A stretch of 44,133 bases of DNA from Stagnimonas sp. (lineage in GTDB: Bacteria; Pseudomonadota; Gammaproteobacteria; Nevskiales; Nevskiaceae). The stretch spans positions 1 to 44,133 of the forward strand of contig JAUSQI010000052.1 in NCBI GenBank assembly GCA_030652575.1, written 5' to 3'. The translations under genes and the position numbers were made by a program. The stretch's first letter is position 1; each line of letters begins with the position of its first letter. The notes beneath the pieces were generated by a model. The model worked only from the letters and a program-made list of their open reading frames with translations. It made no database searches and was not told the DNA's origin. This document shows positions 1-44,133 of the stretch, one piece after another.

Positions 1-1065
1 GAGGGTGGTGGTCTTGCCGCTGCCGGTGGGGCCGGTGACGAGGATGATGCCGTGCGGCTGCTCGATGAGCGCACGCCAGCGGGCCTCGTCTTCTGGGTTG
101 AAGCCGAGTGCGGCGAAGTCCTTGACCAGCACTTCGGGGTCGAAGATGCGCAGGACCAGCTTCTCACCGAACGCCGTGGGCAGGCTCGACACACGCAGCT
201 CCACCTCGCGGCCTTCGGGGCTGCGGGTTTTCACGCGGCCATCCTGCGGTTTGCGCTTTTCGGCCAGGTCCATGCGCGCCAGCATCTTCAGGCGGCTGGT
301 GACCGGCGGGATCAGCGACACCGGCAGCTGGTAGACCTCGTGCAGCGTGCCGTCGATGCGGAAGCGCACCGTGCCCTGCTCGCGGCGCGGCTCGATGTGG
401 ATGTCGCTGGCGCGCTGGTCGAAGGCGAATTGCAGTAGCCAGTCGACGATGCCGATCACATGCGAATCGTCGGCGCTGAGGTTGCCGGCTTTGCCGAGCT
501 GGGTGAGCTGCTCGAAGTTTTGAAGTGCACTGGGCGAGCGGCCCTGGGCGTTCTGGCTGGCCTTCACGGAGCGGGCGAGGGCGTAGAACTCGACCGAATA
601 GCGCTCGATGTCCTTGGGGTTGGCGACGACGAGCTTGAGCTGCTGCTTGATGCGCGGGGCCAGTTCTTTTTCCCACTCCAGCGCGAAGGGATCGCTGACC
701 GCAATGACGGCCTCACCCGCAGTGACCTTCACCGGCAATATCTTCAGCCGCGCGGCATAGGCGTACGGAATGAGTCCGGTGACGCGGCCGACGTCGATGC
801 TGAGCGGGTCGATGCGCAAAAACGGCAATCCCGCCTTGGCACCGAGCCAGGTGGTGAGGGTGTCGATGCCGAGCTTGCGCTTGGGGTCGCGCGCATCGGG
901 GAAGTCCATCTCCGCCACCGCGACCAGCGGATGCACAGCCGTGTCGGCGCGCACGCGCATTTGCAGGGCGGCGATCTGGTCTTGCGTCAGCAGGCCATCG
1001 GCCTTGAGGGCATTGAGCACATAGCGCAGGGTGAGTGCGGGTTGGGGCGAGACAGGTGCGTTCAT
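1..1065 (-). CDS. GspE/PilB-family secretion or pilus ATPase, N-terminal part
   Basis: This is the first 355 codons of a type II secretion / type IV pilus assembly ATPase; the window edge cuts it inside the nucleotide-binding core. The N-terminal ~150 residues look like the GspE/PilB N-terminal (MshEN-like) domain. The core follows, with [12 protein letters not shown] and the Asp-box region, and ends in the Walker A motif GPTGSGKT at residues 345-352, the last residues seen. Hexameric ATPases of this family power extension of pili or pseudopili from the cytoplasmic face of the inner membrane. The ATG at 1065 opens the frame. Divergent from the GMC oxidoreductase, with a 78 bp gap. Family certain; PilB versus GspE cannot be decided without the C-terminus and neighbours. 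Confidence 0.9.
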
Positions 1066-1143
1066 GGCTCAAACCTTAGCACCACAACGCGCAGCCGGAT
1101 AAGCTCTGGCGACAAAGCAAATCGCTCGTACGGAGGAGACCCG

Positions 1144-2751
1144 ATGGAAGCAGATTTCGTGATCGTAGGTGGCGGCTCGGCAGGTTGCGTGCTGGCCAAT
1201 CGCCTGAGCGCCGACGGCAAGTACACCGTAGTGCTGATCGAAGCCGGCCCGCCGGACAAGAGTGCGTTCATCCATATGCCGGCGGGCATCATCCCGGTGA
1301 TCCGCAGCGACACCTACAACTGGAAGTACTGGACCGCACCCGAGCCCGAGATGGGCAACCGGCCGATGTTCTGGCCGCGCGGCCGCACACTGGGCGGCAG
1401 CAGTTCGATCAATGCCATGTGCTACCTGCGCGGCCACGCCTGGGACTACAACCATTGGGCCGAGCTGGGTTGCAGGGGCTGGGGCTACGAGGATGTGCTG
1501 CCGGTGTTCCGGCGCATGGAAAACTTCGAGCCCTGCGAGGGGCGGCCAGATGCCTTCCACGGCGTCGGCGGGCCGCTGAATGTGGCCGCGCACCGCTACA
1601 TCAATCCGCTGATGAAGGCGTTCATCACAGCGGCTCAGGAGGCGGGTCATGCCTACAACCCCGACTTCAACGGGGCGCAGCAGGAGGGCGTGGGCTACTT
1701 CAACGTGATGCAGAAGGGCGGCCAGCGTTGCAGCAATGCCAAGGCCTATCTCGACGACAAGGTGAAGGCGCGCGAGAACCTCACCATCCTCACCGATGCC
1801 CATGTCGCTGGCGTGCGCTTCGATGGCACTCGCGCCGTGGGTGTCACGCTCAAGAGCGCGCCGGGCGAGATCACGGCGCGGCGTGAAGTGATCCTGAGCG
1901 CCGGTGCCATTGGCTCACCGCAGTTGCTGATGCTCAGCGGCGTTGGCCCGGCCAAGCATTTGCAGGAGATGGGCATCCCGCTGGTGCACGACAACGCCGC
2001 GGTGGGCGAGAACCTGCAAGACCATCTGGATGTGACGGTATCGGTGAAGGAACGCACGCGCCATGCGGTATCGCTCAACCCCTTGGGACTGCCGCGCTCG
2101 ATCAAGAGCGTCTGGCAGTACGTCACCAAGAAAGAAGGCGAGATGACCAGCAACTTCGCGCAGGCGGGCGGCTTCATCAAGAGCAATCCGAAAGAGCCGA
2201 TCCCGGACATCCAGCTGCACTTTGTGCCGTTCGTCTACTCCAATCACGGCACCGACCTGGGGCCGATTCTCAAATACTGGGGCTACACGCTGATGGCCTG
2301 TGATCTGCGCCCCAAGAGTCGCGGCGCGATCACCCTCGCCAGCACCGATCCGATGATCCATCCCCGGATTGAGGCGCGATATTTGCAGCACGAAAGCGAG
2401 ATGCAGCGCCTGCTGACGGCAATCATGAAAGGTCGTGAGATTCTCGCGCAGCCGGCGTTCAAGGCGCATCGCGGCGAAGAGCTGCTGCCGGGTTCGGAGC
2501 TGCGTAGCGACGACGAGCTGCGCGAGTGGATCCGCCAGAAGGCCGAGACGATCTACCATCCGGTCGGCACTTGTAAGATGGGCACCGACGACGCGGCCGT
2601 CGTCGATTTGCGCTTGAACGTGCGGGGCGTGACCGGCCTCAGGGTGGTGGATGCCTCGATCATGCCAACGCTGATCGGCGGCAACACCAATGCGCCGACC
2701 ACTATGATTGCGGAGAAAGGCGCGGAGATGATTCTCGCCGACCACCGATAG
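1144..2751 (+). CDS. GMC-family FAD oxidoreductase (choline/alcohol dehydrogenase-like)
   Basis: A 535-residue glucose-methanol-choline oxidoreductase. The Rossmann FAD motif VGGGSAG lies at about residues 8-14. The GMC signature [13 protein letters not shown] follows, then the second signature [15 protein letters not shown]. The C-terminal catalytic block carries [10 protein letters not shown] (active-site His) and [16 protein letters not shown]. Length is typical of bacterial choline-dehydrogenase-like members, which oxidise alcohols with FAD. The substrate cannot be read from the sequence; medium- or long-chain alcohols and polyethylene glycol are common alternatives to choline. The ATG at 1144 has a strong GGAGGAG site 5 bp upstream, which excludes longer in-frame starts. 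It heads a + strand group, with the lipoprotein gene 9 bp downstream. Confidence 0.93.
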
Positions 2752-2760
2752 GGAGCAGCG

Positions 2761-3339
2761 ATGCGGAAGTGTGCAGAGCGGGTAGGGATGACCTTGGCGG
2801 TAATGACGTTGAGCGCCTGCGCGCAACTGACCACTGGCGCTGAAACCGCCGCACAGCTGCCACGCGCGGCGGTGGAAGGCACCTATGGGTTCTTCGAAAC
2901 GCTGTTCGCCCGCGAGGAGCTGTCCGTGGAAGTCGTTGAAGTGGGCCGCTTGCCCAATTGCAACTCCACCGGCCGCGAGCCCTCGCTGGAGATGTTTGCC
3001 GATGCAGCCGCGGTCAAAAGCTGGCAGCAGACACGCGGCGTGGCCTTTACGCCATCGGGCGCCGAGCCGCCGCCGGGCATCTATGCCGTTGTCGAAATGG
3101 GTGAGCGCGGCACCGGCGGCTACAGCCTGGCGGTGAGTCGGCAGGCGGCGATCCGGGACGATGTGCTGTATCTCAAGGGCAGCTTCCTGGTGCCGGGCAA
3201 TTCCTCGATGGTTATCCAGGTGCTCACCAGCCCTTGTTCCCTGGTGCGCGTGCCCACGCGCAGCTACAACCGCGTCGTGTTGCTCGATCAGTCCAACAAC
3301 GTGCGCACGAGCTGGTCTGCGCCCGGTTTCAAGAATTGA
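2761..3339 (+). CDS. PrcB-like lipoprotein
   Basis: A 192-residue exported protein. Residues 1-20 form a lipoprotein signal ending in the lipobox L-S-A-C with Cys20 as the acylated residue. The C-terminal half has a GGYSLAV...DVLYLKGSF...PGNSSMVIQVLTSPC pattern. This resembles the PrcB C-terminal domain, known from a protease-complex subunit of Treponema and found in many small lipoproteins of unknown role. No catalytic motif is visible. It lies between the GMC oxidoreductase (9 bp) and the acyltransferase (17 bp) and is probably co-transcribed with both. Lipoprotein status is well supported. The PrcB assignment is from pattern memory and moderate; no function is claimed. Confidence 0.75.
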   Translation: MRKCAERVGMTLAVMTLSACAQLTTGAETAAQLPRAAVEGTYGFFETLFAREELSVEVVEVGRLPNCNSTGREPSLEMFADAAAVKSWQQTRGVAFTPSGAEPPPGIYAVVEMGERGTGGYSLAVSRQAAIRDDVLYLKGSFLVPGNSSMVIQVLTSPCSLVRVPTRSYNRVVLLDQSNNVRTSWSAPGFKN

Positions 3340-3356
3340 CCCAGAAGATATCGACC

Positions 3357-4253
3357 ATGTTCGGATTGCTGCGTGGCACCGTGGTGGCCGTGTTGTTTGC
3401 TCTCAACACGGTGTTCTGGTTCATCCCCATCATCATTCTTTCCGTCATCAAACGGCTGCTGCCGGGGCGTGGCTTGCAACGCGTGCTGGCCCGCATGGCC
3501 GATGGCTGCGCGCAAACCTGGGTGGGCTGCAACAAGCTGTTCTCGGACGTGCTGCTGCCCACACGCTTCGATGTCCGCGGCGTCGAGACGCTGGATACGA
3601 AAGCGCAGTACTTCATCTGCAGCAATCACCAGACCTGGAACGACATCCATGTGCTGCAGAAGACCTTTTATGGCAAGGCGCCGTTCTTCAAGTTTTTCCT
3701 GAAACAGGAACTGATCTGGGTGCCGGTGCTGGGCCTGGCCTGGTGGGGGCTGGACTTCCCCTTCATGCGCCGCTCCACCGCCGCGCAGATCGCGAAAAAC
3801 CCGGCGCTGCGCGGCAAGGACATCGAGACCACGCGCAAGACCTGCGAGAAGTACGAAGGCGTGCCGGTGGCGATCTTCAATTTTCTCGAAGGCACGCGCT
3901 TCACCCGCGCCAAGCACGATCAGCAGGGTTCGCCCTACCAGCATCTGCTCAAGCCCAAGGCAGGCGGTTTTGCCTTCACGCTCTCTGCGATGGGCGGGCG
4001 GCTGCACTCGCTACTCGACGTGACCATCGTCTACCCGGAGGGCGCCAAGACTTTCGGCCAGTTTCTGGCCGGGCAGGTCAAGAACGTGATCGTCGAGGTG
4101 AAGCAGCGTGAAATCCCGGCCGCGTTCGCCAAGGGCGATTACGAGGGCGACCCGCTGTTCCGCAAGACGGTGCAGGACTACGTCGCCGCGCTCTGGGCGG
4201 AGAAAGACCAGCGCATCGGCCAGTTGCTGAGCGAGTTCGAAGCGGGCACTTGA
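3357..4253 (+). CDS. 1-acyl-sn-glycerol-3-phosphate acyltransferase, YihG type
   Basis: A 298-residue membrane acyltransferase of the PlsC/LPLAT family. Residues 8-32 form an N-terminal hydrophobic anchor. The catalytic HX4D motif is SNHQTWND, with His91 and Asp96. The acceptor-binding motif is FLEGTR at 176-181. The spacing, the Trp in the HX4D box and the length match the YihG subgroup, which adds a second acyl chain to lysophosphatidic acid in membrane phospholipid synthesis. The ATG at 3357 gives the family N-terminus; an upstream in-frame extension reads through the preceding gene and was discarded. Third gene of the GMC-lipoprotein-acyltransferase group. Confidence 0.9.
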   Translation: MFGLLRGTVVAVLFALNTVFWFIPIIILSVIKRLLPGRGLQRVLARMADGCAQTWVGCNKLFSDVLLPTRFDVRGVETLDTKAQYFICSNHQTWNDIHVLQKTFYGKAPFFKFFLKQELIWVPVLGLAWWGLDFPFMRRSTAAQIAKNPALRGKDIETTRKTCEKYEGVPVAIFNFLEGTRFTRAKHDQQGSPYQHLLKPKAGGFAFTLSAMGGRLHSLLDVTIVYPEGAKTFGQFLAGQVKNVIVEVKQREIPAAFAKGDYEGDPLFRKTVQDYVAALWAEKDQRIGQLLSEFEAGT

Positions 4254-4311
4254 CGGCAGTTGCCACGCCATTAAATTTGACGTCCTGCCCGTCTCGCAAC
4301 CATTGATCCAC

Positions 4312-5088
4312 ATGAGCTGGAACCGCAAGCTGCTGCTGACCAAGATCAAGGCCTTGGGTGCGCACCTCGGCATCAGCGTCGTGCTGGTCGGCATCGCCGT
4401 CTGGCTGATTCTGTTCCGCTGGTTCCCCACCCCCTTGTTCACCACCGATGGCGGCGGCGTCGGTCTCAAGCTGCTGCTGCTGGTCGATCTGGTGCTGGGC
4501 CCCTTGCTGACTTTCGTGGTCTTCAATCCACTGAAGGCACGGCGGCTGATGGTGCTCGATCTCGCGGTGATTGCGATGCTGCAGCTGTCGGCCTACGGCG
4601 CCGGGCTGTGGTCGATCTACACCGTGCGTGTGCAGGCGGTGGCGCTGCACGAGGGCGTGTTCCACGCGGTCACCGCCAAGGAGTATCAGGATCAGACCAT
4701 CGAGCCTGATAGCTGGCAGGCACTCGGCCCGCGTGCGCCCCATCTCGTGAACGTGCGAGCCCCGCTAGATGGCGATGAGGCGATGGGGGTGACGGCCTTC
4801 GGCTTCACCGCCGGGCTGGAGCCGTATCAGCTGCAGTTTCTGTATCAACCACTCGCCGCAGCCTGGCCCGCAGCGCGCCAGCAGGGCTGGCCGCTCACCG
4901 AGTTGCAGGCGAGCCAGCCGGCCATCGCGGCCAGGGCGGCGGCCTGGCTGGGCCGGCACGCCGATCTCAAGCCGGAGACGATTCGCTTCTACCGCGTCGA
5001 GGGTTTCTACGGCAGCGCCGTGCTGGCGCTGGACGAAACCGGGGCCTCGGTGGGCGGCTTCGACGGCGATCTGGCGAAACGGCCCTAA
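4312..5088 (+). CDS. TfpX/TfpZ-family type IV pilin accessory protein
   Basis: A 258-residue protein with three N-terminal membrane segments at roughly 19-36, 53-71 and 82-103, followed by a soluble ~150-residue domain. The WFPTPLFTTDGG and LLLLVDLVLGPLLTFVVFNP stretches are typical of the TfpX/TfpZ pilin-accessory family. Members are usually encoded next to a major pilin and aid its assembly or surface display. No pilin gene is adjacent here; only the partial pilus/secretion ATPase at the window start and the Chp genes further on share the theme. The ATG at 4312 is preferred to a TTG three codons earlier. Its last 4 bp overlap the 3' end of the opposite-strand DUF4442 gene. Confidence 0.85.
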   Translation: MSWNRKLLLTKIKALGAHLGISVVLVGIAVWLILFRWFPTPLFTTDGGGVGLKLLLLVDLVLGPLLTFVVFNPLKARRLMVLDLAVIAMLQLSAYGAGLWSIYTVRVQAVALHEGVFHAVTAKEYQDQTIEPDSWQALGPRAPHLVNVRAPLDGDEAMGVTAFGFTAGLEPYQLQFLYQPLAAAWPAARQQGWPLTELQASQPAIAARAAAWLGRHADLKPETIRFYRVEGFYGSAVLALDETGASVGGFDGDLAKRP

Positions 5089-5564
5089 GTTTTTTTCTTC
5101 GCCGTCACCCAGATGTTGATGATCGCGTCGAAGACGATCTCGCCGCGGGTATCGAGCACATCGACCTTCACCGGCAAATCGAATCCAGCCGGGCCGTAGA
5201 CCGTCTTGGGGTCGATCGTCGCCACGGCGCGCAAGTCTGTCTCCGCTTTCTTGAGATACCGCACGCTCATGCTCTTGGGCAGCCAGCGGTGGGTCGCCGG
5301 TAGCGTCGCCTCGGCCACGATGCCCATCGCCGCTTCGGCCATGTTGCAGATCGCGATGGCATGAAAGGTGCCAATGTGGTTGTGCACGGCGCGGCGCTTT
5401 TCGGCGGTGAGTTCGGCGCGGCCAGACTCCACGGCCTCGAATCGCGGCCGCACGGTGGCGAAGTAGGGCGCCTTGCGGCTGATCGCCTGGGAGAACAGCC
5501 ACTTGCCGCCGGGCTTGCTCTTGAGGGTGTTCCAGAGTTTGAGCACGGCACTGGGTTTGGACAC
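5085..5564 (-). CDS. DUF4442 hotdog-fold protein (possible acyl-CoA thioesterase)
   Basis: A 159-residue protein with the DUF4442/hotdog pattern: an N-terminal helix with FSQAISRKAPYFATV, the central N-H-I-G-T-F-H-A-I-A turn and helix with N-M-A-E, and a final strand INIWVTAKKK. Hotdog proteins of this type are related to PaaI-like thioesterases, but many have no assigned substrate. A GTG start at 5564 is chosen because GGAG lies 7 bp upstream and the family N-terminus begins there; a longer open frame upstream lacks family character. It converges on, and overlaps by 4 bp, the TfpX-like gene. Confidence 0.82.
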   Translation of the reverse strand: MSKPSAVLKLWNTLKSKPGGKWLFSQAISRKAPYFATVRPRFEAVESGRAELTAEKRRAVHNHIGTFHAIAICNMAEAAMGIVAEATLPATHRWLPKSMSVRYLKKAETDLRAVATIDPKTVYGPAGFDLPVKVDVLDTRGEIVFDAIINIWVTAKKKT

Positions 5565-5653
5565 GGGATGACTCCGATGAGAAGGGCGATGCCGATGTGG
5601 CAAGAGTAGACAGGGAGGATCATCCCTGTGATGCGGCGCAGACAGCAAGCCCC

Positions 5654-5888
5654 ATGTCATTTGGCCATCTGCGCGCGCCATTTTGCGCTTCCGTTGTCTT
5701 CGCCGCCCTGCTCGCAGTCTGCGGTGACTCGAGGGCTCGCCGGTGCGATATGGCTTCGCGAGATCGAAACCATCGAGGGCATTCGCGAATGGAACAAGGC
5801 GAAAAACTTTGCCGATACCTTGCCCGGTACCGACTGCGTGACCATGCCGTATCAGGATCGCGTCAGCTGGGTGCACCGGGTCGGCTAG
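5654..5888 (+). pseudogene. Small secreted-protein ORF, apparently frameshifted
   Basis: Two partial frames look like parts of one gene. From the ATG at 5654, one frame encodes a plausible lipoprotein signal (ASVVFAALLAVCGDS, with Cys as a lipobox candidate), then turns into Arg-rich non-protein-like sequence. The next frame, from about 5735 to the TAG at 5886-5888, reads as normal protein (WLREIETIEGIREWNKAKNF and on to SWVHRVG). A one-base shift around 5715-5750 would join them into a ~78-residue secreted protein. The family was not recognised. Alternatives are an intact 86-codon ORF from 5628, whose N-terminus looks unnatural, or chance. Base composition here is lower in G+C than in the flanking genes. 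Confidence 0.4.
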
Positions 5889-5909
5889 GAGAAACCCTGA
5901 CCTTGTTCC

Positions 5910-5944
5910 CCCGCCTGCGGGAGGGGGGCTAGGGGAGAGGGAGC
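5910..5944 (+). repeat. GC-rich REP-like repeat, left copy with hairpin
   Basis: A short G-run repeat at 5919-5944 (GGGAGGGGGGCTAGGGGAGA, then GGGAGC) is preceded by a small palindrome CCCGC-CT-GCGGG at 5910-5921. A nearly identical 24-base copy lies inverted at 6176-6199, so the two bracket the DUF559 fragment. Repeats of this composition are common intergenic elements in proteobacteria, often beside DUF559 genes; that link is from general knowledge. Confidence 0.6.
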
Positions 5945-5962
5945 TTTTGCTAGGCTCGAAAC

Positions 5963-6226
5963 ATGCGAGAGCGTCAAGCCAAACTAACCAATGCCAAAGC
6001 CTTACGGGTCGGGCAGACCGATGCAGAACTTAGGCTTTGGTACTACCTTCGAGCCCATCGACTCGGTGGGTTCAAGTTCAAGAGGCAGGTTCGTCTCGGC
6101 CAATTCATCGTTGACTTTGCCCGCCTTGAAGCCAAGCTCGTTATCGAGCTCGATGGCGGCTCTGCCGTGAAAGAAGCCCCTCTCCCCAACCCCTCTCCCG
6201 GAACCCCAGATCGAACTGCCACATGA
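5963..6226 (+). pseudogene. DUF559 (Vsr-like) endonuclease, internally deleted
   Basis: The first ~65 codons match the DUF559 family, a PD-(D/E)XK/Vsr-like endonuclease domain: RERQAKLTNAKALR, then LRLWYYLRAHRLGGFKFKRQ, then FIVDFARLEAKLVIELDGG. Full members run ~110-130 residues and continue with the QH motif and a C-terminal RxL-RFWN block; both are missing. After ELDGG the frame goes straight into a 21-codon tail (KEAPLPNPSPG...) encoded by the right-hand repeat. The simplest reading is an in-frame internal deletion that removed the second half of the nuclease core. The residual ORF stop overlaps the start of the next gene. Probably inactive. Confidence 0.75.
6176..6199 (-). repeat. GC-rich REP-like repeat, right inverted copy
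   Basis: GCCCCTCTCCCCAACCCCTC, then TCCC, on the + strand is the reverse complement of the 5919-5944 copy apart from a few substitutions and one indel. It supplies the last codons of the deleted DUF559 ORF and ends 23 bp before the DUF486 start, leaving that gene without a clear Shine-Dalgarno sequence. Confidence 0.6.
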
Positions 6227-6576
6227 ACTTGCCTGTTCTCGCCCAAACCGCCGGCCTGCTGCTCATCAGCAATGTGTTCATGACCTTTGCCTGGTACGCG
6301 CATCTCAAGGACGCCACCCAGAAGCCCTTGTGGATTGCGATTTTCGCGTCCTGGGGCATCGCGTTTTTTGAATACGCGATCATGGTGCCGGCCAATCGCA
6401 TCGGCTTTGCCGGCGCGTTGTCGCTGGGGCAATTGAAGATCCTGCAAGAGGTCATCACCCTCGCGGTGTTCGTGCCGTTTGCAGTGTTCTACATGAAGCA
6501 GCCGATGCGACTGGATTTTCTCTGGGCTGGCCTCTGCATGTGCGGCGCGGTGTATTTCATCTTCCGCAGTGCGTGA
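6223..6576 (+). CDS. DUF486 / DMT-family small membrane protein
   Basis: A 117-residue, very hydrophobic protein with four predicted membrane helices (about 7-25, 36-55, 63-92, 98-114). FMTFAWYAHLKD near the N-terminus and SLGQLKILQEVITLAVFVPF in the middle are characteristic of DUF486, a small branch of the drug/metabolite transporter superfamily. Substrate and physiological role are unknown. The ATG at 6223 fits the family N-terminus, but no good ribosome-binding site precedes it because the GC-rich repeat ends just upstream. It converges on the DUF3224 gene with a 9 bp gap. Confidence 0.88.
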   Translation: MNLPVLAQTAGLLLISNVFMTFAWYAHLKDATQKPLWIAIFASWGIAFFEYAIMVPANRIGFAGALSLGQLKILQEVITLAVFVPFAVFYMKQPMRLDFLWAGLCMCGAVYFIFRSA

Positions 6577-6585
6577 GTTTCCAGC

Positions 6586-7059
6586 TCAGGGCAGGGTGTA
6601 GTCGAAGTCGTAGTAGTGCTTGCCGCCCTCGATGCGGATCGCCATTTTCCCTGTCAGCCCGGTCAATTCATCGCTGCCGGAATCCGGCACGACGACCACT
6701 GAGAGCTGTGGTGCGCCGCGCGTCATCAGGCCGCTGTGCTGCAGCGCGAAGCTGCCTTTCTTGCCGTCCAGCGTGCCGCTGACCTGTTCGATGGCGACAT
6801 AGGCGGCCGAACCTTCCACGGCCGTCATCGCCGCCAGCATTTCGCCCTTGCCGGTGGCTTTGAGGGGGCCGTGGTACTGCTTGTCCAGCGCGCGGCGACC
6901 GAAGTAGGGCGGGGCGTGTTCGTCTGCCAGGGCAAGCGTGGGCATCTTCACCTCGAAGAGGCCAGTGGCGTGTTTCTGTGTCATGGGTTTCTCGGCTGTG
7001 GATTGGGCGGGCGCGGTGCTTGCGATCAGCAGCAGTGCCGCAAACAGCATAGTACGCAT
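6586..7059 (-). CDS. DUF3224 exported protein
   Basis: A 157-residue protein with a cleavable signal (residues 1-19, MRTMLFAALLLIASTAPAQ) followed by a DUF3224 domain: a beta-rich barrel with KATGKGEMLAAM, GTLDGKKGSFALQHSG and the C-terminal GKHYYDFDYTLP. Members of this allene-oxide-cyclase-barrel-like group are of unknown function. The ATG at 7059 is chosen over a GTG at 7080 because GAGAGG lies 6 bp upstream. That site overlaps the stop codon of the upstream methyltransferase-like gene, which implies translational coupling in a two-gene minus-strand operon. Confidence 0.88.
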   Translation of the reverse strand: MRTMLFAALLLIASTAPAQSTAEKPMTQKHATGLFEVKMPTLALADEHAPPYFGRRALDKQYHGPLKATGKGEMLAAMTAVEGSAAYVAIEQVSGTLDGKKGSFALQHSGLMTRGAPQLSVVVVPDSGSDELTGLTGKMAIRIEGGKHYYDFDYTLP

Positions 7060-7069
7060 GCCCGGCCTC

Positions 7070-7846
7070 TCAAAATACACAGGGGATGAGCCACCAGCTG
7101 CGTTTTTTGTAGGCGGCCCATTCGGGGTAGCGGCTCATGCTGGCTTCCTTCATCGCCATGTTGGGCGCAAAGAGACTCAGCCAGATGTAGGCCAGCCACA
7201 GCAGCGGCAACCAGTGCCATACCAGCAGGGCAAATCCTAAGTAGATCATCATCTCGCCAAGATAATTCGGGTGGCGGATGAAGCGGTGCACGCCATCGCT
7301 GATGAGGCCACGCTTGACCCGCAGGGTGTAGAACTTCTGCGCATCGGCGGCAATCATGATGGCGCTGCCGGTGACGACCAGACTGGTGCACAGCGCGAAC
7401 CAGGCGGCATCGGGCAGCGGGTAGTTCGGCAGGCTGGTTCCGGAGATCAGCAGCCAGCCGAAGCTCCAGTAAACGCCGAGCCCAAACAGGGCGAACAGGC
7501 CGCCGCCGATGGTGATGCGGTGCTGCCAGCCGGGGTCGGGGAAGCAGAAATCCTTCAGCAGCCAGACCAAACCGTAGGAGCCATGCAGCGCCAGGTAAAT
7601 CCACGCGGCGGGTGCGGTGGCCGCAGGCGTGTGTGGTGCATAGAGCCACATCAGCAAGCCCAGAAAAAAGAAGGTGCCGCCTTTCTGGAAGTTGATGATC
7701 CAGGCGAACTTCCACGGCCGCACGCCGCCGCCCAGGTCGTACATCAGCCAGTTGTTGTAGCGCCGCAAGGCCACAGCCCACGCAGGGGCGTTGGTGGGGA
7801 TTGTTTGGCTTCTGTTGAGCGCCGCTGTCGTGTTGCTGATAGTCAT
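7070..7846 (-). CDS. Isoprenylcysteine methyltransferase-like membrane protein (DUF1295/PEMT-type)
   Basis: A 258-residue protein with about six hydrophobic segments. The C-terminal signature is RHPNYLGEMMIYLGFALL...P.L, followed by a soluble YPEWAAYKKRSWWLIP tail. This matches the membrane methyltransferase/reductase superfamily of ICMT, phospholipid N-methyltransferase and DUF1295 steroid-reductase-like proteins. R-H-P-N-Y is the conserved cofactor-pocket motif. The small-molecule substrate cannot be deduced. The ATG at 7846 has GAGGA about 8 bp upstream; a GTG five codons earlier is less likely. First gene of the pair with the DUF3224 gene and divergent from the amidase. Confidence 0.8.
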   Translation of the reverse strand: MTISNTTAALNRSQTIPTNAPAWAVALRRYNNWLMYDLGGGVRPWKFAWIINFQKGGTFFFLGLLMWLYAPHTPAATAPAAWIYLALHGSYGLVWLLKDFCFPDPGWQHRITIGGGLFALFGLGVYWSFGWLLISGTSLPNYPLPDAAWFALCTSLVVTGSAIMIAADAQKFYTLRVKRGLISDGVHRFIRHPNYLGEMMIYLGFALLVWHWLPLLWLAYIWLSLFAPNMAMKEASMSRYPEWAAYKKRSWWLIPCVF

Positions 7847-7927
7847 GCCGATTTTCCTCACGGTCTGGTGCCGCTGCGCCGTAATCTAAGCCCATCCCGA
7901 CAACTATTCAGCTTTCCCAGGAGCGGC

Positions 7928-9391
7928 ATGAAGGATTACGCGCAGTACGACGCCACCGGCCTTGCCGAGCTGGTGCGCGGCAAGCAGGTCAGCAGCAGCG
8001 AGCTGCTCGATGCCGCCATTGCCCGCGCCAATGTGGTGGAGCCGACGCTCAACGCCATCGTGCAGCGGCTGGATGCCTTCGGCCGCAGTGCCGCGGCAAG
8101 CCCCTTGAGCGGGCCGTTTGCCGGCGTGCCGTTCCTGCTCAAGGACTACGGGCAGGAGCTGGATGGCGCGCCCAACATCTGCGGCTCGGCAGCGCTCAAG
8201 AACAACATCGCGCGTGGCGACAGCACCTACACCGCGCGCTGCAAGGCGGCGGGTCTGGTGATCTTCGGCCGCACCGCCAGCCCCGAGTTCGCGCTGAAGG
8301 GCATCACCGAGCCGGAAGCCTTCGGCCCGACGCGCAACCCGATCAACCCCCAGCACACGCCGGGCGGCTCCTCCGGCGGGGCGGCCGCCGTTGTGGCGGC
8401 CAGCGTGGTGCCGATGGCCGGGGCGAGCGATGGCGGCGGCAGCATCCGCATCCCGGCCGCGTACTGCGGGCTGTTCGGTCTCAGGCCCTCGCGCGGACGG
8501 GTGCCGTACGGTCCACATCACGCGGAGGGCTGGGAGGGCGCATCGAGCGAGCACGTGCTCACCCGCAGCGTGCGCGACTCCGCCGCCATGCTCGACGTGC
8601 TGGCCGGTGCGTCGCCGGGTGATCCCTTCACCATCGCGCCGCCGGTGTTGCCGTTTGCCGAGCACGCGCGGCGTGCGCCCGGCAGCTTGCGCATCGGTTT
8701 TTCGACCCGCTCGCCGATCGGCACCCCGGTTCATGCGGAAGTGGCCGATGCCGTGCGCCGCACCGCAACCCAACTCGAAGCCCTCGGCCATCACGTTGAG
8801 GAAGCCGAGCCCGCCATCGACGGCCTGGCGCTCGCCAAGAGCTTCTTCACCATGTATCTCGGCCAGGTCGCCGCCAACATGCGCGCCTGCCGGGCGCTGG
8901 GCGCGACCGAAAACCAGTTCGAGCTGGATAGCCGCGCTTTGGGTTTGCTGGGCGATGCCCTCTCGGCCGGCGAATACGTCAGCGAGCGCCGCAAGTGGAA
9001 CCACTACGCCCGCAGTCTGGGCGAGTACTTCACCCGCTTCGATCTGTATCTGCTGCCCAGCACGGCGTATACGGCGCCGACAATCGGCCAGCTCGCCACA
9101 CCGGCCTTGCAGCGTGCGGCCATGAAACCGATTTTGGCGCTGGGGCTCGGCAAGGCGCTGCTCAGGAGCGGTCAGGTCGACAAGATGGTGCGCGACAACC
9201 TGCGCATCACGCCCTTCACCCAGCTGAGCAACCTCACCGGCACGCCGTCGATGAGTTGCCCGCTGGCGACCAGCAGCGAAGGCTTGCCGATCGGCGTGCA
9301 GTTTGTCGCGCCGTTTGGCGAGGAGGGGCGCTTGCTGTCTCTGGCCGCCCAGTTGGAGCCGCTGTTTCAGCGCGCGCGTTCGGCGGTTTAG
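7928..9391 (+). CDS. Amidase signature-family amidohydrolase
   Basis: A 487-residue amidase-signature enzyme. The catalytic triad is visible as Lys72 (FLLKDYG), cis-Ser148 (TPGGSSGG) and nucleophile Ser172 (SDGGGSIRIPA). The C-terminal block LTGTPSMSCPLATSSEGLPIGVQFVA is also typical. Enzymes of this family hydrolyse amide bonds in varied small substrates (aryl-acylamides, nylon oligomers, nicotinamide and others). The gene is alone, so it is not a GatCAB component, and the substrate is unknown. Start ATG 7928 has AGGAG 4 bp upstream. Its stop overlaps the end of the DUF455 gene by 4 bp. Confidence 0.93.
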   Translation: MKDYAQYDATGLAELVRGKQVSSSELLDAAIARANVVEPTLNAIVQRLDAFGRSAAASPLSGPFAGVPFLLKDYGQELDGAPNICGSAALKNNIARGDSTYTARCKAAGLVIFGRTASPEFALKGITEPEAFGPTRNPINPQHTPGGSSGGAAAVVAASVVPMAGASDGGGSIRIPAAYCGLFGLRPSRGRVPYGPHHAEGWEGASSEHVLTRSVRDSAAMLDVLAGASPGDPFTIAPPVLPFAEHARRAPGSLRIGFSTRSPIGTPVHAEVADAVRRTATQLEALGHHVEEAEPAIDGLALAKSFFTMYLGQVAANMRACRALGATENQFELDSRALGLLGDALSAGEYVSERRKWNHYARSLGEYFTRFDLYLLPSTAYTAPTIGQLATPALQRAAMKPILALGLGKALLRSGQVDKMVRDNLRITPFTQLSNLTGTPSMSCPLATSSEGLPIGVQFVAPFGEEGRLLSLAAQLEPLFQRARSAV

Positions 9392-10128
9392 AGCGCCAAC
9401 TCTTCCGGCACGAACCCCGCCTGCTGCCGTGCCGCATGGTTGAACGGCGGCCGCAGGATGATGTTGTGCGCGGCCAACAGACTGCGGAAGGTGTCCACCG
9501 GCTCCAGCCCGCGTGCGGTGCAGCAATGGCGAAACCAGCGGGTGCCGATCTCCACATGGCGCACTTCTTCGGCGAGGATCACCTCGAGCACGGCGACGGT
9601 CTCGAGGTCGCGCACTTCGCGCAGGCGGCTGATGAGATTGGGGGTGACGTCGAGGCCGCGCGCCTCCAGCACGCGGGGCACACAGGCCATGCGCACCATC
9701 ACGTCGTCGGCGGTTTTTTCAGCCGACTCCCACAGGCCGTTGTGGGCGGTGAAATCGCCGTAGTCGAAACCCAGCTGGTTGAGGCGCTGGCGCATCATCA
9801 GAAAATGACGGGCTTCGTCCTGCGCCACGCTCAGCCAGTCGGCGTAATAGTCCGGCGGCATGTCGGCAAAGCGCAGTGCGGCATCGAGTGCGAGGTTGAT
9901 GGCATTGAACTCGATATGGGCCACCGCATGGCAAAGCCCGGCGCGGCCCTCGATGCTGCCCAGGCCACGGCCGGGCACGTCGCGTGGTCGCACCAGCAGC
10001 GGCGTGGCAGGACGGCCCGGTTGCAGCGGCATGTCCGTCACTGCCGCGATGACCGTGAGTGCCGCCACGCGCGCACATTTCTCCGCCGGGTCGGCGGTGA
10101 AAAAGGCTTGTAGTGCGGCCGATGGCAT
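9388..10128 (-). CDS. DUF455 ferritin-like (MiaE-related) protein
   Basis: A 246-residue four-helix-bundle protein of the DUF455 family. Probable di-iron ligands are visible: Glu73 (AHIEFNAI), Glu105 and His108 (DEARHF), Glu155 (LEARGLD) and Glu188 with His191 (EEVRHVEIG). The E-x-x-H pairs are arranged as in ferritin-like oxygenases such as MiaE. The reaction is not known. It follows the fumarylacetoacetase-family gene by 8 bp on the same strand, so the two are probably co-transcribed. Confidence 0.87.
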   Translation of the reverse strand: MPSAALQAFFTADPAEKCARVAALTVIAAVTDMPLQPGRPATPLLVRPRDVPGRGLGSIEGRAGLCHAVAHIEFNAINLALDAALRFADMPPDYYADWLSVAQDEARHFLMMRQRLNQLGFDYGDFTAHNGLWESAEKTADDVMVRMACVPRVLEARGLDVTPNLISRLREVRDLETVAVLEVILAEEVRHVEIGTRWFRHCCTARGLEPVDTFRSLLAAHNIILRPPFNHAARQQAGFVPEELAL

Positions 10129-10136
10129 TGCGGTGC

Positions 10137-10763
10137 TCAGGTGCAGGTCCAGGCATAGCGGCCGAGGCCAGGGCCTTCGAGCACCACTTGGTCGCCCGGC
10201 ACCAGCGGCCCGACGCCGGCCGGCGTGCCGGTGTAGATCGCATCGCCCGGTTGCAGCGCCCAGGTCTGGCTCAGGATGCTGATCTGCCGCGCCACCGAAT
10301 ACAGCATGTGCGCGGTGTTGCCGGACTGCCGCAAGCTGCCGTTGACGTGACAGGTGAAGCTGAGCGCCTGCAAGTCCTGTTGCAGATACGGCTGAAACTC
10401 ACCGAGGGGTGCGGCGCAATCGAACGCCTTGGCCAGCTCCCAGGGTTTGCCCTTGTTCTTCAGCTGGGTTTGCAGATCGCGCAGGGTGAGGTCGAGGCCG
10501 AGCGTAATGCCCGCGACGCAATCGAGCGCGTCTTCCACCGCCACATCGCGATCACCGCCGGTGAGCAGCACCACCAGCTCCGCTTCGTGATGGGTGCTGC
10601 CGACATTTCTGGGCAGCACGATCGGTTCGCCGACCGGCACGATGCAGCTCGCCGGTTTCATGAACACCACACATTCACCGTCCGGTGTGTGGCCGAGGTG
10701 TGCGAGTTCGGCGACGTGGTCCGCGTAGTTCTTGCCGATGCAGAAGATGCGTTTGACGTTCAT
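10137..10763 (-). CDS. Fumarylacetoacetate hydrolase-family protein (acylpyruvase/YcgM-like)
   Basis: A 208-residue single-domain FAH-fold enzyme. Divalent-metal ligands are seen as Glu60 and Glu62 (HHEAEL) and Asp91 (GLDLTLRD). RIFCIGKNYADHVAEL at the start and TGTPAGVGPLVPGD near the end are typical of YcgM/FAHD1-type acylpyruvases. These cleave C-C bonds of short acylpyruvates or decarboxylate oxaloacetate; which applies here is not determinable. GAGG lies 7 bp before the ATG at 10763. The pckA terminator lies in the 61 bp upstream, so this gene probably has its own promoter or relies on read-through. Confidence 0.9.
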   Translation of the reverse strand: MNVKRIFCIGKNYADHVAELAHLGHTPDGECVVFMKPASCIVPVGEPIVLPRNVGSTHHEAELVVLLTGGDRDVAVEDALDCVAGITLGLDLTLRDLQTQLKNKGKPWELAKAFDCAAPLGEFQPYLQQDLQALSFTCHVNGSLRQSGNTAHMLYSVARQISILSQTWALQPGDAIYTGTPAGVGPLVPGDQVVLEGPGLGRYAWTCT

Positions 10764-10774
10764 GCCATGTCCTC

Positions 10775-10808
10775 AAAAAAAGAAACGGCTGCACGAGGCA
10801 GCCGTTTC
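10775..10808 (-). terminator. Rho-independent terminator of pckA
   Basis: A perfect 11-bp stem (GAAACGGCTGC at 10782-10792 and GCAGCCGTTTC at 10798-10808) with a 5-base loop is followed on the minus strand by seven consecutive T residues (10775-10781). It lies 16 bp after the pckA stop codon. Confidence 0.93.
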
Positions 10809-10824
10809 GGTATCGCCGTGGGGC

Positions 10825-12477
10825 TTAGATGCGCTCTTCGATGCCGAAGGCCTTGAAGCCCTTGGTTTCGAAGTTCTTGCGGAAGGCGTCGCGCAACGTG
10901 GTGGCCGTCGCGTCGTAGGCATCCTTGTCGGCCCAGGTGTTGCGCGGGTTGAGGATCGCCGAATCCACGCCGGGGCAGGACTTGGGCATCTTGAGGTTGA
11001 GAATGGGCTGGGTCTCGGTCTCGACGCCATCCAGCTCGCCGTCGAGGGCGGCCTTGAGCAGCGCACGGGTCACCTTCAGCGACATGCGCTTGCCGACGCC
11101 GTACTTACCGCCCGACCAGCCGGTGTTGAGCAGGATGCAGCGCGCTTTGCGCTCCTGCATCTTCTTCGCCAGAAGCTCGGCGTAGACGTTGGGCTTGTGC
11201 GCCATGAAAGGGCCACCAAAACAGGCCGAGAAGGTCGGCTGCGGCTCGGTCACGCCGACTTCCGTGCCGGCGACGCGCGCCGTGAAGCCACTGACGAAGT
11301 GATACATCACGTCCTTGGGCTCGAGGATCGAGATCGGCGGCAGCACGCCGTAGGCATCGGCGGTGAGCAGCACGATGGTTTCGGGGTGCGGGCCGCGGCC
11401 GTTCGGCATGGTGTTGGGCACGACGCTGAGCGGGTAGCTCAGGCGGGTGTTCTCGGCGATGGAATCGTCGTTGAGATCCAGCTCGTCCGGGTGGCATTCC
11501 GGCATGGTCTTGCCAGGCAGCGGCGGCACGTTCTCGATGATGCAGCCGACCTTGCTCATGGCCTCGGCGATCACCGGCTCGGCCGCCTTGTCGAGATTGA
11601 TGAGCTTGGCGTAGCAGCCACCTTCGAGGTTGCAGAGGCCGTTGTCGCTCCAGATGGTCTCGTCGTCACCGATCAGCTTGCGGCTGGCGTCGGCGGACAG
11701 CGTGGTCTTGCCGGTGCCGGAGAGGCCGAACAGGATGGCGCCATCGCCCTTCTCGCCGACGTTGGCCGAGCAGTGCATGGAGAGACGCCCCTGCTTGGGC
11801 AGCAGGTAGTTGCCGACGGTGAAGATGGTTTTCTTGTTCACACCGCAGTAGTCGGCGCGGCCGGCGACGATGCACAGCTTGTTGCGCACGTCGATGATCA
11901 CGGCGACTTCGCTGCGCGAGCCATCACGCTCGGGCTCGCAGACATAGCTGGGCACGTTGAGCATGGTCCAGCGGCGGGCTTCGACATCGCTGACGCCGAC
12001 GAGGTCCTTCGGGAACATGTTGTCCACGAACGAAGCGTGCGTGGCGTATTCGCCGACAAAGCGATAGGGGACGGCGAAATCCGGGTCGCTGCCCATGAAC
12101 ACGTCTTTCACATACAGCGTGGCGTTCTTGTCGTTCAGGTGCTGTGCGAGGCGCTTGATGAGGCCTTCGTACTTGACCGGGTCGTACTTGCCCAGGTCGG
12201 CCTTGAACCAGATCTCGTTCTCGACTTCCGGCCAGGCGACAGCGAAGGTGTCCTTGGTGCGGCGGCCGGTGCAATCCGGGTCGGTGTAATACACCAGAGG
12301 ACCCTTGTCGCCCAACACGGTGGGGAATGCTTTCTGTGCGTTGTCCGGGCCGCCCTTGGTGACGCGGCCCTTGTCGTTGGCGATGGCCTCGTGAAACAGC
12401 TCGGTCTTCGACAGATTGTATTTATAGGAAACAGTTTTAAGCCCGAGGAGCTTTTCGAGATCAGCCTGAAAGGACAT
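10825..12477 (-). CDS. pckA: Phosphoenolpyruvate carboxykinase (ATP)
   Basis: A 550-residue cytosolic enzyme that converts oxaloacetate and ATP to phosphoenolpyruvate, CO2 and ADP, the entry step of gluconeogenesis. The ATP-type kinase-1a P-loop GLSGTGKTTLS is at about residues 250-260. It is followed by the kinase-2/metal segment IGDDE and DNGLCNLEGGCYAK. The substrate-binding YRFVGEYATHASFVDNMF and the C-terminal NTGWSGGKYGVGKRMS are also present. Length matches the ATP-dependent family (E. coli 540) and not the GTP type. The ATG at 12477 gives MSFQADLEKLLG; the frame stays open 44 codons upstream, but that extension is not family-like. Confidence 0.97.
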   Translation of the reverse strand: MSFQADLEKLLGLKTVSYKYNLSKTELFHEAIANDKGRVTKGGPDNAQKAFPTVLGDKGPLVYYTDPDCTGRRTKDTFAVAWPEVENEIWFKADLGKYDPVKYEGLIKRLAQHLNDKNATLYVKDVFMGSDPDFAVPYRFVGEYATHASFVDNMFPKDLVGVSDVEARRWTMLNVPSYVCEPERDGSRSEVAVIIDVRNKLCIVAGRADYCGVNKKTIFTVGNYLLPKQGRLSMHCSANVGEKGDGAILFGLSGTGKTTLSADASRKLIGDDETIWSDNGLCNLEGGCYAKLINLDKAAEPVIAEAMSKVGCIIENVPPLPGKTMPECHPDELDLNDDSIAENTRLSYPLSVVPNTMPNGRGPHPETIVLLTADAYGVLPPISILEPKDVMYHFVSGFTARVAGTEVGVTEPQPTFSACFGGPFMAHKPNVYAELLAKKMQERKARCILLNTGWSGGKYGVGKRMSLKVTRALLKAALDGELDGVETETQPILNLKMPKSCPGVDSAILNPRNTWADKDAYDATATTLRDAFRKNFETKGFKAFGIEERI

Positions 12478-12633
12478 TGCAAACCCTTGTGTGGAGAGAA
12501 ATTGTGCGAGGCGAGCCCCGATGAAGGCGCGCAGGATAGTGCCCCGTGGGCGCTGCCAGCAAGCCAGAAGCCGGACGAGCGATTGGATGACACTGATAAG
12601 ATTTGCCAATCATCGCGTCGCCGGAGTGCCTCA

Positions 12634-13005
12634 ATGAACAAACCGCCCTTTGTTTCAAAGTCTTACATGCGCTGGACAGCCGCCCTGGTGGTGGCTTTGG
12701 GGGCTGTTTCAGCCGTCGTGGCGCAGCCTGCAAACAACTCCGCCAACCAGTTCGGGGATCGTCAGACCGGACATTGGGGCGACCCGGCCAACGGCTATTT
12801 CGGCAACCCGGCGATCGGCGACTTCGACAAGTCAATGGTGCGCGAACCACCGCCCGGCGCCAGACCCTTGGGCAGGGTGTCGGGCGGCAAGAAAACCGAC
12901 GGCGCGCCTTACATCACGCTGCCGGCTCCCACTGATGCAGTCGAGCCCGAGTCAGCGCCCAAAAAACAGCCCGCCAAAAAGCGGGCTGCAGAGAAAACCG
13001 GCTAA
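12634..13005 (+). CDS. Small secreted protein with Lys/Pro-rich tail, unknown
   Basis: A 123-residue protein of unrecognised family. Residues ~12-30 form a signal peptide (WTAALVVALGAVSAVVAQ). A Gly/Asn/Asp-rich middle follows, with short repeats (GDPANGYFGNPAIGDF), then a basic Pro/Lys/Ala tail. GGAG lies 9 bp before the ATG at 12634. The tail codons coincide with a terminator hairpin that serves the converging pilJ gene. It is divergent from pckA, with 156 bp between them. Probably periplasmic or secreted; a chance ORF is unlikely given the signal peptide and ribosome-binding site. Confidence 0.68.
   Translation: MNKPPFVSKSYMRWTAALVVALGAVSAVVAQPANNSANQFGDRQTGHWGDPANGYFGNPAIGDFDKSMVREPPPGARPLGRVSGGKKTDGAPYITLPAPTDAVEPESAPKKQPAKKRAAEKTG
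12961..12988 (-). terminator. Terminator of pilJ inside the 3' end of the opposing gene
   Basis: On the minus strand, the stem CAGCCCGC / GCGGGCTG (12967-12974 and 12981-12988, 6-base loop) is followed by six T residues (12961-12966). It starts 20 bp after the pilJ stop codon and lies wholly within the last codons of the convergent secreted-protein gene, whose Lys-rich tail it encodes. Confidence 0.85.
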
Positions 13006-13007
13006 GG

Positions 13008-14993
13008 TCAAAACGTCGAGACGTCCATCGGCAACTTGAAGCCGGAGACCGACTCGCGCAGCTTGGCCGAAAGCACGTTGAGTTCGCCCACAGACTCGGC
13101 GGTCTGGTGCGCAGTGGCCGAGGTCTGCACCGAGACCTCGCGAATGCCCTGCATGGTGGTGGCCAGTTTGGTGGTCTCCACCGACTGCGTGCGCGAGGCC
13201 GCAGCAATGTCCTGAATCACCTTCGCAAGTTCCTGCGAGCTGGCTTCGATGCGGGTGAGCGCCAGGCCGGCTTCTTCCGCACTCTTCGCACCGCCCACCA
13301 CGTTGGTGGTGGAGCGTTCCATCGAGGTGATGGCTTCCTGCGTATCGGCCTGAATGGTCTTCACCAGGCTTTCGATCTGCTTGGTCGCCGAGGCAGCGCG
13401 TTCGGCCAGGCGCTGCACTTCGTCGGCCACCACAGCGAAGCCGCGGCCGGACTCGCCGGCCATCGCCGCCTGGATCGAGGCGTTCAAGGCGAGGGTATTG
13501 GTCTGCTCGGCGATGTCGTTGATGAACTCGATGATGTTGCCGATTTCCTGCGAGCTTTCACCGAGGCGCTTGATGCGTTTGGCGGTGTCCTGGATCTGCT
13601 CGCGCAGGGTGGCCATGCCGGCGATGGTGCGACCCACCGTGGCGGCACCGTTGTGGGCGGTATCCACAGACGTCTTGGCCTGCTCGGCCAGCTTCTCGGC
13701 GCGGGTGGCCACTTCTTCGAGCGAGCGGCTGCCGTAGCTGATGGCCTGCGTGGCGCGCACGATTTCGCGGGCCTGGCCTTCGGACGACGTGCTCATCTGC
13801 TGCACGCGTTCGGTGGTGCTGGATGCCGCTGCGGCGATCTCCACCGAGGTGTCGTTGATGGTGCCCACCAGGCCGCGCAGGGTCTGCACGGTGAAGTTGA
13901 GCGAGTCGGCGATGTTGCCGGTGAAGTCGGCGGTCACCGTCAGCTCACCGGTCAGGTCGCCGTTGGCGATGTTGGTGATTTCATCCAGCAGCGAGAGGAT
14001 CGACTGCTGCTGTTCGGCCTCGCTGGCTTTGGAAACATCCTCGCGACGGCGGGCCTGATTGACGGTGAGAAAGACATACAGGCCGATCAGCAGCAGCGCC
14101 ACGAATGTGGCGAGCGCACTGATGAGCGCGAGGGAATTGGAGATGCCGAGCGACCCCTGGATCTTCTCGCGCAACGCTTCCGTGGCGGTCTGGGTGTTCT
14201 TCTCCAGGCCGGGCAGGGATTCCGCGGCCAGCTGCAGCGTGGCGACTGGCTTGATGTCCTGCTGGATCGCCTGCACAGCGGTCTCGACCGTCGCAAAGGT
14301 ATCCCTCACATCCTCGGCGCTGGCGCGGTCGATGAAGTTGGAGCTGGTCACGGTCTTGTGGTCGCGCTGGAACTGCTCGATCTCCTGGGCCAGCGAACGC
14401 ACGGCCGCATCGGAATCGCGGCCATCCGCCAGCGCCTGGCGGGACAGCTGCAGGATGCGGTAGAGGTGCTTCAGCTGGAGGTTCAACAGGAAGTTCTCGC
14501 CCGTCGTCCGCTCCAGCACAGCCGAATAGCTGGCGATCGCGCCCGGCACGATCTCGTTGATCGCCTTGATGTTGGTGGCAACGCGCTGATAGGGCACGGC
14601 GTTGTCCTGAATGATCTGGAGCTGGGCCTTCATCGGTGCCCAGGCGGCATCGAGCGCATCGAGCTCGGCCCTGTTCTGGATCGTCATCGCGCTGATGCCG
14701 AGCGTGCTGTCGCCCCCGCGGTAGGCCGTCAGCGTCTGGTCAAAGCCCTGCGCCAAGCTCTGCACCAGCTCGAAGTTGGGCGGTACGCCATTGACCACGT
14801 CGGTGCCGGTCTTGGAGAGACTTCTGAGCGTATCGACCATGAGCCGGGCCGAGTTCAGCAGTGACTGGTCGCGTGCGACCGACGATTGATAAGTGAAAAA
14901 GCCCGCAATCGAGATGAACAGCAGGACACCGGCCGCGGCCAGCAGCAGGAGGTAGTTTTTTTCAGCGGCTGCAGCGCCGGTAGAGTTGGCCAT
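13008..14993 (-). CDS. pilJ: PilJ-type methyl-accepting chemotaxis protein
   Basis: A 661-residue inner-membrane chemoreceptor. TM1 is at about 13-35, a ~250-residue all-helical periplasmic PilJ-like sensor (two tandem helical modules) follows, and TM2 is at 288-311. Then come a HAMP-like segment and a long coiled-coil signalling domain with the conserved hairpin tip [17 protein letters not shown]...[23 protein letters not shown] (about 494-533). The PilJ assignment rests on the twin helical sensor, the absence of a C-terminal CheR-docking pentapeptide, and pilH 45 bp upstream. PilJ feeds surface and pilus signals to ChpA. AAGGA lies 6 bp before the ATG. Unlike in Pseudomonas, the gene is not next to pilI. 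Confidence 0.9.
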
Positions 14994-15038
14994 TGTGTTC
15001 CTTAGTCAGGCTGGTTGAACCGCAACGCGCAGCAGCGT

Positions 15039-15404
15039 TCAGCCGCCAAGTAACGCTTTGAGTTTGGTGAGCAGCTCGGTTTCTTTCACGGGTTTGACCA
15101 GGTAATCCTTGGCACCCTGGCGCAGGGCCCACATGCGGTCGGATTCCTGGTTTTTGCTGCTGACGACCAGGATCGGGATCTTCGAGGTTGCGGGGTCGCG
15201 CGCCAGCTGGCGCGTGGCCTGGAAGCCATTCACGCCCGGCATGACGACATCCATGATGACGCAGTCTGGTTTCTCGGTCTTGATGCGATCGAGTGCATCC
15301 TGACCGGTGGTGGCCTCGATGGCCTGATGCCCCGCCTTGACCAGGATGGAGCGGATGTTTTGAACGTCCGTGGGCGAATCGTCCACGATCATGACACGGG
15401 CCAT
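15039..15404 (-). CDS. pilH: PilH-like twitching-motility response regulator
   Basis: A 121-residue stand-alone receiver domain. Acidic pocket Asp8-Asp9 (VDDS), phospho-acceptor Asp52 (CVIMDVVMPG), switch Ser82 and Lys104 (YLVKPV). The composition MARVMIVDDSPTDVQNIRSIL and its position just upstream of pilJ fit PilH, the phosphate-sink or retraction-side CheY of the Chp system. It has no output domain. Its Shine-Dalgarno (AGGGA) lies 9 bp before the ATG. It is separated by 78 bp from the end of pyrC', so read-through from the pyrimidine genes is possible; no clear terminator was seen there. Confidence 0.88.
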   Translation of the reverse strand: MARVMIVDDSPTDVQNIRSILVKAGHQAIEATTGQDALDRIKTEKPDCVIMDVVMPGVNGFQATRQLARDPATSKIPILVVSSKNQESDRMWALRQGAKDYLVKPVKETELLTKLKALLGG

Positions 15405-15482
15405 CGGATTGTTCCCTCAACACTTCGGTTGGTGTGATTCGGTGACGTTACACGATTCCGCGCGCAGGCGGCAGGGCTTTGT

Positions 15483-16727
15483 TCAAACGAAGCTGCGCAC
15501 GGCCCGGCCGATGAAAGTCTGTCCGGCAAATGGGGTGTTGCGGCCCCGGCTGAGCATCGCGTTTGGGTCGAGTGTCCAGTGCAGTGCGGGGTCGATGAGT
15601 GTCAGCGCCAGGGAGGCGCCAACGGCGATACGCGGCAGCGCCATGCCCAGCACGGCGGCAGGCCCGGTGCTCAGGCGCGCGGCGCATTGCAGGGGTGAGA
15701 GCACGCCATCCTCAACCAGGCGCAAGGCCAGCGGCAGCAGTGTTTCAAGTCCCGAAATACCCGGCTCGGTGAGCGGGAAGGGGTTGACCTTGGCATCCGG
15801 TTCGTGCGGCTGGTGATCCGAGCAGATCGCAGCGATGACGCCCTTGGCCACCGCCCCGCGCAGCGCGTCGCGATCATCCGCCGAGCGCAGCGGCGGTATC
15901 ACATGCGCCATCGCATTGAAGCCTTCCAGCGACGCATCGGTGAGAAACAGCTGGTGCGCGGCCACGTCCGCCGTCACCGGCAGCTTGCGGGCCTGCGCGC
16001 TTTCGACCAGCTCCGCCCCGCGTGCGGACGACAGACGCCCGAAATGCACGGCAGCACCGGTGTCTTCCACCAGCGAAATCCATTGGCGCACGGCGGCGAC
16101 CTCGGCTGCGACCGGGATCGCCGCCAGCCCCAGCTTGGTGGCCATTGCACCCTCGTGCGCGCAGCCACCGTTGGCCAGTGCGGCATCGAGTGCGACCACA
16201 TGCACGGTCAGCCCCAGACCATTTGCGTATTCGAGCGCGCGGCGGGTGACCAGCAGATTGGCGAGCGGTGCCAGACCATTGGTCACGCCGACCACGCCGG
16301 CCGCCTTGAGCGCCGAAAGTTCGCCCAGCGCCTCGCCCTGCAAGCCCACGGTGAGTGCGCCCAGCACCCGCACCGCCGCACCGCCGGCTTGTGCTGCCTT
16401 GGCGTGGATGCGATCCACGGCAGCGGGTGTATCGGCGACCGGCTTGGTGTCTGGCGGCATCACCAGGGTCGTGATGCCGGCAGCGAGTGCGGCTTTGGCC
16501 TCCGAGGCGATGGTCGCCTTGGCCGTCGCACCCGGCTCGCGCAGGCGTGCAGCGAGGTCGATGATGCCCGGCATCAGCCAGAGGCCTTGGGCGTTGATGG
16601 TTTCATCGGCGTCAGGCGCCGTGCCGATGTGCGTGATCTGGCCGGCTTCGAGCCGCACCGTCGTCACCTTGTCGGTGCCGCTGGCCGGGCAGAGCATGCG
16701 GACGTTCTGAATCAGGATGGAAGTCAT
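15483..16727 (-). CDS. pyrC': PyrC' dihydroorotase-like protein, metal site lost
   Basis: A 414-residue member of the dihydroorotase/amidohydrolase fold. The consensus metal motif D-L-H-V-H-F-R-E-P-G reads [10 protein letters not shown] here (residues 57-66), so both His ligands are gone. The middle His box is also absent, although a C-terminal SDHQPH remains. This is the pattern of the inactive PyrC' (PyrX) subunit that in Pseudomonas assembles with aspartate carbamoyltransferase into a dodecamer. The ATG overlaps the pyrB stop (ATGA), implying coupled translation and complex formation. Catalytic inactivity is inferred from the lost ligands. Confidence 0.92.
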
Positions 16728-17710
16728 TGCGCGCCTGCCAAGATTTCCGCCATCACCGCCATCCGCACCGCCACGCCGTTCTTCACCTGATCGAGAATCA
16801 CCGAGCGTTCGCCATAGGCCACGTCGCCGGCGATCTCGACCCCGCGATTGATCGGGCCGGGGTGCATCAGCAGCACGTCGGGTTTGAGTCGCGCGAGGCG
16901 CTCCTGCGTCAGCCCGTAGTCGCGGTGGAATTCGCCGAGCGAGGGCAGAAATGCGCCGACCATGCGTTCTTTTTGCAAGCGCAGCAGGATCACCACGTCC
17001 ACGCCATCAAGCCCGCGCATCAGGTCGTGCTCGATGGTCACGCCGGGTGCCAGCTGTGCGATGCCAGCGGGCATCAGCGTGGTCGGGCCGACCAGGCGCA
17101 GGTCCTTCACGCCCAGCGTGGTGAGCGCGTGGATGTTGGAGCGCGCCACGCGCGAGTGGACGATGTCGCCAACGATGGCGACCGAGAGATCGTCAAACCG
17201 CATCTGGCGCCTGCCCTCGCGCGGTGGCGCGTGACGCCTGATGGTGAAGGCATCGAGCAGCGCCTGCGTGGGATGCGCGTGGCGGCCGTCGCCGGCGTTC
17301 AGGATCGCCACGCCCGGCTCGGCGCGTTCGGCAAAGAAGTGCGCCGCACCGGAGGCCTCGTGGCGGATCACGAACAGGTCCACCTGCATCGCCTCGATGG
17401 TCTTCAGCGTGTCGAGCAGCGTCTCGCCCTTGGCGGTGGAACTGGCCTGCACATGCAGGTTCACCACGTCGGCGCTGAGACGGGTGGCGGCGAGTTCAAA
17501 GGTGGTGCGGGTGCGGGTACTGTTCTCGAAGAAGAGATTGACCACCGTCTTGCCGGTCAGCAGCGGGTCTTTCTTGAAGCCGATTTCAGCTGCACGAGCG
17601 TAGGGTTCGGCGCGATCCAGCAGACGCTCCAGCACCAGGCGCGGCAGGCCCTCGGTGGTGAGCAGGTGGCGCAGGCGGCCTTGATCATCGAGCTGGAGCG
17701 AGGGCGTCAC
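16724..17710 (-). CDS. pyrB: Aspartate carbamoyltransferase catalytic chain
   Basis: A 328-residue enzyme that makes carbamoyl-aspartate from carbamoyl phosphate and aspartate, the second step of de novo pyrimidine synthesis. The carbamoyl-phosphate loop [13 protein letters not shown] is at 60-72, [12 protein letters not shown] follows in the middle, and [11 protein letters not shown] closes the C-terminal site. The ~20-residue N-terminal extension before the core is typical of the class A chain, which needs PyrC' for assembly and has no PyrI. Start is a GTG at 17710 that overlaps the ruvX stop (GTGA); the next gene overlaps in the same way. No pyrR gene is present between pyrB and ruvX. Confidence 0.96.
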
Positions 17711-18117
17711 GAAAGTTCTTGCAGGAATTGTTCGAGCAGGATTTTAGCCGCGATGCCATCGCGGTCGCCTTTTTTCACGCGGCGCGTCATCGCCCCGCTC
17801 GAACGCGCATCGCGCAGCAGGTCGTCGGCAGCGCGCGAGGAGTAGCGCTCATCCGAGAAGTGCACCGGCAATTGGCTGCGTGCCTCCAGCTCTTTCGCGA
17901 ACTTGCGGGTGAGCGTGGTGATGCGCTGGTCGGTGCCGTCTTCCATCAGCGGCAGGCCCACCACGAGTGCCGCCGGCCGCCATTCGGCAACGAGCTTCAT
18001 GACGGCCTCGAAGCCGCCGGTCAGCGTCGCCAACGGTCGTGCCGTTCCAGTGATGGTGTCGCCAACTGCGGTGCCGATGCGCTTCTCGCCAAAGTCGAAA
18101 GCGAGGTAGGTGGGCAA
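17707..18117 (-). CDS. ruvX: YqgF/RuvX RNase H-fold nuclease (putative Holliday junction resolvase)
   Basis: A 136-residue protein with an RNase H fold. The first acidic strand is [11 protein letters not shown] (Asp8), followed by [12 protein letters not shown], the SDERYSS block and the final [18 protein letters not shown] with its catalytic Asp. YqgF proteins are linked to Holliday junction resolution and to 16S pre-rRNA 5'-end processing. Position between algH (1 bp gap) and pyrB (4 bp overlap) is conserved in many gamma- and betaproteobacteria. Confidence 0.94.
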
Positions 18118-18118
18118 C

Positions 18119-18679
18119 TTAAGCGTGCCCGGCGTCGCCGCCGAGCTGCGTCACATCCACGCCCAGCAGGCGGGTGGCGAGCTTCCAGCGGTCGGACGGC
18201 GGTGACTTGAACAGGATGCGCTGGTCGACCGGTGTGTTGAGCCAGCTGTTCTGCATGATCTCGCTTTCCAGCTGCCCCTCGGCCCAGCTCGCATAGCCGA
18301 GGGCCACGAAGTAATGCCCCGGCCCCTTGCCTTCACCGATCGCCTTGAGGATGTCCTTGGAGGTGGTGATGAACAGGCCGCCGCCGATGTTCATGGTCGA
18401 GTCCCAGTCATCCGGCCCGTCGTGAATGACAAAGCCGCGTTCGGGCGATACCGGCCCGCCCCAGTAGACGGTGGGGTCGCCGGCGAGGTCGGTGTCCGGC
18501 AGCTGCATCTGGCCCAGCATGTCGCGCACTTTCAGCGTCATCGGGCGGTTGATGATGAGGCCCAGTGCACCGCGGTCGTTGTGCTCGCAGAGCAGGGTGA
18601 CGGAATGGTTGAAGTTCTCGTCGTCGAGCGCGGGCATGGCCACCAGAAACTGGTTGGCGAGGTAGTTGTCTTCGGACAT
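18119..18679 (-). CDS. algH: YqgE/AlgH family protein
   Basis: A 186-residue protein with the full YqgE/AlgH signature: NYLANQFLVAMPALDD at the start, FNHSVTLLCEHNDRGALGLI, YWGGPVSPERGFVIH and ALGYASWAEGQLESEI. The family is structurally known, but its role is unclear; it was named for an effect on alginate regulation in Pseudomonas. It lies directly before ruvX, the usual arrangement, and after the M28 peptidase gene. Confidence 0.94.
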   Translation of the reverse strand: MSEDNYLANQFLVAMPALDDENFNHSVTLLCEHNDRGALGLIINRPMTLKVRDMLGQMQLPDTDLAGDPTVYWGGPVSPERGFVIHDGPDDWDSTMNIGGGLFITTSKDILKAIGEGKGPGHYFVALGYASWAEGQLESEIMQNSWLNTPVDQRILFKSPPSDRWKLATRLLGVDVTQLGGDAGHA

Positions 18680-18699
18680 GTGCGCAGTATACCGAGCGC

Positions 18700-20142
18700 C
18701 TACGGCGTGACGGGCAAGCGCGGCAGTGGCTCGCCTTCGGCCAGGGCATAGGCCAGCACGCTGAGCACGGCGGCGTTCTCGGCGAGAAAGCGCGGGTTGA
18801 CCTTGTCCAGCGTATCGGCGGCAGTGTGGTGAATGGTGAAGTAGTCGCGGCCGTCGGTGAGGGGTGCGAAGCCTGGCACGCCCAGCTTGTTGAGTGGGCC
18901 TATGTCCGCACCCACGCCCGTGAGGCGAAAATCGACGATGCCTGCGCCGATGCCGCTCAGCACTTCGCCGATGGGCTTGAGCAGGGGCAGGGTGGCGGGC
19001 GTGACGTTGGCGGCGAAGCCGGTCGGGTGGCCGCTGCCGTAATCCATCTCCAGGGCGGCGATGTGCTTGGCGATGTCGCCTGTGTGCAGTTCGGCATAAC
19101 TGGTGCCGCCCTTGAGGCCGTTTTCCTCGTTCATCCAGGCCACCACGCGGATGGTGCGGCGCGGCGTGAGGCCGAGTGTCTTGAGCGTGGCGGCAACGTG
19201 CATCGCGGCTGCCACACCCGTGGCATCGTCCTGCGCACCCGTGCCCAGGTCCCAGCTGTCGAGATGGCCGCTCACCAGCACGATCTCGTCCGGCAGCTCG
19301 CGGCCCTTGAGATCAGCCACCACATTGAAGCTGTCGGTGTCCGGCAGGGTTTGCGGTGTGAGTAAGAGCTGCATCGTCACCTTGCCCTTGGCCGCGAGGC
19401 GCTCGATCAGCAGCGAGTCTTCGGCGGCGATGGCGGCGGCCGGAACCTTGGCCACGCCGTCGGCGTAGCGCAGCGCGCCGGTATGCGGCTGGTGGTTGCC
19501 GATGGGGCCTGCCGAGCGGTTGATGGCGGCCACCGCGCCCAGTGCGGCCGCCTTGGACGCACCCAGACCGCGATAAGCGACCGCGCCGCCATAGGCGTCC
19601 CCGGCACGCCCGGCCGCTGCCATCTGCTCGTCGAAAGCGGCAGTGAACAGCACGATCTTGCCGCTGATGTTTTCACGACCCAGCGCCGTCAGCTCGGCAA
19701 AGTCGCGCACCGGCACCACTTCGGCCCTGATGCCCTTCTTCGGTGTGGCGACACTGCCGCCGAGTGCGGTGATGGCGAGCTTGTGGCTGAGGCCCTCCGC
19801 ACGGTTGTTCCAGTCGACGAGCGCGGCGGTCTCTTCGCCGCGCACCCAGTGCGGCACTTTCACCGGCTCCAGTTTCACCTCCAGCCCCAGCGCCCGCAGC
19901 TCGGCGGCGACGCGCTTCACGGCTTCGGCCGCACCCTTGGAGCCGGTGAGGCGAGGACCCACTTCATCCGAGAGCATCGCGGTCTGACGATAGGCGTAGT
20001 CGGAGACCACCGCGGCATCGCGGATGCGCACCAGCGTTGCGGTCATCGCGCTGCCGCTCACCGCCGGGGCGGGCTCATCGTGGGCCCCGGCCGCGCCGCT
20101 CAGCAGGGTGATGAACAGGGCGGCGAGCAGGGTCTTGGTCAT
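18700..20142 (-). CDS. Secreted M28-family metallopeptidase (PGCP-like)
   Basis: A 480-residue exported zinc peptidase. Signal peptide at residues 1-20 (TLLAALFITLLSGAAGA). A PA-type insert lies in the first half, followed by the M28 metal sites: SGHLDSWDLGTGAQDD (His and bridging Asp), MNEENGLKGG (catalytic Glu plus ligand) and the late FTIHHTAADTLD (His ligand). This layout resembles plasma glutamate carboxypeptidase and bacterial relatives that hydrolyse dipeptides. It takes the place held by tonB3 in P. aeruginosa, between algH and gshB, 10 bp after gshB. A link to peptide or glutathione turnover is speculative. Confidence 0.9.
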   Translation of the reverse strand: MTKTLLAALFITLLSGAAGAHDEPAPAVSGSAMTATLVRIRDAAVVSDYAYRQTAMLSDEVGPRLTGSKGAAEAVKRVAAELRALGLEVKLEPVKVPHWVRGEETAALVDWNNRAEGLSHKLAITALGGSVATPKKGIRAEVVPVRDFAELTALGRENISGKIVLFTAAFDEQMAAAGRAGDAYGGAVAYRGLGASKAAALGAVAAINRSAGPIGNHQPHTGALRYADGVAKVPAAAIAAEDSLLIERLAAKGKVTMQLLLTPQTLPDTDSFNVVADLKGRELPDEIVLVSGHLDSWDLGTGAQDDATGVAAAMHVAATLKTLGLTPRRTIRVVAWMNEENGLKGGTSYAELHTGDIAKHIAALEMDYGSGHPTGFAANVTPATLPLLKPIGEVLSGIGAGIVDFRLTGVGADIGPLNKLGVPGFAPLTDGRDYFTIHHTAADTLDKVNPRFLAENAAVLSVLAYALAEGEPLPRLPVTP

Positions 20143-20152
20143 GGCGGTGTTT

Positions 20153-21106
20153 TCAGTGCGTCAATCGGGAGTCGATGGCCTTCATCAGCTTGCCCGCAAT
20201 GTCGGTGCCAAACGCGGCGTCGATTTCGCGCGCGCAGGTGGGCGAGGTGATGTTGATTTCGGTCAGGTGCTCGCCGATCACGTCGAGGCCGACGAACCAC
20301 AGTCCCTTTTCCAGCAGCTTCGGCCCCAGCGCCTCGGCGATGCGGCGCTGTGCGGCGGTGAGCGGCCGCGGCTCGCCCCGGCCGCCGGCGGCCAGATTGC
20401 CGCGCGTCTCGCCCGCCTGCGGGATGCGCGCCAGACCGTAGTCGATGGGCTCGCCATGCACGATCAGCACGCGGGTGTCGCCATCGCTGATCGCCGGCAG
20501 ATACTTCTGCGCGGTGATCATCTGCTTGCCGTAATCGCTGAGCTGCTCGATGACGCTGCCCAGGTTGAGTCCGTCTGGCCTGACCCGAAAAATGCCACGT
20601 CCGCCCATGCCGTCGATGGGCTTGTAGATGACGTCGCCATGCTCGGCGTGGAAGGCGCGCAGGGCCGCCATGTCGGCCGCGAACAGCGTCGGCGGCGAGA
20701 AATCCGGGAACCACGCCGTGGCCAGTTTCTCGTTGTAGTCGCGCAGAGCAGCAGGGCGGTTGAGCACCAGCGCGCCCTGCTTTTCAGCCAGCTCCAGCAC
20801 CCAGGTGGCAGCGATGTAGGCCGCATTCACTGGCGGGTCGGCGCGCATCAGCAGCACGTCGAGCGTGCCCAACGTCAGCACTTCGGCATCGCCCAGCCAG
20901 TCGAACCAGTGCTTCTTGTCGTCGGTGACTTTCAGCCGGCGGCCCCGGCCTTGTGCCAGGCCGTCTTTTACCCAGAGGTCGGCCACACCAAACACCACCA
21001 AGTCCCAGCCGCGTGCCTGGGCGGCGAGCATGAGTGCGAAGGTGGTGTCCTTGTAAGGTTTGAAATCCTCGACCGGGTCGCAGACGAAGCCGACGACGCG
21101 ACTCAT
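20153..21106 (-). CDS. gshB: Glutathione synthetase
   Basis: A 317-residue ATP-grasp ligase that joins gamma-glutamylcysteine and glycine. The N-terminal substrate domain (VCDPVEDFKPYKDTTFALML) is followed by VLNRPAALRDYNEKL, the ATP-grasp segment DVIYKPIDGMGGRGIFR, and ETRGNLAAGGRGEPRPLT. The C-terminal metal site is GLDVIGEHLTEINITSPT. Length matches E. coli GshB (~316). Its ATG overlaps the gshA stop by an ATGA, so both steps of glutathione synthesis are translationally coupled. Confidence 0.96.
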   Translation of the reverse strand: MSRVVGFVCDPVEDFKPYKDTTFALMLAAQARGWDLVVFGVADLWVKDGLAQGRGRRLKVTDDKKHWFDWLGDAEVLTLGTLDVLLMRADPPVNAAYIAATWVLELAEKQGALVLNRPAALRDYNEKLATAWFPDFSPPTLFAADMAALRAFHAEHGDVIYKPIDGMGGRGIFRVRPDGLNLGSVIEQLSDYGKQMITAQKYLPAISDGDTRVLIVHGEPIDYGLARIPQAGETRGNLAAGGRGEPRPLTAAQRRIAEALGPKLLEKGLWFVGLDVIGEHLTEINITSPTCAREIDAAFGTDIAGKLMKAIDSRLTH

Positions 21107-22428
21107 TGCGCGTCGCTCGACAGCACCGCCACGGTCTCGCGCGCCGCAGCAAGCAGGGCCAGCCGTGCCACCACGCCATAGGCGTAGAACTTGTTGGGCT
21201 CGGCATCCGGTGCCGCCGCAGGCTCGGGGCAGTTGCAGGCGTTGTTGAAGGCCAGCTGGCGGAACTGCGCGCCCGGCGCGTTGAGGTTTTCGGTGTTGGA
21301 GCGACCGCCGTGCACCCGGTAGAAACCGCCCACCACATAGTGGTCGATCATGTAGACCACCGGCTCGGCGGTCATGTCCGCCGAGCCGGGCGCGGCATCG
21401 CGCCAGTGCTCGAAGGTGTAGACGCCTTCCTGCAGAATCACCCCGGTGTTTTCCTTGCCTTCTTTCATCGAAGACATCTTCTTGCGGGTGTCACGATTCA
21501 TGTTGCGCACTTCGTCGACACTTTTCACCGACATGATGCCCATGCCGTAAGTGCCGGCATCGGCCTTGATGATGACGAAGGGCTCGTCGGTGACGCCGTA
21601 TTCCGCATACTTTTTCTTGATGTCTTCCAGCAGCAGCTCGACATTGCTGGCCAGGCATTCCTCGCCTTCGCGCTTGGCAAAGTTGATCTCGCCGCAGTTG
21701 CGGAACAGCGGGTTGACCAGCCAGGGGTCGATGCCGAAGTGTTCGGTGAAGTCCTCGGCCACCTCTTTATAAAGTGCGAAGTGCTGGGTCTTGAGGCGGT
21801 CGCTCCAGCCCAGCTTCGGGTGCGGCACGACGGGCTGTTTCAGACCTTCGAGAATGTCGGGGCGGCCGCCGGAGAGATCGTTGTGCAGCAGCACCAGGCA
21901 GGGTTTGAAGCCTTCCAGAAACACGCAGTCGTCTTCGCGCTTCAAAGGCTCCAGCAGCAGTTTCTTGCCACTGGGCAATTCAAAGGTCTGGGATTCCACC
22001 ATGCCGGGGATGATCGAGCCGATGCGCACCTTGTAGCCGGCCTTGAGGATGAGGTCGCGCAGCGTCGCCACGGCTTCGAGGTAATACAGGTTGCGGGTGT
22101 GGTTCTCGGGCACCAGCACCACGTTGCAGGCCGAGGGCATCAAGCGCTCGAAAGCCGATTGCAGCGCATGCACCGACAGCGGCTCGAATGCCGGATTGAG
22201 ATTGTTGAAACCGGCCGGGAACAGGTTGGTATCGACCGGTGCCAGCTTGTAACCGGCGTTGCGCAAGTCCACCGAGCAGTAGAACGGCGCGGGCGTGCGG
22301 TGGAACTGCTTGCGAAACCAGGCTTCGATCTCGGCACTGCGGTCCAGCAGCGTCTGCTCGAAGCGCAGCAGCGGGCCGGTGTGGGCGGTGGTGAGGTTGG
22401 GGACGGTCGGCAGCTGGCTGTCGAACAT
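21103..22428 (-). CDS. gshA: Glutamate-cysteine ligase, Acidithiobacillus type
   Basis: A 441-residue protein of the proteobacterial gshA family first shown in Thiobacillus (Acidithiobacillus) ferrooxidans, unrelated in sequence to E. coli GshA. Recognisable segments are FYCSVDLRNAGYKLAPVDTN, NLFPAGFNNLNPAF, LVPENHTRNLYYLEA, and FVIIKADAGTYGMGIMSVKS, which looks like an ATP-grasp nucleotide loop. It catalyses gamma-glutamylcysteine formation, the first committed step of glutathione synthesis. AAAGGA lies 6 bp before the ATG at 22428; a start seven codons earlier is disfavoured. Overlap with gshB supports the assignment. Confidence 0.92.
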   Translation of the reverse strand: MFDSQLPTVPNLTTAHTGPLLRFEQTLLDRSAEIEAWFRKQFHRTPAPFYCSVDLRNAGYKLAPVDTNLFPAGFNNLNPAFEPLSVHALQSAFERLMPSACNVVLVPENHTRNLYYLEAVATLRDLILKAGYKVRIGSIIPGMVESQTFELPSGKKLLLEPLKREDDCVFLEGFKPCLVLLHNDLSGGRPDILEGLKQPVVPHPKLGWSDRLKTQHFALYKEVAEDFTEHFGIDPWLVNPLFRNCGEINFAKREGEECLASNVELLLEDIKKKYAEYGVTDEPFVIIKADAGTYGMGIMSVKSVDEVRNMNRDTRKKMSSMKEGKENTGVILQEGVYTFEHWRDAAPGSADMTAEPVVYMIDHYVVGGFYRVHGGRSNTENLNAPGAQFRQLAFNNACNCPEPAAAPDAEPNKFYAYGVVARLALLAAARETVAVLSSDAQ

Positions 22429-22640
22429 GGGTGTTCCTTTGTCGGGCAAGACGGATCGCCGCCGGGTGCGGCGGACATTACCCCCAAATGATGGCGCAGA
22501 TGACCTTTACAAGAGCAGCGCGAGTGCCATTGCCGGAGTGCGAGCGCCCGGTTTTGTGTGTTACAAAGTCTGCGCACTGCGAGCACTGTGACAATGGCGG
22601 TAAAAGCCACACAGCAACCGACAAACCAGGGAGATGGTCC

Positions 22641-23045
22641 GTGTCCACCGAAGCCACCCATCCGAGCGCGCCCAAGGGCGCCAAAGTGATGGTCATCGAC
22701 GATTCGCAAACCATCCGCCGCACCGCCGAAACCCTGTTGATGAAAGAGGGCTACTCGGTCATCACCGCCGCCGACGGCTTCGAAGCCCTGGCCAAGATCG
22801 CCGACCAGAACCCCGATCTGATCTTCATCGACATCATGATGCCGCGTCTGGATGGTTATCAGGCTTGCGCGCTCATCAAGAGCAACGCCCGCTACGCCAA
22901 GACCCCGGTCATCATGCTGTCGTCCAAGGACGGCCTGTTCGACCGCGCCCGCGGTCGCATCGTCGGCTCGGATGAATACCTCACCAAGCCGTTCACCAAG
23001 GACGAACTGATCGGCGCGGTTCGCACCTACCTCAAGACGGCTTAG
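22641..23045 (+). CDS. pilG: PilG twitching-motility response regulator
   Basis: A 134-residue stand-alone receiver, very close by eye to P. aeruginosa PilG. VMVIDDSQTIRRTAETLL at 16-33, acceptor Asp64 in IFIDIMMPRLDGYQ, then SSKDGLFDRARGRIVGSDEY and TKPF with Lys116. It is the extension-side CheY of the Chp pathway. A GTG start at 22641 is selected because GGGAG precedes it by 9 bp and the sequence then matches the family N-terminus. The upstream 212 bp shared with gshA must hold the divergent promoters; no convincing promoter boxes were found. Confidence 0.95.
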   Translation: MSTEATHPSAPKGAKVMVIDDSQTIRRTAETLLMKEGYSVITAADGFEALAKIADQNPDLIFIDIMMPRLDGYQACALIKSNARYAKTPVIMLSSKDGLFDRARGRIVGSDEYLTKPFTKDELIGAVRTYLKTA

Positions 23046-23053
23046 AGGCGCGC

Positions 23054-23602
23054 ATGACCGATGCCTCGCAGAGCCTTGCCGGTAGTCCTTTCGAGCTGTT
23101 GGCCCATCTGGAATCGCGTGTGCAGATCACGCGGCCGGACGTGGTGCGCCGTCGCAGCGATGTCTGGCTGGGGCTGGGCTTCAGGGTGCGCGGGCACTGG
23201 TGCGTCGCACCCCGCGAGGACGTGCGCGAAATCATCCCCTTGCCGTCGATGACGCGCGCGCCCGGTGCCAAGCCCTGGCTGATGGGTGTCGCCAACGTCC
23301 GTGGCGGCATTCTGGCCGTGGCCGATCTGGCGCAGTTCCTCGGCCTGCCGCGCAAGGCGCCGCAATCCACCACCCGCGTGCTGATCTTCAATTCCAGCAA
23401 GATGCCGGTCGGCATTCTGGTGGACGAAGTGGCGGGCTACCGCCAGTTCAGCATGAGCGACCAGCGCCATCCGCGCATGGCCGAAGCCGGCCCGCTGGCG
23501 CCTTATCTGCTCGGCGCCTTCGAGCGCGAAGATCAGCCGTGGTTCGCCTTCAGCCTGCACAAGCTGTCGGAGAGCCTGGAGTTTGCCCATGCTGGCTACT
23601 GA
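23054..23602 (+). CDS. pilI: PilI CheW-like adaptor
   Basis: A 182-residue CheW-domain protein that couples the PilJ receptor to ChpA kinase. CheW features are WCVAPREDVREIIPLP, the docking turn WLMGVANVRGGILAVADLAQFLG (split here by a few residues from the next strand), and VGILVDEVAGYRQF. It starts 8 bp after pilG and ends 13 bp before the chpA ATG, the usual PilG-PilI order. PilH, normally between PilG and PilI, and PilJ, normally after PilI, are missing here and lie at 13.0-15.4 kb. Confidence 0.93.
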   Translation: MTDASQSLAGSPFELLAHLESRVQITRPDVVRRRSDVWLGLGFRVRGHWCVAPREDVREIIPLPSMTRAPGAKPWLMGVANVRGGILAVADLAQFLGLPRKAPQSTTRVLIFNSSKMPVGILVDEVAGYRQFSMSDQRHPRMAEAGPLAPYLLGAFEREDQPWFAFSLHKLSESLEFAHAGY

Positions 23603-23615
23603 CGAGGGCACTGCC

Positions 23616-26600
23616 ATGACGCCGCGCCCCTCGCCGAACGCCGCACTGGGACAGCGTCTGGTGCTGGCCAACAGCCTGAAGTGGCTGGCCCCCGAAATCG
23701 ACGCCTCGCTACAACGCGCGCGCGCGCTCATCGACCAGCATCAGGAAGCCGACGACGGCGAGCTGGATGCCGATGCCGTGCAAGCCGAACTCAAGCTGGT
23801 ACTCGGCGCCTTGCGCATGGCCAGCTGCCACGGCGGCGCGCTGCTGGCTGAAGAACTGTGTGCGGCCATCGAGGTGGTCTCACGAGGCCAGCTGTCGCAA
23901 TCGGCCGAGGCGCTGGCCGCCGTCAGCGGTGCGACGCTGCAACTCTCGGATTATCTCGACGCCCTGCGCCACGCCGCCCCCGATCGCGCGGCCGTGCTGC
24001 AACCGGCCATCAGCGAGCTGCGCCTGGCCTGCGGCAGCACCGCGGCGACGGAAGCGGATCTGTTCGTGAAGCAGATGCTCCGCATCCATCCGCAGATGCC
24101 GGTGCAGCAGCACATGGATGTCGCCGCTTCCGCGTCGGTGGTGGCGGGCAAGCTGCTGTCGGCGTTCCAGATCCTGCTGCTGCAATGGCTCAAGGGCATC
24201 GACGTGCCCAACACCCTGCTCAAGCTGCGCAAGGTGGGCGATCACATTGCCTCGCACGCCACGCGCCCCGACATCCTGTTGTTGTGGAGTGCATTCGCGG
24301 CGGCCATCGACTCTCTGGTGAGCGTCCCCGGCAGCGAGTCGCTGGAGCTCAAGCGCTGGGTCGGCCGCCTCGGCCAGCAGATCAAGATCCTGGCCGAGCG
24401 TGGTGAAGACGCAGCCGACCCCCAATCGCTGGAGATTGCCTGGCGTTTGCTGGCCTACGCAGCACCCATCCACCACGGCGGCAATCGCTGGCTGCTGCTG
24501 CGCCACCATCTGCTGCTCGACGCCACCCTGCCGATCGAGCCGGCCTTGTCGGCTGCACGCCAGCAGTTGCGTGGCCCGAACACCCGGCTGCTCGAAAAAG
24601 TGGCGGACGAAGTGCGCGCCGACCTGGCGCTGGTCAAGGATGGCCTCGACCTGGCACTGCGCTCCGGCGGCCTTTCACCCGATTTGCAGGGCTCGCTCGG
24701 CGAGCGGCTGGGGCGCATCGCCAACACGCTGGTATTGCTGGGCTTGCCGCAACTCGAACAGGTGCTGCGCAACCAGACCGGCGAACTCGCCAGCTTAGGC
24801 TCCGGCGCGGCTGAAAACCAGGGTCAGTGGATGCGCATCGCCACCGCCCTGCTGCGGGTGGAGCACAGCCTGGAGAGGGCGCTGTTCCGCCCGCTACGGC
24901 AGATCCGTGTCGAGCCGCTGACCACCGAAATCATCGAGGCCGTCCCGCATTCGCAGGACCTGCTCGAAAGCATTGCCGCCCTCCTGCGCGAGATGCTGGT
25001 CGATCTCGCCAAGCTCAAGGCGCAGCTCGATGCCTACCTCAAGGGCGGTGAATTGCGGGATGCCGCCGAGCCGCTGCTGCTGCTCAGTGAAGTCAGCTCG
25101 GGACTGGTCATCCTCGACTGTCTGCCCGCCGCCAATCTCACCGCAGAGCTGCGCGACTGGTTGCGTGCGGCAGGCCCGCAGGAGTTGCGCGACGACCCCG
25201 CTCTGGCCGTGCGCTTTGCCGAATCCGTCGCCGCGCTGGAGCTGTATCTGGAAGCCCTGCGCGATGCGCTGCCGCAGCCGGAGCGCATGCTCGAAACCCT
25301 GTCGGTGGCGCTGGCCGCACTGGCACCGGCAGGCCCGGACGAAGACGCCATCTCGCTCGATGCGCTGACGGCCGAGATGGCCCGCGCCGTCGCCAATGCA
25401 GACAGTGCGAGCGACCAGGCTGGCCTGTCGTCCGAATACGCCGTCGAGAATCTGGAAGCGGCCCCGGAAGCACAGGTCTTTTTCACCGACACACCGCGGC
25501 AGGATGCCGGTTCCGATCCTGCCAGCGAAGCCGCCTACGAGTCGGCTGCCGCGATGCAGGCGCCGTTCGTGACCGACGCGGAGCCGTCCACGGCCCTGGC
25601 GGCGGGTGACGACGACCCCGAGATTCGCGCCATCTTCATCGAAGAAGTGCAGGAGGTGCTCGACAGTCTCAAGCGTCAGCTGCCGCTCTTCCATCGCGAC
25701 CCCACCGACCTCGCCGTGCTCGGTGACATCCGCCGCGCGTTCCACACGCTCAAGGGCAGTGGCCGCATGGTGGGCGCAGACCGCATCGGCGAGTTCGGCT
25801 GGTCGGTGGAGCACTTGCTCAACCGCTGCATCGAAGGCGCATTGCCCGTCAACCACGCCGTCGTCATGTTGGTTGGCGAGGCGATCAGAGCCCTGCCGAT
25901 GCTGCTGAGCCAGTTCCGCGAGGATGCGCCCGAGCAAACGGCTGACGATGCGCAGACGCTGATCGCGCGCGCGCATTTTCTCGCCAGCGGCCGTGCGCCG
26001 GAGATGGTCGAGCCGGAAGTGCTCGGCGTGTTCCGCACCGATGCCTTCGACCGCCTCGGCGATATCGAACGCTGGCTGGCCAACGAGGCCGAGAGCTTCA
26101 TCGATGCCGATACCGTGCGTGCCCTGCACACCATCAAGGGCTCCGCGGCGGTCGTCAACGCCGAGGCGCTGAGCGAGCTTTCGGGCGCGCTCGAAGCCGT
26201 ACTGAAGCAATTCGTGCTCGCCGACGTGCCGGTGTCGCCGGAAGTGCGCGCCGTGCTGGCCGAAGTGCTGCCCGTGATGCGCGACTGGATGCTGAAGGCC
26301 GGCTCGGCCGCCTCGGTGCAGGACGACGCCGAGTGGCTGGCGCGGGTGGCAGCACTCAAGCCTTTCCTGCCGCCCACAGGCGAAACCCTCAGCTACGGCC
26401 GTCGCGAATCGCTGGTCAATCTGGCCTTCGACCGCTTGCAAATGGTCGAACAGCGGCTGGTGGCCTGGACGGTTGCGCCCGCCGATTTCGCACTGGGCCG
26501 CTTGATGGGCGATGCCGCCGAGGCACTCGCCATCGTCTCGCAGGAGTGCGCACCGCTGACGCGCGGTGCCGAGGCATTGAGCGAGCGTCTGCGCGCCGAT

Positions 26601-29600
26601 GACCTGTTGGCGGGAACACCCGATTCCACATTCTTCATCGCACTCACCAACGCGCTGGAGCATCTGTATCAATTCCTGGATGGCTACCGCGAAGGTGGCA
26701 TCCGCGACAGCGGCCGTGAGCTGGCCGAGCTGCTGCGTCGTCTGCCGCTGCGCAGCGAACCGCCGCCATCCGCAACCGCGCCGTGGCAGTCCGATGCGGT
26801 GATGCAGGAGAGTACTGACCAAAGCGTCGATTTCACGTTTTCAGAAGAGCCGGTACCGTTCACGGCAGACGCCTCCGGCGACGGCTTCATGCCGACCACC
26901 GACTGGGCTGCCGCCGAACAACCGTTGCCGCTGGAATTGCACGTCATCCCGCACGGAGTACCGGGGCCGCCGGAAATGGTCGACACCGAGCTGGCCGAAG
27001 TGTTCGTGGAAGAAGCCCGCGAACTGCTGGCCGTGCTGCATGCCGACGTGCCCGCCTGGCAGCCGCCGCAAGCGCCGGCGACATCGATCATGCATGCCCT
27101 GCACACCCTCACCGGCAGCGCGCGCATGGCGGGCTATGCCGCGTTGGGCGACGTGGCGCAGGGCTTCGAGCTGCGCTTCAACGGGCTCGATCTCGCCGCA
27201 GAGACGGCCGCGCTGCTGCGGGCCGAACTGCTGGCGACGCTGCCGGTGTTCGACGAAGCGGTGGATGCCTTCGCGCTGATGATCCCGCCCGCTGCGGAGA
27301 CGGTGTCGCTATTCGCCGAGACCAGCGATGCAGTGCCTCCGGCCTTTGAAGAAACCAGCAACGACTGGACCTTCTCCAGCAACATCCCGGTGCTGCCCGT
27401 GGTGCCGCTGGAGACACCGCCGCCCGTTTTCACTGATCCCTACGTGCAGGCGCAGACGGACGACGCTGCAGCCTGGCTGCTGAACGACGGCCTCGTCGAC
27501 CAGCGCTCGGCACCCGCCACTGAGATGCCCTCGGCACCGCAGCCCATCCTGCACCCCTTGCCGAGCCTGATGGATGGCATGGAGCAGTTCTGGCCCAAGC
27601 CGGAAGACACTCTTTCAGCAAGCGAAAAACTCGCCAGCGTGCCACCGGTGGAATCCAGCAACGCCCTGGTCGCCAGCGCCGAGCCGCTCCGCGAAGCGAT
27701 CGACCCCGAGCTGGCCAGCATCTTCATCGCCGAAGCGGGCGAAAATCTGGAAACCATCGAGACCGCACTCGCCGATTGGCAGCGCGATGCCGGTGATGCC
27801 ACTGCCATCGGCGAGCTGCTGCGTGCCCTGCACACGCTGAAGGGCGGCGCCCGCATGACCGGCTTCATGCCGATGGGCGACGTCACCCATCACATGGAAT
27901 CACGGCTCTCCGCGCTGCTCGCGAGCGGCATCGCACCGGTGGCCGAGGATCATGCCGTCCTCAAGGCCGATCTCGCCGTGCTGGAGCACATGCACGACGC
28001 CCTGTCGCGCGGCCACTACGCCGAAATCGCCCGCATCGCAGAGCCCGTGCTGCCAAAGGCGCAAGCGCCCGCAGTCAGCGCCGAAGACACCTCCGCCCCC
28101 CTGCGCCCGGCCGTGGCACCGACAGCATCCGGCCCGGTTGCCGAAGGCTGGGAACCGACGCTGTTCTGGAAACCCGAGGAAGACGCCACAGCCGCCACCC
28201 GCCGCGAGCTGGCGCGCGTGCCGGTGGAAAGCCTCGACGCCATGCTCAACGAGGCGGGCGAAATCTCCATCTACCGCTCGCGTCTGGAACAGCAAAATGC
28301 GGTGCTGATGACCCAGCTCACCGAAATGCGCCAGACCGTCGTGCGCCTGCGCGAGCAGCTGCGCCTGATGGATATCGAAACCGATGCGCAGATCGCTGCC
28401 CGTGGCCTCAACGCCCAGGGCGTGGGCGGTGAGGCCGACCGCTACGAGCAGGACTTCGATCCGCTCGAAATGGATCGCTACTCGCGCATGCAGGAGCTGA
28501 GCCGGGCACTGACCGAAGCCGTCGGTGACTTGAGCTCGCTGCATCTGACGATGGACCAAGGTGTGAACGAAGCCCAGGCGCTGCTGTTGCAGCAGGGCCG
28601 CATCAACACCGCCGTGCAGCAGGGCTTGATGGGCACGCTGATGGTGCCGTTCTCGCGGCAGGTGGCGCGCCTGCAGCGCGTGGTGCGCCAGAGCGCGCAG
28701 GAAGAAGGCAAGTTCGCCGACGTGAGCTTCGAGGGCGTGGAGTCCGAACTCGACCGCAACGTGCTGGAGCGCATGACCGCGCCGCTGGAGCACTTACTGC
28801 GCAACGCCGTCGTGCACGGGCTCGAAAACCCCGAGGGTCGCAGCAGCGCCGGCAAATCGCCGACCGGCAGCGTCACCGTCAGCCTGAAACGCGAAGGCAC
28901 CCAGCTGCTGATGGAAGTCGCCGACGACGGCTACGGCCTCAACTTCGGCGCCATCCGCAGCAAGGCCATCGAGCGCGGGCTGCTGCCGCCGGACGCGGCC
29001 CTGGGCGACGACGAAATCGCACGCTTCATTTTCGAAGCCGGATTCTCCACCGCCGAAACGCTCACCCAGAGCGCCGGCCGTGGTGTGGGCATGGACGTGG
29101 TGGCCTCCGAGGTCAAGCAGCTGGGCGGCTCGCTGGAACTGCGTTCCGAAGCCGGACGCGGCACGCGCTTCTCCATTCGCCTGCCGCTGTCGCTGGCGCT
29201 GTCGCAGGCATTGATGGTGAAGGTGGGGGGCGAGGTCTACGCCCTGCCGCTGGTCGCCATCGAAGGCATTGGCCGCGTGCCGCGCGACGTCGCCGTCGTC
29301 GCCGTCGGTGGTGGCGAGTCCAGCTTCAACTATGGCGGCCATGACTACCGCGTGCGGCCACTGGCTGAACTCATCGACCTGCCGCATGCCCTGCCGGACG
29401 ACGCCCGCAGCGTGCCGGCCGTGTTGGTGCGCATGGGCGAGGGCATTGCCGGCGGCGAACGCCGTGCGGCCCTCATCGTCGATCAGCTGCTCGGCAATCG
29501 CGAAGTGGTGTCGAAGGCCGTCGGCCCGCAGCTGTCGTCGATCTCCGGCGTGTCGGGCGCGACGATTTTGCCGAGCGGTGAAGTGGTGTTGATTCTCGAC

Positions 29601-30077
29601 CCGGCAGCGCTGGTCATCGACCGTGCGCGCCGCCGTCTGATTGCCGAAGCCGCCGCCAACCGCGCGACGCTGGAACGTGAGGCCACGCAAAGCGGTCGGC
29701 TCATCATGGTGGTGGACGACTCGGTCACCATGCGCCGCGTTGCCGAGCGCCTGTTGCAGCGCAACGGCTATCGCGTGCTCACCGCCAAGGACGGGCTCGA
29801 CGCCATCGCACTGCTGCAGAACGAGGCTCCGGCAGCGATCCTGCTCGACATCGAAATGCCGCGTGCGGACGGTTTTGAAGTGGCCGGTTTCGTGCGCAAC
29901 AACGAGCGTATCTCGGAGACGCCCATCATCATGATCACCTCCCGCTCGGGCGATAAGCACCGCACCCGCGCAGCCACGCTGGGCGTCAATCGCTACCTCA
30001 TCAAGCCGTATCAGGAAGAGCAGTTGCTGTATGAGCTGCGCGCGCTCCTGCAAGCCAGGGAGGCTGAAGCCGCATGA
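23616..30077 (+). CDS. chpA: ChpA hybrid chemosensory kinase, multi-Hpt
   Basis: A 2153-residue CheA-type hybrid kinase, close in size to P. aeruginosa ChpA (~2470). After a ~650-residue helical FimL-like N-terminus come four recognisable Hpt domains. Their His residues are 710 (HTLKGSGRM), 838 (HTIKGSA), 1163 (HTLTGSARM, with the usual Lys replaced by Thr) and 1406 (HTLKGGARM). They are separated by Ala/Pro/Glu-rich linkers. A dimerisation region (~1534-1690), HATPase (N-box HLLRNAVVHG, Asn1730; DDGYGL; GRGVGMDVV), CheW domain (~1858-2010) and C-terminal receiver (~2027-2150, acceptor Asp2078) follow. The ATG at 23616 has GAGG 8 bp upstream; a TTG further up overlaps pilI. Its stop overlaps chpC. 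Confidence 0.96.
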   Translation: MTPRPSPNAALGQRLVLANSLKWLAPEIDASLQRARALIDQHQEADDGELDADAVQAELKLVLGALRMASCHGGALLAEELCAAIEVVSRGQLSQSAEALAAVSGATLQLSDYLDALRHAAPDRAAVLQPAISELRLACGSTAATEADLFVKQMLRIHPQMPVQQHMDVAASASVVAGKLLSAFQILLLQWLKGIDVPNTLLKLRKVGDHIASHATRPDILLLWSAFAAAIDSLVSVPGSESLELKRWVGRLGQQIKILAERGEDAADPQSLEIAWRLLAYAAPIHHGGNRWLLLRHHLLLDATLPIEPALSAARQQLRGPNTRLLEKVADEVRADLALVKDGLDLALRSGGLSPDLQGSLGERLGRIANTLVLLGLPQLEQVLRNQTGELASLGSGAAENQGQWMRIATALLRVEHSLERALFRPLRQIRVEPLTTEIIEAVPHSQDLLESIAALLREMLVDLAKLKAQLDAYLKGGELRDAAEPLLLLSEVSSGLVILDCLPAANLTAELRDWLRAAGPQELRDDPALAVRFAESVAALELYLEALRDALPQPERMLETLSVALAALAPAGPDEDAISLDALTAEMARAVANADSASDQAGLSSEYAVENLEAAPEAQVFFTDTPRQDAGSDPASEAAYESAAAMQAPFVTDAEPSTALAAGDDDPEIRAIFIEEVQEVLDSLKRQLPLFHRDPTDLAVLGDIRRAFHTLKGSGRMVGADRIGEFGWSVEHLLNRCIEGALPVNHAVVMLVGEAIRALPMLLSQFREDAPEQTADDAQTLIARAHFLASGRAPEMVEPEVLGVFRTDAFDRLGDIERWLANEAESFIDADTVRALHTIKGSAAVVNAEALSELSGALEAVLKQFVLADVPVSPEVRAVLAEVLPVMRDWMLKAGSAASVQDDAEWLARVAALKPFLPPTGETLSYGRRESLVNLAFDRLQMVEQRLVAWTVAPADFALGRLMGDAAEALAIVSQECAPLTRGAEALSERLRADDLLAGTPDSTFFIALTNALEHLYQFLDGYREGGIRDSGRELAELLRRLPLRSEPPPSATAPWQSDAVMQESTDQSVDFTFSEEPVPFTADASGDGFMPTTDWAAAEQPLPLELHVIPHGVPGPPEMVDTELAEVFVEEARELLAVLHADVPAWQPPQAPATSIMHALHTLTGSARMAGYAALGDVAQGFELRFNGLDLAAETAALLRAELLATLPVFDEAVDAFALMIPPAAETVSLFAETSDAVPPAFEETSNDWTFSSNIPVLPVVPLETPPPVFTDPYVQAQTDDAAAWLLNDGLVDQRSAPATEMPSAPQPILHPLPSLMDGMEQFWPKPEDTLSASEKLASVPPVESSNALVASAEPLREAIDPELASIFIAEAGENLETIETALADWQRDAGDATAIGELLRALHTLKGGARMTGFMPMGDVTHHMESRLSALLASGIAPVAEDHAVLKADLAVLEHMHDALSRGHYAEIARIAEPVLPKAQAPAVSAEDTSAPLRPAVAPTASGPVAEGWEPTLFWKPEEDATAATRRELARVPVESLDAMLNEAGEISIYRSRLEQQNAVLMTQLTEMRQTVVRLREQLRLMDIETDAQIAARGLNAQGVGGEADRYEQDFDPLEMDRYSRMQELSRALTEAVGDLSSLHLTMDQGVNEAQALLLQQGRINTAVQQGLMGTLMVPFSRQVARLQRVVRQSAQEEGKFADVSFEGVESELDRNVLERMTAPLEHLLRNAVVHGLENPEGRSSAGKSPTGSVTVSLKREGTQLLMEVADDGYGLNFGAIRSKAIERGLLPPDAALGDDEIARFIFEAGFSTAETLTQSAGRGVGMDVVASEVKQLGGSLELRSEAGRGTRFSIRLPLSLALSQALMVKVGGEVYALPLVAIEGIGRVPRDVAVVAVGGGESSFNYGGHDYRVRPLAELIDLPHALPDDARSVPAVLVRMGEGIAGGERRAALIVDQLLGNREVVSKAVGPQLSSISGVSGATILPSGEVVLILDPAALVIDRARRRLIAEAAANRATLEREATQSGRLIMVVDDSVTMRRVAERLLQRNGYRVLTAKDGLDAIALLQNEAPAAILLDIEMPRADGFEVAGFVRNNERISETPIIMITSRSGDKHRTRAATLGVNRYLIKPYQEEQLLYELRALLQAREAEAA

Positions 30078-30580
30078 GCCTCGAACCGATTGCCAAAGAG
30101 ATCTACTGCGTGCTGATCGCGCTGGTGGACGACACCCTGCTGCTGCCCAACGCCGCCATCGCCGAAACCGTGGGGCAGGAGGCGCTGACCGTCAACGAGA
30201 GTGAACCGCTCTGGGTTGCGGGTGAATTGCAGTGGAACCGCCGCGCGCTCACCGTCATCCGTTACGAGACCTTGAACGGTGCCGCCCACGCGCCGCTGAC
30301 GCGCCGTGCGCGACTGGTGGTGCTGCAGGCACTCGATGCCGAAACCACCGCCTCGCCGCTGGCGCTGGTGGCACAGAGCTATCCGCACCTCATCACCGTC
30401 ACCCGCGATGCCATCGCACCGCTGCCGCTGCGTCCGGGCGACGACCCCGCCGTGGTGCTGGCCCGTGTGCGGGTGGGCAATAGCGAGGCGCTGATCCCCA
30501 ATCTGGATGCCATGCGCCAGCGGGTGAACAACCTGCTTGACCCGAGCGTAGATCCGTCCGTCGTGGCCAGCGAAGGCTGA
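30074..30580 (+). CDS. chpC: ChpC-like CheW-domain protein
   Basis: A 168-residue CheW-like protein. The two-subdomain beta fold is suggested by IYCVLIALVDDTLLLPNAAIAE, then LQWNRRALTVIRYETLNGA, and a C-terminal helix ending in NNLLDPSVDP. The start ATG overlaps the chpA stop (ATGA), the position held by chpB-chpC in Pseudomonas; here chpB (methylesterase) is absent. ChpC is thought to be a second adaptor that may bring other receptors to ChpA. The sequence is divergent, so the name rests largely on context. It converges on the glycosylase gene 11 bp downstream. Confidence 0.83.
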   Translation: MSLEPIAKEIYCVLIALVDDTLLLPNAAIAETVGQEALTVNESEPLWVAGELQWNRRALTVIRYETLNGAAHAPLTRRARLVVLQALDAETTASPLALVAQSYPHLITVTRDAIAPLPLRPGDDPAVVLARVRVGNSEALIPNLDAMRQRVNNLLDPSVDPSVVASEG

Positions 30581-30591
30581 CGCAAGTTCGA

Positions 30592-31188
30592 TCAGTCCAT
30601 GACGGCGAGTGCAATCGCCTCGCGCAGCGCCGGCACGATCTCCTGTTCGAACCACGGCCGCTGCTGAAGCCAGCGGGTATTGCGCGGACTGGGATGCGGC
30701 AGCGGGAAGAACCCGTTTGCCAGATGCTCCCGCCAGCGCCGCACGGTCTGCTCCAGCGTCTCGCGCTTGGCATCGAGGTAATAGAGATGCGCGTAGCGGC
30801 CGATCAGCAGCGTCAGCCTGAGATTCGGCAGCAGCGGCCGCACCTGGCCATGCCAGAGCGGTGCGCATTCCGGGCGCGGTGGCAGGTCGCCGCCCTTGCC
30901 CTTGCCGGGGTAGCAGAAACCCATCGCCATCACGCCGTAGCGGCTCTGGTCGTAGAAGGCTTCGCTGTCGAGCGCCATCCACTGCCGCAGGCGCACGCCG
31001 CTGGGGTCGTCCCAAGGCAGGCCGCTGGCATGCACGCGGGTGCCGGGGGCCTGGCCGGTGAGCAGCACCCGCAGGCGGGTATCGACCCGGATCACCGGTC
31101 GGGGGCCGAGCGGCAGGTGGGCAGCGCAGAGCGTGCAGTCGCGGATGCGGGTCAGCAGTGGGGCCAGCGCGGTTGGTGTGTCGGGCAT
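30592..31188 (-). CDS. Uracil-DNA glycosylase-superfamily protein
   Basis: A 198-residue member of the UDG fold. The first active-site motif is LLTGQAPGTRVHASG (residues 42-56), GFCYPGKGKGGDLPPRPEC lies in the middle, and the C-terminal loop is FPLPHPSPRNTRWL, the usual H-P-S-P-x-N minor-groove motif. Only two N-terminal cysteines (CTLC) are present, so a family 4 iron-sulphur cluster is not assured. The likely role is removal of uracil or another damaged base, but activity in this subgroup is not established. The ATG at 31188 is preferred; the open frame continues 33 codons upstream without family character. Confidence 0.85.
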   Translation of the reverse strand: MPDTPTALAPLLTRIRDCTLCAAHLPLGPRPVIRVDTRLRVLLTGQAPGTRVHASGLPWDDPSGVRLRQWMALDSEAFYDQSRYGVMAMGFCYPGKGKGGDLPPRPECAPLWHGQVRPLLPNLRLTLLIGRYAHLYYLDAKRETLEQTVRRWREHLANGFFPLPHPSPRNTRWLQQRPWFEQEIVPALREAIALAVMD

Positions 31189-31295
31189 GTCACCGAGTGT
31201 GTCGCAGCGGGCCGCTCTGGTAGAAGCCGCCCTGCGGCACAGATCGGCGGCTTGAGTGGTTATGCTCCGTCTAATCCACACAAGCAACCTCTCGA

Positions 31296-32213
31296 ATGAC
31301 CGCTCTCGATACCTTGATTCACGGGCTCTATGGCATGACTGCCGAATCTGACTGGCGTGCGGCGCGCGAGCGGGCGCTGGAGCTGTTGCGCATCCATTCG
31401 CACGCGCAGTCGGCAGCGTGGATCACCACCAGCGAGGGTGGGGCGGGGCCGTTCACCGAGTCGGTGCACAGCGGCTTCACCAAGACGCAGCTCAGCAGCT
31501 TCAAGTTCACCACCGCCCAGCCGGTGCAGGTGGTCGCGGTGCCGGGCGGTGTGGTTCACGTGATCCGCTACAACCATTCCAGCCGTCATCTGGTCAGCGT
31601 CGTGGCCTTGCGCTGGAGCGATGCGGTACCCGTGCCCGAAGCGGCGATTCTCACCAGCGCGGTGGCGCATCTGGCCGAGTCCTCGGCGCTGGCGCAGAAG
31701 CTGTTCGTGCAGCGTGACGAGTGGCTGCTGCACATGGGCCGCTCCAACCGGGGTGCCGCGGCGCTGGTGGATTCGGCCGGTACTGCCCATGCCGGCACCG
31801 ATCGTTTTCGCAAGATTCTCGAAGCACGTCGTTTCCAGACCAACCAGTTGCCGTTCACGCTGCCCGACCTCGGCAACGACAGCCATGCCGCGCTGGTCTA
31901 CGAAGGTCTGCACGTGCGCATCGAGCGCATGGATGGCCTGTTCCTGGTGCATCTGCGCCAGCCGCTGCCGTTCGACATCCTCTCGCCACGCGAGCAGCAG
32001 ATCGCCCGCGCGCTGGGTGCCGGCAAGACCTTCAAGAGTGTGGCCAAGCAGTGCGAGATTTCGATCTCCACCGTCGCCAACCACGCCACCCGCATCTATC
32101 GCAAGCTCGGCATCTTCCGCCGCGAAGAACTGGTGGAGCTGATCCGCGCACCGGGCGCGGCACCTGCAACGGCCATCACGCCCAAGCCGGGCCGGGTGAA
32201 GAAGCTCGGGTAA
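31296..32213 (+). CDS. LuxR-type helix-turn-helix regulator
   Basis: A 305-residue protein. The C-terminal LuxR/NarL-type DNA-binding domain spans about 229-284: LSPREQQIARALGAGKTFKSV, then STVANHATRIYRKLGIFRREEL. The N-terminal ~220 residues match no sensor recognised by eye; there is no receiver Asp pocket and no acyl-homoserine-lactone signature. GAF-like sensing is possible but unproven. The gene is divergent from the glycosylase (107 bp) and is closed by a hairpin at 32273-32303, so it is probably monocistronic. Targets are unknown. Confidence 0.85.
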   Translation: MTALDTLIHGLYGMTAESDWRAARERALELLRIHSHAQSAAWITTSEGGAGPFTESVHSGFTKTQLSSFKFTTAQPVQVVAVPGGVVHVIRYNHSSRHLVSVVALRWSDAVPVPEAAILTSAVAHLAESSALAQKLFVQRDEWLLHMGRSNRGAAALVDSAGTAHAGTDRFRKILEARRFQTNQLPFTLPDLGNDSHAALVYEGLHVRIERMDGLFLVHLRQPLPFDILSPREQQIARALGAGKTFKSVAKQCEISISTVANHATRIYRKLGIFRREELVELIRAPGAAPATAITPKPGRVKKLG

Positions 32214-32272
32214 AACAGCCTCTGCGGACCACGGTGCTGCGCCCCGGCGGGCTTGAACCCCGGCGGTCGGGC

Positions 32273-32303
32273 ACGGCGCGCATGGCATGATGCGCGCCGT
32301 TTT
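32273..32303 (+). terminator. Rho-independent terminator after the LuxR-type gene
   Basis: A perfect 11-bp stem (ACGGCGCGCAT at 32273-32283, ATGCGCGCCGT at 32290-32300) with a GGCATG loop is followed by a short T run (32300-32303). It stands 60 bp after the LuxR-type stop and 17 bp before the ABC ATPase start, separating the two units. The short T run lowers certainty. Confidence 0.75.
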
Positions 32304-32320
32304 CACTCGGCACACAGGGC

Positions 32321-33217
32321 ATGGCAATCATCGAGGCGCGTGGTCTGGTCAAGAGCTACCCCAAGGCCAAGGTGCAGGCGGTGGATGGCGTCAGCTTCAA
32401 GGTGCAGGCCGGCACTTGTTTCGGTCTGCTCGGGCCGAACGGTGCGGGCAAATCCACCACCGTCGAAATGCTCGAAGGCGTGGCGCAGCCCACGGCGGGC
32501 GAGGTGCTGTTCAAGGGCGAGACGATCCATGTCGGCGCTTCCGCCAAGCAGTATCGCGACAAGGTCGGCATCCAGTTCCAGAGCACGGCCCTGCAGGAGT
32601 TCCTGACGGTGCGCGAGAACCTGCGCTTCTTTGCCGCGCTGTATCCCAAGACCCGCAGTGAAGAAGAACTGATCCGCGTCTGCCGTCTGGAGGATTTTCT
32701 CGACCGCGACACCAAGAAGCTCTCGGGCGGCCAGCGTCAGCGCGTGCTGCTGGCGATCGCGCTGGTCAACGACCCGGAAGTGGTGTTCCTCGACGAGCCG
32801 ACGACGGGCCTCGACCCGCAGGCGCGGCGCAATTTCTGGGCGCTGGTGCGCGGCATCAAGGCCGAGGGCAAGACCGTGCTTTTAACCACGCACTACATGG
32901 AAGAAGCCTACGAACTCTGCGACGAGATCGCGATCATGGACCACGGCAGGATCATCGCGCAGGGCTCGCCGCAAAGCCTGCTGGCGCAGTATTTCCAGGA
33001 GTCGGTGATCGAGTTGCCGACCACCCTCACCGCAGCTCTGGGCGACCGCATGCCCTTCGTCGATCGCGGTGAACTCTCGGAGTTTTCCACCGCCGACATC
33101 GCCGCCAGCATCGATGCGCTGCGCCTTGCGGGTGTGCCGCTGGCGCAGCTGCGCATCCGGCCGCCGACGCTGGAAGATCTGTTCCTCAAGTTGACGGGCA
33201 AGGATCTGCGCGCATGA
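32321..33217 (+). CDS. ABC transporter ATP-binding protein (ABC-2 exporter type)
   Basis: A 298-residue ATPase. Walker A GPNGAGKST at 38-46, Q-loop GIQFQSTALQEFLTVRENL, signature LSGGQRQR at about 138, Walker B VVFLDEPTTGLDP, and the switch His in LLTTHYMEEAYELCD. The ~70-residue C-terminal extension ending in PPTLEDLFLKLTGKDLR is typical of DrrA/CcmA-type exporter ATPases. The last codons overlap the permease start (ATGA). The substrate could be a drug, lipid or polysaccharide and cannot be inferred. Confidence 0.94.
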   Translation: MAIIEARGLVKSYPKAKVQAVDGVSFKVQAGTCFGLLGPNGAGKSTTVEMLEGVAQPTAGEVLFKGETIHVGASAKQYRDKVGIQFQSTALQEFLTVRENLRFFAALYPKTRSEEELIRVCRLEDFLDRDTKKLSGGQRQRVLLAIALVNDPEVVFLDEPTTGLDPQARRNFWALVRGIKAEGKTVLLTTHYMEEAYELCDEIAIMDHGRIIAQGSPQSLLAQYFQESVIELPTTLTAALGDRMPFVDRGELSEFSTADIAASIDALRLAGVPLAQLRIRPPTLEDLFLKLTGKDLRA

Positions 33218-34263
33218 ACATCAAACGCCTTGGCGCGATGACTTGGGCCCGCAGCCTGGAGTTTCTGCGCGACCGTTCCGCTCTCGGCTGGAACTTTGCC
33301 TTTCCGCTGCTGATGGTCGCCGGCTTCGCCTGGATTTTCTCCGGCCCCGCACAACCGATCTTCAAGGTCGCCGTGCTCATGCCGCAGGGCATGACGCTCC
33401 AGACCGCCAGCCATCCTGTCGCCGCCGCGCCCGGCGTGCAGTTCTACGAGGAGAGCGACGAGGCCACGGCCCGCAAGAAGGTCGAGCGCCATCGCATCGA
33501 TCTCGCCGTTGATCTCACGCAGACGTCGGCACGCTATTTCATCAATCCCGCCTCGCAGAAAGGTGCGGCGGTGGAGGCCTTGCTGAAAGGCACCGGCACG
33601 CTCGCCAACGGCACGGCACCAGCGGCCACCCGAATCGAGCAGGCAGGCGAGGGCATCCGCTACGTCGACTGGGCCGCACCCGGCGTGCTCGGCATGAATC
33701 TCATGTTTTCGTGTCTGTTCGGCATCGGCTACGTCATCGTGCGCTACCGCAAGAGCGGCTACCTGAAGCGCCTCAACGCCACGCCGCTCACCGCCGCCGA
33801 GTTCATCGTCGCGCAGCTGCTGTCGCGCCTGGTGCTCACCTTCACGGTGACCACGGTGGTATTTGTCGGCTGCAATCTGTTCCTGCACTTCCGCATGGAG
33901 GGCAGCTACTGGCTGCTGGCGCTGGTGACGGCGGTGGGCAGCTACTCGATGATCGCGATGGGGCTGGTCATCAGCGCGCGCGTGACCTCCGAGGAACTGG
34001 CCGGCGGTCTGCTCAATCTGTTGAGCTGGCCGATGATGGTGCTGAGCGGCGTGTTCTTCTCGCTCGACGGCGCGCCCAAGGCCGTGCTCTGGGCCTCGCA
34101 GCTGTTCCCGCTGACGCATCTGCTCAACGCCGCCCGCGCGATCATGCTCGACGGCGCAGGGCTCGCGAGCAGCGCGGTCGCGACACCGCTCGCGGTGCTC
34201 GTCGCCTGTTCGGTGGTGTTCACGGTGCTGGGTGCGATCGGCTTCCGCTGGACGCAGGACTGA
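33214..34263 (+). CDS. ABC-2 type permease
   Basis: A 349-residue inner-membrane protein with one N-terminal helix (about 25-45), a ~140-residue periplasmic domain and five C-terminal helices. It shows the ABC-2 pattern: RKSGYLKRLNATPLTAAEFIVAQ coupling region, LNLLSWPMMVLSGVFFSLD and LFPLTHLLNAARAIMLDG. It partners with the overlapping upstream ATPase gene to form a two-component exporter. A bidirectional terminator lies 66 bp downstream. Confidence 0.93.
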   Translation: MNIKRLGAMTWARSLEFLRDRSALGWNFAFPLLMVAGFAWIFSGPAQPIFKVAVLMPQGMTLQTASHPVAAAPGVQFYEESDEATARKKVERHRIDLAVDLTQTSARYFINPASQKGAAVEALLKGTGTLANGTAPAATRIEQAGEGIRYVDWAAPGVLGMNLMFSCLFGIGYVIVRYRKSGYLKRLNATPLTAAEFIVAQLLSRLVLTFTVTTVVFVGCNLFLHFRMEGSYWLLALVTAVGSYSMIAMGLVISARVTSEELAGGLLNLLSWPMMVLSGVFFSLDGAPKAVLWASQLFPLTHLLNAARAIMLDGAGLASSAVATPLAVLVACSVVFTVLGAIGFRWTQD

Positions 34264-34328
34264 ACCAAAGCCGCTGCGGTCACTCAGTTTCAAGGACCAC
34301 GGTATGAAGTAGCTGCTGCCGCAACAAG

Positions 34329-34359
34329 AAAAGCCCGCGTCTTTTGACGCGGGCTTTTT
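34329..34359. terminator. Bidirectional terminator between converging genes
   Basis: A 12-bp stem (AAAGCCCGCGTC at 34330-34341, GACGCGGGCTTT at 34346-34357) with a TTTT loop is flanked by a T run on the + strand and an A run on its left arm. It can therefore end the ABC exporter transcript (+) and the hydrolase transcript (-), which ends at 34378. Confidence 0.93.
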
Positions 34360-34377
34360 CATGCAGCGTGTCGTGCG

Positions 34378-36195
34378 CTACACGCCGTTCTTGACGATGT
34401 CACCCGCGCCCAGCAGCGGCAGTGCCACGCTGCCCTTCACGTTCACCGCCGGCACGAACACATCACGCGACCAGGTGATGGGGAACTGCGCGTGAAAGCC
34501 GTAGATCAAGAGCGCCAGCTCGTCACCGGCCGCCAGGCGCTCGCCGATGCCGTTCATGCGCAGGCTGTGGGCACCGAAGCCGCGCACCGGGGTGATCTGG
34601 TCGTCGACCACGTCCCAACGCTCGGTGCCCGCCTTGCGATGACCGATGGCCAGAAACAGGATCGGGTCGCAGGCACCGATGGAAAGTGGCGTCGGGCAGG
34701 TGAGCATCTCAAGGCCCGTCAGGCCGGTGAGCTCGATGTCGAGCGTCGGCACGCCGGCCAGCACGCCGCCGGCTTCGCCCACGGTCATCAAGGGCACGTT
34801 CGACAACAGCTGCTCACGCGCGCCATTGCCCAGCACCGAGCCGAGAATGCCCAGCGCGCCGCTGAACTGCGGTGTGGCGAGGTCGAAGGGGAAGGGCGTG
34901 CCGCCGACCTTCACCGCCGGCACGCTGACGGCATCGCCCGCACCCAGACTGAGGCAGGGCGACTTGCCGATGGGCAGCGCGGCATCGATCGCACCTTTCT
35001 TGAATTGCAGCTTTTCCTGGAACCAGGCGAACTGCACGTCGTCGAGCACCAGCGAGCCACAGTCACGTGCGCCAGCGGCATCCTCGAAATTGGGCACGGT
35101 GATGGCGGCGTAGAAGGGGTCGAGTGCTTCTTCAGCACCCGGCACGTTGGTGATGCTCACCGGCAGGATGTGGCCGGTTTCGTGGGTGAGGAAGCGCACG
35201 TCGCCGCCGCGTTGCTTCAGGCAGTTGTAGTTGTTGAAGCCGTCGTTGAAGTTGAACAGGCCGTCGCGCGTGCCCTGCGTCACCAGCACATCCAGAGCCG
35301 GGTAGGGGCGTGGCGGTACCAGTAGCGGGTCGGGTGTGGCCAGCATGAAGTCCTGCGGCGCGGCCGGTTGGCCGTCGCAGAAATACTTGACGCTGTGATA
35401 GGTGAAGTAATTGATGCCCGCCGTCGGGATGTTGTTGGTCAATGCGCCCTGCACCAGCGTCTCGACAATGGCCGGGTCCTGGTTGGTGCCCATCGGGAAC
35501 ACACCTTCGGCCAGGCTGGTAACACCGCTCGCCTCACCCGCCGCCACCAGCGCCAACACCCAGCCGGACTTGATGACGTTGTGGGGGTTGAGCGCGTAGA
35601 CGAGATCGTGCGGCGTGATGTCGGGTGCCAGCACGCGCAGGCGCTGCTTGGGGTCCGCACCCGCCAGCAGCAGCTGGTACATGCCGCCGTAGCTGCCGCC
35701 GAAGCTGCCCACATACATCTCGTTGTTGCTGCGGCGGCGCAGGCCCGGCAGGTCTTCGGCCCAGTCGAGAATCTGGATCAGATCCTGGCCTTCCTGATCC
35801 GGGCTCATCACCCGCACGGTGCCGCCCGAGGCGCCGAAGCCGCGTTCGTCGATGGAGATCACGTAATAGCCCGCAGCCGTCAGCCGCCCGATGAAGCCAT
35901 CGCGCGTGGTGGTGCGCATGCCGCCGTAGCCGTGGCCCTCGAGCACCAGCGGGTAGGTCTGGCCGGCGACGAGATTGTCCGGCTCGAACATCTGGAAGGA
36001 GACATCGACGCCGTCGACGCGCGAGGCCAGCACCACATGCTGGTCGGCACCGACGCGGGTCTCGGTGACGGCCACCTTGGGCGGCGGCAGTGTCTCGCCG
36101 CTGGGGCCCAGCGTGCCGGAGGTGGGGTTCATATTGCTCTCGCCGCAGGCGCACAGCGCCAACGCGACAAGCAGCACAAGGCTGTTGCGGATCAT
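34378..36195 (-). CDS. Secreted alpha/beta hydrolase lipoprotein (CocE/NonD, S15-like)
   Basis: A 605-residue exported protein. Residues 1-17 form a lipoprotein signal with L-C-A-C at 14-17. The alpha/beta hydrolase core has the oxyanion segment LVLEGHGYGGMR, IDERGFGASGG, and the nucleophile elbow GSFGGSYGGMYQ with Ser168. The acid in TQGTRDGLFNF and His in LTHETGHILP are also visible. A C-terminal beta domain (about 470-605) resembles the jelly-roll of S15/CocE esterases and peptidases. Likely substrates are esters or peptides at the cell surface; specificity is unknown. A strong GGAGGAG site lies upstream of the ATG at 36195. Single gene, closed by the bidirectional terminator. Confidence 0.85.
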   Translation of the reverse strand: MIRNSLVLLVALALCACGESNMNPTSGTLGPSGETLPPPKVAVTETRVGADQHVVLASRVDGVDVSFQMFEPDNLVAGQTYPLVLEGHGYGGMRTTTRDGFIGRLTAAGYYVISIDERGFGASGGTVRVMSPDQEGQDLIQILDWAEDLPGLRRRSNNEMYVGSFGGSYGGMYQLLLAGADPKQRLRVLAPDITPHDLVYALNPHNVIKSGWVLALVAAGEASGVTSLAEGVFPMGTNQDPAIVETLVQGALTNNIPTAGINYFTYHSVKYFCDGQPAAPQDFMLATPDPLLVPPRPYPALDVLVTQGTRDGLFNFNDGFNNYNCLKQRGGDVRFLTHETGHILPVSITNVPGAEEALDPFYAAITVPNFEDAAGARDCGSLVLDDVQFAWFQEKLQFKKGAIDAALPIGKSPCLSLGAGDAVSVPAVKVGGTPFPFDLATPQFSGALGILGSVLGNGAREQLLSNVPLMTVGEAGGVLAGVPTLDIELTGLTGLEMLTCPTPLSIGACDPILFLAIGHRKAGTERWDVVDDQITPVRGFGAHSLRMNGIGERLAAGDELALLIYGFHAQFPITWSRDVFVPAVNVKGSVALPLLGAGDIVKNGV

Positions 36196-36274
36196 TTACG
36201 GGTCTCCTCCGTATTTATTTGATTTAATGCGCGCGGATCATGAGCCCTCGTTCGGTTGAGAGACTGTCATAGAG

Positions 36275-36676
36275 ATGAAATTACCTGTCGCGCTGCTGTG
36301 CCTGAGCTGCCTGCTGCCCGGTGCGGCGAGTGCGGACATCTGGCTGTGCGTGGGTGCCAACGACCGCCAGAGCATTCAGGACAAACCCTGCGCTAAGGGC
36401 TTCCGGCAGAAGTCGCACGTGCCGGATGCTACCCGCCGCATCGCCCCCACGGCGCGGCAGGACAACGCCGCCGCGCGCGCCGCCAGCAAGCCGCCGCCCA
36501 TCGAAGTGGGCCTGCAACGCAACAAGACGGTGATCTGCAACCTGCTCAACACCGAGCGAACCGATGCCCTGGCGCAGATCAGCGGCAGCCTGCCGCCGCC
36601 GCCGGGCGAAAACCCGCAGGGCAACCTGGCCAAGATCGAGAAGCAGCGCACCCGTGTGGGATGCGATGCGGGCTAG
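36275..36676 (+). CDS. Small exported protein, DUF4124-like
   Basis: A 133-residue protein with a signal peptide (residues 1-20, LPVALLCLSCLLPGAASA). A short N-terminal motif DIWLCVGANDRQSIQDKPC resembles DUF4124 (a small cell-envelope module with paired cysteines). The rest is Pro/Ala-rich with two further cysteines and no catalytic motif. It is divergent from the hydrolase gene across 79 bp of relatively AT-rich DNA. Its last 11 bases overlap the aminopeptidase gene, so the two are probably coupled. Family assignment is tentative. Confidence 0.7.
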   Translation: MKLPVALLCLSCLLPGAASADIWLCVGANDRQSIQDKPCAKGFRQKSHVPDATRRIAPTARQDNAAARAASKPPPIEVGLQRNKTVICNLLNTERTDALAQISGSLPPPPGENPQGNLAKIEKQRTRVGCDAG

Positions 36677-37712
36677 CGGGTTATTGCTCGCACTGCTACT
36701 CAGCGGTTGTTCGACGGTGTCGTACTACTCGCATGTACTGCACGGCGGCTGGGAAGTGCTCCAGGCACGCGAGCCGATTGCGGACATCCTCGCCGACCCC
36801 AACGCCGACGCCAATCTCAAGACGCGTCTGCAAGGCGTGCAGGCTGCCCGCCGTTTCGCGGTCACCGCGCTGGCACTGCCCGACAATGCCAGCTACACCG
36901 AATACAGCGAGCTGCACCGGCCTTTCGTGGTGTGGAACGTGTTCGCCGCACCGGAGCTGTCGCTCACACCCGTGACGCACTGCTTCGTGGTCGCCGGCTG
37001 CGTCGCCTATCAGGGCTTCTACGACGTGGCCCGCGCCAAGGCCGAGGCCGCGCGGCTCGAAGGCCTGGGCAACGAGACCTTCGTGGGCGGTGTCAGCGCC
37101 TATTCCACGCTCGGCTGGTTCGACGACCCGGTGCTGTCCAGCATGCTGCTGTGGGACGACGAGCGTCTGGCCGCCACACTCTTCCACGAGCTGGCGCACC
37201 AAGTGGCCTATGTGCCGGACGAGACCGCGTTCAACGAGTCCTACGGCAAGTTTGTCGAGCTGGAGGGCCTCAGGCAGTGGCGGCTCGCACGCGGCCTGCC
37301 GGCCGAGCTGCCGCCCGATCTCGCCTTCGAGGCGGTGTTCATCGAGCGCATGTTGCAGGCGCGCACCGAGCTGGCGGCGTTGTATGCCCGCCCAGTGACG
37401 GACGACCTCAAGCGCAGCGGCAAGGCGGAAGTGTTCGCGCGACTCAAGGCCGACATCGACCGTCTCGCCACCGAAGCGCAGGCCGGGCCGGGCTACCAGC
37501 GCTTCTTTGCCACTCCGATGAACAACGCCAAGCTGCTACCGTTTGGTCTTTATCATCAGTGGCGGCCTGCGTTTGCCGTGTTGTTCCAGCAACAGGGGCA
37601 GGACTGGCCGCGCTTCCATGCGGCGGTCAAGGCCCTCGCCAAACTCGATGCCGCTCAACGTCTGCAACAACTCCAAGCCCTGCAAGCCCAAGCCGATGCG
37701 CCGTCACCGTAA
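36666..37712 (+). CDS. Predicted zinc aminopeptidase lipoprotein (PF10023 type)
   Basis: A 348-residue lipoprotein. Lipobox L-S-G-C with Cys15. The GGWEVLQAREPIADIL and GVSAYSTLGWFDDPVLSSML stretches, and the zinc motif HELAHQ (His174, Glu175, His178) followed by NESYGKFVELEG as third-ligand region, match the predicted aminopeptidase family PF10023. Members are membrane-anchored and probably trim peptides in the periplasm; no substrate is established. The ATG at 36666 lies inside the 3' end of the previous gene and gives a perfect lipoprotein signal. Its 3' end overlaps the next gene by 17 bp. Confidence 0.9.
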   Translation: MRASGLLLALLLSGCSTVSYYSHVLHGGWEVLQAREPIADILADPNADANLKTRLQGVQAARRFAVTALALPDNASYTEYSELHRPFVVWNVFAAPELSLTPVTHCFVVAGCVAYQGFYDVARAKAEAARLEGLGNETFVGGVSAYSTLGWFDDPVLSSMLLWDDERLAATLFHELAHQVAYVPDETAFNESYGKFVELEGLRQWRLARGLPAELPPDLAFEAVFIERMLQARTELAALYARPVTDDLKRSGKAEVFARLKADIDRLATEAQAGPGYQRFFATPMNNAKLLPFGLYHQWRPAFAVLFQQQGQDWPRFHAAVKALAKLDAAQRLQQLQALQAQADAPSP

Positions 37713-38181
37713 TGCCCTGTTGGTGATCCTGGCCCTGCCGCTGCTCTGTGCCTGGGGCGGTGGTGGCGCGACCAAGGCGCGGCGCGATGCGCAGAGCTTC
37801 ATCCTCGAAACGCTGCGCAAGCAGGAGGGGGACGCCTGGGAGCGCACCGGCCAGTTCATGATCTGGACCTACAGTTTCGACCGTGCCGGCTGCGAGCTGA
37901 CCGTGCAGCGCGAGGCCGGGCTGGGTGATCTGTTCCAGCAGCGCATCCCGCTCGCCAAGGCAACCGTCGTGGGCACGCAGAACAGCGAGATCGTCTTCGA
38001 TTGCCGCGCTGGCGAACCCTGCGTCGACTACAACATCAAGAACATCAACGTCACCGACGAACAGCGCGTGGCCCGCACGCGGGTGCTGGTGATGGACAGC
38101 GAAGACCTCACACCGCTGGTGAACGCCTTTGCCGAGCTGCACCAGCTTTGCCGCGACCCTTATGCGCCGACACGTAGATAA
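37696..38181 (+). CDS. Exported protein of unknown function
   Basis: A 161-residue protein with a short signal peptide (RRHRNALLVILALPLLCAWG). The mature part is soluble, with three cysteines and a predicted mixed alpha/beta pattern (FMIWTYSFDRAGCELTVQRE; AGEPCVDYNIKNINVTDEQR). No family is recognised. It begins within the last codons of the aminopeptidase gene and ends 28 bp before the dihydroorotase gene. The start ATG at 37696 gives the signal peptide; upstream in-frame sequence overlaps the previous gene and was rejected. Co-expression with the aminopeptidase is likely. Confidence 0.7.
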   Translation: MRRHRNALLVILALPLLCAWGGGGATKARRDAQSFILETLRKQEGDAWERTGQFMIWTYSFDRAGCELTVQREAGLGDLFQQRIPLAKATVVGTQNSEIVFDCRAGEPCVDYNIKNINVTDEQRVARTRVLVMDSEDLTPLVNAFAELHQLCRDPYAPTRR

Positions 38182-38209
38182 TGACGGCGTGACTCCGGAG
38201 AGAGATTCC

Positions 38210-39532
38210 ATGCTGATTACCAACGCACGCCTCATCAACGAAGGCCAGATCACGGAAGGCGATCTGCTCATCAAGAACGGCCGCATCGAGAAAATTGCCA
38301 AATCCATTACCGCGCCAGCAGGTGTTGTTGTTTATGACGCCAAGGGCAAGCTGCTGATGCCCGGCATGATCGACGACCAGGTGCACTTCCGCGAACCCGG
38401 ACTCACCCACAAGGGCCATCTTGCCAGCGAGAGCGCGGCCGCCGTGGCAGGCGGCATCACCAGTTTCATGGAGATGCCCAACACCATCCCCAACACCACC
38501 ACCCGCGCGGTGCTGGCCGACAAATACGCGCTGGCGGCGGGCAAGTGCTTCGGCAACTACGCCTTCTATTTCGGCGGTGCCAACGACAATCTCGAAGAAG
38601 TGAAGCGCCTGATGCCGGGCGAGGCACCGGCGGTGAAGGTGTTCATGGGTGCTTCGACCGGCAACATGCTGGTGGACGACCCCGCCACGCTCAACGGCAT
38701 TTTCGAGCACAGCCGCCTGCCGATTCTCACCCACTGCGAAGACACGCCCACCATCAAGGCCAACGAGGCCGCCGCACGCGAGAAATACGGCGAGGACGTG
38801 CCCTGGAGCGAGCACTGGAAAATCCGCAGCCACGAGGCCTGTTACCTCTCGACCCAGCTCGCCGTGGGCCTCGCCAAAAAACACAATGCGCGCCTGCACG
38901 TGCTGCACCTCACCACCGCCCGCGAGCTGGAGTTCTTCAGCGCCGGTCCGCTGGAGCAGAAGCGCATCACGGTGGAAGCCTGCGTGCACCACCTGTTCCT
39001 CAACGACAGCTATTACGACACGCGCGGCTCGCAGATCAAATGCAACCCTGCGGTGAAGAACGAGGCCGATCGCCTCGCGCTGGTGAAAGCCGTGCGCGAT
39101 GGCGTGATCGACATCATCGCCACCGACCACGCCCCGCACACGAGTGCGGAGAAGGCGCAGAGTTTCTGGAAAGCCCCCGCCGGCCTGCCGCTGGTGCAAT
39201 ACGCGCTGCCGGTGCTGTTCGCGCTGGTGGCACGCGGCGAGCTGACGTTGGAGCAGGTGGTGCAGAAAGTCTGTCATGCCCCGGCGCTGCGCTTCGGCGT
39301 GGTGGATCGCGGCTTTCTGCGCGAAGGCTACTGCGCCGATCTGACGCTGGTGGATCTCGACAAGCCCACCCACGCGCACAACGCCGATGTGCTGTCGCTC
39401 TGCGGCTGGACGCCGTTCGATGGCATGAGCTTCCCGGCTTCCATCGCCGCCACCTGGGTCAACGGCGTGCTGGCCTACGACGGCCACAAGGTGCTGCCCA
39501 CGCCGCTCGGCGAACGCCTGATCTTCAAGTGA
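38210..39532 (+). CDS. Dihydroorotase (DDQVHFREPG subtype)
   Basis: A 440-residue amidohydrolase of the dihydroorotase family, converting carbamoyl-aspartate to dihydroorotate. The first metal motif reads DDQVHFREPG (55-64), so the position of the first His in H-x-H is Gln57 while His59 and Arg61 are kept. Lys143 (VKVFMGAS, candidate carboxylated Lys), THCED (His175), LHVLHLTTA and ATDHAPHT are all present. The Gln variant is, from memory, usual in the Bacteroidetes-type dihydroorotases, so activity is plausible. The ATG at 38210 follows CGGAGAGAG. It overlaps tag by GTGA. It is the likely active counterpart to PyrC' at 15.5 kb. Confidence 0.88.
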   Translation: MLITNARLINEGQITEGDLLIKNGRIEKIAKSITAPAGVVVYDAKGKLLMPGMIDDQVHFREPGLTHKGHLASESAAAVAGGITSFMEMPNTIPNTTTRAVLADKYALAAGKCFGNYAFYFGGANDNLEEVKRLMPGEAPAVKVFMGASTGNMLVDDPATLNGIFEHSRLPILTHCEDTPTIKANEAAAREKYGEDVPWSEHWKIRSHEACYLSTQLAVGLAKKHNARLHVLHLTTARELEFFSAGPLEQKRITVEACVHHLFLNDSYYDTRGSQIKCNPAVKNEADRLALVKAVRDGVIDIIATDHAPHTSAEKAQSFWKAPAGLPLVQYALPVLFALVARGELTLEQVVQKVCHAPALRFGVVDRGFLREGYCADLTLVDLDKPTHAHNADVLSLCGWTPFDGMSFPASIAATWVNGVLAYDGHKVLPTPLGERLIFK

Positions 39533-40122
39533 GCTCGGAGCCGCAGCGCTGCGGCTGGTCGCTGAGCACGCCGCAATATCGCGACTATCACGATCAGGAG
39601 TGGGGCCGTCCCTGCCATGACGAGCAGCGCCTGTTCGAGATGCTGCTGCTCGAAGGCGCGCAGGCCGGTTTGAGCTGGCGCACCATCCTCGAAAAACGCG
39701 AAGGCTATCGCCTGCTGTTCGACGGTTTCGATGCACAGCGCATGGCGCGCTACACCGATGCCGAGCTTGAAGAAAAGCTCAAGGACGCCCGCATCGTCCG
39801 CAACCGCTTGAAGGTGTTCGGCTTTCGCCGCAACGCGCTGGCCTATCTCAAGCTCTGCGAGCGCGAGCGCAGTCTGGATGCTTATCTATGGCGCTACGTT
39901 GACGGCAAGCCGCTGCTCAATCACTGGACGACGCACAGTGGCGTGCCGGCCACCACGCCGCTTTCGGATGCGATCAGCAAGGATCTGAAAAAGCGCGACT
40001 TCACCTTTGTCGGCAGCACCATCATCTATGCGTACTTGCAGGCGACCGGTGTGGTGAATGACCACCTCACCAGCTGCGCCTGGCACCCCCGATCACGCAG
40101 GCTGATCGTCGTCCGTGGCTAG
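39529..40122 (+). CDS. tag: DNA-3-methyladenine glycosylase I
   Basis: A 197-residue HhH-fold repair glycosylase that removes 3-methyladenine from alkylated DNA. It is very close by eye to E. coli Tag: RCGWS with zinc ligand Cys8, YHDQEWG with His21, LLEGAQAGLSW with catalytic Glu42, and the C-terminal zinc pair in VVNDHLTSC. A GTG start at 39529 overlaps the dihydroorotase stop and gives the family N-terminus. Its 3' end overlaps the opposite-strand kinase gene by 30 bp. Zinc-snap residues are intact, so it should be active. Confidence 0.95.
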   Translation: MSSEPQRCGWSLSTPQYRDYHDQEWGRPCHDEQRLFEMLLLEGAQAGLSWRTILEKREGYRLLFDGFDAQRMARYTDAELEEKLKDARIVRNRLKVFGFRRNALAYLKLCERERSLDAYLWRYVDGKPLLNHWTTHSGVPATTPLSDAISKDLKKRDFTFVGSTIIYAYLQATGVVNDHLTSCAWHPRSRRLIVVRG

Positions 40123-41241
40123 CGGCAGCACCAGCGAAAACAATGCACCGCCGCCGTCGCGGTCTTCGTACCAAAGATGGCCACCCATGCGCTCGGCTTC
40201 TTCCTTCGAGATCGCCAGGCCCAGCCCGCTGGAGTGCGCCGCCTCGGCACCCGGCAGCCGCACGTAGCGCTTGAACAGGTTGCCGTGCTGATCCGCCGGC
40301 ACGCCCGGCCCGCGGTCGCCGACGGTGATGCGCAGCATGCCGGAGCGGCCGACGTTGGCTTCGAGCTCGATGGTGCCGCCACCCGAGCCACTGGTGCCGC
40401 CGTACTTGATGGCATTGGAAACCAGGTTGTCGATGATGTGCCGCAGCGAGCGCGCATTGGCCATCACCTCGGGGTCGTCCTTCATCGAAAGATGCAGCGA
40501 CAGGCCCTGCGCCTCGGCGACCGGCCTGAGCGCGGCGAGGGCGTCCTGCAGGATCGGCTTGACCACCATCGCGCTCAGCTCGACCGTGCGCGGCTTTTCG
40601 CTCTGCGCCCAGCGACCCAGATACTCGTCGATGAAGGAGAGGCAGCGGTTGGCGCTGTCGCGGATGCCCTTGAGCGCGGTCGCCTGCGGCGCTTCGAGCA
40701 CGGCCTTGGCGAGCGTCTCGGTGCCCATCAGGATGCCCGCGAGCGGGTTCTTGAGATCGTGCGCGACCACCTGTGTCAGTTCGGCGCGCTCCTGCGCCAG
40801 CTGGGCCAGACGGTCGCGCGTGCTCTTGAGTTCGAGGTGGGTCTTGACGCGCGCCAGCAGCTCTTCGGCGACAAAGGGCTTGGTGACGTAATCCACCGCG
40901 CCCGATTCAAAGGCTTTCACCAGCACTTCGCGTTCGTGTGCGGCGGTGAGAAAGATGATCGGCACATCGGCGGTGCGCGGGTTCTCGCGCAGCTTGGCGC
41001 AGACCTCGAAGCCGTCCATGCCCGGCATGCGCATGTCGAGCAGCACCAGGTCGGGTGTGCGCTGCTCGCAGCGTTGCAGCGCCTGCTCGCCGCTGAGGGC
41101 CGGCATCACGTCGTGGCCGCCCTGTACCAGCAGCGCACCGACGGCCTGGATGTTGGTGGCCTGGTCATCGACGACGAGCACCAGTGATTTGGGCGCTGCA
41201 TCGGCCGGATGTTCTGCCTTGTTACTTGGGGCGATTGCCAT
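40093..41241 (-). CDS. Receiver-histidine kinase hybrid protein
   Basis: A 382-residue soluble signalling protein with reversed order: an N-terminal receiver (Asp25-Asp26, acceptor Asp69 in LVLLDMRMPGMDG, Lys121), then a HisKA segment (VVAHDLKNPLAG, His161) and HATPase (N-box NLVSNAIKYGG with Asn276, GDRGPGVP, GLGLAIS). It has no transmembrane segment. The receiver may gate the kinase. It lies 55 bp downstream of a membrane hybrid kinase on the same strand, and they probably form one relay. AAGGGA precedes the ATG at 41241. It converges on tag with a 30 bp overlap. Confidence 0.92.
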   Translation of the reverse strand: MAIAPSNKAEHPADAAPKSLVLVVDDQATNIQAVGALLVQGGHDVMPALSGEQALQRCEQRTPDLVLLDMRMPGMDGFEVCAKLRENPRTADVPIIFLTAAHEREVLVKAFESGAVDYVTKPFVAEELLARVKTHLELKSTRDRLAQLAQERAELTQVVAHDLKNPLAGILMGTETLAKAVLEAPQATALKGIRDSANRCLSFIDEYLGRWAQSEKPRTVELSAMVVKPILQDALAALRPVAEAQGLSLHLSMKDDPEVMANARSLRHIIDNLVSNAIKYGGTSGSGGGTIELEANVGRSGMLRITVGDRGPGVPADQHGNLFKRYVRLPGAEAAHSSGLGLAISKEEAERMGGHLWYEDRDGGGALFSLVLPLATDDDQPA

Positions 41242-41296
41242 GTGGTTTCCCTTGCAGCCTGACGCCGTGGCTGTTGTTAACCGCGATATTTATTTT

Positions 41297-43459
41297 CTAG
41301 TGGTCCAGCAACTGGTCGCAAAATTGTTGCAGCTGCTTGATATGCGCTTCCAGGGTCACGATGTCGAATACCGCCGCCGCATTGCTGATCTGTTCGGCAC
41401 GGGATTGCAGCGATTCAAAAGCCGCTTCGGCGGCGAGTTTGCGCAGGTGCACCACCAGCGCCCCGACATCGTCGCTGGAGAGCGTGCGTGCCGCGCGGGT
41501 GACGAACTCGCAAAGCTCTGGCAGCTCTGCGCGCCAGCGGGCGAGGGCGTCGGTGCTCAGGGTCTGCTCGGCAACGGCAGCCAGCAACTCGGCAACGGGC
41601 GGCACGTCTTCAGGTGCCACGGTGAAAAACCGGCGCAGTTCGGTGTCGAGCATCTCGCGCGTGATGGGCTTGCGCAGGTAGCCGTCGAACTGCTTCCGCA
41701 GGCGGCCTTCCTCGCCCAGCATGCTGGAGGCGGTTGCGGCAATCACGCGGGTGTTCGAGAGCGCCGGCACCATGCGGATGAGACGCAGCGCCTCGACGCC
41801 GTCGATGTCGGGCATGCGGATGTCCATCAGCACCACATCGGGCAGCTCCTTGGTGGCGAGAGCGACGCCGTTGATGCCGCCATCGGCCAGCAGCACCTTG
41901 TGCTGGCTGTCCATGAACAGGCCTTCGATCAGCCGCCGGTTCAACTCGACATCGTCCACCACCACGATCTTCAGCGGCCGCAGCGGGGCCGAGGACGACT
42001 GCACGCTTTGCGGGTTCTGCGCGCTGGGGCTGGAGTCGATGGGTATGTGCGGAATGCGCACCGTGAACGTCGAGCCCTTGCCCATGATCGAATCGACACG
42101 GATGGTGCCGTTCATGAGTTCGAGAATGCGCTTGACGATGGAGAGGCCCAGACCCGCACCGGGTGCCGACACGCCGCTGGCGTTGAGCTGGATGAACGGC
42201 TCGAAGATTTTCTGCTGCTTGCTCTCTGGAATGCCCACACCGGTATCGGTGATGGAGATCACCAGCGTGAAGTGATTCGCACCGTCGGGCTGGGTGCTGA
42301 CGTTGGTGGTGACGCCGCCCTCCTCGGTGTACTTCATGCCGTTGCCGATCAGGTTGATGACCACCTGCCGCAGCCGCAGGGGGTCGACCATGACCTTGCC
42401 CGGCAGGTTGTCCGGCAGGTTCATCTGCATCAGCAGACCCTTCTCGGCACCCATGTGCGAGAACAGGGTTTCGCAGCTGCGAAAGACCTCGCGCAGGTCG
42501 GTGGGCTGCTCGTGCAGCTCCAGCTTGCCGGCCTCGATCTTGCTCATGTCGAGGATGTCGTTGATGAGCCCCAGCAGCACCTGGCCGCTCTGGGTGATGG
42601 CCTGCACGTAGAACTTTTCACGGTCGTTCTTCACCGTGTCCTTGAGCAGCTGCGCGAAGCCGAAGATCGCATTCATCGGCGTGCGGATCTCGTGGCTCAT
42701 GTTGGCGAGGAAGGTGCTCTTCTCGCGGTTGGCGGTGTTGGCGGCATCGGCGCGGGCACGTTCGACATCCAGTGTTCGCTGCGCCTTGGCCTGCGCACGC
42801 AGCAGGAACAGGCTGGCGAGACTCACCAATCCAGCGATGAAAATCAGCGACAGCAATATGCCGTCGCGTTGTGTCGAGAGCTTGGTCACTTCGTCCATGC
42901 GCGCGTAGGCGCCCACGCCGATGTTGTTGCGCAGCGCCTGCATGTCGGTGCGCAGATCGTCCATCATCGCCTTGCCGATATCGGTGCGGATGAACTCGAT
43001 GGCCGCTTCGCGGCCTTGCGTGCGCTCGATTTCCGAGCAGCGCTCCATCTCGATCAGCTTGTTGTCGAGACTTTGCTGGATGCGCGCGAACAGGCGCTTG
43101 TTCTGATCGCTGGAGAGCTGCCCCGCGATGCGGGTCGTGACGGTCTTGATCTGCGCCAGCGCCGCGATCTGCGGTTCGAGATAGGTCTTCTTGCCGGTGA
43201 GGAAATAGCCGCGCTGCCCGGTTTCGAGATCGGTCGCGAGCTGCCCCAGCTCGTTGACATCCGCCAGCAGGCGGTTGTCGTTGGCGATGCGCGAGCGCTG
43301 ATCGGCCACCTGCGCATTCAGCACGAAAATGATGGTGCCGATGCCCATCATCAACACCACGACCACCAGCGAGAAGAACTGCAGGTAGCGCCAGAAACTC
43401 GCGCTGGAATTCTGGTGCGACACCAGCTGCTCCCGAACCGTGTGCGCGGGCTTATTCAT
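41297..43459 (-). CDS. CHASE3 membrane hybrid histidine kinase with degenerate Hpt tail
   Basis: A 720-residue hybrid kinase. TM1 is at about 29-50, a CHASE3-like periplasmic helical sensor at ~52-198 (NELGQLATDLETGQRGYFLTG), and TM2 at 201-221. HisKA carries His256 (FLANMSHEIRTPMNA). The HATPase has Asn373, DTGVGIP and GAGLGLSIVK, and the receiver has acceptor Asp546 (VVLMDIRMPD). The last ~100 residues look like an Hpt helical bundle with HLRKLAAEAAFESL, which keeps His671 and Lys674 but has Leu where Gly is normal. The ATG at 43459 is preferred over a TTG five codons up; no strong Shine-Dalgarno is seen. Upstream partner of the receiver-kinase protein. Confidence 0.92.
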   Translation of the reverse strand: MNKPAHTVREQLVSHQNSSASFWRYLQFFSLVVVVLMMGIGTIIFVLNAQVADQRSRIANDNRLLADVNELGQLATDLETGQRGYFLTGKKTYLEPQIAALAQIKTVTTRIAGQLSSDQNKRLFARIQQSLDNKLIEMERCSEIERTQGREAAIEFIRTDIGKAMMDDLRTDMQALRNNIGVGAYARMDEVTKLSTQRDGILLSLIFIAGLVSLASLFLLRAQAKAQRTLDVERARADAANTANREKSTFLANMSHEIRTPMNAIFGFAQLLKDTVKNDREKFYVQAITQSGQVLLGLINDILDMSKIEAGKLELHEQPTDLREVFRSCETLFSHMGAEKGLLMQMNLPDNLPGKVMVDPLRLRQVVINLIGNGMKYTEEGGVTTNVSTQPDGANHFTLVISITDTGVGIPESKQQKIFEPFIQLNASGVSAPGAGLGLSIVKRILELMNGTIRVDSIMGKGSTFTVRIPHIPIDSSPSAQNPQSVQSSSAPLRPLKIVVVDDVELNRRLIEGLFMDSQHKVLLADGGINGVALATKELPDVVLMDIRMPDIDGVEALRLIRMVPALSNTRVIAATASSMLGEEGRLRKQFDGYLRKPITREMLDTELRRFFTVAPEDVPPVAELLAAVAEQTLSTDALARWRAELPELCEFVTRAARTLSSDDVGALVVHLRKLAAEAAFESLQSRAEQISNAAAVFDIVTLEAHIKQLQQFCDQLLDH

Positions 43460-43540
43460 CGAAGGCGTGGGCAATCCAAGCGTGCATGGAGGCCGACTTT
43501 ATCAGCTGCAACAACGATTTCTGGCAGCGATATCCTCCGT

Positions 43541-44133
43541 TCAGGAAAATCTCCAGCGCATGCCGTCTTTCGAGTCTTCGAGCGTCACGCCCTTGGTTTT
43601 GAGCAGGTCGCGGATGCGGTCGGATTCGGCCCAGTTCTTGGCAGTACGAGCCGCCACGCGCTCGGCGATCAGCGCTTCGATGGCGGCGGTGTCGAGTGCG
43701 CCTTCGGCCTGCGGTGGCGCGTAGGCAAACCAGGCCTCCGGGCTTTGCTGCAACAGGCCGAGCAGCAGGCCGCCGTCCAGCAGCTGTGCCTTGATGCGCG
43801 CCTTGTCGCCGTCGTCCGAGGCCTTGTTCGCTTCGCGCGCCAGCTCGAACAGCTGGGCCAGCGCCATCGGGGTGTTGAGGTCGTCTTCCAGCGCGTCGAC
43901 GAAGGCCTGCGGCGCGGTGACGCCCGCTGCCGGTGCGACATCACCCAGCTCGCGCAACGCGCCATAAAGACGGTCGAGCTTTTTCTTGGCGTCGGTCACC
44001 ACGTCGTCGGTCCAGTCCAGCGGCTGGCGGTAGTGGCCGGTGAGCAGCACGAGGCGGATCACCTCGCCGGGCAAGAGCTTCACCAGGTCATGCACCAGCG
44101 TGACGTTGCCGAGCGACTTGCTCATCTTCTCGC
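43541..44133 (-). CDS. cysS: Cysteine-tRNA ligase, C-terminal part
   Basis: The last ~197 codons of a class I cysteinyl-tRNA synthetase. The visible part opens at the window edge with E-K-M-S-K-S, the catalytic KMSKS loop, followed by LGNVTLVHDLVKLLPGEVIR. Then come the DALRFFLLxxHYR-type helix (LLTGHYRQPLDWTDD), FVDALEDDLNTPMAL, the anticodon-binding DALR bundle, and the closing NWAESDRIRDLL...GVTLEDSKDGMRWR. The N-terminal HIGH and zinc portion lies beyond the window. It charges tRNA-Cys in the cytoplasm. Confidence 0.96.
   Translation of the reverse strand, partial: EKMSKSLGNVTLVHDLVKLLPGEVIRLVLLTGHYRQPLDWTDDVVTDAKKKLDRLYGALRELGDVAPAAGVTAPQAFVDALEDDLNTPMALAQLFELAREANKASDDGDKARIKAQLLDGGLLLGLLQQSPEAWFAYAPPQAEGALDTAAIEALIAERVAARTAKNWAESDRIRDLLKTKGVTLEDSKDGMRWRFS

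Follow-up and report, generated by a model that had tools for sequence, protein, structure and literature searches.

Near the left end of a stretch of Stagnimonas sp. DNA of 44,133 nucleotides (the window), a shortened gene for a DUF559 nuclease lies between two GC-rich repeats in inverted orientation, which raises the question of whether such a repeat and such a nuclease belong together and move together. The following features of the window are needed to address it.

5628..5888, plus strand: remnant of a penicillin-acylase-type gene, longer in the same-genus genome G002, recognised by identity to the G002 gene upstream of DMT_6
5908..5942, minus strand: left terminal repeat, BoxC/PIT/TM-like, recognised from its sequence as the inverted partner of the right repeat
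5963..6226, plus strand: truncated DUF559 nuclease open reading frame (ORF), 87 aa (PF04480 positions 4-66 of 109, E 6.2e-21)
6158..6164, plus strand: probable deletion junction after ELDGG, its exact point as we infer it from alignments A1 and A2 and the model of full-length relatives
6177..6207, plus strand: right terminal repeat, CCCCTCTCCCCAACCCCTCTCCCGG..., outer hairpin arm gone, recognised from sequence and inverted pairing
6223..6576, plus strand: DMT_6 (DUF486) gene, right neighbour and reference for the empty-site comparison (PF04342, E 1.3e-44)

The whole decayed unit occupies positions 5908-6207 and consists of a DUF559 gene stub between two inverted GC-rich repeats. The original prediction, made from the window alone, described these as nearly identical over about 25 bases; the inverted pair is there (left 5908-5942, right 6177-6201, extending to 6207), and the likeness was slightly overstated, as the arms of 16-17 nt show 82-88% complementarity, the two repeats are set apart by several substitutions and an indel of one base, and the outer hairpin arm is missing from the right one. 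Read on the minus strand, the left repeat is CCCTCTCCCC-TAG-CCCCCCTCCCGCAGGCGGGGG, with a third arm on the gene side and an imperfect hairpin on the outer side, all three arms being imperfect. In terms of hairpin stability, neither repeat folds better than its shuffles, and no stable hairpin is predicted for the right one. The right-repeat pattern occurs once in the window at zero mismatches (with up to three mismatches, the shuffled expectation is 0.06, any match being found in 5 of 100 shuffles), and it is not dispersed in the 3.44 Mb window genome (G000), where, with up to two mismatches, it is found in four places including the right copy itself, the same as for the reversed control. The strict BoxC/PIT/TM consensus, CCCTCNCCC-N-GGGNGAGGG-N-GGGNGAGGG, has no match in that genome, the window copies being decayed.

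The ORF matches PF04480 with 74.8 bits (cut-off 20.6) over 63 of the 109 Pfam positions, and the match breaks off directly after ELDGG, at about 6160. Residues 1-66 are derived from the nuclease (62.5% identity over 64 aa to the full-length protein of locus L103) and residues 67-87 are encoded by the right repeat and its flanks, as had been predicted, with a stop codon that overlaps the start codon of DMT_6. About 40 nuclease codons have thereby been lost together with the right outer hairpin arm. Since the invariant His and Asp (H62 and D69 in alignment A2), the last strand and the helices lie past the break in full-length relatives and their model, the window copy lacks the complete DUF559 catalytic set and core fold, and its protein should be inactive. 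A full copy elsewhere in the window genome, which the original prediction proposed to look for, did not turn up: in a profile search, the sole DUF559 match is the window copy. In the 801 bases around the locus there is no Rfam match up to E 1, a promoter and terminator scan of 5500-6600 gave nothing above chance, no tRNA gene was found in the window, and PADLOC returned no row for the window ORF or for YcjD, the E. coli DUF559 protein, its only related row being a weak DpdF one for L195 (E 0.0032).

The site itself is found without the unit in G002, where 66 nt separate DMT_6 from the upstream gene, whose product ends in SWVHRVGYEKP; in the window, the same two neighbours enclose the DUF559 unit, and the empty site foreseen for a relative is thus present. 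The upstream gene, which we take to be of the penicillin-acylase type, is an internally deleted remnant in the window, and its last codons mark the left insertion edge. It is identical to the G002 gene at 84% over 25 aa and 64% over 33 aa, in two parts about 1 kb apart, and has no Pfam match; compared with G002, this is a second deletion adjoining the window repeats. DMT_6 orthologues are found in G002, G003 and G004, the latter two with other upstream genes, and no DMT_6 was found in G001, the fifth genome of the genus. Truncation, loss of the right hairpin arm and a same-genus genome without the unit support the view, already taken in the original prediction, that the window copy is a dead remnant, produced by ordinary decay, of a nuclease-repeat unit.

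How general such units are was assessed with a flank test that assumes no motif: 250 bases to the left of a gene are compared with the reverse complement of 250 bases to the right, and a score of at least 16 is counted as positive. DUF559 matches are present in 145 of the 398 genomes of the phylum. In a first sample of 80 hand-picked loci (one per genome, the better-scoring among the matches listed, with contig edges avoided and weaker matches left out), matching inverted repeats lie on both sides at 53 of the 80 DUF559 loci, versus 13 of 2570 control windows within these loci and 5 of 430 other genes. The second sample comprises the best 80 of 575 relatives of alignment A1, from named genomes, and spans Chloroflexi, Nitrospirae, Planctomycetota and Melainabacteria among others. 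Here 61/80 DUF559 loci are positive, or 58 after removal of three doubtful rows (L203, with a run of N; L270, poly-C; L228, other sequence), versus 11 of 2099 windows and 2 of 146 other genes, a result to be read with A1 consisting largely of flanked loci and possibly favouring flanked lineages. One genome is common to both samples (L112 and L239 are identical). Matching ends within 250 bp are absent at 27/80 loci of the first sample and 19/80 of the second (22 counting the doubtful rows), and no such repeat is seen at L029-L033, five weak matches to DUF559 in relatives. The same test was negative at all of the 30 best Vsr loci. Y1_Tnp loci (28 of 30, two fragmentary rows being left out) were positive in 13 cases, or 19 with 500-base flanks, mostly through GTAG-type REPs, which shows that the test picks up the established link between RAYT and REP; no TM pattern lies within 250 or 500 bp of any of these 28 loci, though all of their genomes are TM-rich. 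With one mismatch allowed, the strict TM-type pattern is present within 250 bp of 35/80 DUF559 loci. Similarly flanked DUF559 units are therefore common in relatives and across bacteria, as the original prediction had supposed.

The two ends of a unit also belong to each other. Among 69 units in 22 genomes (two to five units examined in each, for some genomes only part of their DUF559 matches), the median score of an end against its own partner is 31.75 and that across units 13; a score of at least 16 is reached by 54/69 units versus 48/174 cross pairs, and the own end is the best match in 44 of the 50 units that score at least 16 and have such a sister unit. That unit ends match each other better than sister ends argues against a chance landing of the gene among generic repeats. 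Units are found in virus catalogues as well: IMG/VR holds 37 loci, of which the best 25 were tested, one of them at a contig edge, and 19 of the remaining 24 score at least 16, a count that includes two near-duplicate pairs, comes without control windows and takes viral status as catalogued. In phage records, the 66-aa window fragment has no match and YcjD has 11, three of them covering most of the query. It is nearly certain that the repeat and the nuclease make up a single unit.

BoxC is a long-known, unexplained bacterial repeat. The majority of the repeats at DUF559 loci consist of a hairpin and a third arm, CCCTCTCCC...GGGAGAGGG-TTGGGG-TGAGGG and variants, and, judged by their sequence, they are mostly the BoxC/PIT/TM motif described in the accessible part of PMC4666352. 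All three arms are present in the repeats of many relatives, and those of Bradyrhizobium (L238) and Hyphomicrobiales (L255) are among the ones with a second small hairpin before the third arm. In 142 units with an end score of at least 20 (sets of 42, 49 and 51), the third arm, oriented by its excess of G over C, points toward the gene in 101 and away from it in 17, with 24 unclear cases. By our reading of Table 1 of PMC4666352, the five E. coli TM pairs given there divide into four that face inward in this way and one that faces outward. The link extends to whole genomes. The strict BoxC/PIT/TM consensus is present in 87/398 genomes of the phylum, and at least two copies of the strict TM pattern occur in 62/103 genomes with a DUF559 match of E 1e-20 or better versus 18/295 others, among which the window genome (E 4.9e-20, no TM) is counted; a Mantel-Haenszel test over 12 families gave p 6e-15, with hand-chosen family strata and with genome and count tables transcribed by hand. 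The figure of 62/103 understates the link, because the strict pattern misses lineages with differing repeats. At least ten TM copies are found in 10/295 genomes without a strong DUF559 match, three of the ten having weaker ones. Repeats strewn without regard to DUF559, which would have spoken against the original prediction, are thus not what is seen, the tie holding both by locus and by genome. In G012, such repeats are also arranged in direct arrays, recurring about every 160-215 bases (G012:C9:295010-295833 and G012:C4:101633-102428); in the scan that shows these arrays, the partial mirror symmetry of the repeat makes the reversed pattern of little use as a control, and the strict TM pattern hardly matches reversed.

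Evidence for movement comes from units inside host genes, empty sites and duplicate copies. At 14 of 20 loci, which had been selected because their open frames were long or their neighbours shared, the unit sits in frame within a recognisable host protein: MetH (G008, G019 and G003), HrpA (G012 and G031), a CoA-transferase (G002, G003 and G004), the front of TadA (three genomes), and AsnB, HsdR and HsdM (one each), these host names being in part our assumption. Pfam host domains are found on both sides of DUF559 in MetH, HrpA, AsnB and HsdR. The MetH reading frames with the unit have 1424-1465 codons in the three genomes, and among 28 loci displayed the MetH linker contains DUF559 in 3 and none in the other 25. 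Within the genus of the window, metH carries the unit in G003 and is without it in G002, G004 and G000. When G003 is compared with G004 and G002 at the base level, the unit spans hairpin to hairpin, with about 20 extra bases on its left side. The target duplication that the original prediction proposed to look for is absent at metH, the one site compared base by base, where the relatives have diverged. In the metH genes of L278 (G003) and L276 (G008), the nuclease has no Met of its own between left repeat and domain, and may be produced solely within methionine synthase; in L276, its conserved His reads Arg. The MetH linker can hold other additions: in L299 (G029), from a different genus, it carries another translated palindromic insert, HPREGGDP...RLRGDD, and in the window's own genome (L303, G000:C146) it has about 30 extra residues without DUF559.

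Two copies in G442 are 96.9% identical over 619 bp and have unlike flanks; their agreement begins shortly ahead of the gene and extends over the right end, and their left ends are only partly alike. L268 and L324 have a common unit of about 540 bp with sharp edges, the ends of which are more alike than the middle, that is, the gene. Several units (L006/L012; L010/L016/L034) keep their position between species, as in vertical descent, which indicates insertion followed by vertical descent. Matched terminal inverted repeats and empty sites, as expected of a transposon, are both found in the relatives, with the window as one decayed case, and the unit very probably is or was mobile.

The nuclease itself is under purifying selection, with dN/dS of 0.04-0.28 in 12 hand-chosen pairs (three in-frame host contexts included), the lowest value resting on saturated dS. 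E16, D45, D58, H62 and D69 are invariant in 36 full-length sequences (alignment A2). A structure model of full-length DUF559 (pLDDT 92) matches the folds of 3hrl (Z 16.1), of I-Bth0305I (3r3p; Z 11.6 over 88 residues) and of Vsr (1cw0; Z 10.2), with similar scores for mitoribosomal proteins of Toxoplasma and Tetrahymena (Z 9.6-10.4). 3hrl is the Neisseria gonorrhoeae DUF559 protein of L180 (E 5.6e-66), and in that locus (2351-3130) its gene lies amid decayed BoxC-type repeats on both sides. Full-length relatives have the residues and, by the model, the fold of what we take to be called the EDxHD type; the window copy does not have the full set. According to the accessible parts of two papers, a Thermosynechococcus DUF559 gene is already filed under EDxHD homing endonucleases (PMC9403480), and an SOS response in cells lacking a cytosine methyltransferase depends on the Caulobacter DUF559 protein VsrA (PMC12907096).

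In E. coli, the DUF559 protein YcjD is encoded between sapF and fabI. Close copies of ycjD are present in 3365/5426 complete E. coli genomes (sapF in 5372), with a median of one copy and a maximum of two places per genome, and nothing points to current movement in E. coli. In MG1655, a distance of 167 bases separates ycjD from TM_ECO no. 9 of PMC4666352 (1351204-1351239), which follows it and, contrary to most units, points its third arm away from ycjD. A TM copy in the usual orientation lies directly behind ycjD in strain KE47 (L178) and looks decayed in the K-12-like L187; no left repeat stands beside ycjD in the two loci read. Five ycjD-less genomes that were read have eef efflux genes at the site, and eefRABCD is described as alternating with the ycjD haplotype in the available portion of PMC12817139; as a case of haplotype replacement with eefRABCD, the ycjD site was rejected as a clean empty site. 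The TM pattern is absent in the eef haplotypes L192 and L193 and present in the ycjD haplotypes L178, L187, L190 and L191.

The reading that we favour, and hold to be fairly probable, is that of a one-gene mobile element in which an EDxHD/Vsr-like DUF559 nuclease is carried between BoxC/PIT/TM-type ends, the window copy being dead. An intact element would measure about 390-760 bp and consist of a small DUF559 nuclease (domain of about 105 aa) between two inverted repeats, each end being a GC-rich hairpin at the outer edge together with a third homopurine/homopyrimidine arm, as a rule directed toward the gene. The nuclease would recognise its own folded ends and nick or cut DNA, and the unit would then be copied via break repair or replication restart, in the fashion of homing and with no strand-transferring transposase; action on its own ends is plausible, with about as much to be said for it as against, and the copying route, modelled on homing, is a guess by analogy. 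Short gene-less repeat pairs, such as four of the five E. coli K-12 BoxC pairs, would be non-autonomous derivatives. We more tentatively suggest, as a possibility slightly short of an even chance, that this is an undescribed class of element, in which a stand-alone EDxHD/Vsr-type nuclease spreads itself and gene-less repeats through cuts made at or across its folded, triplex-forming ends and can lodge in core proteins, where it is translated in frame as a domain, with YcjD as the agent or a domesticated relic behind the BoxC family. The open-access literature searched (PMC, with subscription papers and most preprints lying outside it) contains, in the text available, no link of DUF559 or YcjD to BoxC, PIT or REP repeats and no report of nuclease action on the repeats, and within these bounds the DUF559-BoxC link is unreported.

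Could the nuclease instead be a passenger, merely landing between BoxC/TM sites that are recombination-prone structures of other origin? TM sites in E. coli are highly variable, as stated in the accessible text of Holder et al. 2015 (PMC4666352), and some genomes have many TM copies and no strong DUF559 match. We nevertheless regard this as improbable: random landing would not yield ends matched far better to each other than to sister ends (44/50 units), the window genome has no dispersed repeat by pattern search, yet both copies flank its only DUF559, and the ends of L268 and L324 are more alike than the gene between them. Slightly less probable still is that a trans-acting transposase moves anything placed between such ends, with DUF559 as accidental cargo. 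Short gene-less inverted pairs, such as those of E. coli in Table 1 of PMC4666352 and others among the listed sites of G260 and G277, would fit such an enzyme, yet one gene family fills the units in many phyla (DUF559 being the family searched for), and Y1_Tnp is not near TM in any of the 28 loci tested.

A better case can be made, though we still think it unlikely, for a domesticated pair, in which the nuclease has a job in the cell, such as very short patch repair or the processing of TM structures, the repeats are its substrates or regulatory sites, and past spread was due to occasional recombination. Purifying selection on the nuclease, unit positions kept between related species and the absence of signs of current movement in E. 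coli all agree with this, as do the SOS role of Caulobacter VsrA (PMC12907096) and the behaviour of RAYT genes as housekeeping genes rather than transposases (PMC8266576), each as given in the accessible part of the source. The in-frame insertions in metH, hrpA, asnB, hsdR and hsdM, however, look like spread and not service, as do the two near-identical copies in one genome, and Vsr genes proper are without such repeats.

If the one-gene mobile element is the right reading, the large DUF559 family, still named as a domain of unknown function, would gain a possible biological context, and intact copies may explain the spread of BoxC. The tie of BoxC/PIT to one nuclease family can be put to the test in E. 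coli K-12, ycjD and TM_ECO no. 9 being close neighbours there. The nuclease has settled in frame inside core enzymes, and no splicing element is seen around it.

Several known systems resemble the DUF559 unit in part. The BoxC/PIT/TM_ECO triplex repeats share with its ends the three-arm layout and a sequence core, but, in contrast to the nuclease-carrying DUF559 units, the accessible part of PMC4666352 reports neither a mobility gene nor a gene function shared by the surroundings of TM sites, and the words 'nuclease', 'endonuclease', 'DUF' and 'Vsr' do not occur in it. MITEs and insertion sequences likewise have terminal inverted repeats and internally deleted copies; unlike them, the DUF559 unit shows no target duplication at the one site read, and DUF559 is not a known transposase. 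Rickettsia palindromic elements are also palindromic DNA lying in frame in protein genes and translated, but they are about 150 bp long and encode a short peptide (PMC10969869, available portion), whereas the DUF559 unit carries a nuclease. The EDxHD homing endonuclease I-Bth0305I (3r3p) and Vsr have the fold of DUF559, in which E16, D45, D58 and H62 are spaced as given for VsrA in the text available, with D69 two residues further on. EDxHD homing endonucleases and DUF559 are both present inside conserved genes; the DUF559 domain, however, is short, without the long DNA-binding region described for I-Bth0305I in the accessible part of PMC3943268, no intron or intein was noticed around it, and its unit, unlike those endonucleases, is bounded by hairpin ends. 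REPtrons (RAYT/TnpA_REP) have a Y1/HUH transposase between GTAG-tagged REPs, whereas the enclosed gene is here the EDxHD/Vsr-like DUF559 nuclease and the repeats are GC-rich and of the triplex type. In both systems, one gene lies between inverted hairpin repeats matched to it, with gene-less repeats elsewhere in the genome, and the DUF559 unit would thus be a parallel to RAYT/REP built on a chemically different enzyme.
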